Positions 1-64,000 of a DNA stretch of 64,000 bases are shown here, one piece after another. The notes beneath the pieces were generated by a model that was given only the letters and a program-made list of their open reading frames with translations, was not told the origin of the DNA and searched no databases. How positions within the stretch are numbered: position 1 is the stretch's first letter; the number at the start of each line of letters is the position of its first letter. The DNA comes from Alligator mississippiensis (lineage: Eukaryota > Chordata > Crocodylia > Alligatoridae), in NCBI RefSeq assembly GCF_030867095.1, contig NC_081832.1, forward strand, positions 54,669,444 to 54,733,443, read 5' to 3'. The translations under genes and the position numbers were made by a program.

Positions 1-852
1 GGATTTCCATCATGTCATGTGACATCACAGTGTGTAAAGGCCCCCATCAGCTCACCCGCCTCCCCAGGAAGGTGCCACCAGAAAAAAATAAATAAATAAA
101 AAAGTGATGAGGGGCCTGATCCTCTCCCCCTACTTCCCCCTCCTGCAGGCAGGAGGGGGCGAGAAGGTAAGCTCCCGTGGGGACCAAACAACCCCTGAAC
201 TGCTAGGGACCCTGGTCCCTCTATGGTGGTGGTGGTCTCCTTTTAAGCCAATTTAAAAGCCAATTTTGTTGTGTGTACAAGCACCCTGTAAGACCCAGGG
301 TTAATTTCCTCTTCTGATTGAGGAAATCTAAAACCCATGCTCCTGTCTTCCAGAAGAGTGCCATTATCAATAAGATATTCTGTTGTGCTGGTGGAAATTC
401 TCAATCTCTCCTGGTTCCACTTTAATTAATCAACTTTTACTAGGTCAAAGGAGTGTGGGGAAAAAAAATCATGTGTCCAATCTGGTGCTTGGTACACTAC
501 CCAGGGAGGTATGAGATCAAAGTTCCAGTCCATGTTGCTGTATAAGCTTAGTCTAAAGCCTTCGCCTGAACAGTGGGTAAAACCAAGACCCTGCACATTC
601 CCTGAACTCTACTGAATTCCTTACCATTAACCTGAGAAGTGATGCTCTCTTATCTCTTTCTCTCTCTCTCTCCCTTCTGTTCCACCCTCAACAGATTGGG
701 CGGTCCATGTGAGAGATTTCAAAAGTGATTAGTCCATGGTTTTCGCACAAGCGGTCTACATAGCATTTTACCACTGTTAAGACTGAAGAACTTCTGGACT
801 CTTCCCACAGCAAAACTTTAAAATTACTCAGGTACCTAAAGTTGGACTTTAG
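1..852. other. Unassigned non-coding stretch
   Basis: No gene or element end is recognisable here. There is a short A-rich run near 84-103 and a CT-dinucleotide run at about 651-674. The rest is mixed-composition sequence with no long open frame. Confidence 0.5.
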
Positions 853-1145
853 GGCCAGATACAGACATTACACTTTACAGGTATAAATGATCAGAAACCG
901 GTATATACCTGTAACAGAACAGAAGTTTGGAGTACAAAACTGGTCTATACCCATAACAGAACAGAAATTCAGCTCATACAGACTGGTTTAAAAATGGCGG
1001 GACCTGGTCTAAGATTTCCCCCCACCCGCCCCCGAAAGGGCGAATGTGGATTCTGCTTGCTACCAATCTAAACTATACCATTTACAGAAAACTGCGTAAC
1101 TTGGATTGATTCCAGGTAGGACTTTCTGAATGTCTACACCTAGCC
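853..1145 (+). mobile_element. Non-autonomous TIR DNA transposon (copy A of a three-copy family)
   Basis: The left end begins GGCCAGATACAGACATT. The reverse complement of the right end begins GGCTAGGTGTAGACATTC, so the ends are imperfect terminal inverted repeats. TAG flanks both ends (850-852 and 1146-1148), which suggests a 3 bp target duplication. The interior matches the elements at 34291-34542 and, near its ends, 46040-47994, including a shared GTCTAAGATTT block. No open frame is present. A 3 bp duplication would fit PIF/Harbinger or CACTA-like elements, but the superfamily is uncertain. Confidence 0.65.
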
Positions 1146-1254
1146 TAGGTGTGTCCTCAGGTAGGAGGCTGTAAAACAGGGGTTTTGAGGATTAAAATTA
1201 AGAATCTTTCTACCTGAAATGGCTATTAATCAGTAAAATCCTGTATAAGTCCCA

Positions 1255-2977
1255 TTCATAGATTCATAGATGTTAGGGTCGGAAGGGACCTCAATAGATC
1301 ATCAAGTCCGACCCCCTGCATAAGCAGGAAAGAGTGCTGGGTCTAGATGACCCCAGCTAGATACTCGTCTAACCTCCTCTTGAAGACCCCCAGGGTAGGG
1401 GAGAGCACCACCTCCCTTGGGAGCCCATTCCAGACCTTGGCCACTCGAACTGTGAAGTTCTTCCTAATGTCCAGTCTAAATCTGCTCTCTGCCAGCTTGT
1501 GGCCATTGTTTCTTGTAACCCCCGGGGGCGCCTTGGTGAATAAATCCTCACCAATTCCCTTCTGTGCCCCCGTGATGAACTTATAGGCAGCCACAAAGTC
1601 GCCCCTCAACCTTCTCTTGCGGAGGCTGAAAAGGTCCAGTTTCTCTAGTCTCTCCTTGTAGGGCTTGGTCTGCAGGCCCTTGACCATACGAGTTGCCCTT
1701 CTCTGGACCCTCTCCAGGTTATCCGCATCCTTCTTGAAGTGTGGCGCCCAGAATTGCACGCAGTACTCCAACTGCGGTCTGACCAACGCCCTATAGAGGG
1801 GAAGTATCACCTCCCTGGACCTATTTGTCATGCATCTGCTGATGCATGATAAGGTGCCATTGGCTTTTCTGATGGCTTCGTCACACTGCCAGCTCATGTT
1901 CATCTTGGAGTCCACTAGGACTCCAAGATCCCTTTCCACCTCCATGCCACCCAGCAGGTCATTCCCCAGGCTGTAGGTGTGCTGGACATTTTTCCTCCCT
2001 AGGTGCAGCACTTTGCATTTCTCCTTGTTGAACTGCATCCTGTTGTTTTCTGCCCACTTGTCCAGCCTATCCAGGTCTGCCTGCAGCTGTTCCCTGCCCT
2101 CCGGCGTGTCCACTTCTCCCCATAGCTTTGTGTCATCTGCAAACTTGGACAGAGTACATTTCACTCCCACGTCCAAGTCGCTGATGAAGACATTAAAGAG
2201 TATCGGTCCAAGGACCGAACCCTGCGGGACCCCACTGCCCACACCCTTCCAGGTCGAGACCGACCCATCTACCACGACTCTTTGGGTGCGACCCTCTAGC
2301 CAATTCGCCACCCACCGGACTGTGCAGTCATCCACATCACAGCCTCTTAATTTGTTCACCAGTATGGGGTGGGATACCGTATCGAAGGCCTTCCTGAAGT
2401 CCAGGTATACGACATCCACCCCTCCTCCTGTGTCCAGGCGTTTCGTAACCTGGTCATAGAAAGAGACTAGGTTGGTCAGGCACGATCTGCCCGCCACAAA
2501 CCCATGCTGGTTTCCCCTCAGCATAATTTGTCCTGCCGGGCTCTCACAAATGTGAGCCTTGATAATTTTTTCAAATACTTTACCAAGGATGGAGGTGAGA
2601 CTGACCGGCCTATAGTTGCCCGGGTCCTCCTTCCTCCCCTTTTTGAAAATGGGGACCACGTTAGCCCTTTTCCAGTCCTCCGGGACTTGGCCCGTGCGCC
2701 ACGAGCATTCGAATATTCCCGCCAGTGGCTCTGCAATGACGTCGGCCAGTGCCTTCAGCACCCTGGGATGGAGCCCATCCGGGCCTGCCGACTTAAATGC
2801 ATCCAGTTCTTCCAAGTGACTCTGCACCACCTCAGGATCTACGCATGGAAGTCTGGCGCCTTGCTGCTGCCTCTCTACAACCCCAGTGAGAGACTTGTCG
2901 TGCCCCTCGCTTAGGAACACTGAGGCAAAGAACTCGTTGAGGAGTTCGGCCTTGTCCCCTCTATCTGTCACCAATTG
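1255..2977 (-). mobile_element. Young 5'-truncated CR1 LINE
   Basis: Read on the minus strand this is the 3' 1.7 kb of a CR1. It starts inside ORF2 just before the reverse transcriptase, runs through the stop codon and a short 3' UTR, and ends in the CR1 tail ATCTATGAATCTATGAA at 1255. It matches the copy at about 37131-38855 almost base for base. The homology stops abruptly at 2977, which is typical 5' truncation from incomplete target-primed reverse transcription. A CCAA-rich simple tract lies about 70 bases beyond that end (about 3047-3080). Confidence 0.95.
1343..2974 (-). CDS. CR1 ORF2 C-terminal fragment: reverse transcriptase, open but without a start
   Basis: This 543-codon open frame holds the whole CR1 reverse transcriptase and C-terminal region. 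In order it shows a VVPIFKKG block, NYRPVSLTSI, the first catalytic Asp in YLDFRKAFD, GVPQGSVLGP, the catalytic FADD box and the CR1 C-terminal GVFKRRLDEYL. The endonuclease and ORF1 are missing. The first codon is TTG at the truncation point and an in-frame stop lies just upstream, so it has no initiator of its own and is probably not expressed. Against the full copy at 35840-38767 I count 8 substitutions and one lost Phe codon over about 541 residues, with every catalytic residue kept. It is therefore a recent insertion of a family that was active not long ago. Confidence 0.85.
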   Translation of the reverse strand: MVTDRGDKAELLNEFFASVFLSEGHDKSLTGVVERQQQGARLPCVDPEVVQSHLEELDAFKSAGPDGLHPRVLKALADVIAEPLAGIFECSWRTGQVPEDWKRANVVPIFKKGRKEDPGNYRPVSLTSILGKVFEKIIKAHICESPAGQIMLRGNQHGFVAGRSCLTNLVSFYDQVTKRLDTGGGVDVVYLDFRKAFDTVSHPILVNKLRGCDVDDCTVRWVANWLEGRTQRVVVDGSVSTWKGVGSGVPQGSVLGPILFNVFISDLDVGVKCTLSKFADDTKLWGEVDTPEGREQLQADLDRLDKWAENNRMQFNKEKCKVLHLGRKNVQHTYSLGNDLLGGMEVERDLGVLVDSKMNMSWQCDEAIRKANGTLSCISRCMTNRSREVILPLYRALVRPQLEYCVQFWAPHFKKDADNLERVQRRATRMVKGLQTKPYKERLEKLDLFSLRKRRLRGDFVAAYKFITGAQKGIGEDLFTKAPPGVTRNNGHKLAESRFRLDIRKNFTVRVAKVWNGLPREVVLSPTLGVFKRRLDEYLAGVI

Positions 2978-5900
2978 TCACCATTGTAGAACTAGCTCCA
3001 AAAACTCTACCTTAAATGTAGAGCTAGCTGAAAATTGTGAGGAAACAACCAACCAACTAACCAACCAAAACGAAACAAACATTTTTTTTCAATTTCAACT
3101 TTAATTTCTTCAATTTATGAACCATTTATCCTATCCATACCAGCTCTTCCAGTAAGCAATAAGTGAAACTACATTACCCGTGAAAACAGATTTGTATGGC
3201 TGCTAGTTGGCTGGTTGTATCTTCAAGCAAAATCTGAGATACAACTCCCCCTGGCCCCCCACAAAAACAAACAAACCCGTATTCCTCACTTCTGGCCCAG
3301 AGACTAGTTTATATTTATGTTCTTTTGTTTTCCTTGTCAATTTACCAGAATTTCCTTGGGTGACCTGGTAATCCACTGTTGTAGGTTTACAAAAAATAGA
3401 GCCACAGGCACTGCCAAAGGCAATGCAGCTGTTTAGACACTAGCAAAGGGGGAAGAGGAAATGGGGGAGGGAGGGAGATAAATATTTATGCTTTCAATTT
3501 CAGGGTTGTTTTTTTTTTCATTTTTATGAAAAAAGTATAGTTTGAGAGAGCAAACAGTGTTTTGGAGTGAAAAGCTAGTTTTCTGTTTAAAAAAAAAGTT
3601 AAAAACACCACTCCACCAAAAAAAGATCCCAACAATTTAAAGAACATCACCTAGTACTTAGTTCAGGTGATAAATTGTCATTGACTTCACTGGGAATGTA
3701 TACATGTACAGCAGCTGTTATATTGAGCCCCAAATCTGTTCAAGAATGGCTTTTGGTAATTTCAATTAAAAGATGGATTAGTAATTAAGATTAAAATAAA
3801 ATAACTTTACTCCTGACCAGATCTGTACATTTTAAAAATAAAATCTCTGTTGTCTTTTATGGAAATTAACAGTCAGTCTCAGATCTAGAGTGCTTCCTGT
3901 TCTGATACAACTCTGAATGCTTTAATCACATAGATAGATATACCAATATTTTGAGGTTTACTGGAAGCTTTTAAAGTTTTGCTAAATGTAAATTGGATAT
4001 AATCACATCCTTGGGGGAAACAACTTTGAACAGTTTAATTGCATTAAGCCTCATTTGCACTATTCCAGTTTTATGTGGATGTAACAAAGCTGACATTAAG
4101 AGAGACACGAGTGATTAATTGTACATATTCATTGCTGAATCAGGCCCACTAGCTCTATATCAGTAGGAAATTCTCATTTATCAATCCTTTTCATTATACC
4201 TTCTGTCAAATGAGTTAGGATAATCTTAGGATCAAGTAACTTCCACTTCTCATCTTTGAGAACCTATCAATTAAATGTCTTCTTTTATAAAACAAAGAAA
4301 AATCCGTCAAATCACTCCCTGACCTGTTCTTGGAACTTGATTCTTATTATGCTAAAGACTTTTAACATGCCAAAAGATCACTCACATAGGGGTTTTGGCA
4401 TAGCTAAAAATTAGGATCTTAGTGTAGTCATTTACACACATTAAGTCTTCCTTACGCTTCCAGTGTGTAGAAAGGGATTTAGGTGGAAATAAGTATCAGA
4501 CCCTACCACTTGCATTTGATAGCCTACTACGCCCACTTTGCAGTAGTTAAAATGACAACAGAAAATACAGAATAATAGAAAATCAGACCCAGAGAAGAGT
4601 CAACATTTATCCTTCTGTCCAGGCTACTGTGAGCTGTTGGCGTGTACTCTCTGAAGAGCTGAGTACTTTAAAAAAAATCTGATTGCCACTTTCAAGATAA
4701 ACTCTGTGAATTCAAGTCTGGAATTTACAAAAGTCATTCATCTCTGGTTGGAAAGTACTTGATTGCTGCAAAAAGAATCTGAACTCTGTGTACTAAAATG
4801 ATTCTCAATCATTCTCTCTCTATGACATCTTTCAAACATAGGTGGCTTTAGGGAACTCCTCTCACATTAATCTGAAATGTGGGTGAGTTTCAGGATTTTG
4901 AAAGTAATGTGCTATGATTGCTTTTGCAAGCCTTGGAAACTAAGCATTCACCAACTCTTTCAAAGTATGATTTTGCTTAAAATACTCTAGCTCTAATTTT
5001 TGTAAGAGCAAGTTACTTTTTCCTTCCTCACAAACTGCCATTTCATCATGTTACATCATTTTTTTTTCCCTATGGAACATATGGAAGGTGACATAGAAAA
5101 GATATCTAGAAGTTTGCTTATGGACAATTTCCAGCAATAACTTGAAAATGTAGTCCAATGCTGCAAGTATTTAACATCCCTATCTATATGCAATTAATCT
5201 GTGTGAATTATAGGCTACTTATCCCTTGAAAGTTGTAGATATTGCATGAATGAGTTAATATCCAGGACTAGAATTAATGAATATTAAGTGACAGTGTATT
5301 TCTCAGTTGTTATTGCATGCCTGAGGTGTGCTGGGAAACAGGTGGCTAAAGGCTATGAGACTTGAACCATCTCAGAAGTTCAATAATCTCTAGAAATGTA
5401 GTGCCCAGAGTATCATATTGTTATTATAAAATGGAAATTATTTTAAGACATGAAAAAATCATACCTGTGCAATTAATGGGGATTACTGAGTTGGGGATGA
5501 CATCCTTGGCAGAGAGAGTCAAAAAAGTTCCATTTGTATCAGAAACTTATAAAGTTATTTTAGAAAGGTTGATATAATCCAATACTTAGGCTTTAATGCC
5601 AGAGAATTTTTACTAACAAGTAGTTAGCAATAGTGTAACTAAATGGAAGTGACCAGGGCACCAGTCCCACATATCAAGTTGGGGGGGGGGGGGTGCAAAA
5701 ATAGCATCCACTCTGCTGCAGGCCCAGCTGTAGCTGTCCTGTGTACCAATGCCAAAATTACAGAAGTGCCCAGGTATGCCTCTGACAGCTACCAATAAAT
5801 ATACCAATTGGGTAATTATAGTTTTAGGTGCTATAGCTTTTGCTGGAGAAAAGGGGCTGCTGTGTTTAGACAACTGTTTCACAAAATAAGGTGTGCTTCT

Positions 5901-6433
5901 TGGGGTGGGTTAAAGATTTAAAACTATAAAAGGGATTGGAATTTGAAAAGGAATATATCATTCCTTTTTTCTTTTTCTTCCTGAGATGCAAAAAAGAGGT
6001 ACTAAAATACAAAACTTACCCAAGCTACTGTTTCACAAAAGACTGACTACAGAAAACTTAGCAAAAAACCTAGAACACCAGGGTAGTAGGATAGTTTATT
6101 ATCCTAGGCATGTCCCAGGCATTTTTCTGCCACTGTCATAGTTTTATGCAATTATGAATAAAGAAAACAGCAAATACTAAATAAGGTAGTAGGCAGTATT
6201 ACCTTCAGAGCAACACAGGCAAGGCAACACAGGTGTACATTATCAGACTAACATCAAGTTCTTCAAGAAGAAACTTTTGACTAAGTCTGTGACAGAACAA
6301 ACGAGATGAACAAGCGCACCTATTTTTTCTGTATACAACTCTGTGTGTATACTGTAGACTATTAAATTGTTTACTTAGACCTCCTGAGGGATTTAGGAGT
6401 ACAATTCCCATTGCAATTGATGTGGTTATGCAC
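2978..6433. other. Unassigned AT-rich non-coding stretch
   Basis: Ordinary AT-rich sequence with scattered A and T homopolymers and a 13 bp G run at 5681-5693. I see no element ends, RNA genes or convincing exons. The few open frames of 70-90 codons look like chance. Confidence 0.5.
5681..5693 (+). repeat. Poly-G tract (13 bp)
   Basis: Uninterrupted run of 13 G following AAGTT. It is a simple repeat and a likely site of sequencing or length error. Confidence 0.9.
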
Positions 6434-6751
6434 TTAGGGCACCTGTACATGTGCTCGATGCCTGCTCTGACACATTCCAATTAGAATGCATCAGAACAGA
6501 CTTGATTAATTGAGTCTGCTGGAGCGTTCTAACTGGAACAGCCTTGGTGTTATGTATATTCAGCAGCCTTAGTGTTATGTATATTCAGCATCCCACATTT
6601 AAAAATGGCAGCTTTAGTTAAAGCACCCCCGTCACCATTTTAAAGTGCAGGACACTGAATACATGTGGGCTTTTTAATTAGAGAGGCTCCTGAGAACCGC
6701 TCTAATTAACCCCCTCTTCCCACCCCAAAGCACATGTAAAAATGCCCTTAA
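6434..6751. mobile_element. MITE with TTA(A)GGGC ends, piggyBac-like target site
   Basis: The left end reads TTAGGGCACCTGTACATGTG. The reverse complement of the right end reads TTAAGGGCATTTTTACATGT, giving inverted terminal repeats over about 25 bp. The right end carries TTAA and the left TTA, as expected if the target was TTAA and one base was lost. The 318 bp body is non-coding. A second copy with the same left terminus starts at 44958. Assignment to piggyBac rests only on the TTAA and is uncertain. Confidence 0.6.
6539..6588 (+). repeat. 25 bp tandem duplication inside the MITE
   Basis: Two adjacent 25 bp units, each starting CAGCCTT and ending ATATTCAG, differ at one base. This is a local duplication within the element at 6434-6751. 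Confidence 0.85.
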
Positions 6752-9560
6752 ATTTCTGAGGTTCCTTTGAAAATCTCAGCTATATTATAAATGGACCATG
6801 CAAAAAATCAGTTCCTCTTATTCTAGAATCAGATGTTCATGTATCATTTTTGGATAGAAGTCCAAAACAATTCAGTGAATCCTTTTTTATTTGGTTAATT
6901 TACTTGTTCCCTCTTAATGACTTAAGGCCATTCTTAGCACAGTGGCACTATTCCCTTTACAGCAGAAAGTTGTACATTAAAACACCAGATGAGAATTCCA
7001 AACAGGAATTAGACTGACGAACACTGACAATCAGATTGAAATGCTAAAAAGAGGCTGTACTATGTAGAATTCTGTCGTTAAGATCCAACATTAAAACAAG
7101 GTTCCTTCTGTTATGTCTAGAGGATGTGGAAGCATCTATTTCACTGTTTGAAAAGAGTGGAAAAAAAGAAAATTTTACATGCCCCAGACTCCTTTCTTTT
7201 AAATGCTGTTTTGTAGTAGGCCAAGCTGCATGTCAGATAATTTATTATTTGTGGATTATTTAAAGGTTTCTTCTGCATATGTAGCCACAGCCTCCGAGTA
7301 CCCAACTCATTGCTTTGTAAAAGTTGCTTGAGATAATGCCATAATGGGAAACCACACTGTATTACAATTTGTTATGTCACAAGAATTTTATGTTGTCCAT
7401 ATCCACAAGCTATCACACATTAGAACATTTTAGACCAGCATAAAATAAATTACATAGTTTACTGGCTGTACTCCAAACAGTTATATTGTTCAATGTACTG
7501 TTGCTGATGTTCATTGTAAGTGCTATAGCAGAGAAATAAAATAAGCAAGAATTAGTTCAGAATTCCGGTTACTATTGTTTCCTAAGGGAATAATAGTCTT
7601 CAGATTATCCATAGGACAGTGTGACAAATTGTACAAAATCACACACTACATTGCACTAACCAAGGAAATGATGTATGTTATCTCAATGGATATTGCAGTT
7701 AGACAGTCACAGAGATATATTTGGTAGTCTGTGCTCCAAAGAGGCACAGAAATAAATGAACAGAAAGACTGAAACCCTAGTGAGCTAAGTCCCTCCAAGC
7801 CAGGATTGAAATGCATTCATTTAACATGTGCATTCCAATGCACCCATCTGCATTTTACTATGGAAAAGATAAAGAGAGACTCAACATTCGCTGCTCTGTA
7901 AAATTACATGATGAAAATCCTTACAATTAAAGAATACCTGCTTTGGACGTAGCCCTTGCAGTTCATATACACTGCCAATAAAACTGACTTTTTCTTCTGT
8001 TAATATTGGTGGTGGTACATTAATATTTATAGCTTAGCAAACACCATAGAGATAACAATGTTTATGGTGCGGGGAACACAGACAATGCAGCAAAAAGAAA
8101 TCCAGTTTTCCTGATCAATAGTCTTATATACAAACAAATTTGCAAGTAAGTCTATTCAAGCTACCCTGGAACATATTCATTATAAAAGCCTGTATCATAT
8201 CTGGTAAAACTTTTGTTTGCTCTTCTGTTTTTTTCATGCCTTCTAGTTTTGAAGCACTTACTCCTTCCAAATGGTTTAATTTTGCTAGAGAAAAAAAAAT
8301 CTGTAAAAAAACCTCTGAAATCAAACAAAAATGCATAATATTTTATACTTTTTTGTTATTATTTTCTCTCCTAGCAAGTCAGTGTTTTTGTATTAACAAT
8401 AAAGTTTTCATATTAGCTTAAGCATAAACTCAAGTTCCTCATTGCATAAAACATTACTTTATGTAAATGTAATGAAAAACCAATTATGGTTTCCCACCAA
8501 GCAGCGCAAACAGTGTATTTAGACAAACAGTAATTGTATTGGTCTTTCTCCTATTCCGATATTACTGTGAAACTTGTGTCCCTCAAATGAATAATTACCT
8601 ACAAAATAATTAAATGTTGCTGATATGGTCTACTCATCCCACTTGTACACAGAAACAGCAAAGTCTCTCTTCCCTGAAATCTATCTCCGTCATGTTGGAT
8701 AAGCTTACTGTCCATCACAGAGCTGGCATCGATCCCTACTCAATTACAGAAGAACATAGCACCATATTAAAAGACAAATAAGGTTTAATTTTAATCACAG
8801 GCAGCCTGTAAGTCCATGTTCCATTATAGATTAAAAGAACCAATTATTTTTAAAAGTAAAGATTTAATGAAAGGCCTTACTAATATATAGACACATTGCT
8901 CTCTCTGCATTCTAAGTCAGACTCCCCAGCAATGATTGTAACAGCTGCAAAGAATCTCAGAATGCTGTGAAGATGCCTCCCAGTGGGTTTTTTTTTTCTA
9001 ACATAAGGTTGCAAACCAATACAACTTCTCAATAAACTCTCTCTGTAAGATTTACATTTCTGGTACTGGTGGCAGAGAATGTCACATACATGTATGAAAA
9101 ATAATAAAGTGCATCCTTTCTGTGCAAAAAATGGACACTGTTGGAGTAATTGTGCTCTTACACCATCACTAAGCTAAAGTGATCCCTTCAACTTTAGTTG
9201 AGTTGCCCTGCAGTTATGACCATGTTATAATGGGCAGTAGGTGCCTTTGTAGATCTTGGATCTTTGTTCTTGGAATCTTTCCAATGATATCAATAGTCAT
9301 TGGCCTCTACACTGATGTAACTGACAAAAGAGTTTGGGCCTATAGCATTTTTTCCCCAAATGAATTTTCTGCTTTAGCACTAGAGATTCTAGTCTTCCTT
9401 GTTTACTGCCTTACTGCATTATTTTTTCAAAGTCTGAGATAAAATACATATATATAGTTGCCAAAAAAGTTGAAAATGTCTGAGCTTGTGAAAAGATAAA
9501 CCTGTATTTGTGGGAATAGACATATTTCTGGAGGGAAGTTTAGATTATCAGACAGGTGCT
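6752..9560. other. Unassigned AT-rich non-coding stretch
   Basis: No recognisable element or gene. Open frames at 8140-8421 and 9179-9442 are short, composition-driven and without known motifs. Homopolymer T and A runs are frequent. Confidence 0.5.
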
Positions 9561-9925
9561 ACTTCAGTAGCAAGCAGCGGGGGGGGGGGGGGGACAGATA
9601 CCACGGTGGCAGTCAGCAAGGGTGGGGCAGGGGGATAAGAACTAGGCGGGGACAGGCAGTAGGGGGCAAGTATAGTGGGGAAGAGCTCAGGGTGCTTGAT
9701 CCCCTGCCTGCCTCACCATCTCCACCCCCACTACCTCAATCTCCAGTGCCTGCCCCACTACCTGCCTCTCCACCACTGCTCCCACCACCTGTCCCCACCA
9801 GACTGCCTGCCTCACAGCCTCCTCCCCTTCCACCCCACTACCTCCCTTACCACCTGCCCACCATCTCCTGTCCCCTTGCCTCTGCTTTCCCTTCTGCAGC
9901 AGTGGGAGGGGGAACAAATTTAACA
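9561..9925 (+). repeat. Low-complexity block: G run, then C-rich CCACC/CCTGCC sequence
   Basis: A 15 bp G run (9579-9593) leads into G-rich sequence. From about 9700 to 9890 come short degenerate pyrimidine units such as CTGCCTGCC, CCACTACCT and CACCACCTG. Proline- and leucine-rich open frames in several phases here are products of the repeat. Confidence 0.75.
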
Positions 9926-11904
9926 TGACCTTCCAATAATTAGTTCTAATTCTATACATGAATAATCTATACATTATACACATTATAACAAATTTATACA
10001 TTTTTGACATATAGAATTTAATTATTGGGGGGTGTCTTAAATTCAGAATGGTCTTGGATTCAGTTAAAGATGGTATTTTCATCAGTCAAAAATAGCTCTG
10101 AGTTCTTAGTAAATGCTCAATTTTTTTTCCCCTCCACACTGAAAGCAGTGTTCTTCACTGCTTTAGGAATCTAAACTAAAGTATTATCTCCAAAATGTCA
10201 TAGCATGATAAGTGTGAATTTTGCAAAAAAAATATCAATGATCACTAATAGTAACAAAAATATTTTGCCCACCCTCTATCTTGAGTCAGTAATGTATTGA
10301 TTTTTATCTAGGACCCAACCTGTGAAGTGAAGAATATAAAAAAGGATCTTTAGTATGTAAAGTGAGATCTTTCAAACATGCAGAAAACTTTGCAGACATT
10401 TCTCAAACACTTCAAGGATTGTTCCCAAGAGGAAGGATTGAATAACAGAAAAAGTCTTCCATTTTAAATGTATGCAGGAGGAATTTTCTTTGTTCTTTTT
10501 CTCTCTCTGCTCAATATGTTATTGTCCTTTTATTCATGAACAGTTTACTATTGAAAGGAGACAGAACACGTCTTGTTTTACCACTGTTTTGAAGTTTGAG
10601 GGGGTCTCGTTGGTTTTTTCATGTGGTTTGAGGGTTTAGCTATGTTTGATTTGTTTTGTTTTTTTGTCATTTTTTCTGTTGAAAGAAACAGAGAGAGACA
10701 TTCTCAGCTCAGGGATTTGTGTGTATGTGTGGCTAACTCTGAGACTAGATTTGCTAGGCACCTGTTGGAACCTGAGGTACAATTTAGAGTCATTACATAG
10801 AAAATATTTGCAGATGTTTCAGGTTTGGAATTGGAAGCTTTTCTGATGCAGTGATAGGTTTGCCAGTTCTTGTGGTGGTATGTGCAATCAACTGGACTAT
10901 AATATAGGAAAAAATAACAGCAATAGTTACCATGGTTTCCAATGCTGTTAGCAGTTAGCTGCTGTGCAGAATTGGACAGTAACTTAGTAGATGAAGCAAA
11001 TAATCATTGCATGTGCAATATTATTTATATGCTACACCTGTTAGGAAAAAAAAGTGTTTTTTCTTCTACTCCATGAATAGACATTACAATACAACCAAAA
11101 AACAAAAACAAACCCTAATTAATTAGTGACAAAATGAGAAATTTATAAAGCTAAAGGCTCTTCAGTACATTATTGAGTCTACTTTAAAAAGACATAAAAA
11201 TCATGGTACTCTTTTCTGTCTGCCATATCTGTGATACCTGGTCAGTCTATTCATCTATTCTTCCAGAATTAAATTCCTAGTCACTTTACACTGATGTAAT
11301 ATTATACTGGATTCAGAAATAGTTTCAATTAACAGTGTAAATGTATATTCATTGCTATATCAAAATTTCATATTTCTTGAAATCCACATGGTCATATCCT
11401 GATATCTCAGAAACAACACAACTTTCTCACACTTTAAGAAAGCAAGAAAGAAAGAAGGAAAAAAAGCAAGAAAGCAAGCAAGAAATTAGATTTTATTTTA
11501 AAATCGCTTGAAAGTACTGATTTCTTTTGAGGAATTAGTTGCAATTAGAATTTTAGAGTTGAATCCTGCAAAGATATAAGCATGTGTGCAGCTTTACCTA
11601 AATGAATAGTTCAGCAAAGGGAATGAGACTGCTTGTATATGTGAGGTTATGCATCACGCTTAAGCCTTTTCAGGTTCAAGGCTTTAGATCGAGGTTATCT
11701 AAATGATGGTCTAAGAGGGGTTAACATGTAGCCTGTGGGCTCTCACGCGGTGGAGCAGGAGGTTGGGCTGTGCATACAACAGGAGAATGGTCGCAGGTCT
11801 GCAGTCTGTGCTGCATGTCACCCCCCAGCTGCCCCAAAGTTGGACAGCCCTGCCTTAGATTACAAGATTTCCTATTTAAACATGGTCTCTTGTCAGAATA
11901 TCTG
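9926..11904. other. Unassigned AT-rich non-coding stretch
   Basis: No gene or element end recognised. A purine microsatellite lies at 11437-11485. A short GC-richer patch at about 11730-11860 precedes the LTR-like unit. Confidence 0.5.
11437..11485 (+). repeat. Purine microsatellite (AAGAAAGC/AAGA)n
   Basis: Interrupted AAAG and AAGC tetranucleotides over about 49 bp, purine-only apart from the C of AAGC. Confidence 0.85.
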
Positions 11905-12807
11905 TGTAGCAGGCTTACCTGTCAGAGCTTGGGTTGAGTCCCAGACTTGAGATCCTGCTGTTTTGATTGGTGAAGCCCATACAACAATCAGGAGGCAGCA
12001 AGGAAAATAAAGTCACACTGCTTTCCTGAGGGGAGGGGGAAAGGAGCTTACCCAGACCTGACTGAAGACTGCAAACTGTCAGGTCTGGAAAACTTCAGGG
12101 GCAAAGCCCTCAAGCATATAAAAGGAGCTGCATGCCCAGCATGAGGGAGATGCATCGAGGACAGAGAAGAGAGAAGAGCGGGGCTTAGAAAAGCTGAGGA
12201 GAGCTGCTCAGCAGGGTGAAGCACTAGCCCAGGAAGAGCCCAGAGACACAGTATGTGGAGCAGGATCTTTGGAGCCCCTCAGGTGGCTCAGTTCCACAAC
12301 CCCCAGCTCGAGGCTGGGAGCTCGGTGCAGGAGGTGCTGCCTGGAGGGTGAGAGACCCTGGGAGCCGCTCGAGGTGCCTCGGGACAGCAGCTCAGTGTGG
12401 ACAACATTGTCCAGAGGGTGCGGGAGCAGACCAAGCTCCAGTGCTGCACAAGACTGTCCGGGCCTCCAACCCCTAGCACAAGGCAAAGCGCCCACTACAT
12501 ACAGTGGTGCATGTGGCCCTAAGCCAGGCCGGTGGCAACAGAGTCAGGTGGCAGGAAAGCCTGGTGGGGAACAGAGCTCAACCTGGAGAATGGGAAGCAA
12601 CCCTTCAGGACTGTAGAGTAGTAAGTTACCCTGGAGAGAGGGTCCCAATAGGGGAGAGACCCCCCAGGCTTGCGAAGGGGCACCACGTGGGTTGCTACTG
12701 GGTGACAGCGGGGAAGCTTAGGAGTCTTTGGGGTCTCCCTCTCCTTTTCTTCCCCCCCCCAATTCTTGCCTGTAGTGGTACCTTGGAAGTGGGGCCCCTG
12801 CCAGCAG
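11905..12807 (+). mobile_element. LTR-like unit (TGTAGCAGG group), fossil
   Basis: It begins TGTAGCAGGC and has a TATAAAAGG box at 12117-12125 followed by GC-rich transcribed-region-like sequence. This is the layout of an LTR retrotransposon long terminal repeat. The first bases match the insertion at 14994 (TGTAGCAGGA). A possible imperfect flanking repeat (ATATCTG and ATATTTG) places the right edge near 12807, but that edge is uncertain. No internal retroelement genes are attached, so it would be a solo LTR. Open frames of 60-115 codons inside it are not recognised genes. Confidence 0.5.
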
Positions 12808-12811
12808 ATAT

Positions 12812-13085
12812 TTGTAGACTGTCATCAAAGTGATGTACTATGTCACTGTATGGTGCACTACAGCAACGTACGGGTCTACATGTGATATTTAGCTATGTCA
12901 CTGAAGTGGAGCACTCCCCACTTATAGTGTGCCACTATGGCAACATAGCAGGGCAATTTAAGTGTGAGCTGCCTGTATGGCGCAGTATGGGTGGTTGTTG
13001 CACCATGTTTTAATATTTCCAAAAGGAAGTACTAAAGCATGGTGCAGTAATAGTGCCATTGTACAGCAATGTGTAGACATAAGCA
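12812..13085. mobile_element. Possible small MITE
   Basis: The interior from about 12872 starts GGGTCTACATGTG, and near 13080 the reverse complement reads TTATGTCTACACATTG, an imperfect inverted pair. Motifs such as CTATGTCACTG recur inside. The sequence is non-coding and the limits are approximate. Confidence 0.35.
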
Positions 13086-13394
13086 CTGTGTACTTATAAG
13101 CATGCTGATTTTCAGAGTCTCTCTCTTTTATGTTTCAGGATTCGCAAGTGATTTATACTTTAAATATATAACAACATACTGAAATAACACACGAGGATTG
13201 GAGGCAGCAACCTAGGAGACTGGTTCAGAGCCAAGAGTCACATTAAGAGAAAAGGCAGTGTTGCTTCTTTTACTTGGGATTCTACTCAATATGTACTAAT
13301 TTTAAAGGGACAAAAGCTCATGTGAGCCTTTCAATTTTTCCCTTATTGATTAATGATTTCTGCCAAGATTCTATCTACACTGTTAACACCTCCA

Positions 13395-13639
13395 TAAGTG
13401 TGGTATTCTCTTCTGTCCTACCAGTGAGCAGATGTGGAAGATGACACAAAGCATGCATCAGAGAGATCAACTGGCGGCTTTGGGAATGGTGTCTTGAGGC
13501 AGGCTTCGGCTTCCTAATCAATGACCCATACATCACAACAAAAGACATGCTTGGGTGGAATGGGCTCCACCTTTCCCCCAAAGGTAAGCATGTGCTCTCT
13601 TCTAGGTTGGCGGATCTCCTCAAGCGGGCTTTAAGCTAG
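13395..13639 (+). pseudogene. CR1 ORF1 C-terminal remnant (SGNH hydrolase-like)
   Basis: The translation resembles the last 80 residues of the intact ORF1. It covers the RETNWRLRQWCLEAGFGFL-type segment, the HITT-D-ML block, and the Asp-Gly-Leu-His that carries the hydrolase Asp and His. The upstream part with the catalytic Ser is missing and the remaining frame is damaged. It ends in TTTAAGC then TAG, one base different from the TTTAAAC-TAG of the intact copy. Confidence 0.75.
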
Positions 13640-14993
13640 GCTCATCGGGGAAGGGGAAGACGTTGGCAGAGGAAGCCTTGGACCACTAAACCAAGTGTCA
13701 CCCACAAGAACAGCACAGCCTAGACTGACGACGAGCAGAACAAATACCCAGGTAAGTAACAGGGGCCCGGGCAGTACTGAGTTTAGGGGGCCAGTGCATG
13801 CATCTTCACAAGGCCTCAAATGCCTCTACACAAATGCTTGTAGTATGGGGAACAAGCAGGAGGAACTTACCCTCCTGCTAGCTGACACCGACCCAGACAT
13901 AGTGGGGCTCACAGAAACGTGGTGGGACCCAATGCATGACTGGGCAGTGAATATCAAGGGCTATAGGCTGCACAGTAGGGATAGGACAGGCAGGAAAGGT
14001 TGGGGGTGTGGCTCTCTACGTCAAGGAGAAATACACATCCTCAACAAGTAGCACAAGTTCAGAGGAGGGGCACACTGAAGTGCTCTGGGTTAGAATACAA
14101 GGAAGTTGAGGGGAAAGGGACTTAACGGTGGGGGTCTACTACAGACCTCCCAACCAAGGGGAAGAGCTAGACCAGGAATTCTTAAATCAGCTCACAGAGG
14201 TAGTTAGGTCAAAGGATGTGATCATCATGGGTGACCTGAACTTTCCAGCCATCTGCTAGGAAGAGCACTCAGCCAGGTCTGACCACTCATGTAGGTTCCT
14301 AGCTGAGATACAGGACCTCCATCTAAGCCAGGAGGTGCATAGCCCCACCAGGGGAGATGCCTTGTTGGACCTGGTCCTGGCCATGGGTGACAACCTGGTG
14401 AGGGGTCTGTGGGTGCTCGACCACCTGGGCAACAGTGATCATCGCCTGCTGGAATTCACCATCCAGTGCAAGGTGGCAAAGGCCTGCAGCAAGGCAGCAG
14501 CCCTGGACTTCAGGAGGGCAAACTTCAATGAGGTAAGGAGAATAGTCGGGGAAACACTAAGGTCCCAGATGAGGAAGGAGTCAGGTGTCCAAGAAGAGTG
14601 GTCATTCCTTAAGGAGACGATCCTCCAAGCCCAAAGACAGGTAATCCTAACACGGATCAAAGGGGGCAAGAGGGTGTTGACACCTACACAGTCAATTGGG
14701 TCACTAACTGGCTGGAGGGTCACACCCAGAGAGTGGTGGTGGATGGGGGCAGTGGGATTCTGCAGGGCTCGGTCCTCAGGCTTGAGCTGTTCAACATCTT
14801 CATCAGTGACTTGGATGAGGGGGTGAAAAGCACTCTGTTCAAATTTGCAGATTACACTAAGATGTGGGGGGAAGTGGGCATGCTAGAAGGGAGGAATAGG
14901 CTACAATTGGACCTAGACAGGTTACAGGGGCGGGCAGATGATAACAGGATGGGTTTCAACACTGACAAGTGCAAAGTACTGCACTTGGTGGGG

Positions 14994-16200
14994 TGTAGCA
15001 GGACACTAAGGTGCCTGCTACTTGTAGAGCCAGAATAAATACTCAGGTGCCGGTTGCTAGGGTAACCAGAGGGAGCTAGTGACCCACACCTGGCTGGTCA
15101 GCTGACCAGAAGGGGCAGAGCCTGGCTCCTATATAAACCCCAGGGCTGGGACCAGGCGGGCAGTTCCCTACTGGCCATCAAGGGGGGAAGGAGCGCTGCC
15201 GGAGCGAGTATAAAGAAGAGGCCTGAATACATGAGTGGCTTGAGATGGTGAGAGATGGAGCACCCCTGGTGTGGTGGAAAGAATGTTGGAGCCAGAGGGC
15301 TGAGATTTATGTTCTAGCCTAGGGGCTTATGCTTTGTGTTTGCTGTTTGTAACTGGAGGTTTGAGTGAGGCTATTAGGGGTTGGAGGAGGCCTCTTGAGG
15401 GGACTCACGGTAGCATGGGAACTCCAGCACCAGAGAGTGGGCAGCAGTGTGAGAGGCCCCAGAAAAGGGGGCAACAACTAACATAAGTCAGAAAGGGCAG
15501 TGTTGGGAGTGTGCTGACCCCGAGCGCCAGGAAGGGCGTAGCCTTGGGAGTGCCAACCCTGAGTGCCAGGTAAGGCAAAACGAGACAAGGTCATGTGGCG
15601 CCTGAGCGCCCAGTGAGGCGCAGCCATGAGACAGGGCTGCGGAGAGCCCGAGCGCCCGGTGAGGCGCAGCTGAGAGATGGGGCCACAGAGAGCCCGAGCG
15701 CCCGGTGAGGCGCAGCTGAGAGATGGGGCCACAGAGAGCCCGAGCGCCCGGTGAGGCGCAGCTGAGAGATGGGGCCACAGAGAGCCCGAGCGCCCGGTGA
15801 GGCGCAGCTGAGAGATGGGGCCACAGAGAGCCCGAGCGCCCGGTGAGGCGCAGCTGAGAGATGGGGCCACGGAGAGCCTGAGCACTCAGTGAGGCGCAGC
15901 TGAGAGACCAGAGACCAAAGATCGTCCGTTCCATCTGCGAGGCTTGGGACATGGTACAGGGGTGGTTGGAGCTACGCATAGCCCATGAGGCTGGGGGTAC
16001 CAGAACACCCATTCCAGAAACGGGACTTGTGTAGAACAGGAGTACCATGTCCAAGGGAATGAAAAGGCAGCTTCCCTATAACATACACATAACAGCAAAG
16101 ACGTGGTGGGTGAGAATAGAGGGTGCCCTGTAGGCAGCTTGGCACAGTAAAGGAGGCGTCAGGGGAGAGCACAGTGACCCGAGGATGCCCTCCTGTTGTA
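14994..16200 (+). mobile_element. LTR-like insertion in CR1, with 6 bp target duplication (fossil)
   Basis: The CR1 is interrupted by 1,207 bp flanked by direct GTGGGG repeats (14988-14993 and 16201-16206). The insert starts TGTAGCAGGA and ends TCCTGTTGTA, short imperfect inverted ends as in LTRs. A TATATAAA box lies at 15130-15137, followed by GC-rich sequence and the 46 bp minisatellite. No protein genes are present, so it is best read as a solo LTR of an LTR retrotransposon. It postdates the CR1 that hosts it. It belongs with the units at 11905-12807 and 26500-27500. Confidence 0.65.
15599..15910 (+). repeat. 46 bp tandem repeat array (about 6-7 units)
   Basis: Regular units begin GAGAGCCCGAGCGCCCGGTG at 15642, 15688, 15734, 15780 and 15826. 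A degenerate unit lies at each edge (15599 and 15872). Unit length is 46 bp, so open reading frames rotate through all three phases on the minus strand. That explains the overlapping Leu/Ser/Gly/Ala-rich open frames at 15478-16054. It is a minisatellite within the LTR-like insertion. Confidence 0.95.
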
Positions 16201-16932
16201 GTGGGGAAGAACCAGCAGCATACCTACAGGCTGGGGAACTCCCTTCTCGTCAGTGCAGAGGCAGAAAAGGATCTTGGGGTCATTATTGAAGCCAAAATGA
16301 ACATGGGCCAACAGTGTGGGGACGCAGTCAGGAAAGCCAGCCGTACCTTGTCATGCATCCACAGATGCATCTGAAGCAGATCCAAGGAGGTGAACCTCCC
16401 CCTCTGTGCGACACTGGTCAGGCCACAGTTGGAGTACTGTTTCCAGTTCTGGGTGCCGCACTTCAAGAGGGATGTGGACAACATGGAGAGGGTCCAGAAC
16501 TCACATGATCGGGGGCAGCAGGGCAGGCCCTACGAGGAGAGGCTACGAGACCTGAACCCGTTCAGCTTCCACAAGAGAAGGCTGAGGGGGGATCTAGTGG
16601 CCTGTTACAAACTAGTCAAAGGGGACCAGCAGGCATTGGGGGAGTCCCTGTTCCCCCGAGCACTACTAGGAGTGACTAGAAATAACAGTCACAAGCTGGC
16701 AGAGGGTAGATTCAGACTAGACATCAGGAGGCGCTACTTCACTGTCAGGGCAGCTAGGATCTGGAACCAACTTCCGAGAGAGGTGGATCTGGCTCCTACC
16801 CTGGGGATCTTTAAGAGGAGGCTAGATGAACACCTTGCCAGGGTTGTTTGACCCCAGTACTCTTTCCTGCCATCGCAGAGGGTCAGACTTGATGATCTGC
16901 TCAGGTCCCTTCTGACCCTACAAAATATGAAA

Positions 16933-19900
16933 CTATAACCCTACTTTTACATAAAGCAATTCTTTTCACACATTTCTTGTATGTTCTGATATTACATAGA
17001 GTCTCCATTCATGACAAATTTAGATAGGACCATTTCAGAGTTGCTGATGAGAACAGCCAGGGTACTACTTATACAGAAAATCAATGTAAGAATCCCTAAA
17101 TAGTGTAGTGTATATGAATAATAGCTCCCCACAAGTACCTAACTTGTCTACAAAAAATAGTTCCCAGTGACTTTCAAAGGCAGTTAGGGTCCTCATTTTG
17201 GCTTTGAAAATCTCCCCATTAAATATATTTTCATGTATGTGCAGGAATGTAATATGTCCATATTAGATATTGCATATGTACAATTGATCCTTCACTGTTA
17301 TATATTTCAACAATACCCAATTATAAAAACAATGCACAAAAAGATTGAAATACTTAATAAAAATTGCCAATTTTATAAGCATCATTTTGAAATTAACTGA
17401 GTCATTTTGGCTGCATAATCATACCCCTGAAGGGATGCAATAAAGTATAAATGTAATCAAATGCATTTTTAGAACAGACTTCAAGGTAGTGCATGCACAA
17501 TTTCTGACCCAAATATCCAGTCATGAGTATAATATCAGACCTTTAATTATAATTTCTATTATAATGGTTCTATTGAAGAAAATGTAACCACTGCACTTAC
17601 CTGCAATTACGCACACATAGTCTTGAGAAAGTGCAGATGAATGCTCTCCTATGAACCGTTGCTTGCTGAGACAGTTCACCCAACTATTTTAATCTCTTTT
17701 GCCCTGGGTTTATCGTCACTGTGATGGTATCTGCATGGAGGAAAAAAGAACTAAATGCCAATAATGAAAAATCATTATATTTGTTCTGTAATTCCCCATT
17801 TGTTTTTTGCATGAATAAATCAGAGAGTTAGTTTGCAAACAGCTTATTGTGAGAACAATTAAGTATAGCCCAGTTTAGGCTGAAGTTTGCTTGAATTAAT
17901 GCTTTTTTGAGAACATCATTAGGTCATATCTGAAAAACTTATCAATTGCTAAAAGGTATATGGTTAAATCCTGTGCCCAATGAAGCCAGTAGTAAAGTAC
18001 CTATTATCTTTTAAGGAAAGGGCAATATAGTTTTAGAATATAGAAACTTTCAAAACAAGGAAGAATACTCTTTAGAGCTGATAGTCTATCACAGGCTGTA
18101 ATTTCAAAATGCAGCTCTGTACTTTTCATGGCATTATCATTTGAACAAACACAGTTGTATGGCCTCACTAACTCCATACTACTGCACTATATAATATATA
18201 GCCTAGCTGCTGATTCTATGCAAAGCACCATCAATTTCAATGGTGTGCCAGCAAGGGGCAACATATTTTTAACACTTTTATTCAGTGTGGTACATATCAA
18301 GTAAATGGCTTCATGCAAAAAAATGGAATTAGAGGCTGGCTGAATATTTGGACATATATTCATGTTTGTGGGGGTGGGGGGGGACGGGACGACGACACAC
18401 ACCTTCGCAATTACAGTTCATGCTATCATGTTCAGCAGATTGGTAATGGATACAGACAACTGCCAGCCACAGAAGGATGAGGAGGGACTGCTTTTATTGT
18501 ACCATATCTGTGAAGAGAGGCATTCATGCTGGAGAGATGTCACTTTATATATATATATATATATATAAACTTCATGTACATAATACATGCATACTTCTTA
18601 TATATTATGCACCTATAATATGTGTCATTTATAGTATATTAATGATACAAATCAATGAATTGTGACTTGTTAACAAACTGACTATAAATTACAAAATATT
18701 TCTTCATTTTGGCCACTTCTTGTAGATTAGATAATACATTGCCTTTCGGAATTTCTGTAAATTGAAAAAATTGTGCATTGATGATGTCTTCCTTAAAATA
18801 CTTAAACATTATATATACATACTCATTTTAATACTCATATTTTTTAAATTCACAGTTACTTTGCTAGCAAATCACAATTCACTGGCTTGTGTCATTCGTG
18901 CCTTACTGAGTTGTTTTATGTCAAATGAGCTTTAACTTAATAGATAATGATGAGATACATTTCAGTGCAAAGTAAAATGGTTAAAAATTTACTTCTAATA
19001 TATCTGTATGTGTATAGAGTACTTTCAATTAAGATATACTCTCAATTAATTATTTTATATGCGAGTCTGGTACAATGCTGAAAATCTATTTTATCTGCAT
19101 GTGAGAAGCTAAATCATGGACTGATTACTCTCTTTTATAGCAATGGTAATGTTAAGTGCTTCATGTTTGAAGCTAAGTGTTGGCAAGGAAACTTTTGTGA
19201 GTCAAGGAAGCAATTTATTGTTATACTAAGCTCTAGAGATAAAAGCAGATCGAAACCATAAAGTGAATATGGAGAATGAATGGTGTCATAGACAGTTGTA
19301 CATAATAAAAAGAAATCCTTTTGACTTGAAAACAGTCTGTATGCTGTGCATTATTAATTATTATACAAATACAAAGCAACATCTACAACCCCCCCCCCCA
19401 ACTTCCAGATTCACTTAATTTATTTCATTCTGCGTTTTTTCAATGGCATGGCTCAAGCACTTAAATTTAAGTTTTAGCATAAGTCTTGAAAGTATCAGTA
19501 CCTGTGTGTGAAAAGCAAACTAAATTCCTTCCTTTATCTATTATCTTTTGCTTTAAAGATGAGTAAATTATCAATATCAATTATGTATTAACAGATAACA
19601 ACACCTAACTTGTCTAGAGTCACAAGCCACGGGATAATGAAAAACTGAAATAAATACATCTGTTAAATGTTACAAAATACCAGTAGTGTATCTGGAATAG
19701 AGGGGTAGGGAGAGGAGTGATAGGGACAACCACCCCAGTTGCCAACCTAGGAGGAGAGTGAAAAAGTCACCCTTTCTGCTTTCCACCAGGTGCCCAGCTG
19801 CATCCATACACTTCCGTGAAATATAGTCATGAACGTTGTTTGATCAGGCTTACTAGCCTTTCAGCTGCAAGGTGCAAAATTGGAACTGAAAATGATGGCC

Positions 19901-20213
19901 TCATGATGTGGCTGCCTGCTCAGTAGTAGTTATATTTACTCACCAAGTTCTTCGACATTGAACTGTAAACCATTTTTAGGTAAAGACATTTTGCAATTTA
20001 TTTTAATAGATTTAAAATGTTGGGCTATATTTAGAAAGTTCTATACATTTTTACCAAACCCTGAACCATTCAGTCTCCTGTATTCAATCCCCTAACCATT
20101 CAATCCACAGTAGTGGAGCACTGACTGGAATTTATTGTATAAGTATGTTAGACAAGGAGATCTCTCTCAGATCACCAAATCCAGTTCCCTGCTATTGCAG
20201 GCAACCACGTTAT
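16933..20213. other. Unassigned AT-rich stretch with simple repeats
   Basis: Holds an eroded fragment near 17130-17220 resembling a widespread amniote repeat (TTCAAAGGCAGTTAGGG...TTTGAAAATCTCCCC), a TA dinucleotide run at 18546-18569, a G run near 18372-18384 and a C run near 19390. No gene is recognised. Confidence 0.5.
18546..18569. repeat. (TA)n microsatellite
   Basis: About 24 bp of perfect TA dinucleotides. Confidence 0.95.
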
Positions 20214-20914
20214 TGTGCGGGCCAGGAGCAGTCCGAGGCTTTCGGGGGTGCATGGAGGGCTGTGGCCGGGCGCCCGCAATGGTAGGACGGGTACTTCTGC
20301 ACAACAGACTAGAATTAGGCAAGGACTTGTAGCGGTTAATTAAAGATTGTTTTACTTACACCGTAGGTGGTCGCGGTGCAGGCAGGAAAAACTTTCTTGA
20401 GTTGCAGTTACAGACAAACACAAGTGGAGTTTGCTAGGCTCCACCAAAGATACACGCACGGAGTTTGCTAGGCTCTGCAAAAACAAACATGACAGAGCTC
20501 TGGATACCTTTGACGAGTGCGCAAAACTGTAGATACGTCTTAAGAATTTAACGAACGAGACAGGAAGAGGTTGGTGGTTGATCAGGCCGCCGAACTCCTC
20601 TGAGACACACACAAAGTTTCTATTACTCTGCCGCGTGCTCAGAGTCCCCACGAGATGGTTGTGGAGTCCTCTACAACTTGGTTGAAAAGTGCTCAAACCT
20701 CTTATATGACTAGCAAGCCAATCGCAAGCTGCCATGTGGAAATAATTTAGAAACAGCCAATAGTGGGAAACACATTTACATACGGATGGTGGGAACTCCT
20801 TTGCACCGGGGTTTTCTCTCTGCAGCCGAGAACTGCACCGTGCAAAGAAAGCTCCATGTGGTGGGAAATAATTCTGCAGTGCCAAAGCGCACACACAATC
20901 ATTGGGTCATAACA
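20214..20914 (-). mobile_element. Solo LTR, 701 bp, with perfect 5 bp target duplication (fossil)
   Basis: On the minus strand it begins TGTTATGACCC and ends GGCCCGCACA. It is flanked by direct GTTAT repeats (20209-20213 and 20915-20919). A TATA-type box (TATAAG) lies at about 20701-20706. A local duplication of GAGTTTGCTAGGCTC-type sequence sits near 20427-20476. It is clearly homologous along its length to the unit at 32028-32719 on the other strand. No internal genes remain, consistent with LTR-LTR recombination. The superfamily (ERV or Gypsy-like) cannot be fixed from the LTR alone. The perfect duplication suggests moderate age at most. Confidence 0.85.
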
Positions 20915-22510
20915 GTTATAAGATCCATATCATACAATGACCAAGCTAAAAAAATTATGATTTTTGGCATAACTGTCAACAGGCAAGTCTGGGATAAACA
21001 CTGAGAACTGGCACACATCATCCCTCTGCAGGTTGATGCAGCTGACTTGGCATTATGAAGAGTGTAGTCCAGTCTTATACCTGGACTGCTGACAATTTAA
21101 AGGCCTGAAAACCTTTGCATGACTGATGTCATCTCTCTCTCTGAATGGACATGAGAGAAATGGCAAGCAAAATACACACAAAGGCAACAAGGCACAAAGT
21201 TAATGTAGACAACTGAGGTAGGCAAAACAAAATGTAGATAAAAGTAGACCCTAGGAAAACAAACCCAGGGTAGTGCCATTTGCAAAACAAATCCAAGGAC
21301 AGCTCAGCAGAGCAAAAGTTCATAAAGAATCAAGCCAAAGGTAGCAGAGTATGACAGACTGACGAAGAAAGCACTACTGTAAAAAAACCAAAAAATATTT
21401 CGTGAACACCTATAGGATGACCATATAGTGGATATACAGAAGAGGGCTGTAAAAATTATAAAAGCCTAATAAAGCAGTGTCAGTTTGGGGATCTGTCTTC
21501 AAGCCAGAAGACCATGCCGGTCAACCATGCAACTCCCAGTGCTGTGACAATGCCTGATCAGCTGAGTCAACATCATATAGCATTAAGAAGGCCTGCTTAA
21601 GAATACCTTTACAGACTGTTTGGGGTTTTGCTTGCATAGTAGTACTTATCGTGGGAATGCTTGGAGCCTGGGACCCCAGCAATGAGAGCGTGCTGCATGC
21701 CACCCACATCTCCTGCTGCTACGCCAAGCTGATGCACAGCCGCATAGTGTCCTACACGATCCACTGGTCCTGCGATATCTACGTGGAGTACATCATGGGC
21801 CACTGGCAATACCCTGACCCCACCAGACAGACCACCGCCAGACCGGACCCAGAGGGGACTGCCTGAACCCCACTATGCACCTGATGGACTTCACTTCAAG
21901 AGGAATCTTCAGCAACGGACCACCCAGCTCCACCTGAAGAGGACCCCCGCGATGAGACTGTATATGGACTGAGACACTTTCTTCGACCTACTTCCTCCAC
22001 CATTGTGGACCATTGTATGGGCTTGTGTGCATCTATCTTCTTTCTCTCTCAGCATCGCGAACCCTCCCCCTCCCCCTCCTCTGGACTTAGTTGGCTAACA
22101 TTGTATTTTCTGTGACCTAGTTGTGCTCCCCTCTTCACCCCCATCCCTCCAATATTAGTCTCTTGCTCTGGCAATTTGTATTTCCCTACTTGATGACTTT
22201 GTCATCTTTTTTGGACTCACAATCCTAAACATCTACTAATACAATTCAACTTGCTTACATGTTCCATAATGTTGGATTTGGGACTGGAATGGGACCACCA
22301 ATCATTTCATTCTATTCACACCATCCCTTGATCAAACTTTAGAGAGTAACATCAGGATCTGGTATGACTATACAGCACATTAGCCTCTATTGTATGAAAC
22401 AAAGGACCTAGTTTGGTAGACCAAAGGCAGCACAGTCTCATAAACCTTCTTTATGTGCCCCATCCACTAAAGGGAGACTAAGACACATTTAGAAAGTAAG
22501 TTGTGCATCT
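20915..22510. other. Mostly unassigned stretch with a GC-rich island
   Basis: AT-rich sequence up to about 21600, a coding-like GC-rich island at 21640-21868, then a pyrimidine-rich tail (CTCCCCC runs near 22060) and AT-rich DNA up to the hAT-like element. Element ends were not found. Confidence 0.45.
21640..21868 (+). other. Unrecognised coding-like relic (about 70 codons)
   Basis: An open frame of about 70 codons stands out from AT-rich flanks by its higher GC content and coding-like composition. It encodes segments such as LGAWDPSN, a Cys-Cys-Tyr stretch, SYTIHWSCDIYVEYI and GHWQYPDP, and ends in a Pro/Thr-rich tail before a stop at about 21864. It lacks a convincing ATG; the frame opens through GTG at 21651. 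I do not recognise the family. It could be the last exon of a decayed element or a retrocopy of a host gene. No function is proposed. Confidence 0.4.
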
Positions 22511-22696
22511 AGAAGAGTGGTTCTCAATGTTTTTCCTACTGGTACCCTTTCACAAATATTCACGGCCTGCCCCAACCCACACCTCTCTGGCCCTCCCGAT
22601 GCCCAACTCCTATTCCTCTGCCCCCATCTCCCCCCACTCCAAGCCATGCTGGTGTCCATCACTCCTGACCTGCAGCCCCTCAACACCCCCAGCCCT

Positions 22697-25029
22697 GCTA
22701 ACCTGTATTGAAGAGCTCTACCTGACTCAGGAAGTGCACGGGCCAACCAGAGGTAACTCTCTCCTAAACTTGGTTTTGGCCAAAGGAGATGATCTGGTGA
22801 GCTTGAATATAGAGGGTAGCCTGAGTGACAGCGACCATGAAACCATCACATTCACTATCTGTCACAAGGCAGGAAAATCAGCTAGCAGGGTTGAAGTTTT
22901 GGACTTCAAAAAAAAAAAGCAAATTTCAACAGGATTAGGGCAATAGTAGGGGCAGCTCTGTGGGACCAAGGGTGAAAGGAGTGCATGAAGAGTGGTCATT
23001 CCTGAAGGACACAATCCTTGAAGACCAAAAAAAGTCCATTTCCATGCAGAGGAAATGTAGCAGAAGGGCTGGTAATCCTCTTGGCTTAATAGGGATATCA
23101 CAGTCCTCTTGAAAAACAAGAAAGAGGCCTACAAACAATGGAAGCTTGGGACAATCCCCAAGGCAGACTATACAACAATGGCCCATACTTGTAGGGAGCA
23201 GATTAAAAAGGATAAGGCGGTGACTGAATTTAAACTAGCAACAGAAATCAAGGACAATAAGAAGTCTTTCTTTAGATATGTGGGGAATAGGAGGAAAACA
23301 TGGAAGTGTGGGGCCATAGCTTAACAACTCAGGAGAGCTGGCAGTGGCTACTGACACTCATAAAAATCCTGAATGACTACTTTGCTTTAGTATTTCACCA
23401 GACTAAGGGGAAAATCATACTAGATTAGGTTCAGAATGGGCATGGTGGGAATGACCACCTTCCCACCATCAAAATTGAGCTGGTACATGATCAGTTAGAA
23501 AAATTAAACATTTATAAGTCAGCAGGACAAGATGAACTTCATCCGAGAGTGCTGAAGGAGCTGGCTGAAGTCATCACAGGACCTCTGGTGAAACTCTTCC
23601 AAAACTCGTGGCACTTGGGGGAGGTCCCTGAAGACTGGAAGAGGACCACTGTTGTGCCCATCTTCAAGAAGGAGAGGAGAAATGACCTGGGCAACTATAG
23701 GACAATTAGCCTAACTTCTATCCCAGGGAACATCCTGGAAGAATTCATCAAAGAGTCTATGTGCGATACGCTCTCAGAAGGTAGGATTCCGAATGACAGC
23801 CAGCATGGCTTCATCATGGGCAGGTCTTGTCTTACTGATCTCATCTCCTTCTATGACCAGGTAACTTGCCACCTGGATAAGAGAGAGGAGATCGACATTG
23901 TATACCTAGACTTCAGAAAGGCCTTTGATCCAGTATCCCATGATGTTCTCATGGGAAAATTGGAGGATTACAGGCTTAACTGCTTGACAGTTAGGTGAGT
24001 TGGAAGTTGGCTGCAGGGTAGGACCCAGAGAGTTCTAATGAATGTACCTGTGTCGTCCTGGTGAGAAGCAGCCAGTGGTGTCCCTCAGGAGTCTGTGCTT
24101 GGTCCAGTGTTTTCAACAACTTTATCAATGATTTGGATGTGGGGGTGAAGAGGTCACTGGCCAACTTAGTGGATGGCACCAATGTATGAGGGCATGTGGT
24201 CATACTTGAACATAGGCTGCAGATACAGGTGGACCTAGACAGGCTGGCAAGTTGGGCGGATCAGAACCAGATGAAGTTCAACATTGAGAAGTGTAAAGTG
24301 CTCCATCTGGGGATGAATAATCCCCAACATACTTACAGGCTTGATGGCACCAAACTGACTAGCACCACAACTCAAAGTGATCTAAGGGTAATAATAGATT
24401 ATAGTATAAACATGAGCCATCAGAGCAATACTGTAGCCAGCAGGGCAAACAATACCCTGGCATGCATAAATTGATACATCTCAAGCAAAATCAAGGAAGT
24501 TATTTTTCCACTTTACTCAGCATTGGTGAGACCACAGCTGGAGTACTGGACATGGAAAAACTTGAGAGAGTCCAAAGAAAAGCTACCCATATGATCAGAG
24601 ACTTGCAAGGCAAGCCATATGAGGATAGGCTGAGGGACTTGGGCCTCTTCAGCCTAAAAAAGGGAAGGCTGAAAGGGGACTTGGTAGCAGCTTACTGCTA
24701 CATCAAAGGAATACATCAAGGGCTCAGGGAACAACTGTTCACCAGGGCACCCAAGGGGAAAACCAGGAGTAATGGCCACAATTCTCCTGGAAAATCATTT
24801 CAGGCTTAACATTAGGAAAAACTTCTTCACAATTAGCGTGTCCAGACTGTGAAATAAACTTCCTCCAGAGGTGGTATAATCACCTACCCTGGAAATCTTC
24901 AAGAGGAAACTGGACGGTCACCTCTCTGGGGTCATTTGACCCCAGTTGTCTTTCCTGCCTAGTGTAGGGAGGCTGGACCCGATGATCTTGCAAAGTCCCT
25001 TCTAGCCCCTTACAATCTATGAATCTATG
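22697..25029 (+). mobile_element. Old CR1 LINE inserted in a hAT-like element
   Basis: Starts in the endonuclease region of ORF2 (matching 36490 of the intact copy), crosses the linker and reverse transcriptase, and ends with the CR1 tail ATCTATGAATCTATG at about 25029. It is 5'-truncated and divergent from the young copies. Confidence 0.9.
22709..24939 (+). pseudogene. CR1 ORF2 remnant, frameshifted
   Basis: Pieces in different frames match ORF2 in order: ELYLTQEVHGPTRGNSLL and a SDSDHETI endonuclease end; a linker with FFRYVGNRRK; reverse transcriptase with EDWKRTTVVPIFKKERR, YRTISLTSI, QHGFIMGRSCLTDLISFYD and IVYLDFRKAFDPVSHDVL at 23549-23998; then MKFNIEKCKVLHLG and the C-terminal GLFSLKKGRLKGDLVAAY. 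The FADD catalytic box is lost (region near 24150-24185). Several stops and frameshifts show it is dead. Confidence 0.85.
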
Positions 25030-25680
25030 CAGGGCCCCTAGCTGCCTCCTTCCTACTCAGGTGAGAGCAGGGTGACTGCAGTGGCTCCAGCTCATGCGGG
25101 TGGAAGCAGAGCAAGTCTAGCCCTGGCACAGGCTGTAGGGAGAAGGAGAAGAGGACTGTGACACTCCCCCTGGCCTGGGCCGTGGCTGCTGTGCTACACC
25201 AGGCAGCCTGGTCATGGCCCCTCCTGCCCTCCAAGCAGAAACTCTCAGCTGTCTTGGCCCTGTGAGCACAGGAACCAGCCCCCAGTGCCACCAGCCTGGC
25301 CACACAGATCTCCCCTGCCTTCTTCCCTTGCTGGAAGGGCCTGGCACCTTCCTGCCACCCCTCTCTCCTGCCATAGTTCACAACCCTTTGAAATAGTCTT
25401 GCGACCCACTTTTGGGTTGAGAACCATGGGTTAAGAAATGCTGACCTAGAATATACTATCTTTGTGAAACCAAATGAAAATGGCATCTTGTGAGCTGAGC
25501 TGGCTTTTCCCATTAGTTAGTGAAAGGCCCAGTAGGTTACAAAGCTTGTGAATATAACTTCTTCCAGGCAGTTGTGCCATGTGACCTAGCTCCAGAGACT
25601 CTGACTTCCTTAACTGCACCAGGGATCACTATCTGATAAAATGCCAAGTAGCCAGACACCACAAATGTATTAATATCAAA

Positions 25681-25860
25681 CAGGGGTGTAGGTTGTAGCC
25701 ATGTTGGTCTAAGGACACAGGCAGACAAGGTTCTTTGGGTGAATCTGATATCTTTTATTAGACCTACTTAAAAAGTTAGGAAATTTTTTTTTAAGTAAGC
25801 TTTCAGGTTCAAAAACCCTTCATCAGGCTGAGAAAGTTTCAGCAGTTGGTGTGTGCTCTT
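25681..25860 (+). mobile_element. Foldback-type repeat, one arm
   Basis: Starts CAGGGGTGTAGGTTGTAGCC, continues with GTTGGTCTAAGG, AGACAAGGTTCTTTGGGTGA, ATCTTTTATTAGACC and AAGCTTTCAGGTTC. The same modules occur at 48567-48648 and, in inverted arrangement, at 51424-51590. Palindromic members of this kind are known from turtle and crocodilian genomes. It is non-coding. Confidence 0.55.
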
Positions 25861-26499
25861 CCTGGATGGAATGAAAAGTAAAGAAGGCAGAGGCTGGGCT
25901 GGAATGCAACCACAAAAACTTTCTACAACATTCATCAGCTGCACCTCCAGAAATGCAATACATGGAATCCAATGAAACATGGCTTGTCCACACAGACATA
26001 TTCTTTTTTTTAGGATGGGGGGACAAATTTAAAATATCTCTACAGTTTGAGTCAGAGGCATAGCTAACTATTTTTTGTGCCCTGGGCATATCGAAGAATG
26101 CAATGTGGAGGAGGGCTGTGCTGAGCTCAGAAGAATATGGGTAGGAGTGGGAAAAGTCTTAAAGGCTCATCCAGGGACTGAAGACTCTAGCCACAGGAAA
26201 CGGGTCAGATTTTCCTCTTCATCTCCTATTCTCTCCTTTCACATGGGAGACACTGAAGCTGCAAGAACTACATGTTTAACCCTCTCACAGCTGCCTCTGA
26301 ATCTTATGTGGAACAACACTGTAAAAGCCTCTATTCAGCAGAAGCTATGAGGGAGTTCACCCATTAGATGTGCACTGAAGAGCAAAGAAGAGGGGAGTAA
26401 GGCCAAAAAGGAGACTTCTGCCTCTGCTTTGAACAGCCACAGCTTCCAGCCCCTGGATAAGGTCATTCTAAGTACATCCCCTGGTCACCACACTGGCAC
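25861..26499. other. Unassigned stretch with a possible repeat start
   Basis: The sequence near 26052-26095 (AGAGGCATAGCTAACTATTT, then GTGCCCTGGGCA) resembles the terminus of a common reptile DNA transposon, but I could not pair it with another end. Nothing else is recognised. Confidence 0.35.
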
Positions 26500-27500
26500 C
26501 TTGTAGCAACTGCTTATTCCAGGGCTGGTTATGACATCCCCTAGCAGCCACTCAGACCTTGCCAACCTGGTTCCCCTTGGGGGGTCTCTCCCCTTTACTC
26601 ACCTACCTGCCTGACTGCCTTAATGCTATTAATTCCTACTACAACTCTCTGCCCTTTAGCAGGTCCCAGGCACTAGAGCCTCTCTCAATGCACCCTTGCC
26701 CCCCCAGGCACCAGACCCTCCTGGTCTTCACCGGGCACTTTCAATGCACCCCAGTCCCTCCTGGGCACCAGATGTTCCTGGTCCTCCCTGCCACAGGCAC
26801 TGGACCTTCGCTCAAGTACCTAGCCCTTCCTGAGCTCTAGCGCTCTGTCTGTGTGGGCCTCAGACCTATCTGTTCCAAGGCCTACTCTGGCCCTGCTCTC
26901 TGCCCTTCAATGGGCTCTGACTCTCTCCCTCTAGGTCCCAGGCCCTCTATTCCTTCACCCCTTGTCTCTCACTCATTGAACCAGCTCAGACCTTCATAAC
27001 TCCCCTTCAGTCCCTTCCACAACCACCAACCACTGTTCACTACCAGCCCGCTCAGGCCATTGCCTCTATCCCCAGGTCTATGTATTCCAAGGCCTGCTTT
27101 GCCCCTCTTGGGCCCTGACTCCTGTCCTCAGGCCTATCTATTCCAAGGCCTGTGTCTCCTCTCTGGAGCTGGATCCCTGGCCCCTCTTCACGTATGTATT
27201 CCAAGGCTTGTTTCACTGCTCTCAGCCGCTGGGCCCCTCTCCAGGTGATGGGCTTACCCACTCCTGTTCCCATGCCTGGCTTGCTCCTGGGCTCAGTACT
27301 GCTTACCCCAGCTCAGATATTAAGGCAGAAGCCCTACTGGCAGGAGCTCTTCTTCCTGTGGCTCCCAGGGCTAGACTACCCAACCAGCTCTACCCCTGGG
27401 CTTATGTACCTCAAGCTGAGCCCCCTTCTGGTCAGCTGACTCTCTAATCAACCCCTGCCACACTTGCAGGCAGCCTCTCCTTGTAAAGTGCCCTGTAACA
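26500..27500 (-). mobile_element. LTR-like unit with imperfect tandem repeats (fossil)
   Basis: On the minus strand it starts TGTTACAGGGC at 27500. It contains GTCAGCTGACCAGAAGGGG followed by a CCCAGGG-type block, the same order as in the insertion at 14994-16200. Further in it carries an imperfect tandem array of about 57 bp units, in the equivalent place to the 46 bp array of its relative. The far edge is uncertain. No protein genes are seen. Confidence 0.45.
27079..27245 (+). repeat. Imperfect ~57 bp tandem repeat (about 3 units)
   Basis: Units begin TATGTATTCCAAGGCCTG, TATCTATTCCAAGGCCTG and TATGTATTCCAAGGCTTG at about 27079, 27135 and 27193. A further diverged GTTCCAAGGCCT lies near 26872, so the array may once have been longer. 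Confidence 0.7.
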
Positions 27501-29655
27501 TACCCCCTACCTCCATTCTAGCGCCGCACCAATATTCAGAGTCCAGGGATTGTACCCTGGTTGTCCAGCCATAGTTGTACTACTGGTTGGAGTTTGGCAT
27601 TTCACACAAGTTTAATTCAGTGTAAAGTAAAGATGTTAAACAAAAGAGTTGTATAAATCTGACTTCATTCAAAGTGGAAGAGAGAAAAATAGTCACTATC
27701 TGTCTCAAGTAGGAAGACACAATCGAAATCATATAAGGTGACACATCAAGGTGACATTCACAAAAATCAGGGGTGCAATTATAATGTTGTCTTTTGCCTT
27801 TTGTTACACAAAAAGCCCACCAAATTACACATAATGACTGACCAAGTAAATTGAGGGCCCGATTTTCAAAAGGACTCAGTATCCAATATTTTCCAATTAA
27901 CACGGTAATTGGCCAAATTTCCAAAGGCACTCAACTCCAATTTCAGCAACCACATGAAATGAGGGGTTTTTTTTTTCAAATGCATTCAGCAGCCAGCAAT
28001 ATGCATCCCTTTTATAATACTTTTAAAGGAATTATTTTCAAGACTGCAAGTGGCTAAGAGAAGCTACAGAATAGAAACTGTAACAGTAGCCTTTGAAATT
28101 TTTTTTAAATGACTAGATAGTCATTTCCAGAAAAGTCCACATTGTCATCCTCTAGGTCCAATTTAAATTTTTTATTTTAATGCAAACAATAGCACCCATA
28201 AACACTGGTACACATTCTTCAACTGCAAGTAAATAGGTATTTGCACATGACAAACATATATTTGAGCACCCAGCTGTTCACTTTTCACAATTGCTGTTTG
28301 GAAGCCAACTAGTCATTTGGATGAAGCAGTCAGTAGGAAATGAAAATGAAACATATGAAAAATCAGTGAACACAATTGAGGATTTGTGCCTTGCAACCTA
28401 ACTACTTCTGTAATTTTAGCTTTAAAAACAGTGGTCAAACTTGGCACTAAGGAGAAAAAGAAAAGACATAAGTAACAATATGTCCTTTGTGCTTCCTCCC
28501 CTGGCAGCAATTTTTCTTTCATGTTAAAGCTTTCTGTAACCAATTCTAGTATAGATGCTGATTTTCAATAAAAGCAAAAAGAAGACAAGAACTCTGGCAT
28601 ACCAGAAAGTATCCACTAAGTGCCATACAGTGCTTTCTTTAGAACACATGATGGGACAAAATGAACACCCAGTACAAAGTGAATACTTTTCACTTACTCC
28701 AAAGACATATGGACAGCTAAAATGTTGGTCTATTTACTCTCGCTCTAGCACTCCCCTTTTTCATCTCTCAGTGTGAATAAAGTAAACTACTTTTAGCTTA
28801 TATTTTCTGTTTTGTCTGAGCTCGCATTTTGTTCTTAGCAAAGCTGCTTTTGGCAGCTGTGAGTTCTTGGGGAAATCCCACCAAGTGGTCTCAAAGCTCT
28901 GGAACCTGTAGACATTTTAAATACAGTCAACAAGAAGTAAAGTAAGAGAAAATAAGCCCAGGTATATGGCAAAAAGCTAAGAAGACCTAAAATCAAACAT
29001 CATGGAATCTGTCAAAGAAAATCATATTTATTTATTCACAAGTTAGCTCGGTTCGCAAAAAGAACATTAGACTTAGAGTATATTCCTACAAAGCCAATCA
29101 TCCTTAAGAACTGAAGCATAGTTTTCATGACAACAATTTGAATTGGAATTGAAACTTATACTGATTGTTGAATAATATCATCCAAACTGATATCAGGATT
29201 AAAACTTCTACTCTTAAGAGATAGTCCTGGGATCTCCAATATGATCCAAAATGGATTTTTAATTCTCTTTCCAAGCACAAATGCTTCTACACTGTAACAT
29301 TATCCATCACAATAGCAGAGAGTTTGTTAAAAAATTATTCAGAATGAAATGTAGCAACTATCTACCATTCCTTATTGACTACACAATGTTGTGAAGCTGA
29401 ATTCCTCATTTATATTTATCTTTATTATTAAAATTTATTTTTCTAATTTTATTTAATTGCCATTATGCTGATGAAAGTCACATGGTTGAAGGTCTAACTT
29501 GTAATTATTGTCATATAATTCCTTATTATGATTTATCAGAGAAATATAGATTTCATTAGCAAATCAAAACATTGGTATTTTAGGGTCAGTATACTTTTAG
29601 CCAGTAGGTGATATTTCATAGGAAGATGTAAGTACTAATATACTTAATTCTCTGC
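27501..29655. other. Unassigned AT-rich stretch
   Basis: Contains an eroded fragment at about 27855-28010 with the motif GGGCCCGATTTTCAAAAGGA and CCAAAGGCACTCA, like a widespread old amniote repeat. Otherwise nothing is recognised. Confidence 0.45.
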
Positions 29656-30120
29656 GGGTGCATCTATACATGAAATTAATGTGATGCAATGAACTCCAGC
29701 ATACATTGTGCCAGAGTTTATTGGTCCTGGGTTCTGCATTTAAACATGTGCCCAGGACCATAGCATGTTGCTCCGGGTGGTAGCCTGGGTTCAGCCTGCC
29801 AACCTGGGGATCCTCCAACACAGCTCAGTGTGCTGCAAAGGGGCTGGGTGGGGTACAAGAGTACCCCAGTGTGGGGCTAGCTGGAAGGCAGCACTCATGC
29901 TGAAGCACCTTTGTGCCTCAGTCAGCTGCATCATCAGTGTCTACATGTGCATTGCTATGGCCAGTGTTGTCATAGGCTAGTACTTGTGTTTACAAGTACT
30001 AACCTACAATGGAGTTAATTAGTTTCCTGTGGCCTAATAGGGCTGCACGTATAGACACTAAGACTTTACTGCAGAGCTAATTAAGCAGCTCTGCAGTAAA
30101 TGACTCATGTAGATGTACCC
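29656..30120. mobile_element. MITE with GGGTGCATCTATACATG ends
   Basis: The left end is GGGTGCATCTATACATGA. The reverse complement of the right end is GGGTACATCTACATGAGT. The 465 bp body is non-coding with a strong subterminal hairpin at 30065-30100. The target duplication is unclear (TGC against TGT), so the superfamily is open. Confidence 0.6.
30065..30100. repeat. Perfect 14 bp subterminal hairpin
   Basis: TTTACTGCAGAGCT (30065-30078) and its exact complement AGCTCTGCAGTAAA (30087-30100) flank an 8-base loop. Located just inside the right end of the MITE at 29656-30120. Confidence 0.9.
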
Positions 30121-31259
30121 TGTGCATCTGGTGACATACTCCACATGGTGAGAGTGGGGATGAAATACTTTCTATATCAAAAGCTGCTGAAAATAAATAT
30201 TAGTGATGCTACTTGTTGTGTGTATCCAAATCAGTGGTATAAAATTAACAGGAACTGTCAACATCAAATCCCAAATTTATGGTCAAGAAGACTAAGTGAT
30301 AAATATGTCTGAAAGTTTTCTGAACATTGGAAAGGAAGGACCAAAAGTCTGCCCAATAGCATTGTGGACTCCTGTTGACATTGTTAAAAAATCATTTCAG
30401 CCCTTTCTCAAAACACAGACTTGTTGCTAGAAGGATGTTTTTAGAAACAAAATAATACACATCATGTCAGGTTCCTCTTCTGAATCTCATATATCTAACC
30501 TAAAGGAAGAGAAACTTATGAAAAGATAGTATAGTTTATTGGAGAACTGCATCCGTTGTACAGTGACAGCATCAGGTAAAATGATAGTCTTTCAATTATG
30601 GAAGCAATAGAATACAATGCATTATAAGGCTGCTGTCATAGGACGAGGAAAGCACATTAAAGCAGAATCTGTCTGCACCTGCTTAATTTTCATGGGAGAA
30701 TACCATATAATAATCCACCTAACAAACACAAAGTTTTCTATGTATGAAAATGGAGGTTATAACATCTCTGAATAAAAATGGATATATCCCAATAACCATT
30801 GTGACAGAAATTTACAGAGAAAAGTGAAAGTACATATTCCCTAGTGTGCTTTGTATGACATCCATAGCAAAGGTTCACAGGGACACAAGACAGCATTAGG
30901 ACTTGAAAGATTATAAATGGCTCATGGTAACACAAACCACAATGTCTTCGCACCTATGAAAGAAGATGACTCTGCTCCATTTCATAAATAAAATTGCCTC
31001 TCTTGGATTTACAGTTATGCTACTGAAGGTATGGGGGAAAATGTACATTTTAGCTTATTTAAAAAGGGAGGGGGAGCTGCTGCTCAGGACCATGTAGCAC
31101 CTATTTCAATCTAACTGTTACCTCTGCATGATCCTGTATAGATACAGGTTAGCTAAATTACCCTAGCTTTGGCCCCAAATGAAGCAGGGTTACAGGTGGA
31201 ATTGTTTGGACCAATTCGCACTGCTGCAGAATCCTGCAAATGTAGTGGCTGTCTTGTAA
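30121..31259. other. Unassigned AT-rich stretch
   Basis: No element or gene recognised. Confidence 0.5.
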
Positions 31260-31668
31260 CAGACTATATAGATGTCTTTTGATATCTTCAACCTAAATTT
31301 CCACTCTTGAAGCTTGAGGCCTTTGCTTCTAGTCCTGTCCTCTACAGTCATGGAAAAAAGCCCATCTCCATCCTCTCTATAATTGCCCTTCAAGTATTTG
31401 AAGACTGTTATTAAAACCCACTCGGTTGTCTCTTTTTCAGACTAAATAATGCTAGCTCTTTCAGCCTTTCCTCAGAAGTCTTGCCTCCCAGGCCCTTGAT
31501 CATTTTTGCTGCTCTGGACTCTTTTCAACCTGTACCCATCCTTCTTGAAGTTTGGGGCCCAAAACTGGATACCATATCCCAGCTGAGGCTTCACCAGTGC
31601 TGAATAGAGTGGGGGAATCACTTTCCTTAATTAGCATGGGACACTTCTGTTAAAACAGCATGCTGCTA
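31260..31668 (-). mobile_element. Ancient CR1 LINE fragment (ORF2 C-terminus)
   Basis: On the minus strand the translation recalls the CR1 C-terminal region: an RSKGLKLQEWKFRLKIS-like segment, a LKGNYRED-like segment and an upstream block matching the part after FADD. It is strongly diverged, with no tail and no full frame. An 18 bp T run follows at 31671-31688. Confidence 0.75.
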
Positions 31669-32027
31669 GCTTTTTTTTTTTTTTTTTTAGATGAGTGCTA
31701 CTGGAATATTATACCCAGTTTTTTTTGTATTATGCCAGTTTGCATAATCAACACAATGCATGTATCTTAACAAAGAATAATTATATATAGTTCATGGGGA
31801 TATATTATCTTATAAGGAACAGAAATTTGACAGTAGAACACTACTCAATCTACACAAAGCTTACTGGATGGAAGCTGAAGCATGAAAAAAATCAAACAAG
31901 AAGTAAGATGCAAGTGTTTTTCACATTGTAGGTAATTAATCCTTTTAATTTACAAGGACATTTTAAATCTAGAAGATATACACTAAATCAAATGAAAATT
32001 AATTCAGTGAAATCCTGTAATGTGTAA
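31669..32027. other. T run and unassigned sequence
   Basis: 18 consecutive T at 31671-31688, then AT-rich sequence with no recognised feature up to the solo LTR. Confidence 0.5.
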
Positions 32028-32719
32028 TGTCACAACCCAAAGTTGTGATTTTTGTTTTGTGTGTGCTTTGGCACTGCTAAATTATTTTCCCGTCAAATTT
32101 GTAGCTTTCTTTGCAGTGTGCATTTCTTTTTGCATCTGAGAAATGCTCGTTGCAAAGAGTTCCCGCCATTTGTATTGGAATTCGAGCCACATTATTGGCT
32201 AGTTCTAAATTATGCACACGTGGCGGCTAGTGATTCGCTTGCTAGCTGTATAAAAAGCTTGAGTGGTTTCCACCCAAGTTGGAGGACTCCATGAACACCA
32301 GGAGAAGGGATCTTCATGCTGTGTGAAGATCTCTAAGCGCTGCGGAGCCTATCGGACCCAGTGCATTTCAAGCAGGCAACAGAGGTCTGATCAGCCTCTA
32401 GCCTCTCCCCGTCGCCGTTCGCAATCCTCGACGTATCCCTTTCCCTGCGCGCAAAAACATCCACAGAGCTTCAACCACTCCGTGGGAGAGACCCGAGCTT
32501 GTTGTAGTCCTCAAACGAGGATTTAATTGGAGCTGTGCCTGGAAAACTGTCCAGCCTACACCGTGACCATCTTCGGTGTAAGTAAACAATCTTGAATCAA
32601 CCACTAAGTGTCCGTGACTAATTCTAGCTCACCGCCTGTTTTCTCCAACCCCGCATGCCCGGGCTGCTGGCCACAGCCCGTGTGCACAAAAGGGCCCCGG
32701 ATCGCTCCCGGCCCGCACA
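32028..32719 (+). mobile_element. Solo LTR, 692 bp, same family as 20214-20914 (fossil)
   Basis: Starts TGTCACAACCC, ends GGCCCGCACA, with TATAAAAAG at 32249-32257 and a conserved GGTGTAAGTAAACAATCTT block near 32575 shared with the other copy. Flanks TGTAA and TGTAG form an imperfect 5 bp target duplication. No internal genes remain. It is noticeably diverged from its relative, so the two were inserted separately or the family has subfamilies. Confidence 0.8.
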
Positions 32720-34290
32720 TGTAGCATGCAGGATTTCTGTCTTTATAATCTGCAAATCTATATTCCTCTTTACTGGGGAACTGTTTTGAATGTTGCAAAG
32801 TTAATTCACCAGTGTAGCTATATGGGGGAGGGGAGAAGGGAACTATGCAAACTGTACAAATTAGACTTAAATGTTGATGACTACTGCACTAAATGAAGTA
32901 TGCTGAGATGACAAGCTGCAAATTAGGCACAACAATTGGAATTAAAATTCCTAAGAAATTGCTTGTTTCCTCAGACACTCAGTCCAGTAACAAGGAGGTG
33001 ATTCAAATTATCCAACAGATGGTTTAGACATAAGGACAGCTTGCTAGAAGCAGGACAAGGCTAATTAGTCCATCATGCCGGCCCCTTTTCTTCTTTGCAT
33101 TAATTCCCTGATTATTCTCCCCTCCCCATCCTATAAGTTATCCAGCTTACCAGCCTACCCTGTGATTAGAAAACCATCTAGACCTCAGCAATGCTCTTTT
33201 GCAGCAACATACAGTGCAGAACTCCTGAAGAATAAGCGAGAGATTTTAGCTAAATGGAAAGTCTGTAGGAAGCTTTTCTCTTCTTGGCAGGTGTGCTACA
33301 CTTTCCAGTGGCTGTCAGGGAAACTGCTCTCTTGCCTCTATATTCTAAGCTGTTAAAAGATAAAAATCACTCAGAAATACTCTGTGAATATTTATGATGA
33401 TTGACTGTAGAGTTTGTATGAATTGTTATCCAAAATTAAAAGCATGTAAATACCAAGAATCAAATTAAAGTAAATAATCTTCACAGACCCACAAACTTGG
33501 TATTTGACGTAGAAAGCAAAGTTCACAAGACAGTTTTGATTTAGTAGCGTGTGTGCGGGTGGAGTCTACACACTGGAACAAGCAGAATACTAGATATGGA
33601 GCAATGGTAAGACTCAAGCCCCTGCATATCTGTTCCCTTCTTGGATCTGTCTGTGTGAGACATGAAGACTTAAACAATGTCCTGATTATGTTAATGATGT
33701 GTTTTACTTTCTCATCACCTTTTAGGCCTTACTTCTTTTCCTAGGCAGGAGAGAGTAACTATGGTGAGTTGAACCATATTTTTACTTCATGGTGTGCAAG
33801 TACAAAAGCCTAAATAATCAAGTTATCTGCATAGGAATGCCTAAAGTTATTATCTGTTTGATACCCTTAAAATTCAAACCATTAAAATCCCTGGTCTTTA
33901 AAAACAAACATGCAGGCAAATGACCTTCATCCACTTAAATCCACCTCTATAAACGTACACCTGAAATAGGGACAGGAAACTTTGTCAAAACAAGCAAACT
34001 GCACTGTATTTCTCCTGTGCCCATTAACACCACCAGGAAATAAAGAATAGCAGACTATTAAGGATAGTTTGGTACTACTTTTCAGTAACACACTATAGAT
34101 TAATATATTAGCTCACTTCAGATCTAATACAAGAGAAACCTAAATACAAAGATTACAAGAGCTGAATATTTTGTTCCTTTTCTTAAATTATCTAAAAAAG
34201 ACCTAATGTTTTTGTTTCTTTGTATATCCATATCTGTGTCAAGGTTAAAAAAGAAAAAAAAGATTTATGCATTATTTTAAACTAAACCAT
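32720..34290. other. Unassigned AT-rich stretch
   Basis: No recognised gene, RNA or element. Short open frames have no known motifs. Confidence 0.5.
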
Positions 34291-34542
34291 GGCCAGGTAC
34301 AGACATAACATTTTTACCTCTGTAAGTGATCAAAAACTAGTCCATACCTATAACAGAACAGAAGTTCAGCACACACTGACTAGCTTAAAAATGGCAGAAT
34401 CCAGTCTAAGATTTGCCCCTTCCTGCCCCACCAAAAACAAGCGCGTGCTCTGGTCACTACCTGTCTATACTATGCCGCTTACAGAAAACCGTATAACTTA
34501 GATCGACTCCACCTCAGGCTTTTTGAATGTCTGTACCTTGCC
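34291..34542 (+). mobile_element. Non-autonomous TIR DNA transposon (copy B)
   Basis: Ends GGCCAGGTACAGACAT and, reverse-complemented, GGCAAGGTACAGACATTC. The interior is collinear with copy A at 853-1145 (AACAGAACAGAAGTTCAGC, GTCTAAGATTTGCCCC, CTTACAGAAAACCGTATAAC). Flanking triplets are CAT and CAG. It is non-coding. Confidence 0.65.
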
Positions 34543-35102
34543 CAGTAGTTCTAAAATGCTTTACAGAACAATGAGTGCCTAGCACTAGACCAGCACATCA
34601 CATCATATGCAATATGAGAGTCACTGGCCACCATAAGTTTCTTCAGTGGAATCAATTACAATTATATTTGTGATGGGTCACTGTGTATTGGTAGCCCTCA
34701 CAACATCTTGTACACATTCTTACACATGTTGGGGGGAAGGGGAAGAGATCCAGTGAATACGCATTACAGAAGGCTCAAGTATAAGGCATGGAGGAACATA
34801 TTAGATGTATTAGGCAATGTTATTTTGTGGAATTTATCTTTTTAATGCCAAGAGTAGCAAAAGATTATGTCATATGCATGCTCTCAATCACAGGGATGTA
34901 AATCTTGAGTAATTTTACTGACATTGATCAAATGACTCCAGATTTAAACCACCAGCAACTAAGGGTGGAGTCTACCCTGATTTTTTTATCAATGTATATA
35001 TGTTTCTGACTTCCTTTTTACATACACTTAAGCAGGATGTAAGACTCCTTCTGACAGAACACAAAATTAACACAGACGTCATATGAAGAATTAGACAAAA
35101 AC
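34543..35102. other. Unassigned AT-rich stretch 5' of the young CR1
   Basis: No element recognised. The CR1 homology begins at about 35103, so this should be the flank of its insertion site. A CR1 promoter or 5' UTR was not recognised here. Confidence 0.45.
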
Positions 35103-35783
35103 ATGAACAGAGAACCGGTACCAGCTTCTCCAGTCCGACTGGTGAACAGGTACGAGGCCCTGGCGACCCTGCAGGAGATGGAAGGGGAGGAGGACACCCT
35201 TGGGCAAGAAGAAACACCACGTTCTTCACACCCCAAACAGATCAAGAGATCCACGATGACCCAGAGGAAGAGGCGACGTGTGCTCATCATAGGAGACTCC
35301 ATCCTGAGAGGTACGGAAGGACCCATCTGTCGCCAGGACCCCTCGGCACGAGAGGTATGCTGCCTCCCTGGAGCAAAGATTTGGGATGTGACGGAGGTAA
35401 TCCAGGCCAGGATCAAGCCCACCGATTATTACCCCATGGTCCTAGTCCATGTGGGTACTAATGATGCGGCCAGGAGAACCCCCGATCACTTGATGGCGGA
35501 CTACTGTGCTCTGGGCGGCGTGCTGAAGGAGTTCGGTGCCCAGGTGGTTTTCTCTTCCATCCTACCAGTGACCGGACGAGGAAGACGGCAGGAGAACTGC
35601 ATCAGAGAGACCAACTGGCGGCTTCGGCAGTGGTGTCTCGAGGCAGGCTTCGGCTTCCTGGACCATGACCCGCACATCACGACGAGGGACATGCTCAGCT
35701 GGGATGGGCTTCACCTGTCCCCCAAAGGTAAGCGTGTGTTTTCTTCTAGGTTGGCGGATCTCCTCCGGCGGGCTTTAAACTAG
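35103..35783 (+). CDS. CR1 ORF1: SGNH-hydrolase (esterase)-like protein
   Basis: 226 codons. After a basic linker (KQIKRS, then QRKRRR at residues 54-59) comes an SGNH/GDSL hydrolase-like domain. Block I is LIIGDSILRG with Ser66, the Asn block is HVGTNDAA with Asn120, and the last block DGLHLSPKG holds Asp201 and His204, so the full predicted catalytic set is visible. Esterase-type ORF1 is known from vertebrate CR1 elements, where it is thought to act with RNA or membranes during retrotransposition. The N-terminal zinc-finger or coiled-coil part described in some CR1 ORF1 proteins is not seen, and the ATG at 35103 may be fortuitous after 5' truncation. The frame ends TTA AAC TAG on a slippery-type heptamer. 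Confidence 0.85.
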   Translation: MNREPVPASPVRLVNRYEALATLQEMEGEEDTLGQEETPRSSHPKQIKRSTMTQRKRRRVLIIGDSILRGTEGPICRQDPSAREVCCLPGAKIWDVTEVIQARIKPTDYYPMVLVHVGTNDAARRTPDHLMADYCALGGVLKEFGAQVVFSSILPVTGRGRRQENCIRETNWRLRQWCLEAGFGFLDHDPHITTRDMLSWDGLHLSPKGKRVFSSRLADLLRRALN

Positions 35784-35817
35784 GCTCGTCGGGGGGAGGG
35801 GAGTACGAGGGCAGGGG
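35774..35817 (+). promoter_or_regulatory. Candidate -1 ribosomal frameshift site between CR1 ORF1 and ORF2
   Basis: The heptamer TTTAAAC (35774-35780) sits in the ORF1 frame as T TTA AAC, immediately before the TAG stop. This is the X XXY YYZ pattern known from strong -1 frameshift sites such as that of coronaviruses. The -1 frame is exactly the ORF2 frame and stays open from here into ORF2. Ten bases downstream, 35791-35817 has four G tracts (6, 4, 3 and 4 G with loops of 1, 7 and 2), a G-quadruplex motif. Alternatively CTCGT (35785-35789) can pair with ACGAG (35805-35809). Function is inferred, not shown. Confidence 0.55.
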
Positions 35818-35839
35818 AAGCTGTGGACCACCAAACCAT

Positions 35840-38767
35840 GTGGCACCCACAAGGACAGCCCAGCCTGAAGAAGGAGAACATTGGGAACCTGAAAGCCATG
35901 GGGAGGCCAGCACAACAGAACAGGTAAGGAACAAGAAGGTAAGAAACAATGGGCCCCATGGGACTGGGAGCAGGGGGGCAGCAAAGGCGCCAGTTGCAGG
36001 GCTCAAGTGCCTATATACTAATGCTAGGAGCATGGGGAACAAGCAGGATGAACTAGCGCTCCTGCTTGCACTAAACACCTATGACTTAGTGGGGCTAACA
36101 GAGACCTGGTGGGATTCATCCCATGACTGGGCGGTACATATTGAGGGCTATAGATTGTACAGAAAGGACAGGTCGGGGAAGAAAGGGGGGGGGGTTGCAC
36201 TTTATGTCAGTGAGCAATATACATCAACCCTCATCAAGACAGAATCCGAGGCTGAGGAAGTAGAAGGATTGTGGGTTAGGCTACATGGGGGGCAAGGAGA
36301 AAGGGATTTGGTGGTAGGGGTCTGTTACAGACCCCCACACCAAGGGGAAGAAATAGATGCGGGGCTCCTGAGGCAACTCTCGGAGACCATAAAAGCTAAA
36401 GAGGCGGTAGTCATGGGGGACCTAAACTACCCGGACATCTGCTGGGAGACGCAGACAGCAAGGTCCCATCGCTCACGCAGGTTTCTAACTTGTGTACAGG
36501 ACCTCCACCTGACACAGGAGGTGTATGGTCCCACTAGGGGGAATGCCATACTGGATCTGGTATTGGCAACGGGAGATGAGATGATAGGGGACCTCCAAAT
36601 CGGTAGCTATCTGGGAGACAGTGATCACCTTATGATAGAATTCAACATAAGACGGCGAGTGGGTAAGGTAACTAGTAGGGTGAAAGTGCTAGACTTTAGG
36701 AAAGCTGATCTCATTGCACTCAGGCGATTAGTCAAGGAAGCACTGCAGAGTAGGAGTTTTGATGGGATGGGTGCCAAAGAAGGGTGGCTGTGCCTAAAGG
36801 AAACGATCCTTTGGGCACAAAGCAAGACGATCCCCGAGCGAGGCAAAAGAGGGAAAGGGGCCAGGAGGCTTCCATGGCTGACCAGAGAAATCCAGGGCAG
36901 CCTAAGGGCCAAAAGGGGAGCACATAAAAAGTGGAAACAGGGTGAGATCACTAAAGATGAATATACCTCCTCTGCTCGTGCTTGTAGGGAGGCAGTTAGG
37001 CGGGCCAAAGCTACCATGGAGCTGAGGATGGCAACCCAAGTAAAGGACAACATGAAATTGTTTTTTAGATACATAGGGAGTAAAAGGAAGGCCCAGGGAG
37101 GAATAGGACCCCTGCTAAATGGGCAGAAGCAATTGGTGAGAGATAGAGGGGACAAGGCTGAACTCCTCAACGAGTTCTTTGCCTCAGTGTTCCTAAGCGA
37201 GGGGCACGACAAGTCTCTCACTGGGGTTGTAGAGAGGCAGCAGCAAGGCGCCAGACTTCCATGCGTAGATCCTGAGGTGGTGCAGAGTCACTTGGAAGAA
37301 CTGGATGCCTTTAAGTCAGCAGGCCCGGATGGGCTCCATCCCAGGGTGCTGAAGGCACTGGCCGACGTCATTGCAGAGCCACTGGCGGGAATATTCGAAT
37401 GCTCGTGGCGCACAGGCCAAGTCCCGGAGGACTGGAAAAGGGCTAATGTGGTCCCCATTTTCAAAAAGGGGAGGAAGGAGGACCCGGGCAACTATAGGCC
37501 AGTCAGTCTCACCTCCATCCTTGGTAAAGTCTTTGAAAAAATTATCAAGGCTCACATTTGTGAGAGCCCGGCAGGACAAATTATGCTGAGGGGAAACCAG
37601 CATGGGTTTGTGGCGGGCAGATCGTGCCTGACCAACCTAGTCTCTTTCTATGACCAGGTTACAAAACGCCTGGACACAGGAGGAGGGGTGGATGTCGTAT
37701 ACCTGGACTTCAGGAAGGCCTTCGATACGGTATCCCACCCCATACTGGTGAACAAATTAAGAGGCTGTGATGTGGATGACTGCACAGTCCGGTGGGTGGC
37801 GAATTGGCTAGAGGGTCGCACCCAAAGAGTCGTGGTAGATGGGTCGGTCTCGACCTGGAAGGGTGTGGGCAGTGGGGTCCCGCAGGGTTCGGTCCTTGGA
37901 CCGATACTCTTTAATGTCTTCATCAGCGACTTGGACGTGGGAATGAAATGTACTCTGTCCAAGTTTGCAGATGACACAAAGCTATGGGGAGAAGTGGACA
38001 CGCCGGAGGGCAGGGAACAGCTGCAGGCAGACCTGGATAGGCTGGACAAGTGGGCAGAAAACAACAGGATGCAGTTCAACAAGGAGAAATGCAAAGTGCT
38101 GCACCTAGGGAGGAAAAATGTCCAGCACACCTACAGCCTAGGGAATGACCTGCTGGGTGGCACGGAGGTGGAAAGGGATCTTGGAGTCCTAGTGGACTCC
38201 AAGATGAACATGAGCCGGCAGTGTGACGAAGCCATCAGAAAAGCCAATGGCACTTTATCATGCATCAGCAGATGCATGACAAATAGGTCCAGGGAGGTGA
38301 TACTTCCCCTCTATAGGGCGTTGGTCAGACCGCAGTTGGAGTACTGCGTGCAATTCTGGGTGCCACACTTCAAGAAGGATGCGGATAACCTGGAGAGGGT
38401 ACAGCGAAGGGCAACTCGTATGGTCAAGGGCCTGCAGACCAAGCCCTACGAGGAGAGACTAGAGAAACTGGACCTTTTCAGCCTCCACAAGAGAAGGTTG
38501 AGAGGCGACCTTGTGGCTGCCTATAAGTTCATCACGGGGGCACAGAAGGGAATTGGTGAGGATTTATTCACCAAGGCGCCCCCGGGGGTTACAAGAAACA
38601 ATGGCCACAAGCTAGCAGAGAGCAGATTCAGACTGGACATTAGGAAGAACTTCTTCACAGTTCGAGTGGCCAAGGTCTGGAACGGGCTCCCAAGGGAGGT
38701 GGTGCTCTCCCCTACCCTGGGGGTCTTCAAGAGGAGGTTAGACGAGTATCTAGCTGGGGTCATTTAG
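35840..38767 (+). CDS. CR1 ORF2: endonuclease-reverse transcriptase
   Basis: 975 codons counted from a GTG. The frame is open further upstream into the end of ORF1. Residues about 55-270 form an APE-type endonuclease: Asn61 in YTNAR, Glu88 in LTETWW, GVCYRPP, Asp194 and Asn196 in GDLNYP, and SDH at 261-263. Residues about 490-760 form the reverse transcriptase: PIFKKGRKEDPGNYRPVSL, QHGFVAGRSCLTNL, Asp623 in YLDFRKAFD, GVPQGSVLGP and FADD at 709-712. The C-terminal domain ends GVFKRRLDEYLAGVI. All catalytic residues are present, so the protein could be active. There is no ATG before Met65, which lies after the catalytic Asn61. The nearby ATG at 35838 is in the ORF1 frame and opens only a short frame. 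Translation therefore needs frameshifting, reinitiation or a non-AUG start. Confidence 0.9.
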   Translation: MAPTRTAQPEEGEHWEPESHGEASTTEQVRNKKVRNNGPHGTGSRGAAKAPVAGLKCLYTNARSMGNKQDELALLLALNTYDLVGLTETWWDSSHDWAVHIEGYRLYRKDRSGKKGGGVALYVSEQYTSTLIKTESEAEEVEGLWVRLHGGQGERDLVVGVCYRPPHQGEEIDAGLLRQLSETIKAKEAVVMGDLNYPDICWETQTARSHRSRRFLTCVQDLHLTQEVYGPTRGNAILDLVLATGDEMIGDLQIGSYLGDSDHLMIEFNIRRRVGKVTSRVKVLDFRKADLIALRRLVKEALQSRSFDGMGAKEGWLCLKETILWAQSKTIPERGKRGKGARRLPWLTREIQGSLRAKRGAHKKWKQGEITKDEYTSSARACREAVRRAKATMELRMATQVKDNMKLFFRYIGSKRKAQGGIGPLLNGQKQLVRDRGDKAELLNEFFASVFLSEGHDKSLTGVVERQQQGARLPCVDPEVVQSHLEELDAFKSAGPDGLHPRVLKALADVIAEPLAGIFECSWRTGQVPEDWKRANVVPIFKKGRKEDPGNYRPVSLTSILGKVFEKIIKAHICESPAGQIMLRGNQHGFVAGRSCLTNLVSFYDQVTKRLDTGGGVDVVYLDFRKAFDTVSHPILVNKLRGCDVDDCTVRWVANWLEGRTQRVVVDGSVSTWKGVGSGVPQGSVLGPILFNVFISDLDVGMKCTLSKFADDTKLWGEVDTPEGREQLQADLDRLDKWAENNRMQFNKEKCKVLHLGRKNVQHTYSLGNDLLGGTEVERDLGVLVDSKMNMSRQCDEAIRKANGTLSCISRCMTNRSREVILPLYRALVRPQLEYCVQFWVPHFKKDADNLERVQRRATRMVKGLQTKPYEERLEKLDLFSLHKRRLRGDLVAAYKFITGAQKGIGEDLFTKAPPGVTRNNGHKLAESRFRLDIRKNFFTVRVAKVWNGLPREVVLSPTLGVFKRRLDEYLAGVI

Positions 38768-38855
38768 ACCCAGCACTCTTTCCTGCTTATGCAGGGAGTC
38801 GGACTTGATGATCTATTGAGGTCCCTTCCGACCCTAACATCTATGAATCTATGAA

Positions 38856-39560
38856 ACATTAATATTAGGGGAACAGAGGCTATTGATGGAAAGCTTTGAA
38901 GACTCTCTCTGAAATATCCACAGGTGTCATTCTAGGGCCTCTCACAAATGATAACTGAATTTCAAAGACCAAACAGCATTACAGACTAACATAACATGAA
39001 CGTTTTCCCAAATTCAAACTGATAAAGGAAGGAATGAGAGAATATGATGGCCTTTCAATATCACTAATGCTCACACAGCCTAAGCTGCATTTGCTGTGTG
39101 TTTAGCTAGCATGTGTAAAGCATTGACTGGAAGAGAAAAGCTGGAAGTCTGGCATCTCTAGTTGCTTTCCAGATTCTGACACTATGTGACTGCCTGAATT
39201 ACATGGGGTGCAATTTCAAAAACAGCTAATAGATTCAGGAGTTTAAATACTGATGATTAATAATTTGTGCTCCAAAGAAAATCTAGGCAAATTACTGATT
39301 TTCAGTTCATTGGCTGAAATAAAAGTATTTTTAAAAGCTCATTTGGAAAATTATTTTACTAATTAAGTGTAGGTAATTCTTAAAGGACATATTATTTTGA
39401 CATTAAGAAAGTTAATGCTTTTATCAAATGTTGTTTTTTGCCAGGTATTTTTCCATTTTCTTTGGTTATAACTTATAACAAATTTGATATCAATTTTCAA
39501 ATAGTTTCAGTTGATCCAAATTCTTATTTCAAGCAATAATATCTGCCTGAAAATTTCACT
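38856..39560. other. Unassigned AT-rich stretch
   Basis: No element or gene recognised between the CR1 tail and the next MITE. Confidence 0.5.
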
Positions 39561-39838
39561 AGGGGCCCCTCTACATGTGCATGTAAAGGTCCATTGGGAT
39601 CTAATGCGCAATCCATGCAATTCCGCCTCCTGCCATTTCCACATGTGCATGGTAGAAGGTGTGATTATGGGATCATGCATTAGATTCCATCACACCTTCT
39701 TGCTGGTGCAGGGGAACCCAATCCTAGGGTGCCTGGGGAGCCCAACCCCTTCCAATTGTCCTATATTATAGGTAGAACATGTTTATGGTTTGTTTGCCAC
39801 TTTATGGTGCCTCAAAGTGGGTGCATATGTAGCAGCCT
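39561..39838. mobile_element. Probable MITE with CTACATGTGCATG-type ends
   Basis: The left end is AGGGGCCCCTCTACATGTGC. The right end reverse-complemented is AAGGCTGCTACATATGCACC. The interior is non-coding with repeated CATGTGCAT motifs. The target duplication is unclear. It resembles in style the MITEs at 6434 and 29656 but is not the same family. Confidence 0.45.
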
Positions 39839-39869
39839 TGACATTTATGTCATGATTAATGATAACTGC

Positions 39870-40752
39870 TAGGACTGTGTGAAATTTTACTGTCTGTTTC
39901 ATTTTGACACTGTTTCGACTCATTTTGAGCTCAAAACAGAGAAATCAAAATGAAATGAAGGGCTTTGAAAGAGCCTTGAAACAAAACAAGGCTAATTGAA
40001 ATATTTTAAAAGTTTTGAAACATTCTGAGTTTTGAAGCAGCCAGCAGGCAGGTGGTGGGAGACAGGGGAGAACCAGGACTGCACTCTCAGCAGCTCCATA
40101 GCCCCATGTAGCTCAGCCAGGTGGGGAGCACAGCCCTGGCTCTCTCTGCCTCCAGCAGCTGGGCTGCAGGAATCCAACTGTAGCACATGGGAAGGGAACT
40201 GAGCAGATCACTCAGTTCCCCTCCCCAGCCCTACGATCAGGATGGGGAAGGCAACAGCCCAGCTGAGCTGAGTTGCCCTCCCTAGTGCTATGATCAGACT
40301 AGGAAAAGGAACTCAGCCCAGCTGGGGAGGGGGACTCAACTCAGGTGGGCTGAGTTCCTTTCCACAGCCCCATCCTAGTGCTGGGGAGATGAACTGAGCA
40401 ATCAAGCTCAGTTATCTTCCCCAGATCCCCAGTCCCAAGCAGCAGCACCCAGCTTTCCTCCCTCATCTGGCAGGGAGATCGGGAGACCACAACTGCAGGA
40501 GGACTGGCACAGACCCTGCAGCCCTCCCGGGGTTGCGGGCCCCCTGCCTTCCAGATAAGAGAGGCTGTTTCGAGCTTCCCCATTATAGCCTGTGAGCGAA
40601 ATGTCAAAACAGCGTCAAAACAACATCACTGTCTTGACAAAATGAAACTGAACAGTGGTTTCAAATTGAAATGAAATTCAAAACAAAATGCTCTTCCATT
40701 GGAACCTCAAAAAGCAAGTCAAAATGGAATGGTGCTGTTTCACACAGCCCTA
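39870..40752. mobile_element. Non-autonomous hAT element with 8 bp target duplication
   Basis: Ends TAGGACTGTGTGAAA and, reverse-complemented, TAGGGCTGTGTGAAAC, flanked by ATAACTGC (39862-39869) and ATAATTGC (40753-40760), an 8 bp duplication with one change. TAGGG-type termini and 8 bp duplications are typical of hAT-Ac. Long AT-rich subterminal regions rich in TTTTGA and AAACAA motifs flank a GC-rich core (40030-40550) with repeated CTCAGTTCC and CAGCCCAGCTG. No transposase frame is present. Confidence 0.85.
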
Positions 40753-42864
40753 ATAATTGCAACAGAACTGGAATGCAGAAGGGGCCTAGAATCATTTAGG
40801 GCATTGAAATGTGAACAATTTATTGTAGAGAAAGAGGGCACGGGCCATTCTAACATGTCAGCTGGTTTGGAATAACTGCTTACATGCACACCTTTATCTG
40901 GTAGTAAGTGGGAACTGAACTACAGTAGTTTAGCTTCCACTAACTGAAAGGCTAGAGCATGTACATAAAAAGATATTGCAGAGTAACTGAGAAGTGGTAA
41001 AGCCTCACTCTCTTTTATGCTGTAGTAAACCACTTGTTTGTTCATATCCTTAGGTGATTTTGAAAATTCCAGCCTTAATCTTACTGTGCTACCAGTTACC
41101 CAACTGAAAGTAGCCACTGCCTTATTACAGTTGGATAAAATTTAGTTTTCTGAGGGATTCTGGCAACGTATTTCAAGTTTTATTTCACCCCTGCTAGATT
41201 TCGTTTTTCAGCATTGGGTTGGAATAAAACAGTAAGTCGGTCTGCCTAGTTTTGCCAGGTTTCCATTTTTGTTGTGTACATTTTTACATGGGTTTATTGT
41301 AACTCCATGAGAACTCAGAGTCTTTATTCACATACTAAACATCTGTCAAAGTAATAAACCTTCAAAAAACTATTCTGTTTCAAGGTGTTATCAGCTACCA
41401 TCTAACATGAGACTGGTGAGCATTGTATAAGGTACAGTATATGAATGCATTGAAAGGAATGTTTCAGATACTGGGTAAATATTCCTCAGCCCACAACCCA
41501 GCTGCTGCTTACTGTATCAGCAGATTATGGTTAATGGGGATTTCCCCCTACACAATGCAATCCCTGGGTGCCAAAAGCCAGCTCCACTTTATTTGCTCAC
41601 TTGCACATTTCTAGAGGAGCCACATCAGGGGTAGGAAGGATCCCAGAAATACATGTACATAGGATGAGGATTTTTTTTTCCCTTCAGGTCTTCCTCCAAA
41701 GTGCTTTTTCACATCCCCAACCACTACAATGGCATCTCTACATAGCCATGGATGCAGCCAGCTCTGAGATTGCTTAATATTATTTCATAAATTGTTCTGA
41801 CCCTGTGCAAGTGTAATATCAGGGAAATAACTTTGAGTGAAGCCTGTCCTTTTTCCCTTTTCTGAATGTTCAGCTGAGAGAGGACTGAACCCCCTGAATG
41901 TATGTTCTCTCTAGAAAGTACATTAATGTTAAAATATTTCCTATTTGGTTTAAATAATATCAAGTCCCAGAAGAAAGCAATGGGAGACAGACAAACAAAA
42001 GCAGCATTTTCTGGCCAATGAGAGATTAAGTCAGCACCCTATACAGTAATACTTAATATTAAATATGCACAAAAGCAGCACTGTGGAAACAATTCCATGT
42101 CTTCCGTCATGTAAAAAGTCAACCATCATATGCAGTCAATTTATTAATTATTATTATTATTATTATTTAACAGTTATGTTGCAATATTACCTACAGTTCT
42201 TAACCAGGTCAAGGAACCATTGTGCTAAGCACTGTGCAAACACACAGCAAATGATAATCTATGCCCCAAAGAGATCAATCAACGGTAGCTTCTTTTGCCT
42301 TAAACAGAATAGCTATTCTTAGTTCAGCAATGAAGGCACTGGCACACTGCAGAAAAGAGAACTTCTAAAACAATTTAGACAAAGAGTGTGTGAAAATGAT
42401 TATTGAAATAGAATAACTGTTTTACAATATTTTTTGAAGTAGGGGCAGGCAGTACAATACAATAATGTGAAGTTGCTGTGTTTTAATCATGCCATCAGGG
42501 ATGCAGAACTAACTAGCAGAAGGGTGTTCCTATTAGTGTCTCTAACAGTAATTGTTATTTTAATTGGCTGAAATAAACTATAGTGCCCTTAGGCCAGTGA
42601 TAAAACTGTTCTGATGTGGAGCTTCCTTCCCTTTAGAAAGAAGTATTGTAATGAATACCTTACCCTTTGAATTAAAAAAAAATAGCCATGTTATTAATTT
42701 TCATCAAGACTGAATGGTGGGGAAAAATAGATGAAGGAGAGCCATGTACTTTCTCCTGGATACTAAAGATTCCTCATCTAACATCTTTCTAATCATGCAT
42801 CATGCACAAAGCTTCATGGAGTGACTTTGCAAATCTTCCTTCTCCAAGCACTTCTGGTAAGTAT
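40753..42864. other. Unassigned AT-rich stretch with an ATT microsatellite
   Basis: No gene or element recognised apart from the (ATT)n run at 42147-42168. Confidence 0.5.
42147..42168 (+). repeat. (ATT)n microsatellite
   Basis: About seven ATT/TTA triplets in tandem. Confidence 0.9.
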
Positions 42865-43400
42865 TAAGGCTGTGCGAAGCTTCGGTCACTGATTCGATTT
42901 GGCAGAGATTTGGCCTGATTTGGCGGCCAAATCTCCAAATCCAAATTGAACTAGGGGACCCTTAAATCTCATGGCAGAACCCTTATCCCCTGCCCATTCT
43001 CTCAGCCCACCCCATGGCTGCCCCGCCTGGCCCCAGCTCACAGATCTTTATAAAAATTGAATCAGAACCCTCTGAATTCCTGAAAGGTACTTTTGGTCCA
43101 CTACTGGATTTACCACTAAGCACACGGGGCCCCCCGCCCATGCTCCTGTGGGATGCTCCATGTGCCCAACCATTACTGGGTTCATGAGCCACTCCCGGTA
43201 CCTCGAGGCTTGTAGAAAAAAACATTTAAAGCTGTGTCTATGGCCAAATAGCTGATTCTCTGAATCAGCATTGAATCTTCAAATTTGGATTCAGCTGAAT
43301 TGAATCGGGACAGTGAGCCAAATCAATGAATCAAATCACTGTCCCCGATTTAGGCCGAATTCAAATCTGAACTGAATACAGCCCATTTTGCACACCTCTA
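42865..43400. mobile_element. Non-autonomous hAT element with perfect 8 bp target duplication
   Basis: Ends TAAGGCTGTGCGAAGC and, reverse-complemented, TAGAGGTGTGCAAAATGG, flanked on both sides by GTAAGTAT (42857-42864 and 43401-43408). Subterminal regions are full of GATTTGG, AATCCAAAT and GAATCA motifs and partly palindromic. The centre is C-rich. It shares only the outer tip of its ends with the element at 39870-40752, so it is a related but distinct hAT family. No transposase frame. Confidence 0.9.
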
Positions 43401-43439
43401 GTAAGTATCAAGGGTATCCAGATTTAAATTATTATTTTT

Positions 43440-44498
43440 CAATCTGAACCTACTCTCAAACAGCTTATGGCTGTTATTCCTTGTTACTCCGGGAGGTGCT
43501 CGGGTGAACAGGGTCTCTCCCATTCCCCGCTGGTTCCCCCTGGTAGGTTTGTAGATGGCCACGAGGTCCCCTCTCAGCCTTCTCTTGTGAAGGCTGAACA
43601 GATTCAGGTCCCGTAGCCTATCATCGTAGGGTCTGCTCTGCTGTCCCCAGATCATGCGAGTGGCCCTCCTCTGGACCCCCTCGATGCTGGCCACATCTCT
43701 CCTAAAGTGTGGCGCCCAGAATTGGATGAAGTACTCCAACTGTGGCATGACCAGAATCGCATAGAGGGGGAGGATCACCTCCTTGGCCCTGCTTGTGATG
43801 CATCTGTGGATGCATGACAAGGTGTGGTTGGCCTTACTGACTGAGTCCTAACATTGGCAGCCCATGTTCATTTTGGAATCGATAATGACTCCAAGATCTC
43901 TTTCTGGCACTGTGCTTTCCCCAGCCTATAGGCATTCTGCTGGTTCTTACTGCCCAAGTGCAGTACCCTGCACTTGTCAGTATTGAATCCCATCCTGTTC
44001 TCATTTGCCCACCCCTGTAACCTGTCCAGGTCCAGCTGTATCCTGTCCCTCCCTTCTAGCATGCCCACCTCACCCCAGATCTTGGTGTCATCAGCGAATT
44101 TGAACAGGGTGCTTTTCACCCCCTCATCCAAGTCTCTAATAAAGAGATTAAACAGTGCAGGCCCAAGGACCAAGCCCTGGGGGACCCCACTGCCCACATC
44201 CCTCCAGGTCGAATATGACCAGTCCACCACCACTCTCTGAGTGCAGTCCTTCAGTCAATTTGCAATCCATCTGACTGGGTAGGCATCAATGCCACAGTCA
44301 CCTAGCTTTTTAATGAGAATGGGGTGGGAGACAGTGTCAGAGGCCTTCCTGAAGTCTAGAAAGACTACATCCACCGCAACACCTGCGTCCAATGATTTTG
44401 TGACCTGATTATAGAAGGCAATCAGGTTGGTCTGACAGGACCTACCCCTAATGAACCCATGCTGGTTGCCCCTGAGCATCGTCCCCCCCGCTGGTTCA
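43440..44498 (-). mobile_element. CR1 LINE, inverted 5' segment of a twin-primed insertion
   Basis: Minus-strand CR1 covering ORF2 from about residue 576 (GGTMLRGNQHGF) to about residue 931 (ESRFRL). It includes VVFLDFRKASDTVSHPIL, a GVPQGLVLGP block, FADDTKIWGE and the C-terminal HKRRLRGDLVA region. It stops exactly where the plus-strand segment at 44493 begins. The two share GGTTCA at the junction. The order fits a 5' inversion created during integration. Confidence 0.85.
43446..44490 (-). pseudogene. CR1 reverse transcriptase remnant, broken
   Basis: Three open pieces in order on the minus strand: a LRGNQHGFIRGRSCQTNLIAF to IRWIAN-type part, a VVDWSYSTWRDVGSGVPQG to QNAYRLGK part with an intact FADD, and a C-terminal part from MSCIHRCIT to FRL. 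Frameshifts separate them. The 3' end of the coding region lies in the oppositely oriented neighbour. Confidence 0.8.
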
Positions 44499-44723
44499 GA
44501 TTGGACATTAGAAGACACTATTTCACAATCAGGGCAGCTAGGATCTGGATCCAACTTCCAAGGGAAGTGGTGCTCACTCCTACCTTGGGAGTCTTTAAGA
44601 GGAGATTTGACAATTACATAGCTGAGGTCATATGAGCCCAGTATTCTCTCCTGCCCAGGGCAAGGGGTCAGACTTGATGATCTACTTAGGTTCCTTCCGA
44701 CCCTACATCTATGAATCTATGAA
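44493..44723 (+). mobile_element. CR1 LINE, 3' segment of the twin-primed insertion
   Basis: Plus-strand CR1 3' end: codons from FRLDIRRHYF through GVFKRRFDNYIAEVI, a stop, the short 3' UTR and the tail ATCTATGAATCTATGAA. Together with 43440-44498 it makes one CR1 insertion missing no sequence at the breakpoint. Confidence 0.9.
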
Positions 44724-44957
44724 AGCCTTTCATTTCTAATTAGTCCGTATGGCCATTTTGCTTTACCTTGTTTACTGAAAAATCAGTTAAGCATTGTTAT
44801 CTCTTGCAGCAGAGCATATGGGGAATTGTCCGGCCTTTTTAGAATTATTTTTGTCTTCCTCATTCAATTCTCCTTTAGAACAAAGGGCTTTGTTCAGAAG
44901 TCAGTTAGCCCCAGTCCACCAAAGGACATGAGAACCTAAATTCCACCACTGTCCTGC

Positions 44958-45110
44958 TTTAAGGGCATTTTTACATGTGCTCTGGGATGCAGCACTGAGC
45001 ACTTTAATTAGCGAGCTGTGCTAATTAAAAGTGCCCACACATCATGCGTATTAGTGTCCCCGCATTTCCCCGCATTGAAAAAATGGTGGTGGAGCACTTT
45101 GAACTAAAAC
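44958..45110 (+). mobile_element. MITE fragment related to 6434-6751
   Basis: Begins TTAAGGGCATTTTTACATGT, as does the right end of the element at 6434-6751, followed by TTAATTAGC and repeated AATTA blocks. No matching right end was found, so it looks truncated or strongly diverged near 45110. Confidence 0.5.
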
Positions 45111-46039
45111 TTATACACATTCACATGTTTTGTAAGAGAGGATCCATTTATTACCAACCATGATATTCTTACTTGCTGACTTCTCATAAATACTACAGAA
45201 TGCTGGAAATATAAGAGTAGATTTTTAAAGACATAGAGAACAGTAGCTGATTTGCAGATGAGTGAATTTGGCTGAAGTTCACTCATGGTGCACAGGCCCA
45301 GAACAAGATCTTCCTTGTTATGTAAGTTCTGATTTCTGGCTGCACTGGGAAGATGTGTGGGGAGCACACAATTCCACCCTAACTAATTTAGGGCATCTAT
45401 GCTAGCCTAGCATACGTTGCAGATGGTCCTAGGATGTCACTTCTCCAGTCTCTAAATGCTCCATCTGTGGAACACAGTTTCATAGGGTTTGTGTGGGTAG
45501 TATGCATTTATCTTGTATTAAGAAATGTGTATCATGCTGCTATTGCTTTTCTACTGAAAACAATAGGCATAGGGTGGTCTCTGGTGTGTGCGGCTAAACA
45601 TTTTAGGCAGGCACACTGTGTAATATCTTGTATTCATTAAGTGAAGGCAGAACTTTTAGTGCTTTTGTTCACATAATGAACATATTCACTAATCACTAAT
45701 TGTATACATTAAAATCTACATTTAACTCAGCCTGGCTTTCCCTATATGTATGGAAATACTATAGAAAGAAAACTCTTCTGTGAAGGGTGTTGGTTAAACC
45801 TGAAGAGAAATTTGAGTTGATGGACTTACCCGTTTTTGCTGTTCAAGATTGTATCCACACAAGGTTTCTTGCAGACTGAACCCTTCTGAAGCACTTCAGT
45901 TCTGCCTACTATTTTCTTATTTGATATCTTCACACCCAGTGCTTACTGACAGTGCTTTAATGACCTGTAAGGAGGAGGGATCATTATTTTTTTGAAAAAA
46001 GAAAAAAAAAAGGAAAGCTAAACTTACCAATATTACCTT
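45111..46039. other. Unassigned AT-rich stretch
   Basis: No gene or element recognised. An A-rich run lies at about 45996-46012. Confidence 0.5.
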
Positions 46040-47994
46040 GGCTAGAGACAGACATTGCACATAAACTGGTTTAAGTGATCAGAAACTGGTTTTAACCTGT
46101 AACAAAACAGATGTTCAGTGCACATAAACCTGTTTGAAAATGGTTGAAACCAGTTTGAGAAAAGCCTGGCTAAATGTAGTATCAGACTTAAATTATTTGG
46201 CTCAAACTGGTTTATGCAATGTCCCAGACCTTTTGCTGGTTTAGGATAAACCAGATGCCCCTAGCATCACAGCATGCTCTCTGGGCTGGGTGGGGCACTC
46301 CGCTCCACTGCAGGGCTGGCCCCTCCACTCTGCTCCTTGGCTGGATCTCAGCAAAAACTTGCAGGCACACAGCATCTGCCTGGCTTCTCTCTGCTAAGCA
46401 GGAATTATTGCCCGCTCCCCTCTGCCTTACCCGGACACCTCAGCATTAGCTAGCCAACCACACACTGGCTACAGTCCCCGCTGTGGGAGAGGACAGAGGC
46501 AGACAGGCATTTTGGAGCTAATAAACAGGTAGCTTAATGTCCTTCCTTGGAAGAGCTGTTTAAGAAGGGCTCCATTAGTTAATGAAAAGAGGCTTTGTTT
46601 TCTTAACGAGTTGATAAAGGGTGTAACAGCCAGAACCAGAGGCATAAATAAGCAATAAATATGTGCTTCTTGGAGGCATTTGGTATTTTGCCTAAACAGG
46701 TAATATTAGTTAATATAAGCTTGTAAGTTTGTAAACTGCAAATGTAACTTGTCTGTAGTAAGTTTAACCAAAATGATAAATTAACTGTTCATGGAACTGA
46801 CTGGGCCCCATAGGCAAAGCTGTAGCTGTGAGATTAGCTGGCCTAATGGTTTTTTGCTCAGGGTTCAGCCTTAGTGATAAAAACTGGATCTAAAAGCTTG
46901 GCACACCCAACACATTCCAGGAAACCATATCCTAAGAAAGCATATTCAAATGAAGCCTAGAAGGGGTTGGAACTTAGGCGGAGCGATGTCAATTTCAAAC
47001 CTAAAGGTGCTGCATCTCAATTTGCTTATTGGATAAACCCAAGTCTGGGTAGTAACCTTTTATGATAATTTTAACACCTTTCAATCCCATAGGGTAACAG
47101 CTATAGGGCAACATTGTGAGTGGCCCTGAGGCGAACAGATTAACATAAAACTAGGTATAAAAAGCACATGCATCAGGTGACCAGCAGGAAGGAGGGAACA
47201 GAACAGTCATTTCTATTCCACGCCTGGACCCCAGACTCTCGGTGTGAGAGGATTGAATCCTGTTCAAAGGATCTTCCCCAGTAATCTCCCTGACAGCGTC
47301 TAACAGGGACACCTGACTTTGCTGGAATCACTTGGCGCGCACCTGGCATTGAGGGACTATCGATAAGTTGCCAATCCATGTCTGTCTATCTGTTGTTTTG
47401 AACAGTCCAGTGTGGCTAATACCCTCACAGTGCCCAGTTGGCCTGCGACAGATTGATCTATCTATGTGTTGTTATTATCTGTTGTTATTATTTACTATTA
47501 GCGCTGTAATACTGCATTATCTGCTTATCGCATTTATCTTTCTGTTAACTCGTGTGTGTGTAAGCTATAATAAATTTGCCTTTATTTTACTCCCAACTTT
47601 GCCTCCTCGATCCGAAACTGAATCAAACAGCCCAGTTGGCCTGTGATAAAATTGATACACTCACAGTGCCCAGCTGGCCTGTGACATAAAGGGTTATAAA
47701 CTGAGTTAAGGGTGATAAACTTTCCCTGCTGGGCAGCTCAGGGGGGCAGATAATCAGAGCATACTGCTGGTGCCTGGCCACACACTCCTCAGCTCTGCCC
47801 TGTGAAAGCAAAGGGAGGGCTTTTCTAGCACCCCCCAGCTTCTAGCCTGTGTCACTGCAGGCATGTCCCTGCATTTCTGAGATGTCTGTTTGGGTTACAA
47901 ACTGATTTAGCTGAGCCAGGTTAAACTAACCTGCAAAGATTAAATTAACTTAGGTACAGGCTGTTTGAATGTCTGTCCCTAGCCCTTGTTCCTG
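46040..47994 (+). mobile_element. Non-autonomous TIR DNA transposon (copy C), interrupted by a solo LTR
   Basis: Ends GGCTAGAGACAGACATTGC and, reverse-complemented, GGCTAGGGACAGACATTC, flanked by CTT on both sides (46037-46039 and 47995-47997). Without the inserted LTR it is about 883 bp. The left subterminal part (AACTGGTTTAAGTGATCAGA, AACAGATGTTCAG) matches copies A and B. The 46040-46236 segment is itself roughly palindromic. The core is longer than in the other copies and GC-rich. No transposase frame. Confidence 0.7.
46622..47686 (+). mobile_element. Solo LTR, 1,065 bp, nested in TIR element (fossil)
   Basis: Starts TGTAACAGCC and ends CCTGTGACA. TAAAGGG lies on both sides (46615-46621 and 47687-47693). 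A TATAAAAAG box is at 47156-47164 and an AATAAA signal at 47569-47574, in the order expected of U3-R-U5. A CCCAGTTGGCCTG-type phrase is repeated three times after position 47430. No internal genes are present. The seven-base flanking match is longer than the usual 4-6 bp, probably through chance extension. Unrelated to the other LTRs in this window. Confidence 0.8.
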
Positions 47995-48195
47995 GCTGTA
48001 TTTATTATGCATTAAGAAAGAGACGAGACAAAGTGTGCTATAACAGTCAACAAGCCAGAGAAGTGGGTTTAATGCCTCGAGCATTTAAGGTCTGAGAAGC
48101 TTCAATTCAGAAGCTGTATTCCTAACTCTTATGCTCAATAGCTACTGATGCCCATTTCTTTCCAAGAATTTGTCTAATCCCTTTTTTTAATCTAG

Positions 48196-48444
48196 CTAAA
48201 CTGAAACCTCAATATGGGGCAGCTCCACTGACTTGACCCTAGAGAGGAGTGGATCTGGAGATGAAATTTCCCTAACATCTTCTACAATGAAGACAGATGC
48301 AAAAAATACACTTAGTTTTTCTGCAATCTCCCTCTCATGTTTTAGGGCCCCTTTTACAGCCTGATCAGACAAAGCCCCAGTTGACTTCCTGACAAGTCTT
48401 TGGCTTCTAATGTACTTAAAGAAATTTTTATTGTTACCTTTCAT
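48196..48444 (-). pseudogene. LINE ORF2 linker remnant
   Basis: 83-codon open piece: NNKNFFKYIRSQRLVRKSTG, then GALSDQA, ending ...EKLSVFFASVF. It aligns with residues 400-451 of the intact CR1 ORF2 (FFRYIGSKRK, GGIGPLLN, ELLNEFFASVF). It lies between endonuclease and reverse transcriptase in the original protein and has no catalytic residues. Confidence 0.7.
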
Positions 48445-48566
48445 CTCTCTAGCAAGCTTCTTCTCAAATTCTCTCTTTAACTTGCCTTATTTCAGCTTTA
48501 CATTTGCCTTGCCAGTATTTATGTTCTTTTTTTTTTCCTCATTAGGATTTGACTTCCACTTTTTGA

Positions 48567-48648
48567 AAGACAAGGTTCTTTGGGTAAATCCAGTAACTTT
48601 AATTAAACTAAGTAAAACCATTGGAAAAATACTTGGAAAGAAGCTTTT
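48567..48648 (+). mobile_element. Foldback-type repeat fragment
   Basis: AGACAAGGTTCTTTGGGTAA and the following AACT/AAGTA and AAGCTT modules match 25723-25805 of the copy at 25681. Strongly eroded and without ends. Confidence 0.45.
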
Positions 48649-48916
48649 TTCCTGTTTATTGCCTCTGCAACAGCCATTAAACCATGCTGACTTTCTTTTG
48701 ATCCACTTTCCATTTTTTTAAATTTGTGGTATGTATTTGCTCTGTGCCTCTAAACATGGTGTTCTTAAGTAGTTACCATGCTGATTCCAAGTTCTTCACT
48801 TCCTCAGGGGTGCCTTTTAAATTTCTGTCTAAAGCTTCCTAATTTTAAGGTAGTCTCTCTTTTGAAAGCTAAAGGCTACTGTTGTAGATTTTCTTCTTTC
48901 ACCTCCTACATGGATG

Positions 48917-49186
48917 TCAAACCCAACCAGACATGTCTGGTGAACTCGGACTGGTGGGGTGGTCGAACATCCCATGAGCGGAGTGGGTGGCAGGTTGCAG
49001 CCAGCCGGGCACTCCAGTCGGTACTGGAGAGGCTGTAACCGCACCCCCCCCCCGGCCTCTCCTGGCCAGCTGCATCCCCCCCCACCCCACCCCATTCCCC
49101 ACTGCCATCTGGCAGGAAACACCCCACTGCTCCCGTGTGATGCTCCACCAATTTGAGTTCACCAGCCGCACCTGAACCCAACTGCA
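48917..49186. mobile_element. MITE inserted in the LINE relic
   Basis: The left arm CTGGTGAACTCGGACTGGTG is mirrored by the right arm, which reverse-complemented reads CTGGTGAACTCAAATTGGTG, with outer AACCCAACC and GTTGGGTT. The interior is C-rich with a run of C at 49045-49053. About 270 bp and non-coding. It disrupts the surrounding LINE homology. Confidence 0.6.
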
Positions 49187-49860
49187 TTATGGATCTTATT
49201 ACTAAGTGGCTAAACACTCACTAAATCACTCTTTGTTCCAAATCCTGCGCACTGCTTAGGACTAGGTGAAGAATGGCCTTTCCTCCTATAGGTTCTAGGA
49301 CTTACTGCTACAGGAAGCAGTTTTTATCAAATTAAGAAGTCTCTGCATGCCAGCAAGATGTGAGATTGACCCAGTCTATTTGTGGATACTGAAGTTCCTC
49401 ATTATTACTCTGTTTTCTGCTGTTGTGTCCTCTCAATTGTCTTCACATTTCAAACTCGCTACTGCTGTCCTGATCTGGGGGGAGATAATATATCTCTAGA
49501 TATTCTTTTACTGTTAAAACCTGGAGTTTCTATTCACAAAGATTCTATGGTACCTCTATTATCAGTTGAAACATCTACTCTATTTAATGTGATACATTCT
49601 TTGATATAGAGTGCCACACCCCCACCAGTATGACCTACTCTATCATTCCTATATAATTTGTATCCTGCTATTACAGCATCACACTGATTTTCCTCATTCC
49701 ATCATGTTTCAGAGGTGCCTATTATGGCAATAATATTATTTATTGCTAAGCATTCAAGTTCCCCAATCTTTGATCTTAGACTTCTAGTGTTAGTATAAAA
49801 GCATGTGTACTTTTTATTGTTGCCTGGTTGGATACTTTGTGACCTTTTACACATGAAAAG

Positions 49861-51423
49861 TATTTGCTTGTGCTTGTCTTGACCACCATTTTTCTTCTTA
49901 CCCCCCCTTTTTTATGGTTTCACCCGTATAGGGTGTGTCAAGCTGAACTCTGTCCTGTAACTGTCAGCTTTGCCAACTTTTTTAGTTTCAAAGCTTCTCT
50001 ACCAGATTTTTAATATTGTGTGACAGTAGTTTGGCACTATTTTGGCCCTTCTGTGCTGGGCTTGGAGACAGTTCATGGTGGGCAAACTTGCCCACTGCTT
50101 CTTGCTGCTTTCCAAGCCTGGCAGCAGCAACTTTGAAGCTCCTACCCACATAAACCTCTTAAACCACAACTCTCCCAATGCATTTATCAGACAGGAGGGT
50201 CTCCAGAGCCACTTCAGTGAAGTTCAGTAGGGAACAACAGCCATGATGGCAATAGTGGGTGGGTTCACCCAACCTATACTTGCTCTCCTGCCCCCCTCCC
50301 ACCTGCATCAGCCAGGGACATTGGGGAAAGTGAAAGCAGTGGGTGAGTATGAATAGGAGAGAAGGGAAGGGAAGTACGGTGGAAGATGGAGGGGAGGTAC
50401 AGGGTGCCAACAGTAGTGGGGATGGGAGCAGGGGGATAGGATTATTACCTGATTTGGGGACTTAAAAAAAAAGGTCTTGCTGCTGCTCCTGAAGTGCATT
50501 CCAAAATGGTGAGTGGGGATGAGGGGGGCAGTTGTACTACTGTACCCCCTCTGGATCCACCCCTGCCCATCCCTTTGTTAGTCATAATGATTCAAGAGAA
50601 TTGGGTTTTTTTAGATCTCCTTGTCCAAGTACTGCTGGAAGTTCTTAACTCTGAGCAATCTAACTAAAGTTTCAATCATTAATTTTAATTAACCTAAGCA
50701 CAGAGGGCCTTAATCATGTCAGTAGCTCTCCTGAAATCAATTATGCCCTTCCTGTAAGTAAGGCAGATTGGCCAGCAAGGTTGTGCCAATAGACTCTTAA
50801 TATGTTATTTTTGACATTCCCTTTGCTTAAATATTTTTTTAAGACCCCAAATATATTATGGAATTCAAGATATACCATGGAGTAGTTAAATAATATGTAT
50901 TTGAATTTAAACCGTCAGACTTAGTTTGCCTTCAATTCATGGAATCACAACAACTTTTTCAGCCATTAACTTTGGCTTACATTAATGATTTGTGCCATCA
51001 TCCAAACCAATCTTTTAAAAAAAATTATAGTCCCTTAAATCAATAATTCTGAGAAGAAAATCCCAGTCCATGTTTAATGGACAATATCACTAGGGTTTCT
51101 TTTCCCCTGCAAACTTCTGTTGTCAGAAAAAACATATTTTGCTGCAGAAATTATAGGAAAATAAGCATAATGTAATGAAAACCCTGACAAAAGGGTTCTG
51201 ACAAACAAATTCAATGGGATTTAGATATATATTCAGGTTTCTACCTAACTAGTTTGACCTCATTTTTTTTAAAGACTTATAGAAAAGGTTTTTTTTAAAT
51301 GTAATATAATTGACAATAGATTTATCTTATGCACTTGTTTATGCACGTATGTATGCAATTTGTGATATGGGTAACTACTTATAACAAACTGTGAAAAATT
51401 AATATCCAAAATAATAACTGGAA
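49861..51423. other. Unassigned stretch, partly G/A-rich
   Basis: The block at 50240-50580 is purine-rich on the plus strand. It ends near 50555 with CCCCCTCTGGATCCACCCCT, which looks like a DNA-transposon terminus, but I found no partner end. The rest is AT-rich without features. Confidence 0.4.
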
Positions 51424-51590
51424 GGCAAGAATTTTTGTGGGTGAAATCTTTTATTGGTCCGACTGTATATTTGGGATAAAATTAGACAAGTTTTAGCCAA
51501 CTACACAGTTGGTCCAATAAAAGATATGATTCACAGAAATCCTTGCCTCTTGCATAATTCCTGGACTATCGTGGCTACAACATCACTTCA
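51424..51590. mobile_element. Palindromic foldback element
   Basis: GGCAAGAATTTTTGTGGGTG then ATCTTTTATTGGTCC (51424-51460) is followed about 45 bases later by the inverted counterpart GGTCCAATAAAAGAT (51511-51525) and a TTCACAGAAATCCTTGCC segment. The right side continues to GGCTACAAC, the complement of the GTTGTAGCC that starts the copy at 25681. So this is a head-to-head member of the same family. Confidence 0.65.
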
Positions 51591-54500
51591 ACATTACCCA
51601 AACAATAAGTGTCATGAATTATTTGAAAATATAAATCAGTTAACAAACATTTTTCACATAATTTATCCAAGGCAATATTTGCGGTGGAAAATGCATTAGA
51701 GGATAGATACTACATTGTTAGAAAGAGGTTGCCAAGTTCTGCTTGTGTCACATATCTATCTCTAGCTGATGCATTGTGTAGTTAATGAGCTCTCTGTAGG
51801 CTAAAGCATCCAGACCTCTTTGGCCAATGAGGGGGGAAGGTGAGGGAAGAGTGTAGTGCTATCCCCAAGCAGTTACGATTTAGGAGAAGAAGTTGCTGTT
51901 GTTTGCTAAATATAAATGGTTTTGTCTAGACAAAAAGAGACCTCAAATTTCTACCAGACTTAGCCACTGCTAGAATCCATTTTATTTTTAGGGCAGCAGA
52001 AGTATCTGACTTTTCAATGTCCATAGTTTTCTACCCTTCTCCCCTCTCTTGTGATGTAGAAGCCATAAGCAGCTATTCCTATTGCTGACATTGTCAACAG
52101 TTTCCATTATTAAATCCTCTGTCACTGGCTTATAATTAATCAAACCTGAACTACTTGGTTTGAAATTTTGCATACTCGGTGTGTGCCCCTGGCTGAATTT
52201 CTTTTTGCAGTGAAATATTGTAAACAACGATTAAGTCCTAGAACTGCCCACTGAAACGATGCTTGTGCTTAAGTGGAAGAGGTTTCTGCAAGTGAAATCA
52301 TAGTTCACTGTCAGCACCAGTCTCTTGTAATTGATTCAAGAGACCATATCACCTATATTGAGCCCCACCCTGGTATACTCCTTTCCTATCAGAGGCACTC
52401 CATATGGCATTTTTCTATCTGGAAGCCAAAATATCTAACTTGTTTTACAATAAAATGGTGCCTATGGCACAGAAAGTTTTTCAAATACTCATGCCAGGAA
52501 AATTAAACAAAACAAAAGGAAAGAAAACAGAGCAGCACTACAAAGAGGGAAGAAGAAAAATGAATACAAATGGGAATTAGGAGAGTAAATGTTTGTACAA
52601 TGCTTTGAAGATAAAAAGGTAGTATGCTGTATAAATACTAAGGGTTATTATTTTTAATGATAAAAGGTAAAGATTGTCAAGGAATAATACTATTGGGGCC
52701 ACTCTAGAAACAAACAAAATAATAACTTGTAAAAAATCTAGATAATAGCTTGAGGTAAAATGAATATACAGAACATAAGAGAAAGCTCAGCTGGACAAGT
52801 ACGCTTTAGAGAACTTCTAAATCTTTTTGTTAACTTTGAGAGAGAGCCTTAAAAGATTACATTTCTGATACATTGCACCTTTAGACCTGTTTTATTTATC
52901 TAAGGCCTGGACCAACATTTACTAAAGTCGATAAGATTATTTATATGGGCTTTATTGAGCACTGAGAAGAAGAAGGATCCTGTAATAGGATTCACCTAAG
53001 TAGACCCCTGTTGCCACATGGTACTCTTACAGCTTAATTCAAATTGGTGGGGAACAGAAGTACCAAAATGGATCTTCATGCACAATTTTGAGGAGGACAA
53101 TAGGAACTGTGCATCTCTTCCGAGAACAACAAAAACATACAAAACAATTCTCTTCATAGTTTTAAGCAACTTGAATCTCTACAGGATATCCCTCTTCTTC
53201 CAGGACAAATCCATTTTTGACCACTGTTCAGCCCTTCTTTTTTAATCTGAAGCAGTTTCTTGATTTACAGAAAATTGTGCCATTCAGAAACATTAGGATC
53301 AAGACCCCTCTGATTAATAACTGTGTAGAAAAGCTAAATTTTTGCAATAGACGACATAAATCTCTCTAATATGAGATGTCAACTCTGCAGCCTGTAGCAT
53401 TGATATAGTTTATCTTAGGCTTTAGCTGATTTCTTTTTTCCCTTGAAACACACGTGATACACTGCAGAGTAGTAACTTCATTAGCAGCACTTAGATGTTC
53501 TTAATTAGAGGGGTAGTCAAGAGAGGGAAAAGAATTGTGGGTATGGAAAAAATATTTATACTGCTGATGCCCAATATGATGGAAACATAGAGGGCAATCT
53601 GATGACACAAAGTTATTGAATACAATTGGTGTTCTTATATATTGAAAGATCTGTTGACTAAAATACAGTCTACATAGCTTAAAAATAATGAAGAACAAAC
53701 AAGTTGTTATTGAATTTTTCCAGAGATCTCAGTTTAACCACAGGCACACTAGGAATATGAGATCTCCACTATTAAAGAGCTAGTAACATTTATTATTATT
53801 GTTTAAAGTTTCATAACTGTGAGATAAAGCCTACTGTCAAGTTATCATGGCAATAAATAATTAATTGGTAAAATTATTTGGTCTTTTGATTCTTTTAAAA
53901 AAAAAAGAATAAATTTTCAAGTGCTCAACTGAAATTATTGCCTTATTTTTGATTTTCATCCTAGCAATTTTTGCCTAAAAACTACGAGTGTGTTCTCAAA
54001 AGGGTCTGATCCTATAAAAAGATACTGAGTGTATTGCTGACTATAAGTATTTCTCCATCTACTACAATGTAAATTAATTATATTTCTTGATTTCCTCTTA
54101 TTTCAGAATCTACATCAAAAATATAAATTCCTGCAAATAAACACATAAATAAAATAAATGTTGTGAGATTAGCCCCCCGCACCCAAGTTCTTGTAGAAAA
54201 TACTGACCGTTTTCTGACTGACCATACTAAGAAATATTTATTTGAAGAACTGCAGTGTTAGCTCACAAAATTCCACACATTTAAATGACTCAATATTTAT
54301 TTAATAAAAGTAATCTCTTAATATTTTGTAAACCTTAGGGAGGAAAAAAATTAGCTTTGGCTTCTTGTTAATCTTCCATTTCCTTATATGACAGGTCAGC
54401 AACTGCTTAAATTTAAGCATATACTTAACCTCCACTCCATTTAACAAATTGCTTAGACATTAACAAATAAACCAATCCACCCAGTTAATAAAATGGGACT

Positions 54501-55213
54501 CTGTTGAAGTGGGGCTTGAAGAAAGTCCTCTGCAGGATAGGTGCTTTATGCATTCTCAGTCATGATGTGAAGGAGACCCTGGGCTAAGGTTAAGAAATAC
54601 AATGCAATTCAGTGCCCTCAAAGCTACCCCAATAAACTTTCTAACTACCACTATCTTTCTTTACTCACCATATTAAAACAAAGGCTAGATTTTTTTTTCC
54701 ATTTAAAGAAGCATAGTAATATGTGCATGTAAAATGTTAGTTTCCCTGAGTCCATATTAAATTAAATATTGACTTACAAAGCACTGTGTCATTTATTATT
54801 TACTGTACTCAATCTGTGGGATTTATTAAAAAATTGATAAGAACGGCCAGTGGTAAAATCCCTACAGGTGTTGAAGTGAGATCCCTGGCCAAGCCAATTA
54901 TGAAATCAACAAACCTATGGTTACTACAATAAAATGACAGGATTTCAATTTTAGTAGTTGGTGATATTTTAAAGGAAGACCTTGAGACACTTTCTTGAAA
55001 GGAATAATGCTCTGCAGTTTTATAAAACTCTTTTTTAAGATTGCTTTTATCTGTTATGTGTCAGACTTTTCTGTTCTCATCTGCCTTTTTCTAATTGTTA
55101 CTTTCTAATATTATTTGAATGAAAAATTCAAGGGCAAGGATATAGTCTTTCCCTGCTTCCCCATTTCTGAAGTAGTTTTAGCATCTGTGAAAGGTACTAG
55201 GCAGACTATAAGT
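51591..55213. other. Unassigned AT-rich stretch
   Basis: Long AT-rich segment with scattered homopolymers. No element ends, RNA genes or exons are recognised. Confidence 0.5.
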
Positions 55214-56641
55214 CAGGGGCAGGCAATTATATTGGACAGAGGTCTGCTTACCCAGGTTCAGCAAGCTGTCAAGGGCCACATGGCTAGTCCCTCCCCTTGA
55301 CAGGTGCCCCACTCCCTGGTTACCATCTTGGGACCAATGTCCCAATGTCTTGGGACCAGTGTCTCAGGGTCAGCACCGGCAGGGCCCAGAGCAGGGCATG
55401 AGCTGGTAGGGGTCTGTGGAGCCAGGCTGGGCTGCACTAGCAGGAAGAGGAGAGAGCTGGCCCAGCTCCATAGAGCTCCTGCCAGCCGGGACCCTGTACT
55501 CCTGCCACCCTGCTCTGGGCCCTGCTGGGGCTGGCTCTAGGACACTGGTGTGGGCTCTGAGCTCCCACTGGCTTCCACACACACTCACCCCCAGTACTCA
55601 CCGGCAGGGACTGAGCTGGTGCTGAGCATGGGGGAAAAGAGACCCCTCCCCTGCCCCATGGCCAGTGCTCCCTGCTGCAGCCACTCACAGCCTGGGCAGG
55701 CATACACAGCCCCATGTGGACTGCGAGTGCCTGCAGCATGGGGCACTGACCATGGATCACTGGTGGGGCTGCTTTTCCCCATGCTCAGCACCAGCTTGTA
55801 ACCCTCTGCTGCTGCTGGCCTGGGCCCCGCGCTGGCTCCAGGCTCAACCATTGGGGCTGCATGCAGCGGCAGCAACTAGCTGCTCAGCACGGAGAAAAGC
55901 GACCCCTGTGCTTGCCAAGCTGGACAGTGTTTGTTGTTGCTGCCCACCTAGAGCTCACATACTGGGCAGCACAGAGGCAGTGGTGGCAACCTCACCACAG
56001 CCTACCACGGTGAGAGCTCTGGGTGGGCAGCAGCAGCAAACACTGCCCGGTGTGGCAAGCGGGTGGGTCATTTTCCTCCACACTGAGCAGCTGCTGCTGT
56101 TGTGGTGCAGCCCCAACAGGTGAGCCCGGAGCCAGCACAGGGCCCAGGCTACCAGTGGGGGCAGGTTACAAGCTGGTGCTGAGCATGGGGAAAAGTGGCC
56201 CTTCCCCTGCCCAGTGCCCAGCGCCCTGTGATGCAGCTGCTCACAGCCCACATGGGGCTGTCTGTGTCTGCTCAGGACAGCCCTGCATGGGCTGTGAGTC
56301 GCTGCCGCAGGCCACAGGGTGGGGCAGGGGCCGCTTTTCCCCACACTCAGCACCAGGTCTTTCCCTGACCATGGTCCTCCCCTGCCCTACCCCCACTTCT
56401 TACCTGAGTTTCCCAGGCCAGTACATCCACGAGGAGCCACATAGTCCCAGGCCCATTCTGGCCGTTGCAGGAGCCTTCCAGGGCTTCCCCTGGGTCCTAC
56501 TGCCCCTGGCTCCTGTCATCTTTGACAGGAACCAAGGACAGATAAATATTATTTTTCTACATTATTTTAGGGGCCCTGCAGGCCAGATAGAATGGCCTAG
56601 TGGGCCAGATTTCACCTGGGGACATATTTTTCCCACCACTG
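55214..56641. mobile_element. Non-autonomous hAT element with perfect 8 bp target duplication
   Basis: Ends CAGGGGCAGGCAATTATATT and, reverse-complemented, CAGTGGTGGGAAAAATATGT, the CAGGGGTGGGCAAA type of hAT terminus. CTATAAGT flanks both sides (55206-55213 and 56642-56649). The 1.4 kb GC-rich interior is made of nested inverted repeats and has no transposase. Open frames of up to 228 codons on both strands are by-products of low stop density. Confidence 0.9.
55771..56196. repeat. Large inverted repeat inside the hAT element
   Basis: Arms of about 190 bp (55771-55959 and 56010-56196) around a 50 bp centre. For example, AGTGTTTGTTGTTGCTGCCC near 55926 mirrors GGGCAGCAGCAGCAAACACT near 56024. 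AGCTGGTGCTGAGCATGGGG occurs at 55615 and 56171, and its exact complement at 55777. The segments 55615-55796 and 56171-56355 are thus two smaller palindromes joined by the large one. Confidence 0.85.
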
Positions 56642-58070
56642 CTATAAGTGCTATAAACATTCAATATAGGCATATGTTTTCAATATCAAGATTGCTCACC
56701 CCTTCGTAAATAAATGCTGCCCAGGAAGTGAAAGAGGATAATTCTGTCTAGCTCATCCTAGTTTTAACCCTCTGAGGGCTCTGTTACATGATATTTTTGG
56801 GTGGCTCCTGGAGCTCTTAACACCTGGACTCTGAGCACATTAACATCTTAAGCATTTGCTATGGGGCTCAAAAGCACTTGCTATGGTGTTTTAAGCACTT
56901 GTGATGGAGCTCAAAGTTACATCACTCTAGGGAAGGATTATCTCTGATCTGTGTTATCAGGTTCATGTTACACAAAGGTGTAGCCACTCTAGGCCACCAC
57001 CCATACCCAATGACCTGGATTGGGCTCACTGCCCACTCCCCTCCCAGCACTCCAGATTCCTGTTCACTGCCCCCCTGCTTACCTGTGGCCAGAAGGGCAG
57101 CAGTGCTGGCCAGGTAGTCAGGTTAACCATTCCCTGCCTGCTCCCCTGGGACACAAAGCGAAGGCAGCTGCAAGTAAGTAATGCCCCAAGAGTGGGGGGA
57201 GGCAAAGGGGAACCATGAAGGGGGGAGCCCTGCAGGCAGGGAGGGAAATGGAGGTATCCCAGAAGGGATTAGGAGAAGCCTGGAATGAGAGAGGGAAGGA
57301 CTCTTACCTTTCAGTTCTCCAGGCCTCTGCTGGCCTGAAGTGTGATTGCTCCAAACTTGAGCAAGCACTGACACCCATCAATATTTGTGCAGCTTATACA
57401 AGGCCCTAAGCTAAATCTTCCAACAATGGTTTTATTTGCATTGCTTGTTTTGACATAGACACTAACAAGTCAAATGATCCTAAACAGAGTTATGCATGTG
57501 AGCAACATTTTTCATAGTTAGTTCCATTTAAGTTATGTGCACAGTATTACATTACATTTCATAGACCCTTTGCTTTTGATAGAAAACCCATCAAACTTGG
57601 ATATTTTGCCCTGATTAAACTAACCCTTATTCTTCATATCACATGCACACAGACAGACAGACAGATACAGCATGTGCTTCCAACATTAATCATTTTCAGT
57701 AGTGAATAATATTAAGGAAAAAAACCCCTATAGGGTCATAAAACTTGACTGTTTCTTCTGTTTGAAATTTGTGTTGTTTTGGGGTGAGAACAAGCATTTG
57801 AAGAACCTGTCTCAGGTTTAGGTAACTTAGTTTACCAGATGAGACACCACCAAGGGCAAGCATTGACCACTTGCTGGGAGGAGGTTTACGCACCCAGAGG
57901 CAAGCAAGTCAGGAAAGGGTTGGTGAGTCTGTGGCGGGGTGCAAAGGTAGTGCTGTCCAGGCTGGGGTGATTAGGGGTAAAAATTCCCTGTTCAAGGTTG
58001 AAAGGGTGTAAAACATCACAACACCAATGATGGAGACTTTCTGGACTTTCCCAGCCCCAGGGCTGTACTA
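56642..58070. other. Unassigned stretch with a GC-rich patch
   Basis: 56960-57420 is GC-rich and may be an unidentified repeat. An ACAG tetranucleotide run lies at 57650-57667. No gene recognised. Confidence 0.4.
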
Positions 58071-58285
58071 AGAATATGTGTAAGTGTTCACTAGGCTGGG
58101 TTAGCCCTTGATAGGTCAGGTTAACTCCATGCTGATCTAAAGTTACTTTTTATCTGATGAAAAAGAAATTTAGATCAGGCATGCTGTTTTTTAGGGCCAC
58201 CTAAGCATTGCAAAGGCTTACCTAAGCACTTAGCCTGCCTTTACCTTGCTTAGGGTGATTTAATTGTAACACTTACACATACCCT
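58071..58285. mobile_element. Small MITE
   Basis: The left end is AGAATATGTGTAAGTGTT. The right end reverse-complemented is GGGTATGTGTAAGTGTTACA, giving about 17 bp of inverted terminal repeat around a 215 bp non-coding body with several CTTAG and CCTAAGC motifs. The target duplication is not clear. Confidence 0.55.
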
Positions 58286-58370
58286 CATAGACTATCTCAG
58301 ATTGTATTAAACAAAGCACAGAAATCTGGCAGGCACTAGCTTCTTACCTAAAACAAAACCCCTAAATATT

Positions 58371-58655
58371 CAAAGAATCAGAAAATTAGAGTTGGAAGGG
58401 ACCTCAGGAGGTTATCTAGTCCAATCAACCCCCTGCTGAAAGCAGGACCATTCCCAGTTATATCATCCCAGTCCAGGCTTTGTCTAGCCACATCTTAAAA
58501 ACTATCCAGGATGGAGTTTCCACAACTTCTCTGTGTAGCCTGTTCCAGTAATATACTACCTTCCTAGTAAGAACGTTTTTCCTTACCTCTAACCTAAACT
58601 TCCCTTGCTGCAACTTGAGATCATGTCTCCTTCTTCTGTCATATGTCATCATATA
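58371..58655 (-). mobile_element. CR1 LINE 3' end (older subfamily)
   Basis: On the minus strand this is the last 285 bp of a CR1: a C-terminal WNRLHREVVE-like segment, then the 3' UTR whose complement reads GTTGGAAGGGACCTCAGGAG, and a worn tail near 58371. A second CR1 abuts it at 58664. Confidence 0.85.
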
Positions 58656-58663
58656 TTTAATAG

Positions 58664-60405
58664 ATTTCATAGACATAAGGGCTGGAAGGGATCATCAGGT
58701 TCAGCCCCATGCCCAGAGGGCAGGAAGTCAGCTCAGGTCAGATCACCCCATCAAGATAAGCATCCAAGCATTTTTTAAAGGTATCCACAGTAGGTGCTTG
58801 CACCACTTCTGGGAGGAGTCTGTCCCAGTATAGATCCATCCTTTTTGGAACCACTCGTCAGATAGATGAAGGTTGCTATTAAATCTTCACTCAGTCTTCT
58901 CTTCTCCAGATTAAATAAGCCCAGTTCCCTCAGCCTCTCCTCATAAATTATATTTCCCAGCCCCCTAACCATTCTGTTGCCTTCTGCTGGACTCTCTCTG
59001 ATTTTTCCACATTCTTTTTGTAGTGGGCGGGTGGGTGGGAGGGGGCAAAAGTGGACACAGTACTCTAGATGTGGTCTTACCAGTGTTCAATAGAAGGGAA
59101 TAGTTGCTTCCCTCAATATGCTGGCAGCACTTCTACTAATGCATCCCAGTGTGCCCCTATCCTTCTCTGCAACAAGAGCACACTCTTGGCTCATATTCAG
59201 TTTGTTGTCCACTGTAACCCCCAGCTCCTTTTATGCAGAGTTTCTATTTAGCCAGTTAGCCCGCAGCCTGTTCCAGTGCCTGAGACTGGTCCATCCTGAG
59301 TGCAGTACTTCGTATTTCTACTTATTGAAGCACATGACATTTCTTCTAATCCAATTCTCCAATTTGTCTAGATCTGTCTGAATCCTAGTCCTACCCTCCA
59401 ACATATCTAGTACCCCCCTGCAAGCATGCTGAAGGTCCACTCCATCCCCTCTTCCAGGTCATTGATGAAGATACTGAACAAAACTGGCTGAAGGACTCCT
59501 GGGGCACTCCACTTGATACTGGCTGACAATTAGACATAGAGCCATTAATTACTACCGTTTCAACCCAATGTTTTTTCTACACTTTACAGTCCATTCATCC
59601 AGTCCATACTTCCTTAGCTTGCTTGCAAGAATTTTGTGGGATACTATGAAAAATTATTTCTAAATCAGGGTATATCATGTCCACCACTCTCCCCACATCC
59701 ACAGAACCAGTCATCTCATCATAGAAGGCAATCAGGTTGCTCAGACATAACCTGCCCTCGGTGAATTCATGCTGACTGTTCTTAATCACCTTTTTCTCCA
59801 GTTTCCTGACTGGGTCAAAGCCTGCTTTTATGAAGCCCAGGGTCTTTGCTTTGCTGCTTTCCTTCCTTCCTTTCCTCAAGATCCTGAACTCAATAATATT
59901 ATGGTTGCTGCTGCCCAAGTTGTCATCCATTTCTATGTTCCCCAACAATTCTTCCCTGTTTGTGAGCAGCAGCTCAAGAGGACCATGGCCCCTAGTTGGC
60001 CCCTCCTCAACACTTACCCCAGAAAGGTGTCCCCAATACTCTCCTAAAACTTTCTGCATTGCCTGTCCTCTCTTGTATTACCTTCTCAATAGATACCAGG
60101 GTGATTGAAGTCCCTCATGAGAACCAGGGCTTGTGATCAGGAAACTTGTGCTTGCTGTTTGAAGAAAGCCTCATTCACCTCATCCTCCTGGTCTGGTGGT
60201 CTATAGCAGACATCCATCACAGCATTAGACTTGTTGCTCTCCCCTCTGACTCTAACCCAGACACTTTCAACAGTCCCATCTCCAGTTTCATACTGGAGCT
60301 CTGAGCAATCATACAGCTCTTTAACATAAAGTGAAGTTCCTCCCCATCTTTTCTCTCTCAATAAGCTTGTGCTATCAATCTGCATAGAGGTGAATTTCAT
60401 CATTA
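58664..60405 (-). mobile_element. Old CR1 LINE, internally deleted
   Basis: Its 3' end (complement TTTCATAGACATAAGGGCTG) starts at 58664. Minus-strand homology runs back through the ORF2 C-terminus and the reverse transcriptase to about 59765. There it jumps to the endonuclease region, which continues to about 60405, where it is 5'-truncated. It belongs to a different CR1 subfamily from the young copies. Confidence 0.85.
59595..60403 (-). pseudogene. CR1 ORF2 remnant with endonuclease joined to mid reverse transcriptase
   Basis: Reading on the minus strand: a GTSLYVKELYD and VWVRVRGE part followed by VCYRPPDQEDE (endonuclease), a frameshift, then GPTRGHGPLELLLTNRE, a SSNHNIIEF-type SDH block, and SKAKTLGFIKAGF. 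It then jumps directly to NSQHEFTEGRLCLSNLIAFYD of the reverse transcriptase. The linker and first reverse-transcriptase motifs are deleted. The first catalytic Asp segment is degraded (MIYPDLEIIF), so it is dead. Confidence 0.75.
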
Positions 60406-63400
60406 ATCTATTTCACATCAGTCTAAAACTTGTAATGGTATAGTCAATTTAACTCTCCAGATGCAGATTAGCTAATGTGGTAACAAGAAAAAACCAAAAT
60501 GAAACAAAAAAACTGGATGGCTCAGAAAATCTGCCTCGTGAAACTGGAAAGCTAACCAGCTTTGAGAAGATCTTGTGCCACTTTTAACCCACTACAATGC
60601 CTGTAATTTGCACATGCATGCAATGAAATATCATAGGGGCAAACTACCCTAATTCATTTCATTATTACAGCACTCTTCAAATGTCAGATTCTGTCTCAAC
60701 TACTGATGTTTTTATTTTTTCAGGAACTAAAGGACTTTCATTCCAAAACAAGGCTCTTGTTAGAGCAAAGATCCCCTGTGAAGTCACCAGACAAGATGTG
60801 GTAGCATTTTATTAGAAGAAAGCATATGTCAAAGAGCCTGAAAAAGAGAGTTCATCATTAAATGAAAAGGTCCCTTCCTGAGCTGCTGCTTCACTCTCAG
60901 AAAAAGCCTGATCAGACAAACTTTGTTTGCTCGAGCATAAAACTTTACTCAAGCTTTGCAGAGATCTAGATGAAAGCAAACAGCATGAGAAGCAAAGTTT
61001 ATGATTTTTCATTACGGTTGGATACACTATTAATAAATATTTCTCCACAGTAAATCCACAGCAACATCATATCTATCAATACCAGCACTAGAATATTAAT
61101 GCTATCAATAGTAAAACAGTGATCATAATCTTACAACTGCACATAAAGAGCTTATGGTCTTTTATTTGATAATGAGTTACACAGATGGCCTGTGATTCTC
61201 TCTAATTTTTTTTCTTCAAGAGAGTCAGAGTAAGAATTAACATAACTCTGATCATAAATTCTAGGGGTTTTTTGTTATATTCGTGATGGGTGGGTAGCAT
61301 GCAAATTTATCTCTAAAGTTATGATAGGGAAGGGCTATGGCAAGAGACAGATTCAATACATTTTAGATACATATTAGATACATTTTGCAAAGTTCAATTT
61401 TATTTGCTATGCTAACCTGTTACAGGAGGGATTTGAGAATAGATCACAACACCCAGGTTCTTTTTCTAACTCTACTCAAAAATTAAAGTTGATGGGCTAA
61501 AAAATCCATGCTTTTATCAAAATCTGAAAATTTGGTTTTAACCTCTGTTTGGTTCCCTTTTAAAGATCCACAGCATAGGAACACAATTTTCAAAGCATTT
61601 CAGAGATTTCATAATATTCAATTAATATTGGTTAAGTATTTGGAATTTCTCCAATGGAAAGCTCAAGTAAAAACTAGAGATGAACCAAATTAAGACCTCA
61701 ACAACAAAACAAGAGAGTATGGAGATTTTGTTTTAGCTGGATGTGAATTTTACTTCCAAATCTCCATGCTATGACAGGCTGCATATAAAAGACCCCTTCT
61801 CTTGTGTTTTGGGTTTTTTGGCTGCTATGCATGTCCTTTCCAGCTCAAGCTCATCTAGTTTCAAATTATGACAAATACATGGAGAAAATGTATTGGCAAT
61901 TGAGAGTCCCTGGCCTCCCTTCTTTCCTCCCCTATCCCCCACCCTTAAAATTCTTTTTCTTTTTTTGTTTGTTTGTTTGTTTATGGTCTTAATGAAAGAA
62001 ACACACACAATTGCTTAAATAATGAAGGGTACTTCTAAAGAATATCAAACAAATTAAAGATGCATCACAGTATAACAGACTGGACAGACTATGAACATAT
62101 TTTAAAGTGTGGTTTAATGAACACCTGTCATATCATTGTGCACTTTGCTGAAATTTGCTGGATTTCCCAGACTCAGTAAAATCTACATTCCTGCATTTAT
62201 TATTAAAAAGGATCTATTTTTCTGTAAGTGCCAGGGGAAAAAATGGAAACTAATGACCAACAGGAAAAGGGAAACTAAACTGTGGGGCTGCTGATAACCA
62301 ACTAACAGATTTTTCCTAATTTAATCCTGTGTGCTTATTTTAGAACCACACCTTGTGCAAAGTGTTAACTCAGATTTAAGCACCTCCCTAAATAATACCA
62401 GGAGGACACTTCCTCCATTTGGAATTCTCTCAGAACCCCCTCCTTGTGTTTGATCCCCAAGTGCTTGCTTTCAAAAGCAGAAAATGATCACACTCTTTTT
62501 CTTTTAAAATGGTGGTTCTGATAGCCATTTTTAAATCTCATCCTTAGTGTTTGGAGTACTCACTCATAATAAAGGAAACCTGGGTTTGGGCTCCCTCTGG
62601 TAAAGAGGATTTAACCCACATCTACTAACTCCTTCAAGATGGGGCAAGCTTGGCCCAGGTTGGCTGTGGATGCAGGGGCAGGATACTCTTGATCCCTCCT
62701 CTTGAAGTTACTTTGCCTAAAAAGCTTAGGCTATGTACATGCATTCAGATAATTATGAAGAACTTCCCCCAGTTTGTTCTCCTGATAAAAAACTTACCTA
62801 GAGGTGAATATACATACATTTGGATTCTGAGGACCTGAAGAGTGGACAGCTTGCAGAGCTGACACTGTGCAGAGTTGAGGCGGGGGGGGAGGGGGGGGAG
62901 CAGCAGGGGCTTTGCACACATCAGCATGCTCTGCAGGTTCCCTTAGTCTGCCTGGCAACAGATGGTAGTAATTCTTACTCTGAATACATAGGGCAGCCCT
63001 GGTTGGCTAACCCACACTGCCCATGGTCAGCTTGTGTCTCCCTGCAGTACAATGTGGAGATTGTGAAGGGGACATGTTCTGCTCCCTTCTGGAGCAGCAG
63101 AGTCCAGCCAGAGATACATGCCCCCCCACCCCCTACTTTGCTTCACTGGGGGAGGAACAAGGCAGGAATGCTGGAAGACTATGTCCTCTTCTGACACAGG
63201 CATTCTGCACAGGCATTCACTCACACAGGAGAAACTCTCCTGGGAGTGATTTAACCATCATTGTTCCCAGGTTATAGTTCTCCTGGAGCAGCCATTTTTT
63301 ACTTCGGGAGAAGAAGCCTAACACCAATACCCTCATAGTTTCTCTTGGAAGACAGCAGTGACTGAGTGACTGAGTCTGAGGGATTAGAGACCCCCACAAT

Positions 63401-64000
63401 TACTGAGTACAAGCATTTAGAGATCTCCCCTCCCTTTTTACTGTCTGTAAAAGGAAGCAGTTTTTACCTCTGAATTTTGATACAAAGCAGACTGAGCTCC
63501 CATGAAAAATAGGTGAGGCATGCCTAGTGTTTGATTCCCAAGAGACATAGGTGCAAGACAGGTGCTGTGCTGCTTAGGTCTGTCAAGGCTGAAGCATTTT
63601 GAAATATGCATAGCATCAGAATGCTAGATACTTGGGAAACCTCAAGTTTGAAAAGTGAGGTGCCTTGGGGATTTAGGCAAAAACTGAGTGGAGTTTTGCA
63701 GACTTACAAGCCTGTATTCCTCTTATGTCCAACCTCAGCTGTCTATATCACTTTTTGGCTTTATGCCTGCACCTTTTTCATGCATGCTGTAGTAGGAAAC
63801 AAGTTGTTCAGTTTATTTGGATTCTGCCTACATTTTGAAGTCAAAGTCATTCTCCATGTAGAGCCACAAGAAGAGGAAGTGGATTTTGGGCACAGTGGTT
63901 ATGTTTTGTCAGGACCATTCACCTGTATGGACCAAAACCTTATTTTGGAAAAGCCATTTTCTATTGACTTTGAGATGTTTGCTGTTTTCTTACACTGAAA
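60406..64000. other. Unassigned AT-rich stretch to the window end
   Basis: Contains a TTTG/TTTC run at about 61950-61982 and a G-rich tract at 62881-62899. An unremarkable 130-codon open frame at 63606-63998 has no motif I recognise. No element ends or RNA genes are seen. Confidence 0.45.

Follow-up and report, generated by a model that had tools for sequence, protein, structure and literature searches.

The CR1 elements of this alligator genome very probably express ORF2 by programmed -1 ribosomal frameshifting at the junction between ORF1 and ORF2. This reading rests on the comparison of genomic copies and concerns one CR1 copy in the window, i.e., the whole stretch of 64,000 nucleotides that was analyzed, together with copies from elsewhere in the same genome. 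An almost invariant in-phase heptamer, a stop codon adjoining it, an ORF2 in the -1 frame, the lack of a start codon for ORF2 in the majority of copies and linker lengths that differ in steps of three nucleotides are all explained by -1 frameshifting. Most ribosomes would read ORF1 to the stop codon just past the heptamer and release the esterase protein. In a minority, slippage from UUA-AAC to UUU-AAA would carry translation into the -1 frame and yield an ORF1-ORF2 fusion of esterase, endonuclease and reverse transcriptase.

The copy extends over about 35108-38855 of the window and has features of the CR1 clade, namely an ORF1 with an SGNH/GDSL esterase and an ORF2 with an AP-like endonuclease and a reverse transcriptase. 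ORF1 matched the GDSL lipase/esterase family PF13472 of Pfam (E 6.9e-11), and its sole match in the PDB at E values up to 0.001 was 4c1b (E 2.9e-12), an entry whose description names an ORF1-encoded protein. ORF2 matched PF03372 (endonuclease) and PF00078 (reverse transcriptase). Two ATCTATGA units are present at the 3' end of the element. At the 5' end, the homology to 29 near-identical sister copies stops upstream of 35108, whereas many of the 29 sisters still agree with each other several hundred bases further upstream. The apparent ORF1 start codon, the ATG at 35103-35105, falls outside the homologous part, which begins at 35108. In 15 of the 29 sisters, an ATG is found 354 codons ahead of the ORF1 stop codon with the frame open, and the ORF1 frame of one copy (L038) probably contains a coiled coil before the esterase. 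The six-base repeat AAACAT is present near both ends of the element (35099-35104 and 38854-38859), and a longer match of eight bases lies at 35105 and 38871. Judged by its sequence, the window copy is a truncated insertion in which the N-terminus of ORF1 is missing, so that it cannot represent a full element, and the junction signal therefore has to be assessed at the level of the family. Six further CR1 fragments are found in the window, i.e., 1255-2977 (-), 13400-14390 (+), 16216-16936 (+), 23515-25029 (+), 43440-44479 (-) and 44495-44724 (+), with an identity of 98% in one case and of 65–78% in the rest. The fragment at 13400-14390 spans the junction and reads TTTAAGC, which is the heptamer with one change.

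Direct reading of the window copy showed that ORF1 ends with GCT TTA AAC TAG. The sequence-only reading had claimed that the preceding T completes a slippery heptamer TTTAAAC in the correct phase for -1 slippage and that the -1 frame is the uninterrupted frame of ORF2. Both points held in the window copy. The heptamer is directly followed by the stop codon, and the ORF2 frame, which is the -1 frame relative to ORF1, is open from 35750 through the heptamer to the stop codon ending at 38767. The motif LKCLYTNARS precedes the earliest ATG in this frame, which is found at 36032, inside the region that matched the endonuclease family of Pfam. TTTAAAC occurs only once in the element copy, and four heptamers of the slippery pattern are found elsewhere in it. 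The features of the junction are listed in Table 1.

Table 1. Features of the CR1 copy and its ORF1-ORF2 junction, with positions in the window.
Feature	Position	Strand	Basis
3' part of CR1 ORF1 (SGNH/GDSL esterase), copy 5'-truncated	35108-35783	+	Pfam, PDB, sister copies
5' arm of a possible hairpin with the heptamer in its loop	35766-35772	+	suggestive only
Slippery heptamer T_TTA_AAC (RNA: U_UUA_AAC), in ORF1 phase	35774-35780	+	sequence and copy comparison
-1 frame linker from slip site to endonuclease domain, open and ATG-free	35780-35998	+	frames, copies
ORF1 stop codon TAG abutting the heptamer (second family group: mostly TAA)	35781-35783	+	sequence and copy comparison
3' arm of the possible hairpin	35785-35791	+	suggestive only
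Two G runs (G6-A-G4), starting ten bases past the heptamer	35791-35801	+	recur across family groups
Four-tract G-quadruplex motif, first family group of the sample only	35791-35817	+	pattern count, fold models
ORF2: endonuclease (Exo_endo_phos) and reverse transcriptase (RVT_1)	35999-38767	+	Pfam match

All comparisons concern one genome, the source of the window, which comprises 2.35 Gb in 195 contigs and was searched in full. Copies were chosen blind to the heptamer via an esterase motif 45–71 bases upstream, which was found at 5033 places, compared to 26 for the reversed control. The sample consisted of 79 of the first 100 places among the 5033, all within the first 42 Mb of contig C1. Grouping by identity over 69 upstream bases yielded two large groups of 42 and 28 copies and small family groups of 5, 2, 1 and 1 copies. 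Long flanks were available for 59 of the 79 copies, and the other 20 were short stretches. Most of the sampled copies are likely dead, and the sample therefore reflects the ancestry of the families, not live elements.

TTTAAAC was present in 75 of the 79 copies, in 74 of them at the fixed, in-phase place. The departures were two copies with CTTAAAC, one with TTTACAC and one deletion; in L109, a base is inserted upstream, and the heptamer itself is intact. Codon spelling was compared using the majority letters of five groups (42, 27, 5, 2 and 1 copies). At thirteen upstream codons, a degenerate amino acid is shared by all five groups, and the only ones with a single spelling were GAT and CAC, both of which are twofold degenerate and lie inside the motif used for the search. 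The ten upstream codons with four- or sixfold degeneracy were each spelled in more than one way across the five groups. GCT (Ala), TTA (Leu) and AAC (Asn), by comparison, are each spelled in one way in all five. The pattern GAY CTN NTN CNN CNN followed by GCN YTN AAY TRR, the latter part of which also admits Phe and Trp codons, was found at 4564 places genome-wide, and 4401 of these endings of the Ala-Leu-Asn-stop type (96.4%) read GCTTTAAAC, i.e., GCT TTA AAC. The reversed controls for both counts were zero, but they understate chance because they contain CpG. For TTTAAACTAG, 17,841 genomic places were counted versus 6,186 for a CpG-free reversed control, and for GCTTTAAACTA 12,600 versus 94, a control that understates the background because it contains CpG. 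Shared descent without constraint was rejected as an explanation, as upstream synonymous sites diverged between the groups and the heptamer did not. The heptamer and its phase are thus kept beyond coding need, as far as this one genome is concerned. The stop codon directly after the heptamer is also kept, but not its spelling: all 42 copies of the first group have TAG, and 25 of the 28 copies of the second group have TAA. The endonucleases of the second group are mostly only 50–58% identical to that of the window copy; therefore, the arrangement predates a deep split.

The position of the endonuclease domain was determined by tblastn in the 59 copies with long flanks. Three gave no match and four had no exact heptamer, leaving 52 copies with both marks, and in 40 of these, the endonuclease lies in the -1 frame (including L055, which has lost the linker through a large deletion). 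The usual distances from the heptamer to residue 1 of the endonuclease were 225 (with 210, 228 and 240), 183, 153 (with 147) and 150 nt. All of them are multiples of three, even though the distance varies between families by as much as about 75 bases. Among the 12 off-frame copies, eight were one or two bases off a common in-frame length, and four departed otherwise (L072, L076, L082 and L093). A stricter motif for the endonuclease start was present in 43 of the 59 copies. In these, the distance was a multiple of three in 34 cases, and the -1 linker had no stop codon in 40 and no ATG in 41 cases. Over the same linker, the 0 frame was free of stop codons in none of the 43 copies and the +1 frame in 12. 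Stop codon readthrough was therefore rejected, because it cannot reach ORF2 in any of the 43.

The strict motif was reached by 8 of the 20 short stretches, in which the frame was kept in seven, a stop codon was lacking in five (the exceptions being L098, L104 and L111) and an ATG was lacking in six. Altogether, the -1 frame lacked an ATG ahead of the endonuclease start in 47 of 51 copies of this genome. The small groups gave mixed results. Among the group of five, the strict motif was present in L053, L098 and L111, and all three have a stop codon in the -1 linker, which may reflect the decay of dead copies; another copy of this group, L095, is open through the heptamer. In L093, alone in its group, the endonuclease is off-frame and the linker contains one stop codon. 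The group of L105 had no other usable copy, and the linker of L105 is open, in frame and free of ATG. In 30 near-identical young copies, including the window copy (L009), all linkers are without stop codon or ATG in the -1 frame, and 29 of the 30 have the same length. Linker changes between subfamilies showed no excess at third codon positions (5, 7 and 6 of 30 and 7, 4 and 6 of 50 by codon position), and this comparison was uninformative. Taken together, the central claim of the sequence-only reading, that a -1 frameshift joins ORF1 to ORF2, withstood comparison of the heptamer, the frame and the missing ATG as far as one genome goes.

Further observations were made downstream of the heptamer. 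A run of ten G at 36185-36194, where ORF2 encodes the endonuclease, is hypervariable across the near-identical copies L009-L038, with 11 G in 11, 10 G in 6 and 9 G in 5 of the 30 copies, and up to 16 G. In 22 of the 30 copies, the -1 frame has a stop codon 432–540 bases past the heptamer, just beyond this run. The variability might mark a site at which reverse transcription is especially prone to mutation, or else a site that tolerates slippage. L055, L080 and L076 have apparent internal deletions that begin just past the junction or inside the linker and reach the region of the endonuclease or of the reverse transcriptase; these could have arisen by template switching or splicing. A near-consensus 5' splice site, CAGGTAAG, is located at 35921-35928 and recurs in most of the aligned families, with the second family having CCTGGTAAAA instead; the recurrence may be due to conserved Gln-Val codons or to a splice signal.

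The sequence-only reading had also claimed that four G tracts downstream of the heptamer meet the usual G-quadruplex pattern. This is the case in the window (35791-35796, 35798-35801, 35809-35811 and 35814-35817) and, with at least three G in each tract, in 33 of the 42 copies of the first group, but in none of the 37 other copies; the first two runs are more widespread. Alignment columns 88–92 and 96–98 contain 0.84–0.99 G (raw counts over 77 copies, the sample without L078 and L109), whereas most of the eight bases ahead of the runs are more variable (0.53–0.90). The third positions of two -1 frame Gly codons in the runs are G in 0.96 and 0.99 of the copies. Genome-wide, the heptamer is followed by GGGGGNNGGGG at the exact spacing at 4340 of the 12,600 GCTTTAAACTA places. 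The four-tract pattern is found at two other places in the window element (35951 and 37861), and therefore the motif alone is weak evidence. Energy models that permit quadruplexes were run on 17 representatives and predicted a quadruplex for nine of them, with three tiers in three representatives, all from the young family, and two tiers in six; none was predicted for the other eight. The two-tier predictions were divided equally between the group of five and the second group, and two of the three for the latter were obtained in one of two stretches tried. A strong downstream fold by energy was not found in most representatives (strongest z -2.1). The two G runs are the likely candidate for a frameshift stimulator or for a part of it, which would act at the mRNA entry of the ribosome. 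A quadruplex is a credible stimulator in the young family, and elsewhere this role is unproven.

The absence of an early ATG bears directly on the strongest alternative, namely that ORF2 is translated by termination-reinitiation at a non-AUG codon past the ORF1 stop codon, as for SART1 and as proposed for mammalian L1. Reinitiation has precedents among non-LTR elements (excerpts of PMC2881922 and PMC5972666), the two ORFs lie close together, and a GTG at 35840 is in the ORF2 frame. In addition, excerpts of PMC3905857 report that the zebrafish CR1-clade element ZfL2-1 retrotransposes in HeLa cells without its ORF1 protein, so that some ORF2 of this clade is made without ORF1, and the fusion can therefore not be required in every CR1-clade element. 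However, the AUG that could serve such a restart is missing near the ORF1 stop codon of the window copy and, before the endonuclease start, in nearly all copies scored. Moreover, the heptamer and a fixed -1 frame have been kept, although reinitiation would depend on neither of them. We therefore regard reinitiation as unlikely and -1 frameshifting as the better explanation of the junction.

A second alternative is that the motif is kept for a role of the RNA, for example in RNP assembly or in dimerization via the palindrome UUUAAA, with the hairpin presenting UUUAAAC in its loop and the frame being incidental. The two arms of the possible hairpin enclose a loop of 12 bases that includes the heptamer. 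In an alignment of the window with 32 of the 79 sampled copies (33 chosen rows), the paired fraction of the cells of the stem was 82.3%, compared to 24–55% in slid versions, and only 3 of 500 shuffles reached this paired fraction and 2 of 500 the covariation score. When the junction flanks of 17 representatives were folded singly, z was -2.0 or lower for seven of them and between -1.6 and +1.5 for the remaining ten. These results would fit a function of the RNA, but the compensatory counts of the stem were unexceptional (reached by 208 and 91 of 500 shuffles), and RNAalifold preferred a different, weak structure over the heptamer stem. Moreover, such a role would explain the heptamer, but not the frame, the linker steps of three nucleotides or the missing ATG, and as a replacement for frameshifting, it is improbable. 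Both could be true together. A hairpin holding the heptamer is thus suggestive only; a ribosome at the heptamer would have opened the stem, and therefore the hairpin, if real, would act before or between ribosomes. A longer outer stem pairing the G runs with CTCC codons is not claimed, as it reached 61.1% versus up to 64.1% in slid versions, the version considered having mis-registered inner pairs. A search of 35500-36200 against Rfam gave no match at E values up to 1.

Least probable of all is the expression of ORF2 from a spliced RNA with the start codon in an upstream exon: an acceptor-like pyrimidine tract with TAG/G at 35737-35750, ending with TTTTCTTCTAG at 35749, lies exactly where the ORF2 frame opens, and a similar tract and AG are found at the same place in several families, but the tract encodes a conserved Phe-Ser-x-Arg-Leu of ORF1, so that coding may explain it, and splicing explains neither the heptamer nor the frame.

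For the -1 frameshift, the conserved heptamer and its phase, the maintenance of the -1 frame in the majority of copies and the missing upstream ATG were directly observed, and they suggest that ribosomes slip at this site at some rate. The resulting fusion may well be the working reverse transcriptase. The fusion of esterase, endonuclease and reverse transcriptase that the sequence-only reading had predicted fits the family, but not the window copy, which is without the ORF1 N-terminus. A bolder version, which we regard as rather doubtful, is that in CR1, a LINE lineage widespread among amniotes, the reverse transcriptase has since before the split of the present families been made only as a -1 frameshift fusion to the esterase ORF1 at U_UUA_AAC, and that in the family that spread most recently here the shift is driven by an RNA G-quadruplex. 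If true, this would be a natural quadruplex-stimulated frameshift, and it would add a further route by which LINEs set the ratio of ORF1 to ORF2, besides reinitiation and single-ORF designs. Such stimulators were unknown in nature but anticipated in 2016, according to the available text of PMC5009743. The low-ratio translation of ORF2 in LINEs is an old question that has been answered for few elements, mainly by reinitiation (excerpts of PMC2881922 and PMC5972666). A frameshift signal across deeply diverged CR1 families would place abundant LINEs beside retroviruses and coronaviruses, and it predicts that the working reverse transcriptase has the esterase as its N-terminus. The thousands of genomic copies would offer a natural data set on the evolution of a slip site and its stimulator.

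Among the papers listed in the literature searches, none describes frameshifting in CR1 in its title or the opening of its abstract; the founding papers (Burch 1993, Haas 1997/2001, Kajikawa 1997, Kapitonov and Jurka 2003) or Repbase notes may remark on the junction. Excerpts of two CR1 papers describe two ORFs and do not state the mode of ORF2 translation (PMC4316615; PMC2734521), and the available portions of a review on frameshifting do not mention CR1 (PMC5009743). Neither the signal nor its proteins were found in viral and prokaryotic contig collections, a result that says nothing on birds or turtles.

Among non-LTR elements, the telomeric HeT-A and TART of Drosophila are similar in that frameshifting or bypassing has been reported or considered. 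In the accessible sections of PMC5009743, a frameshift is needed for gag expression of HeT-A, the route to a TART polyprotein is called unknown, and no UUUAAAC junction is described for either. In SART1 of the silkworm and in L1, for which reinitiation has been described or proposed, the translation of ORF2 likewise depends on that of ORF1 (excerpts of PMC2881922 and PMC5972666). These elements are described with an ORF2 AUG, whereas most CR1 copies have none before the endonuclease start and have kept the slip site. The gag-pol frameshifting of LTR retrotransposons differs in that CR1 is a non-LTR element and its ORF1 encodes an esterase, not Gag. In coronaviruses, -1 frameshifting yields a low-ratio fusion to the polymerase. 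The site of IBV is U_UUA_AAC in the same phase and direction, and this heptamer is listed with those at which mammalian ribosomes are most prone to a -1 shift (available text of PMC5009743). In contrast to the coronaviruses, the CR1 host is a LINE, the stop codon directly follows the heptamer, G runs are present instead of an established pseudoknot, and the frameshift of CR1 is a prediction from sequence. Constructs that combine UUUAAAC with RNA G-quadruplexes are designed but share the heptamer, a G-rich stimulator downstream and a 0-frame product that ends just past the slip site (excerpts of PMC12710887). In reticulocyte lysate, these yielded frameshifting of 4.5% with (GGGU)4, 5.5% with (GGGGU)4, 2.7% with (GGA)4 and, about twice the background, 0.54% with (GGU)4 (PMC12710887).
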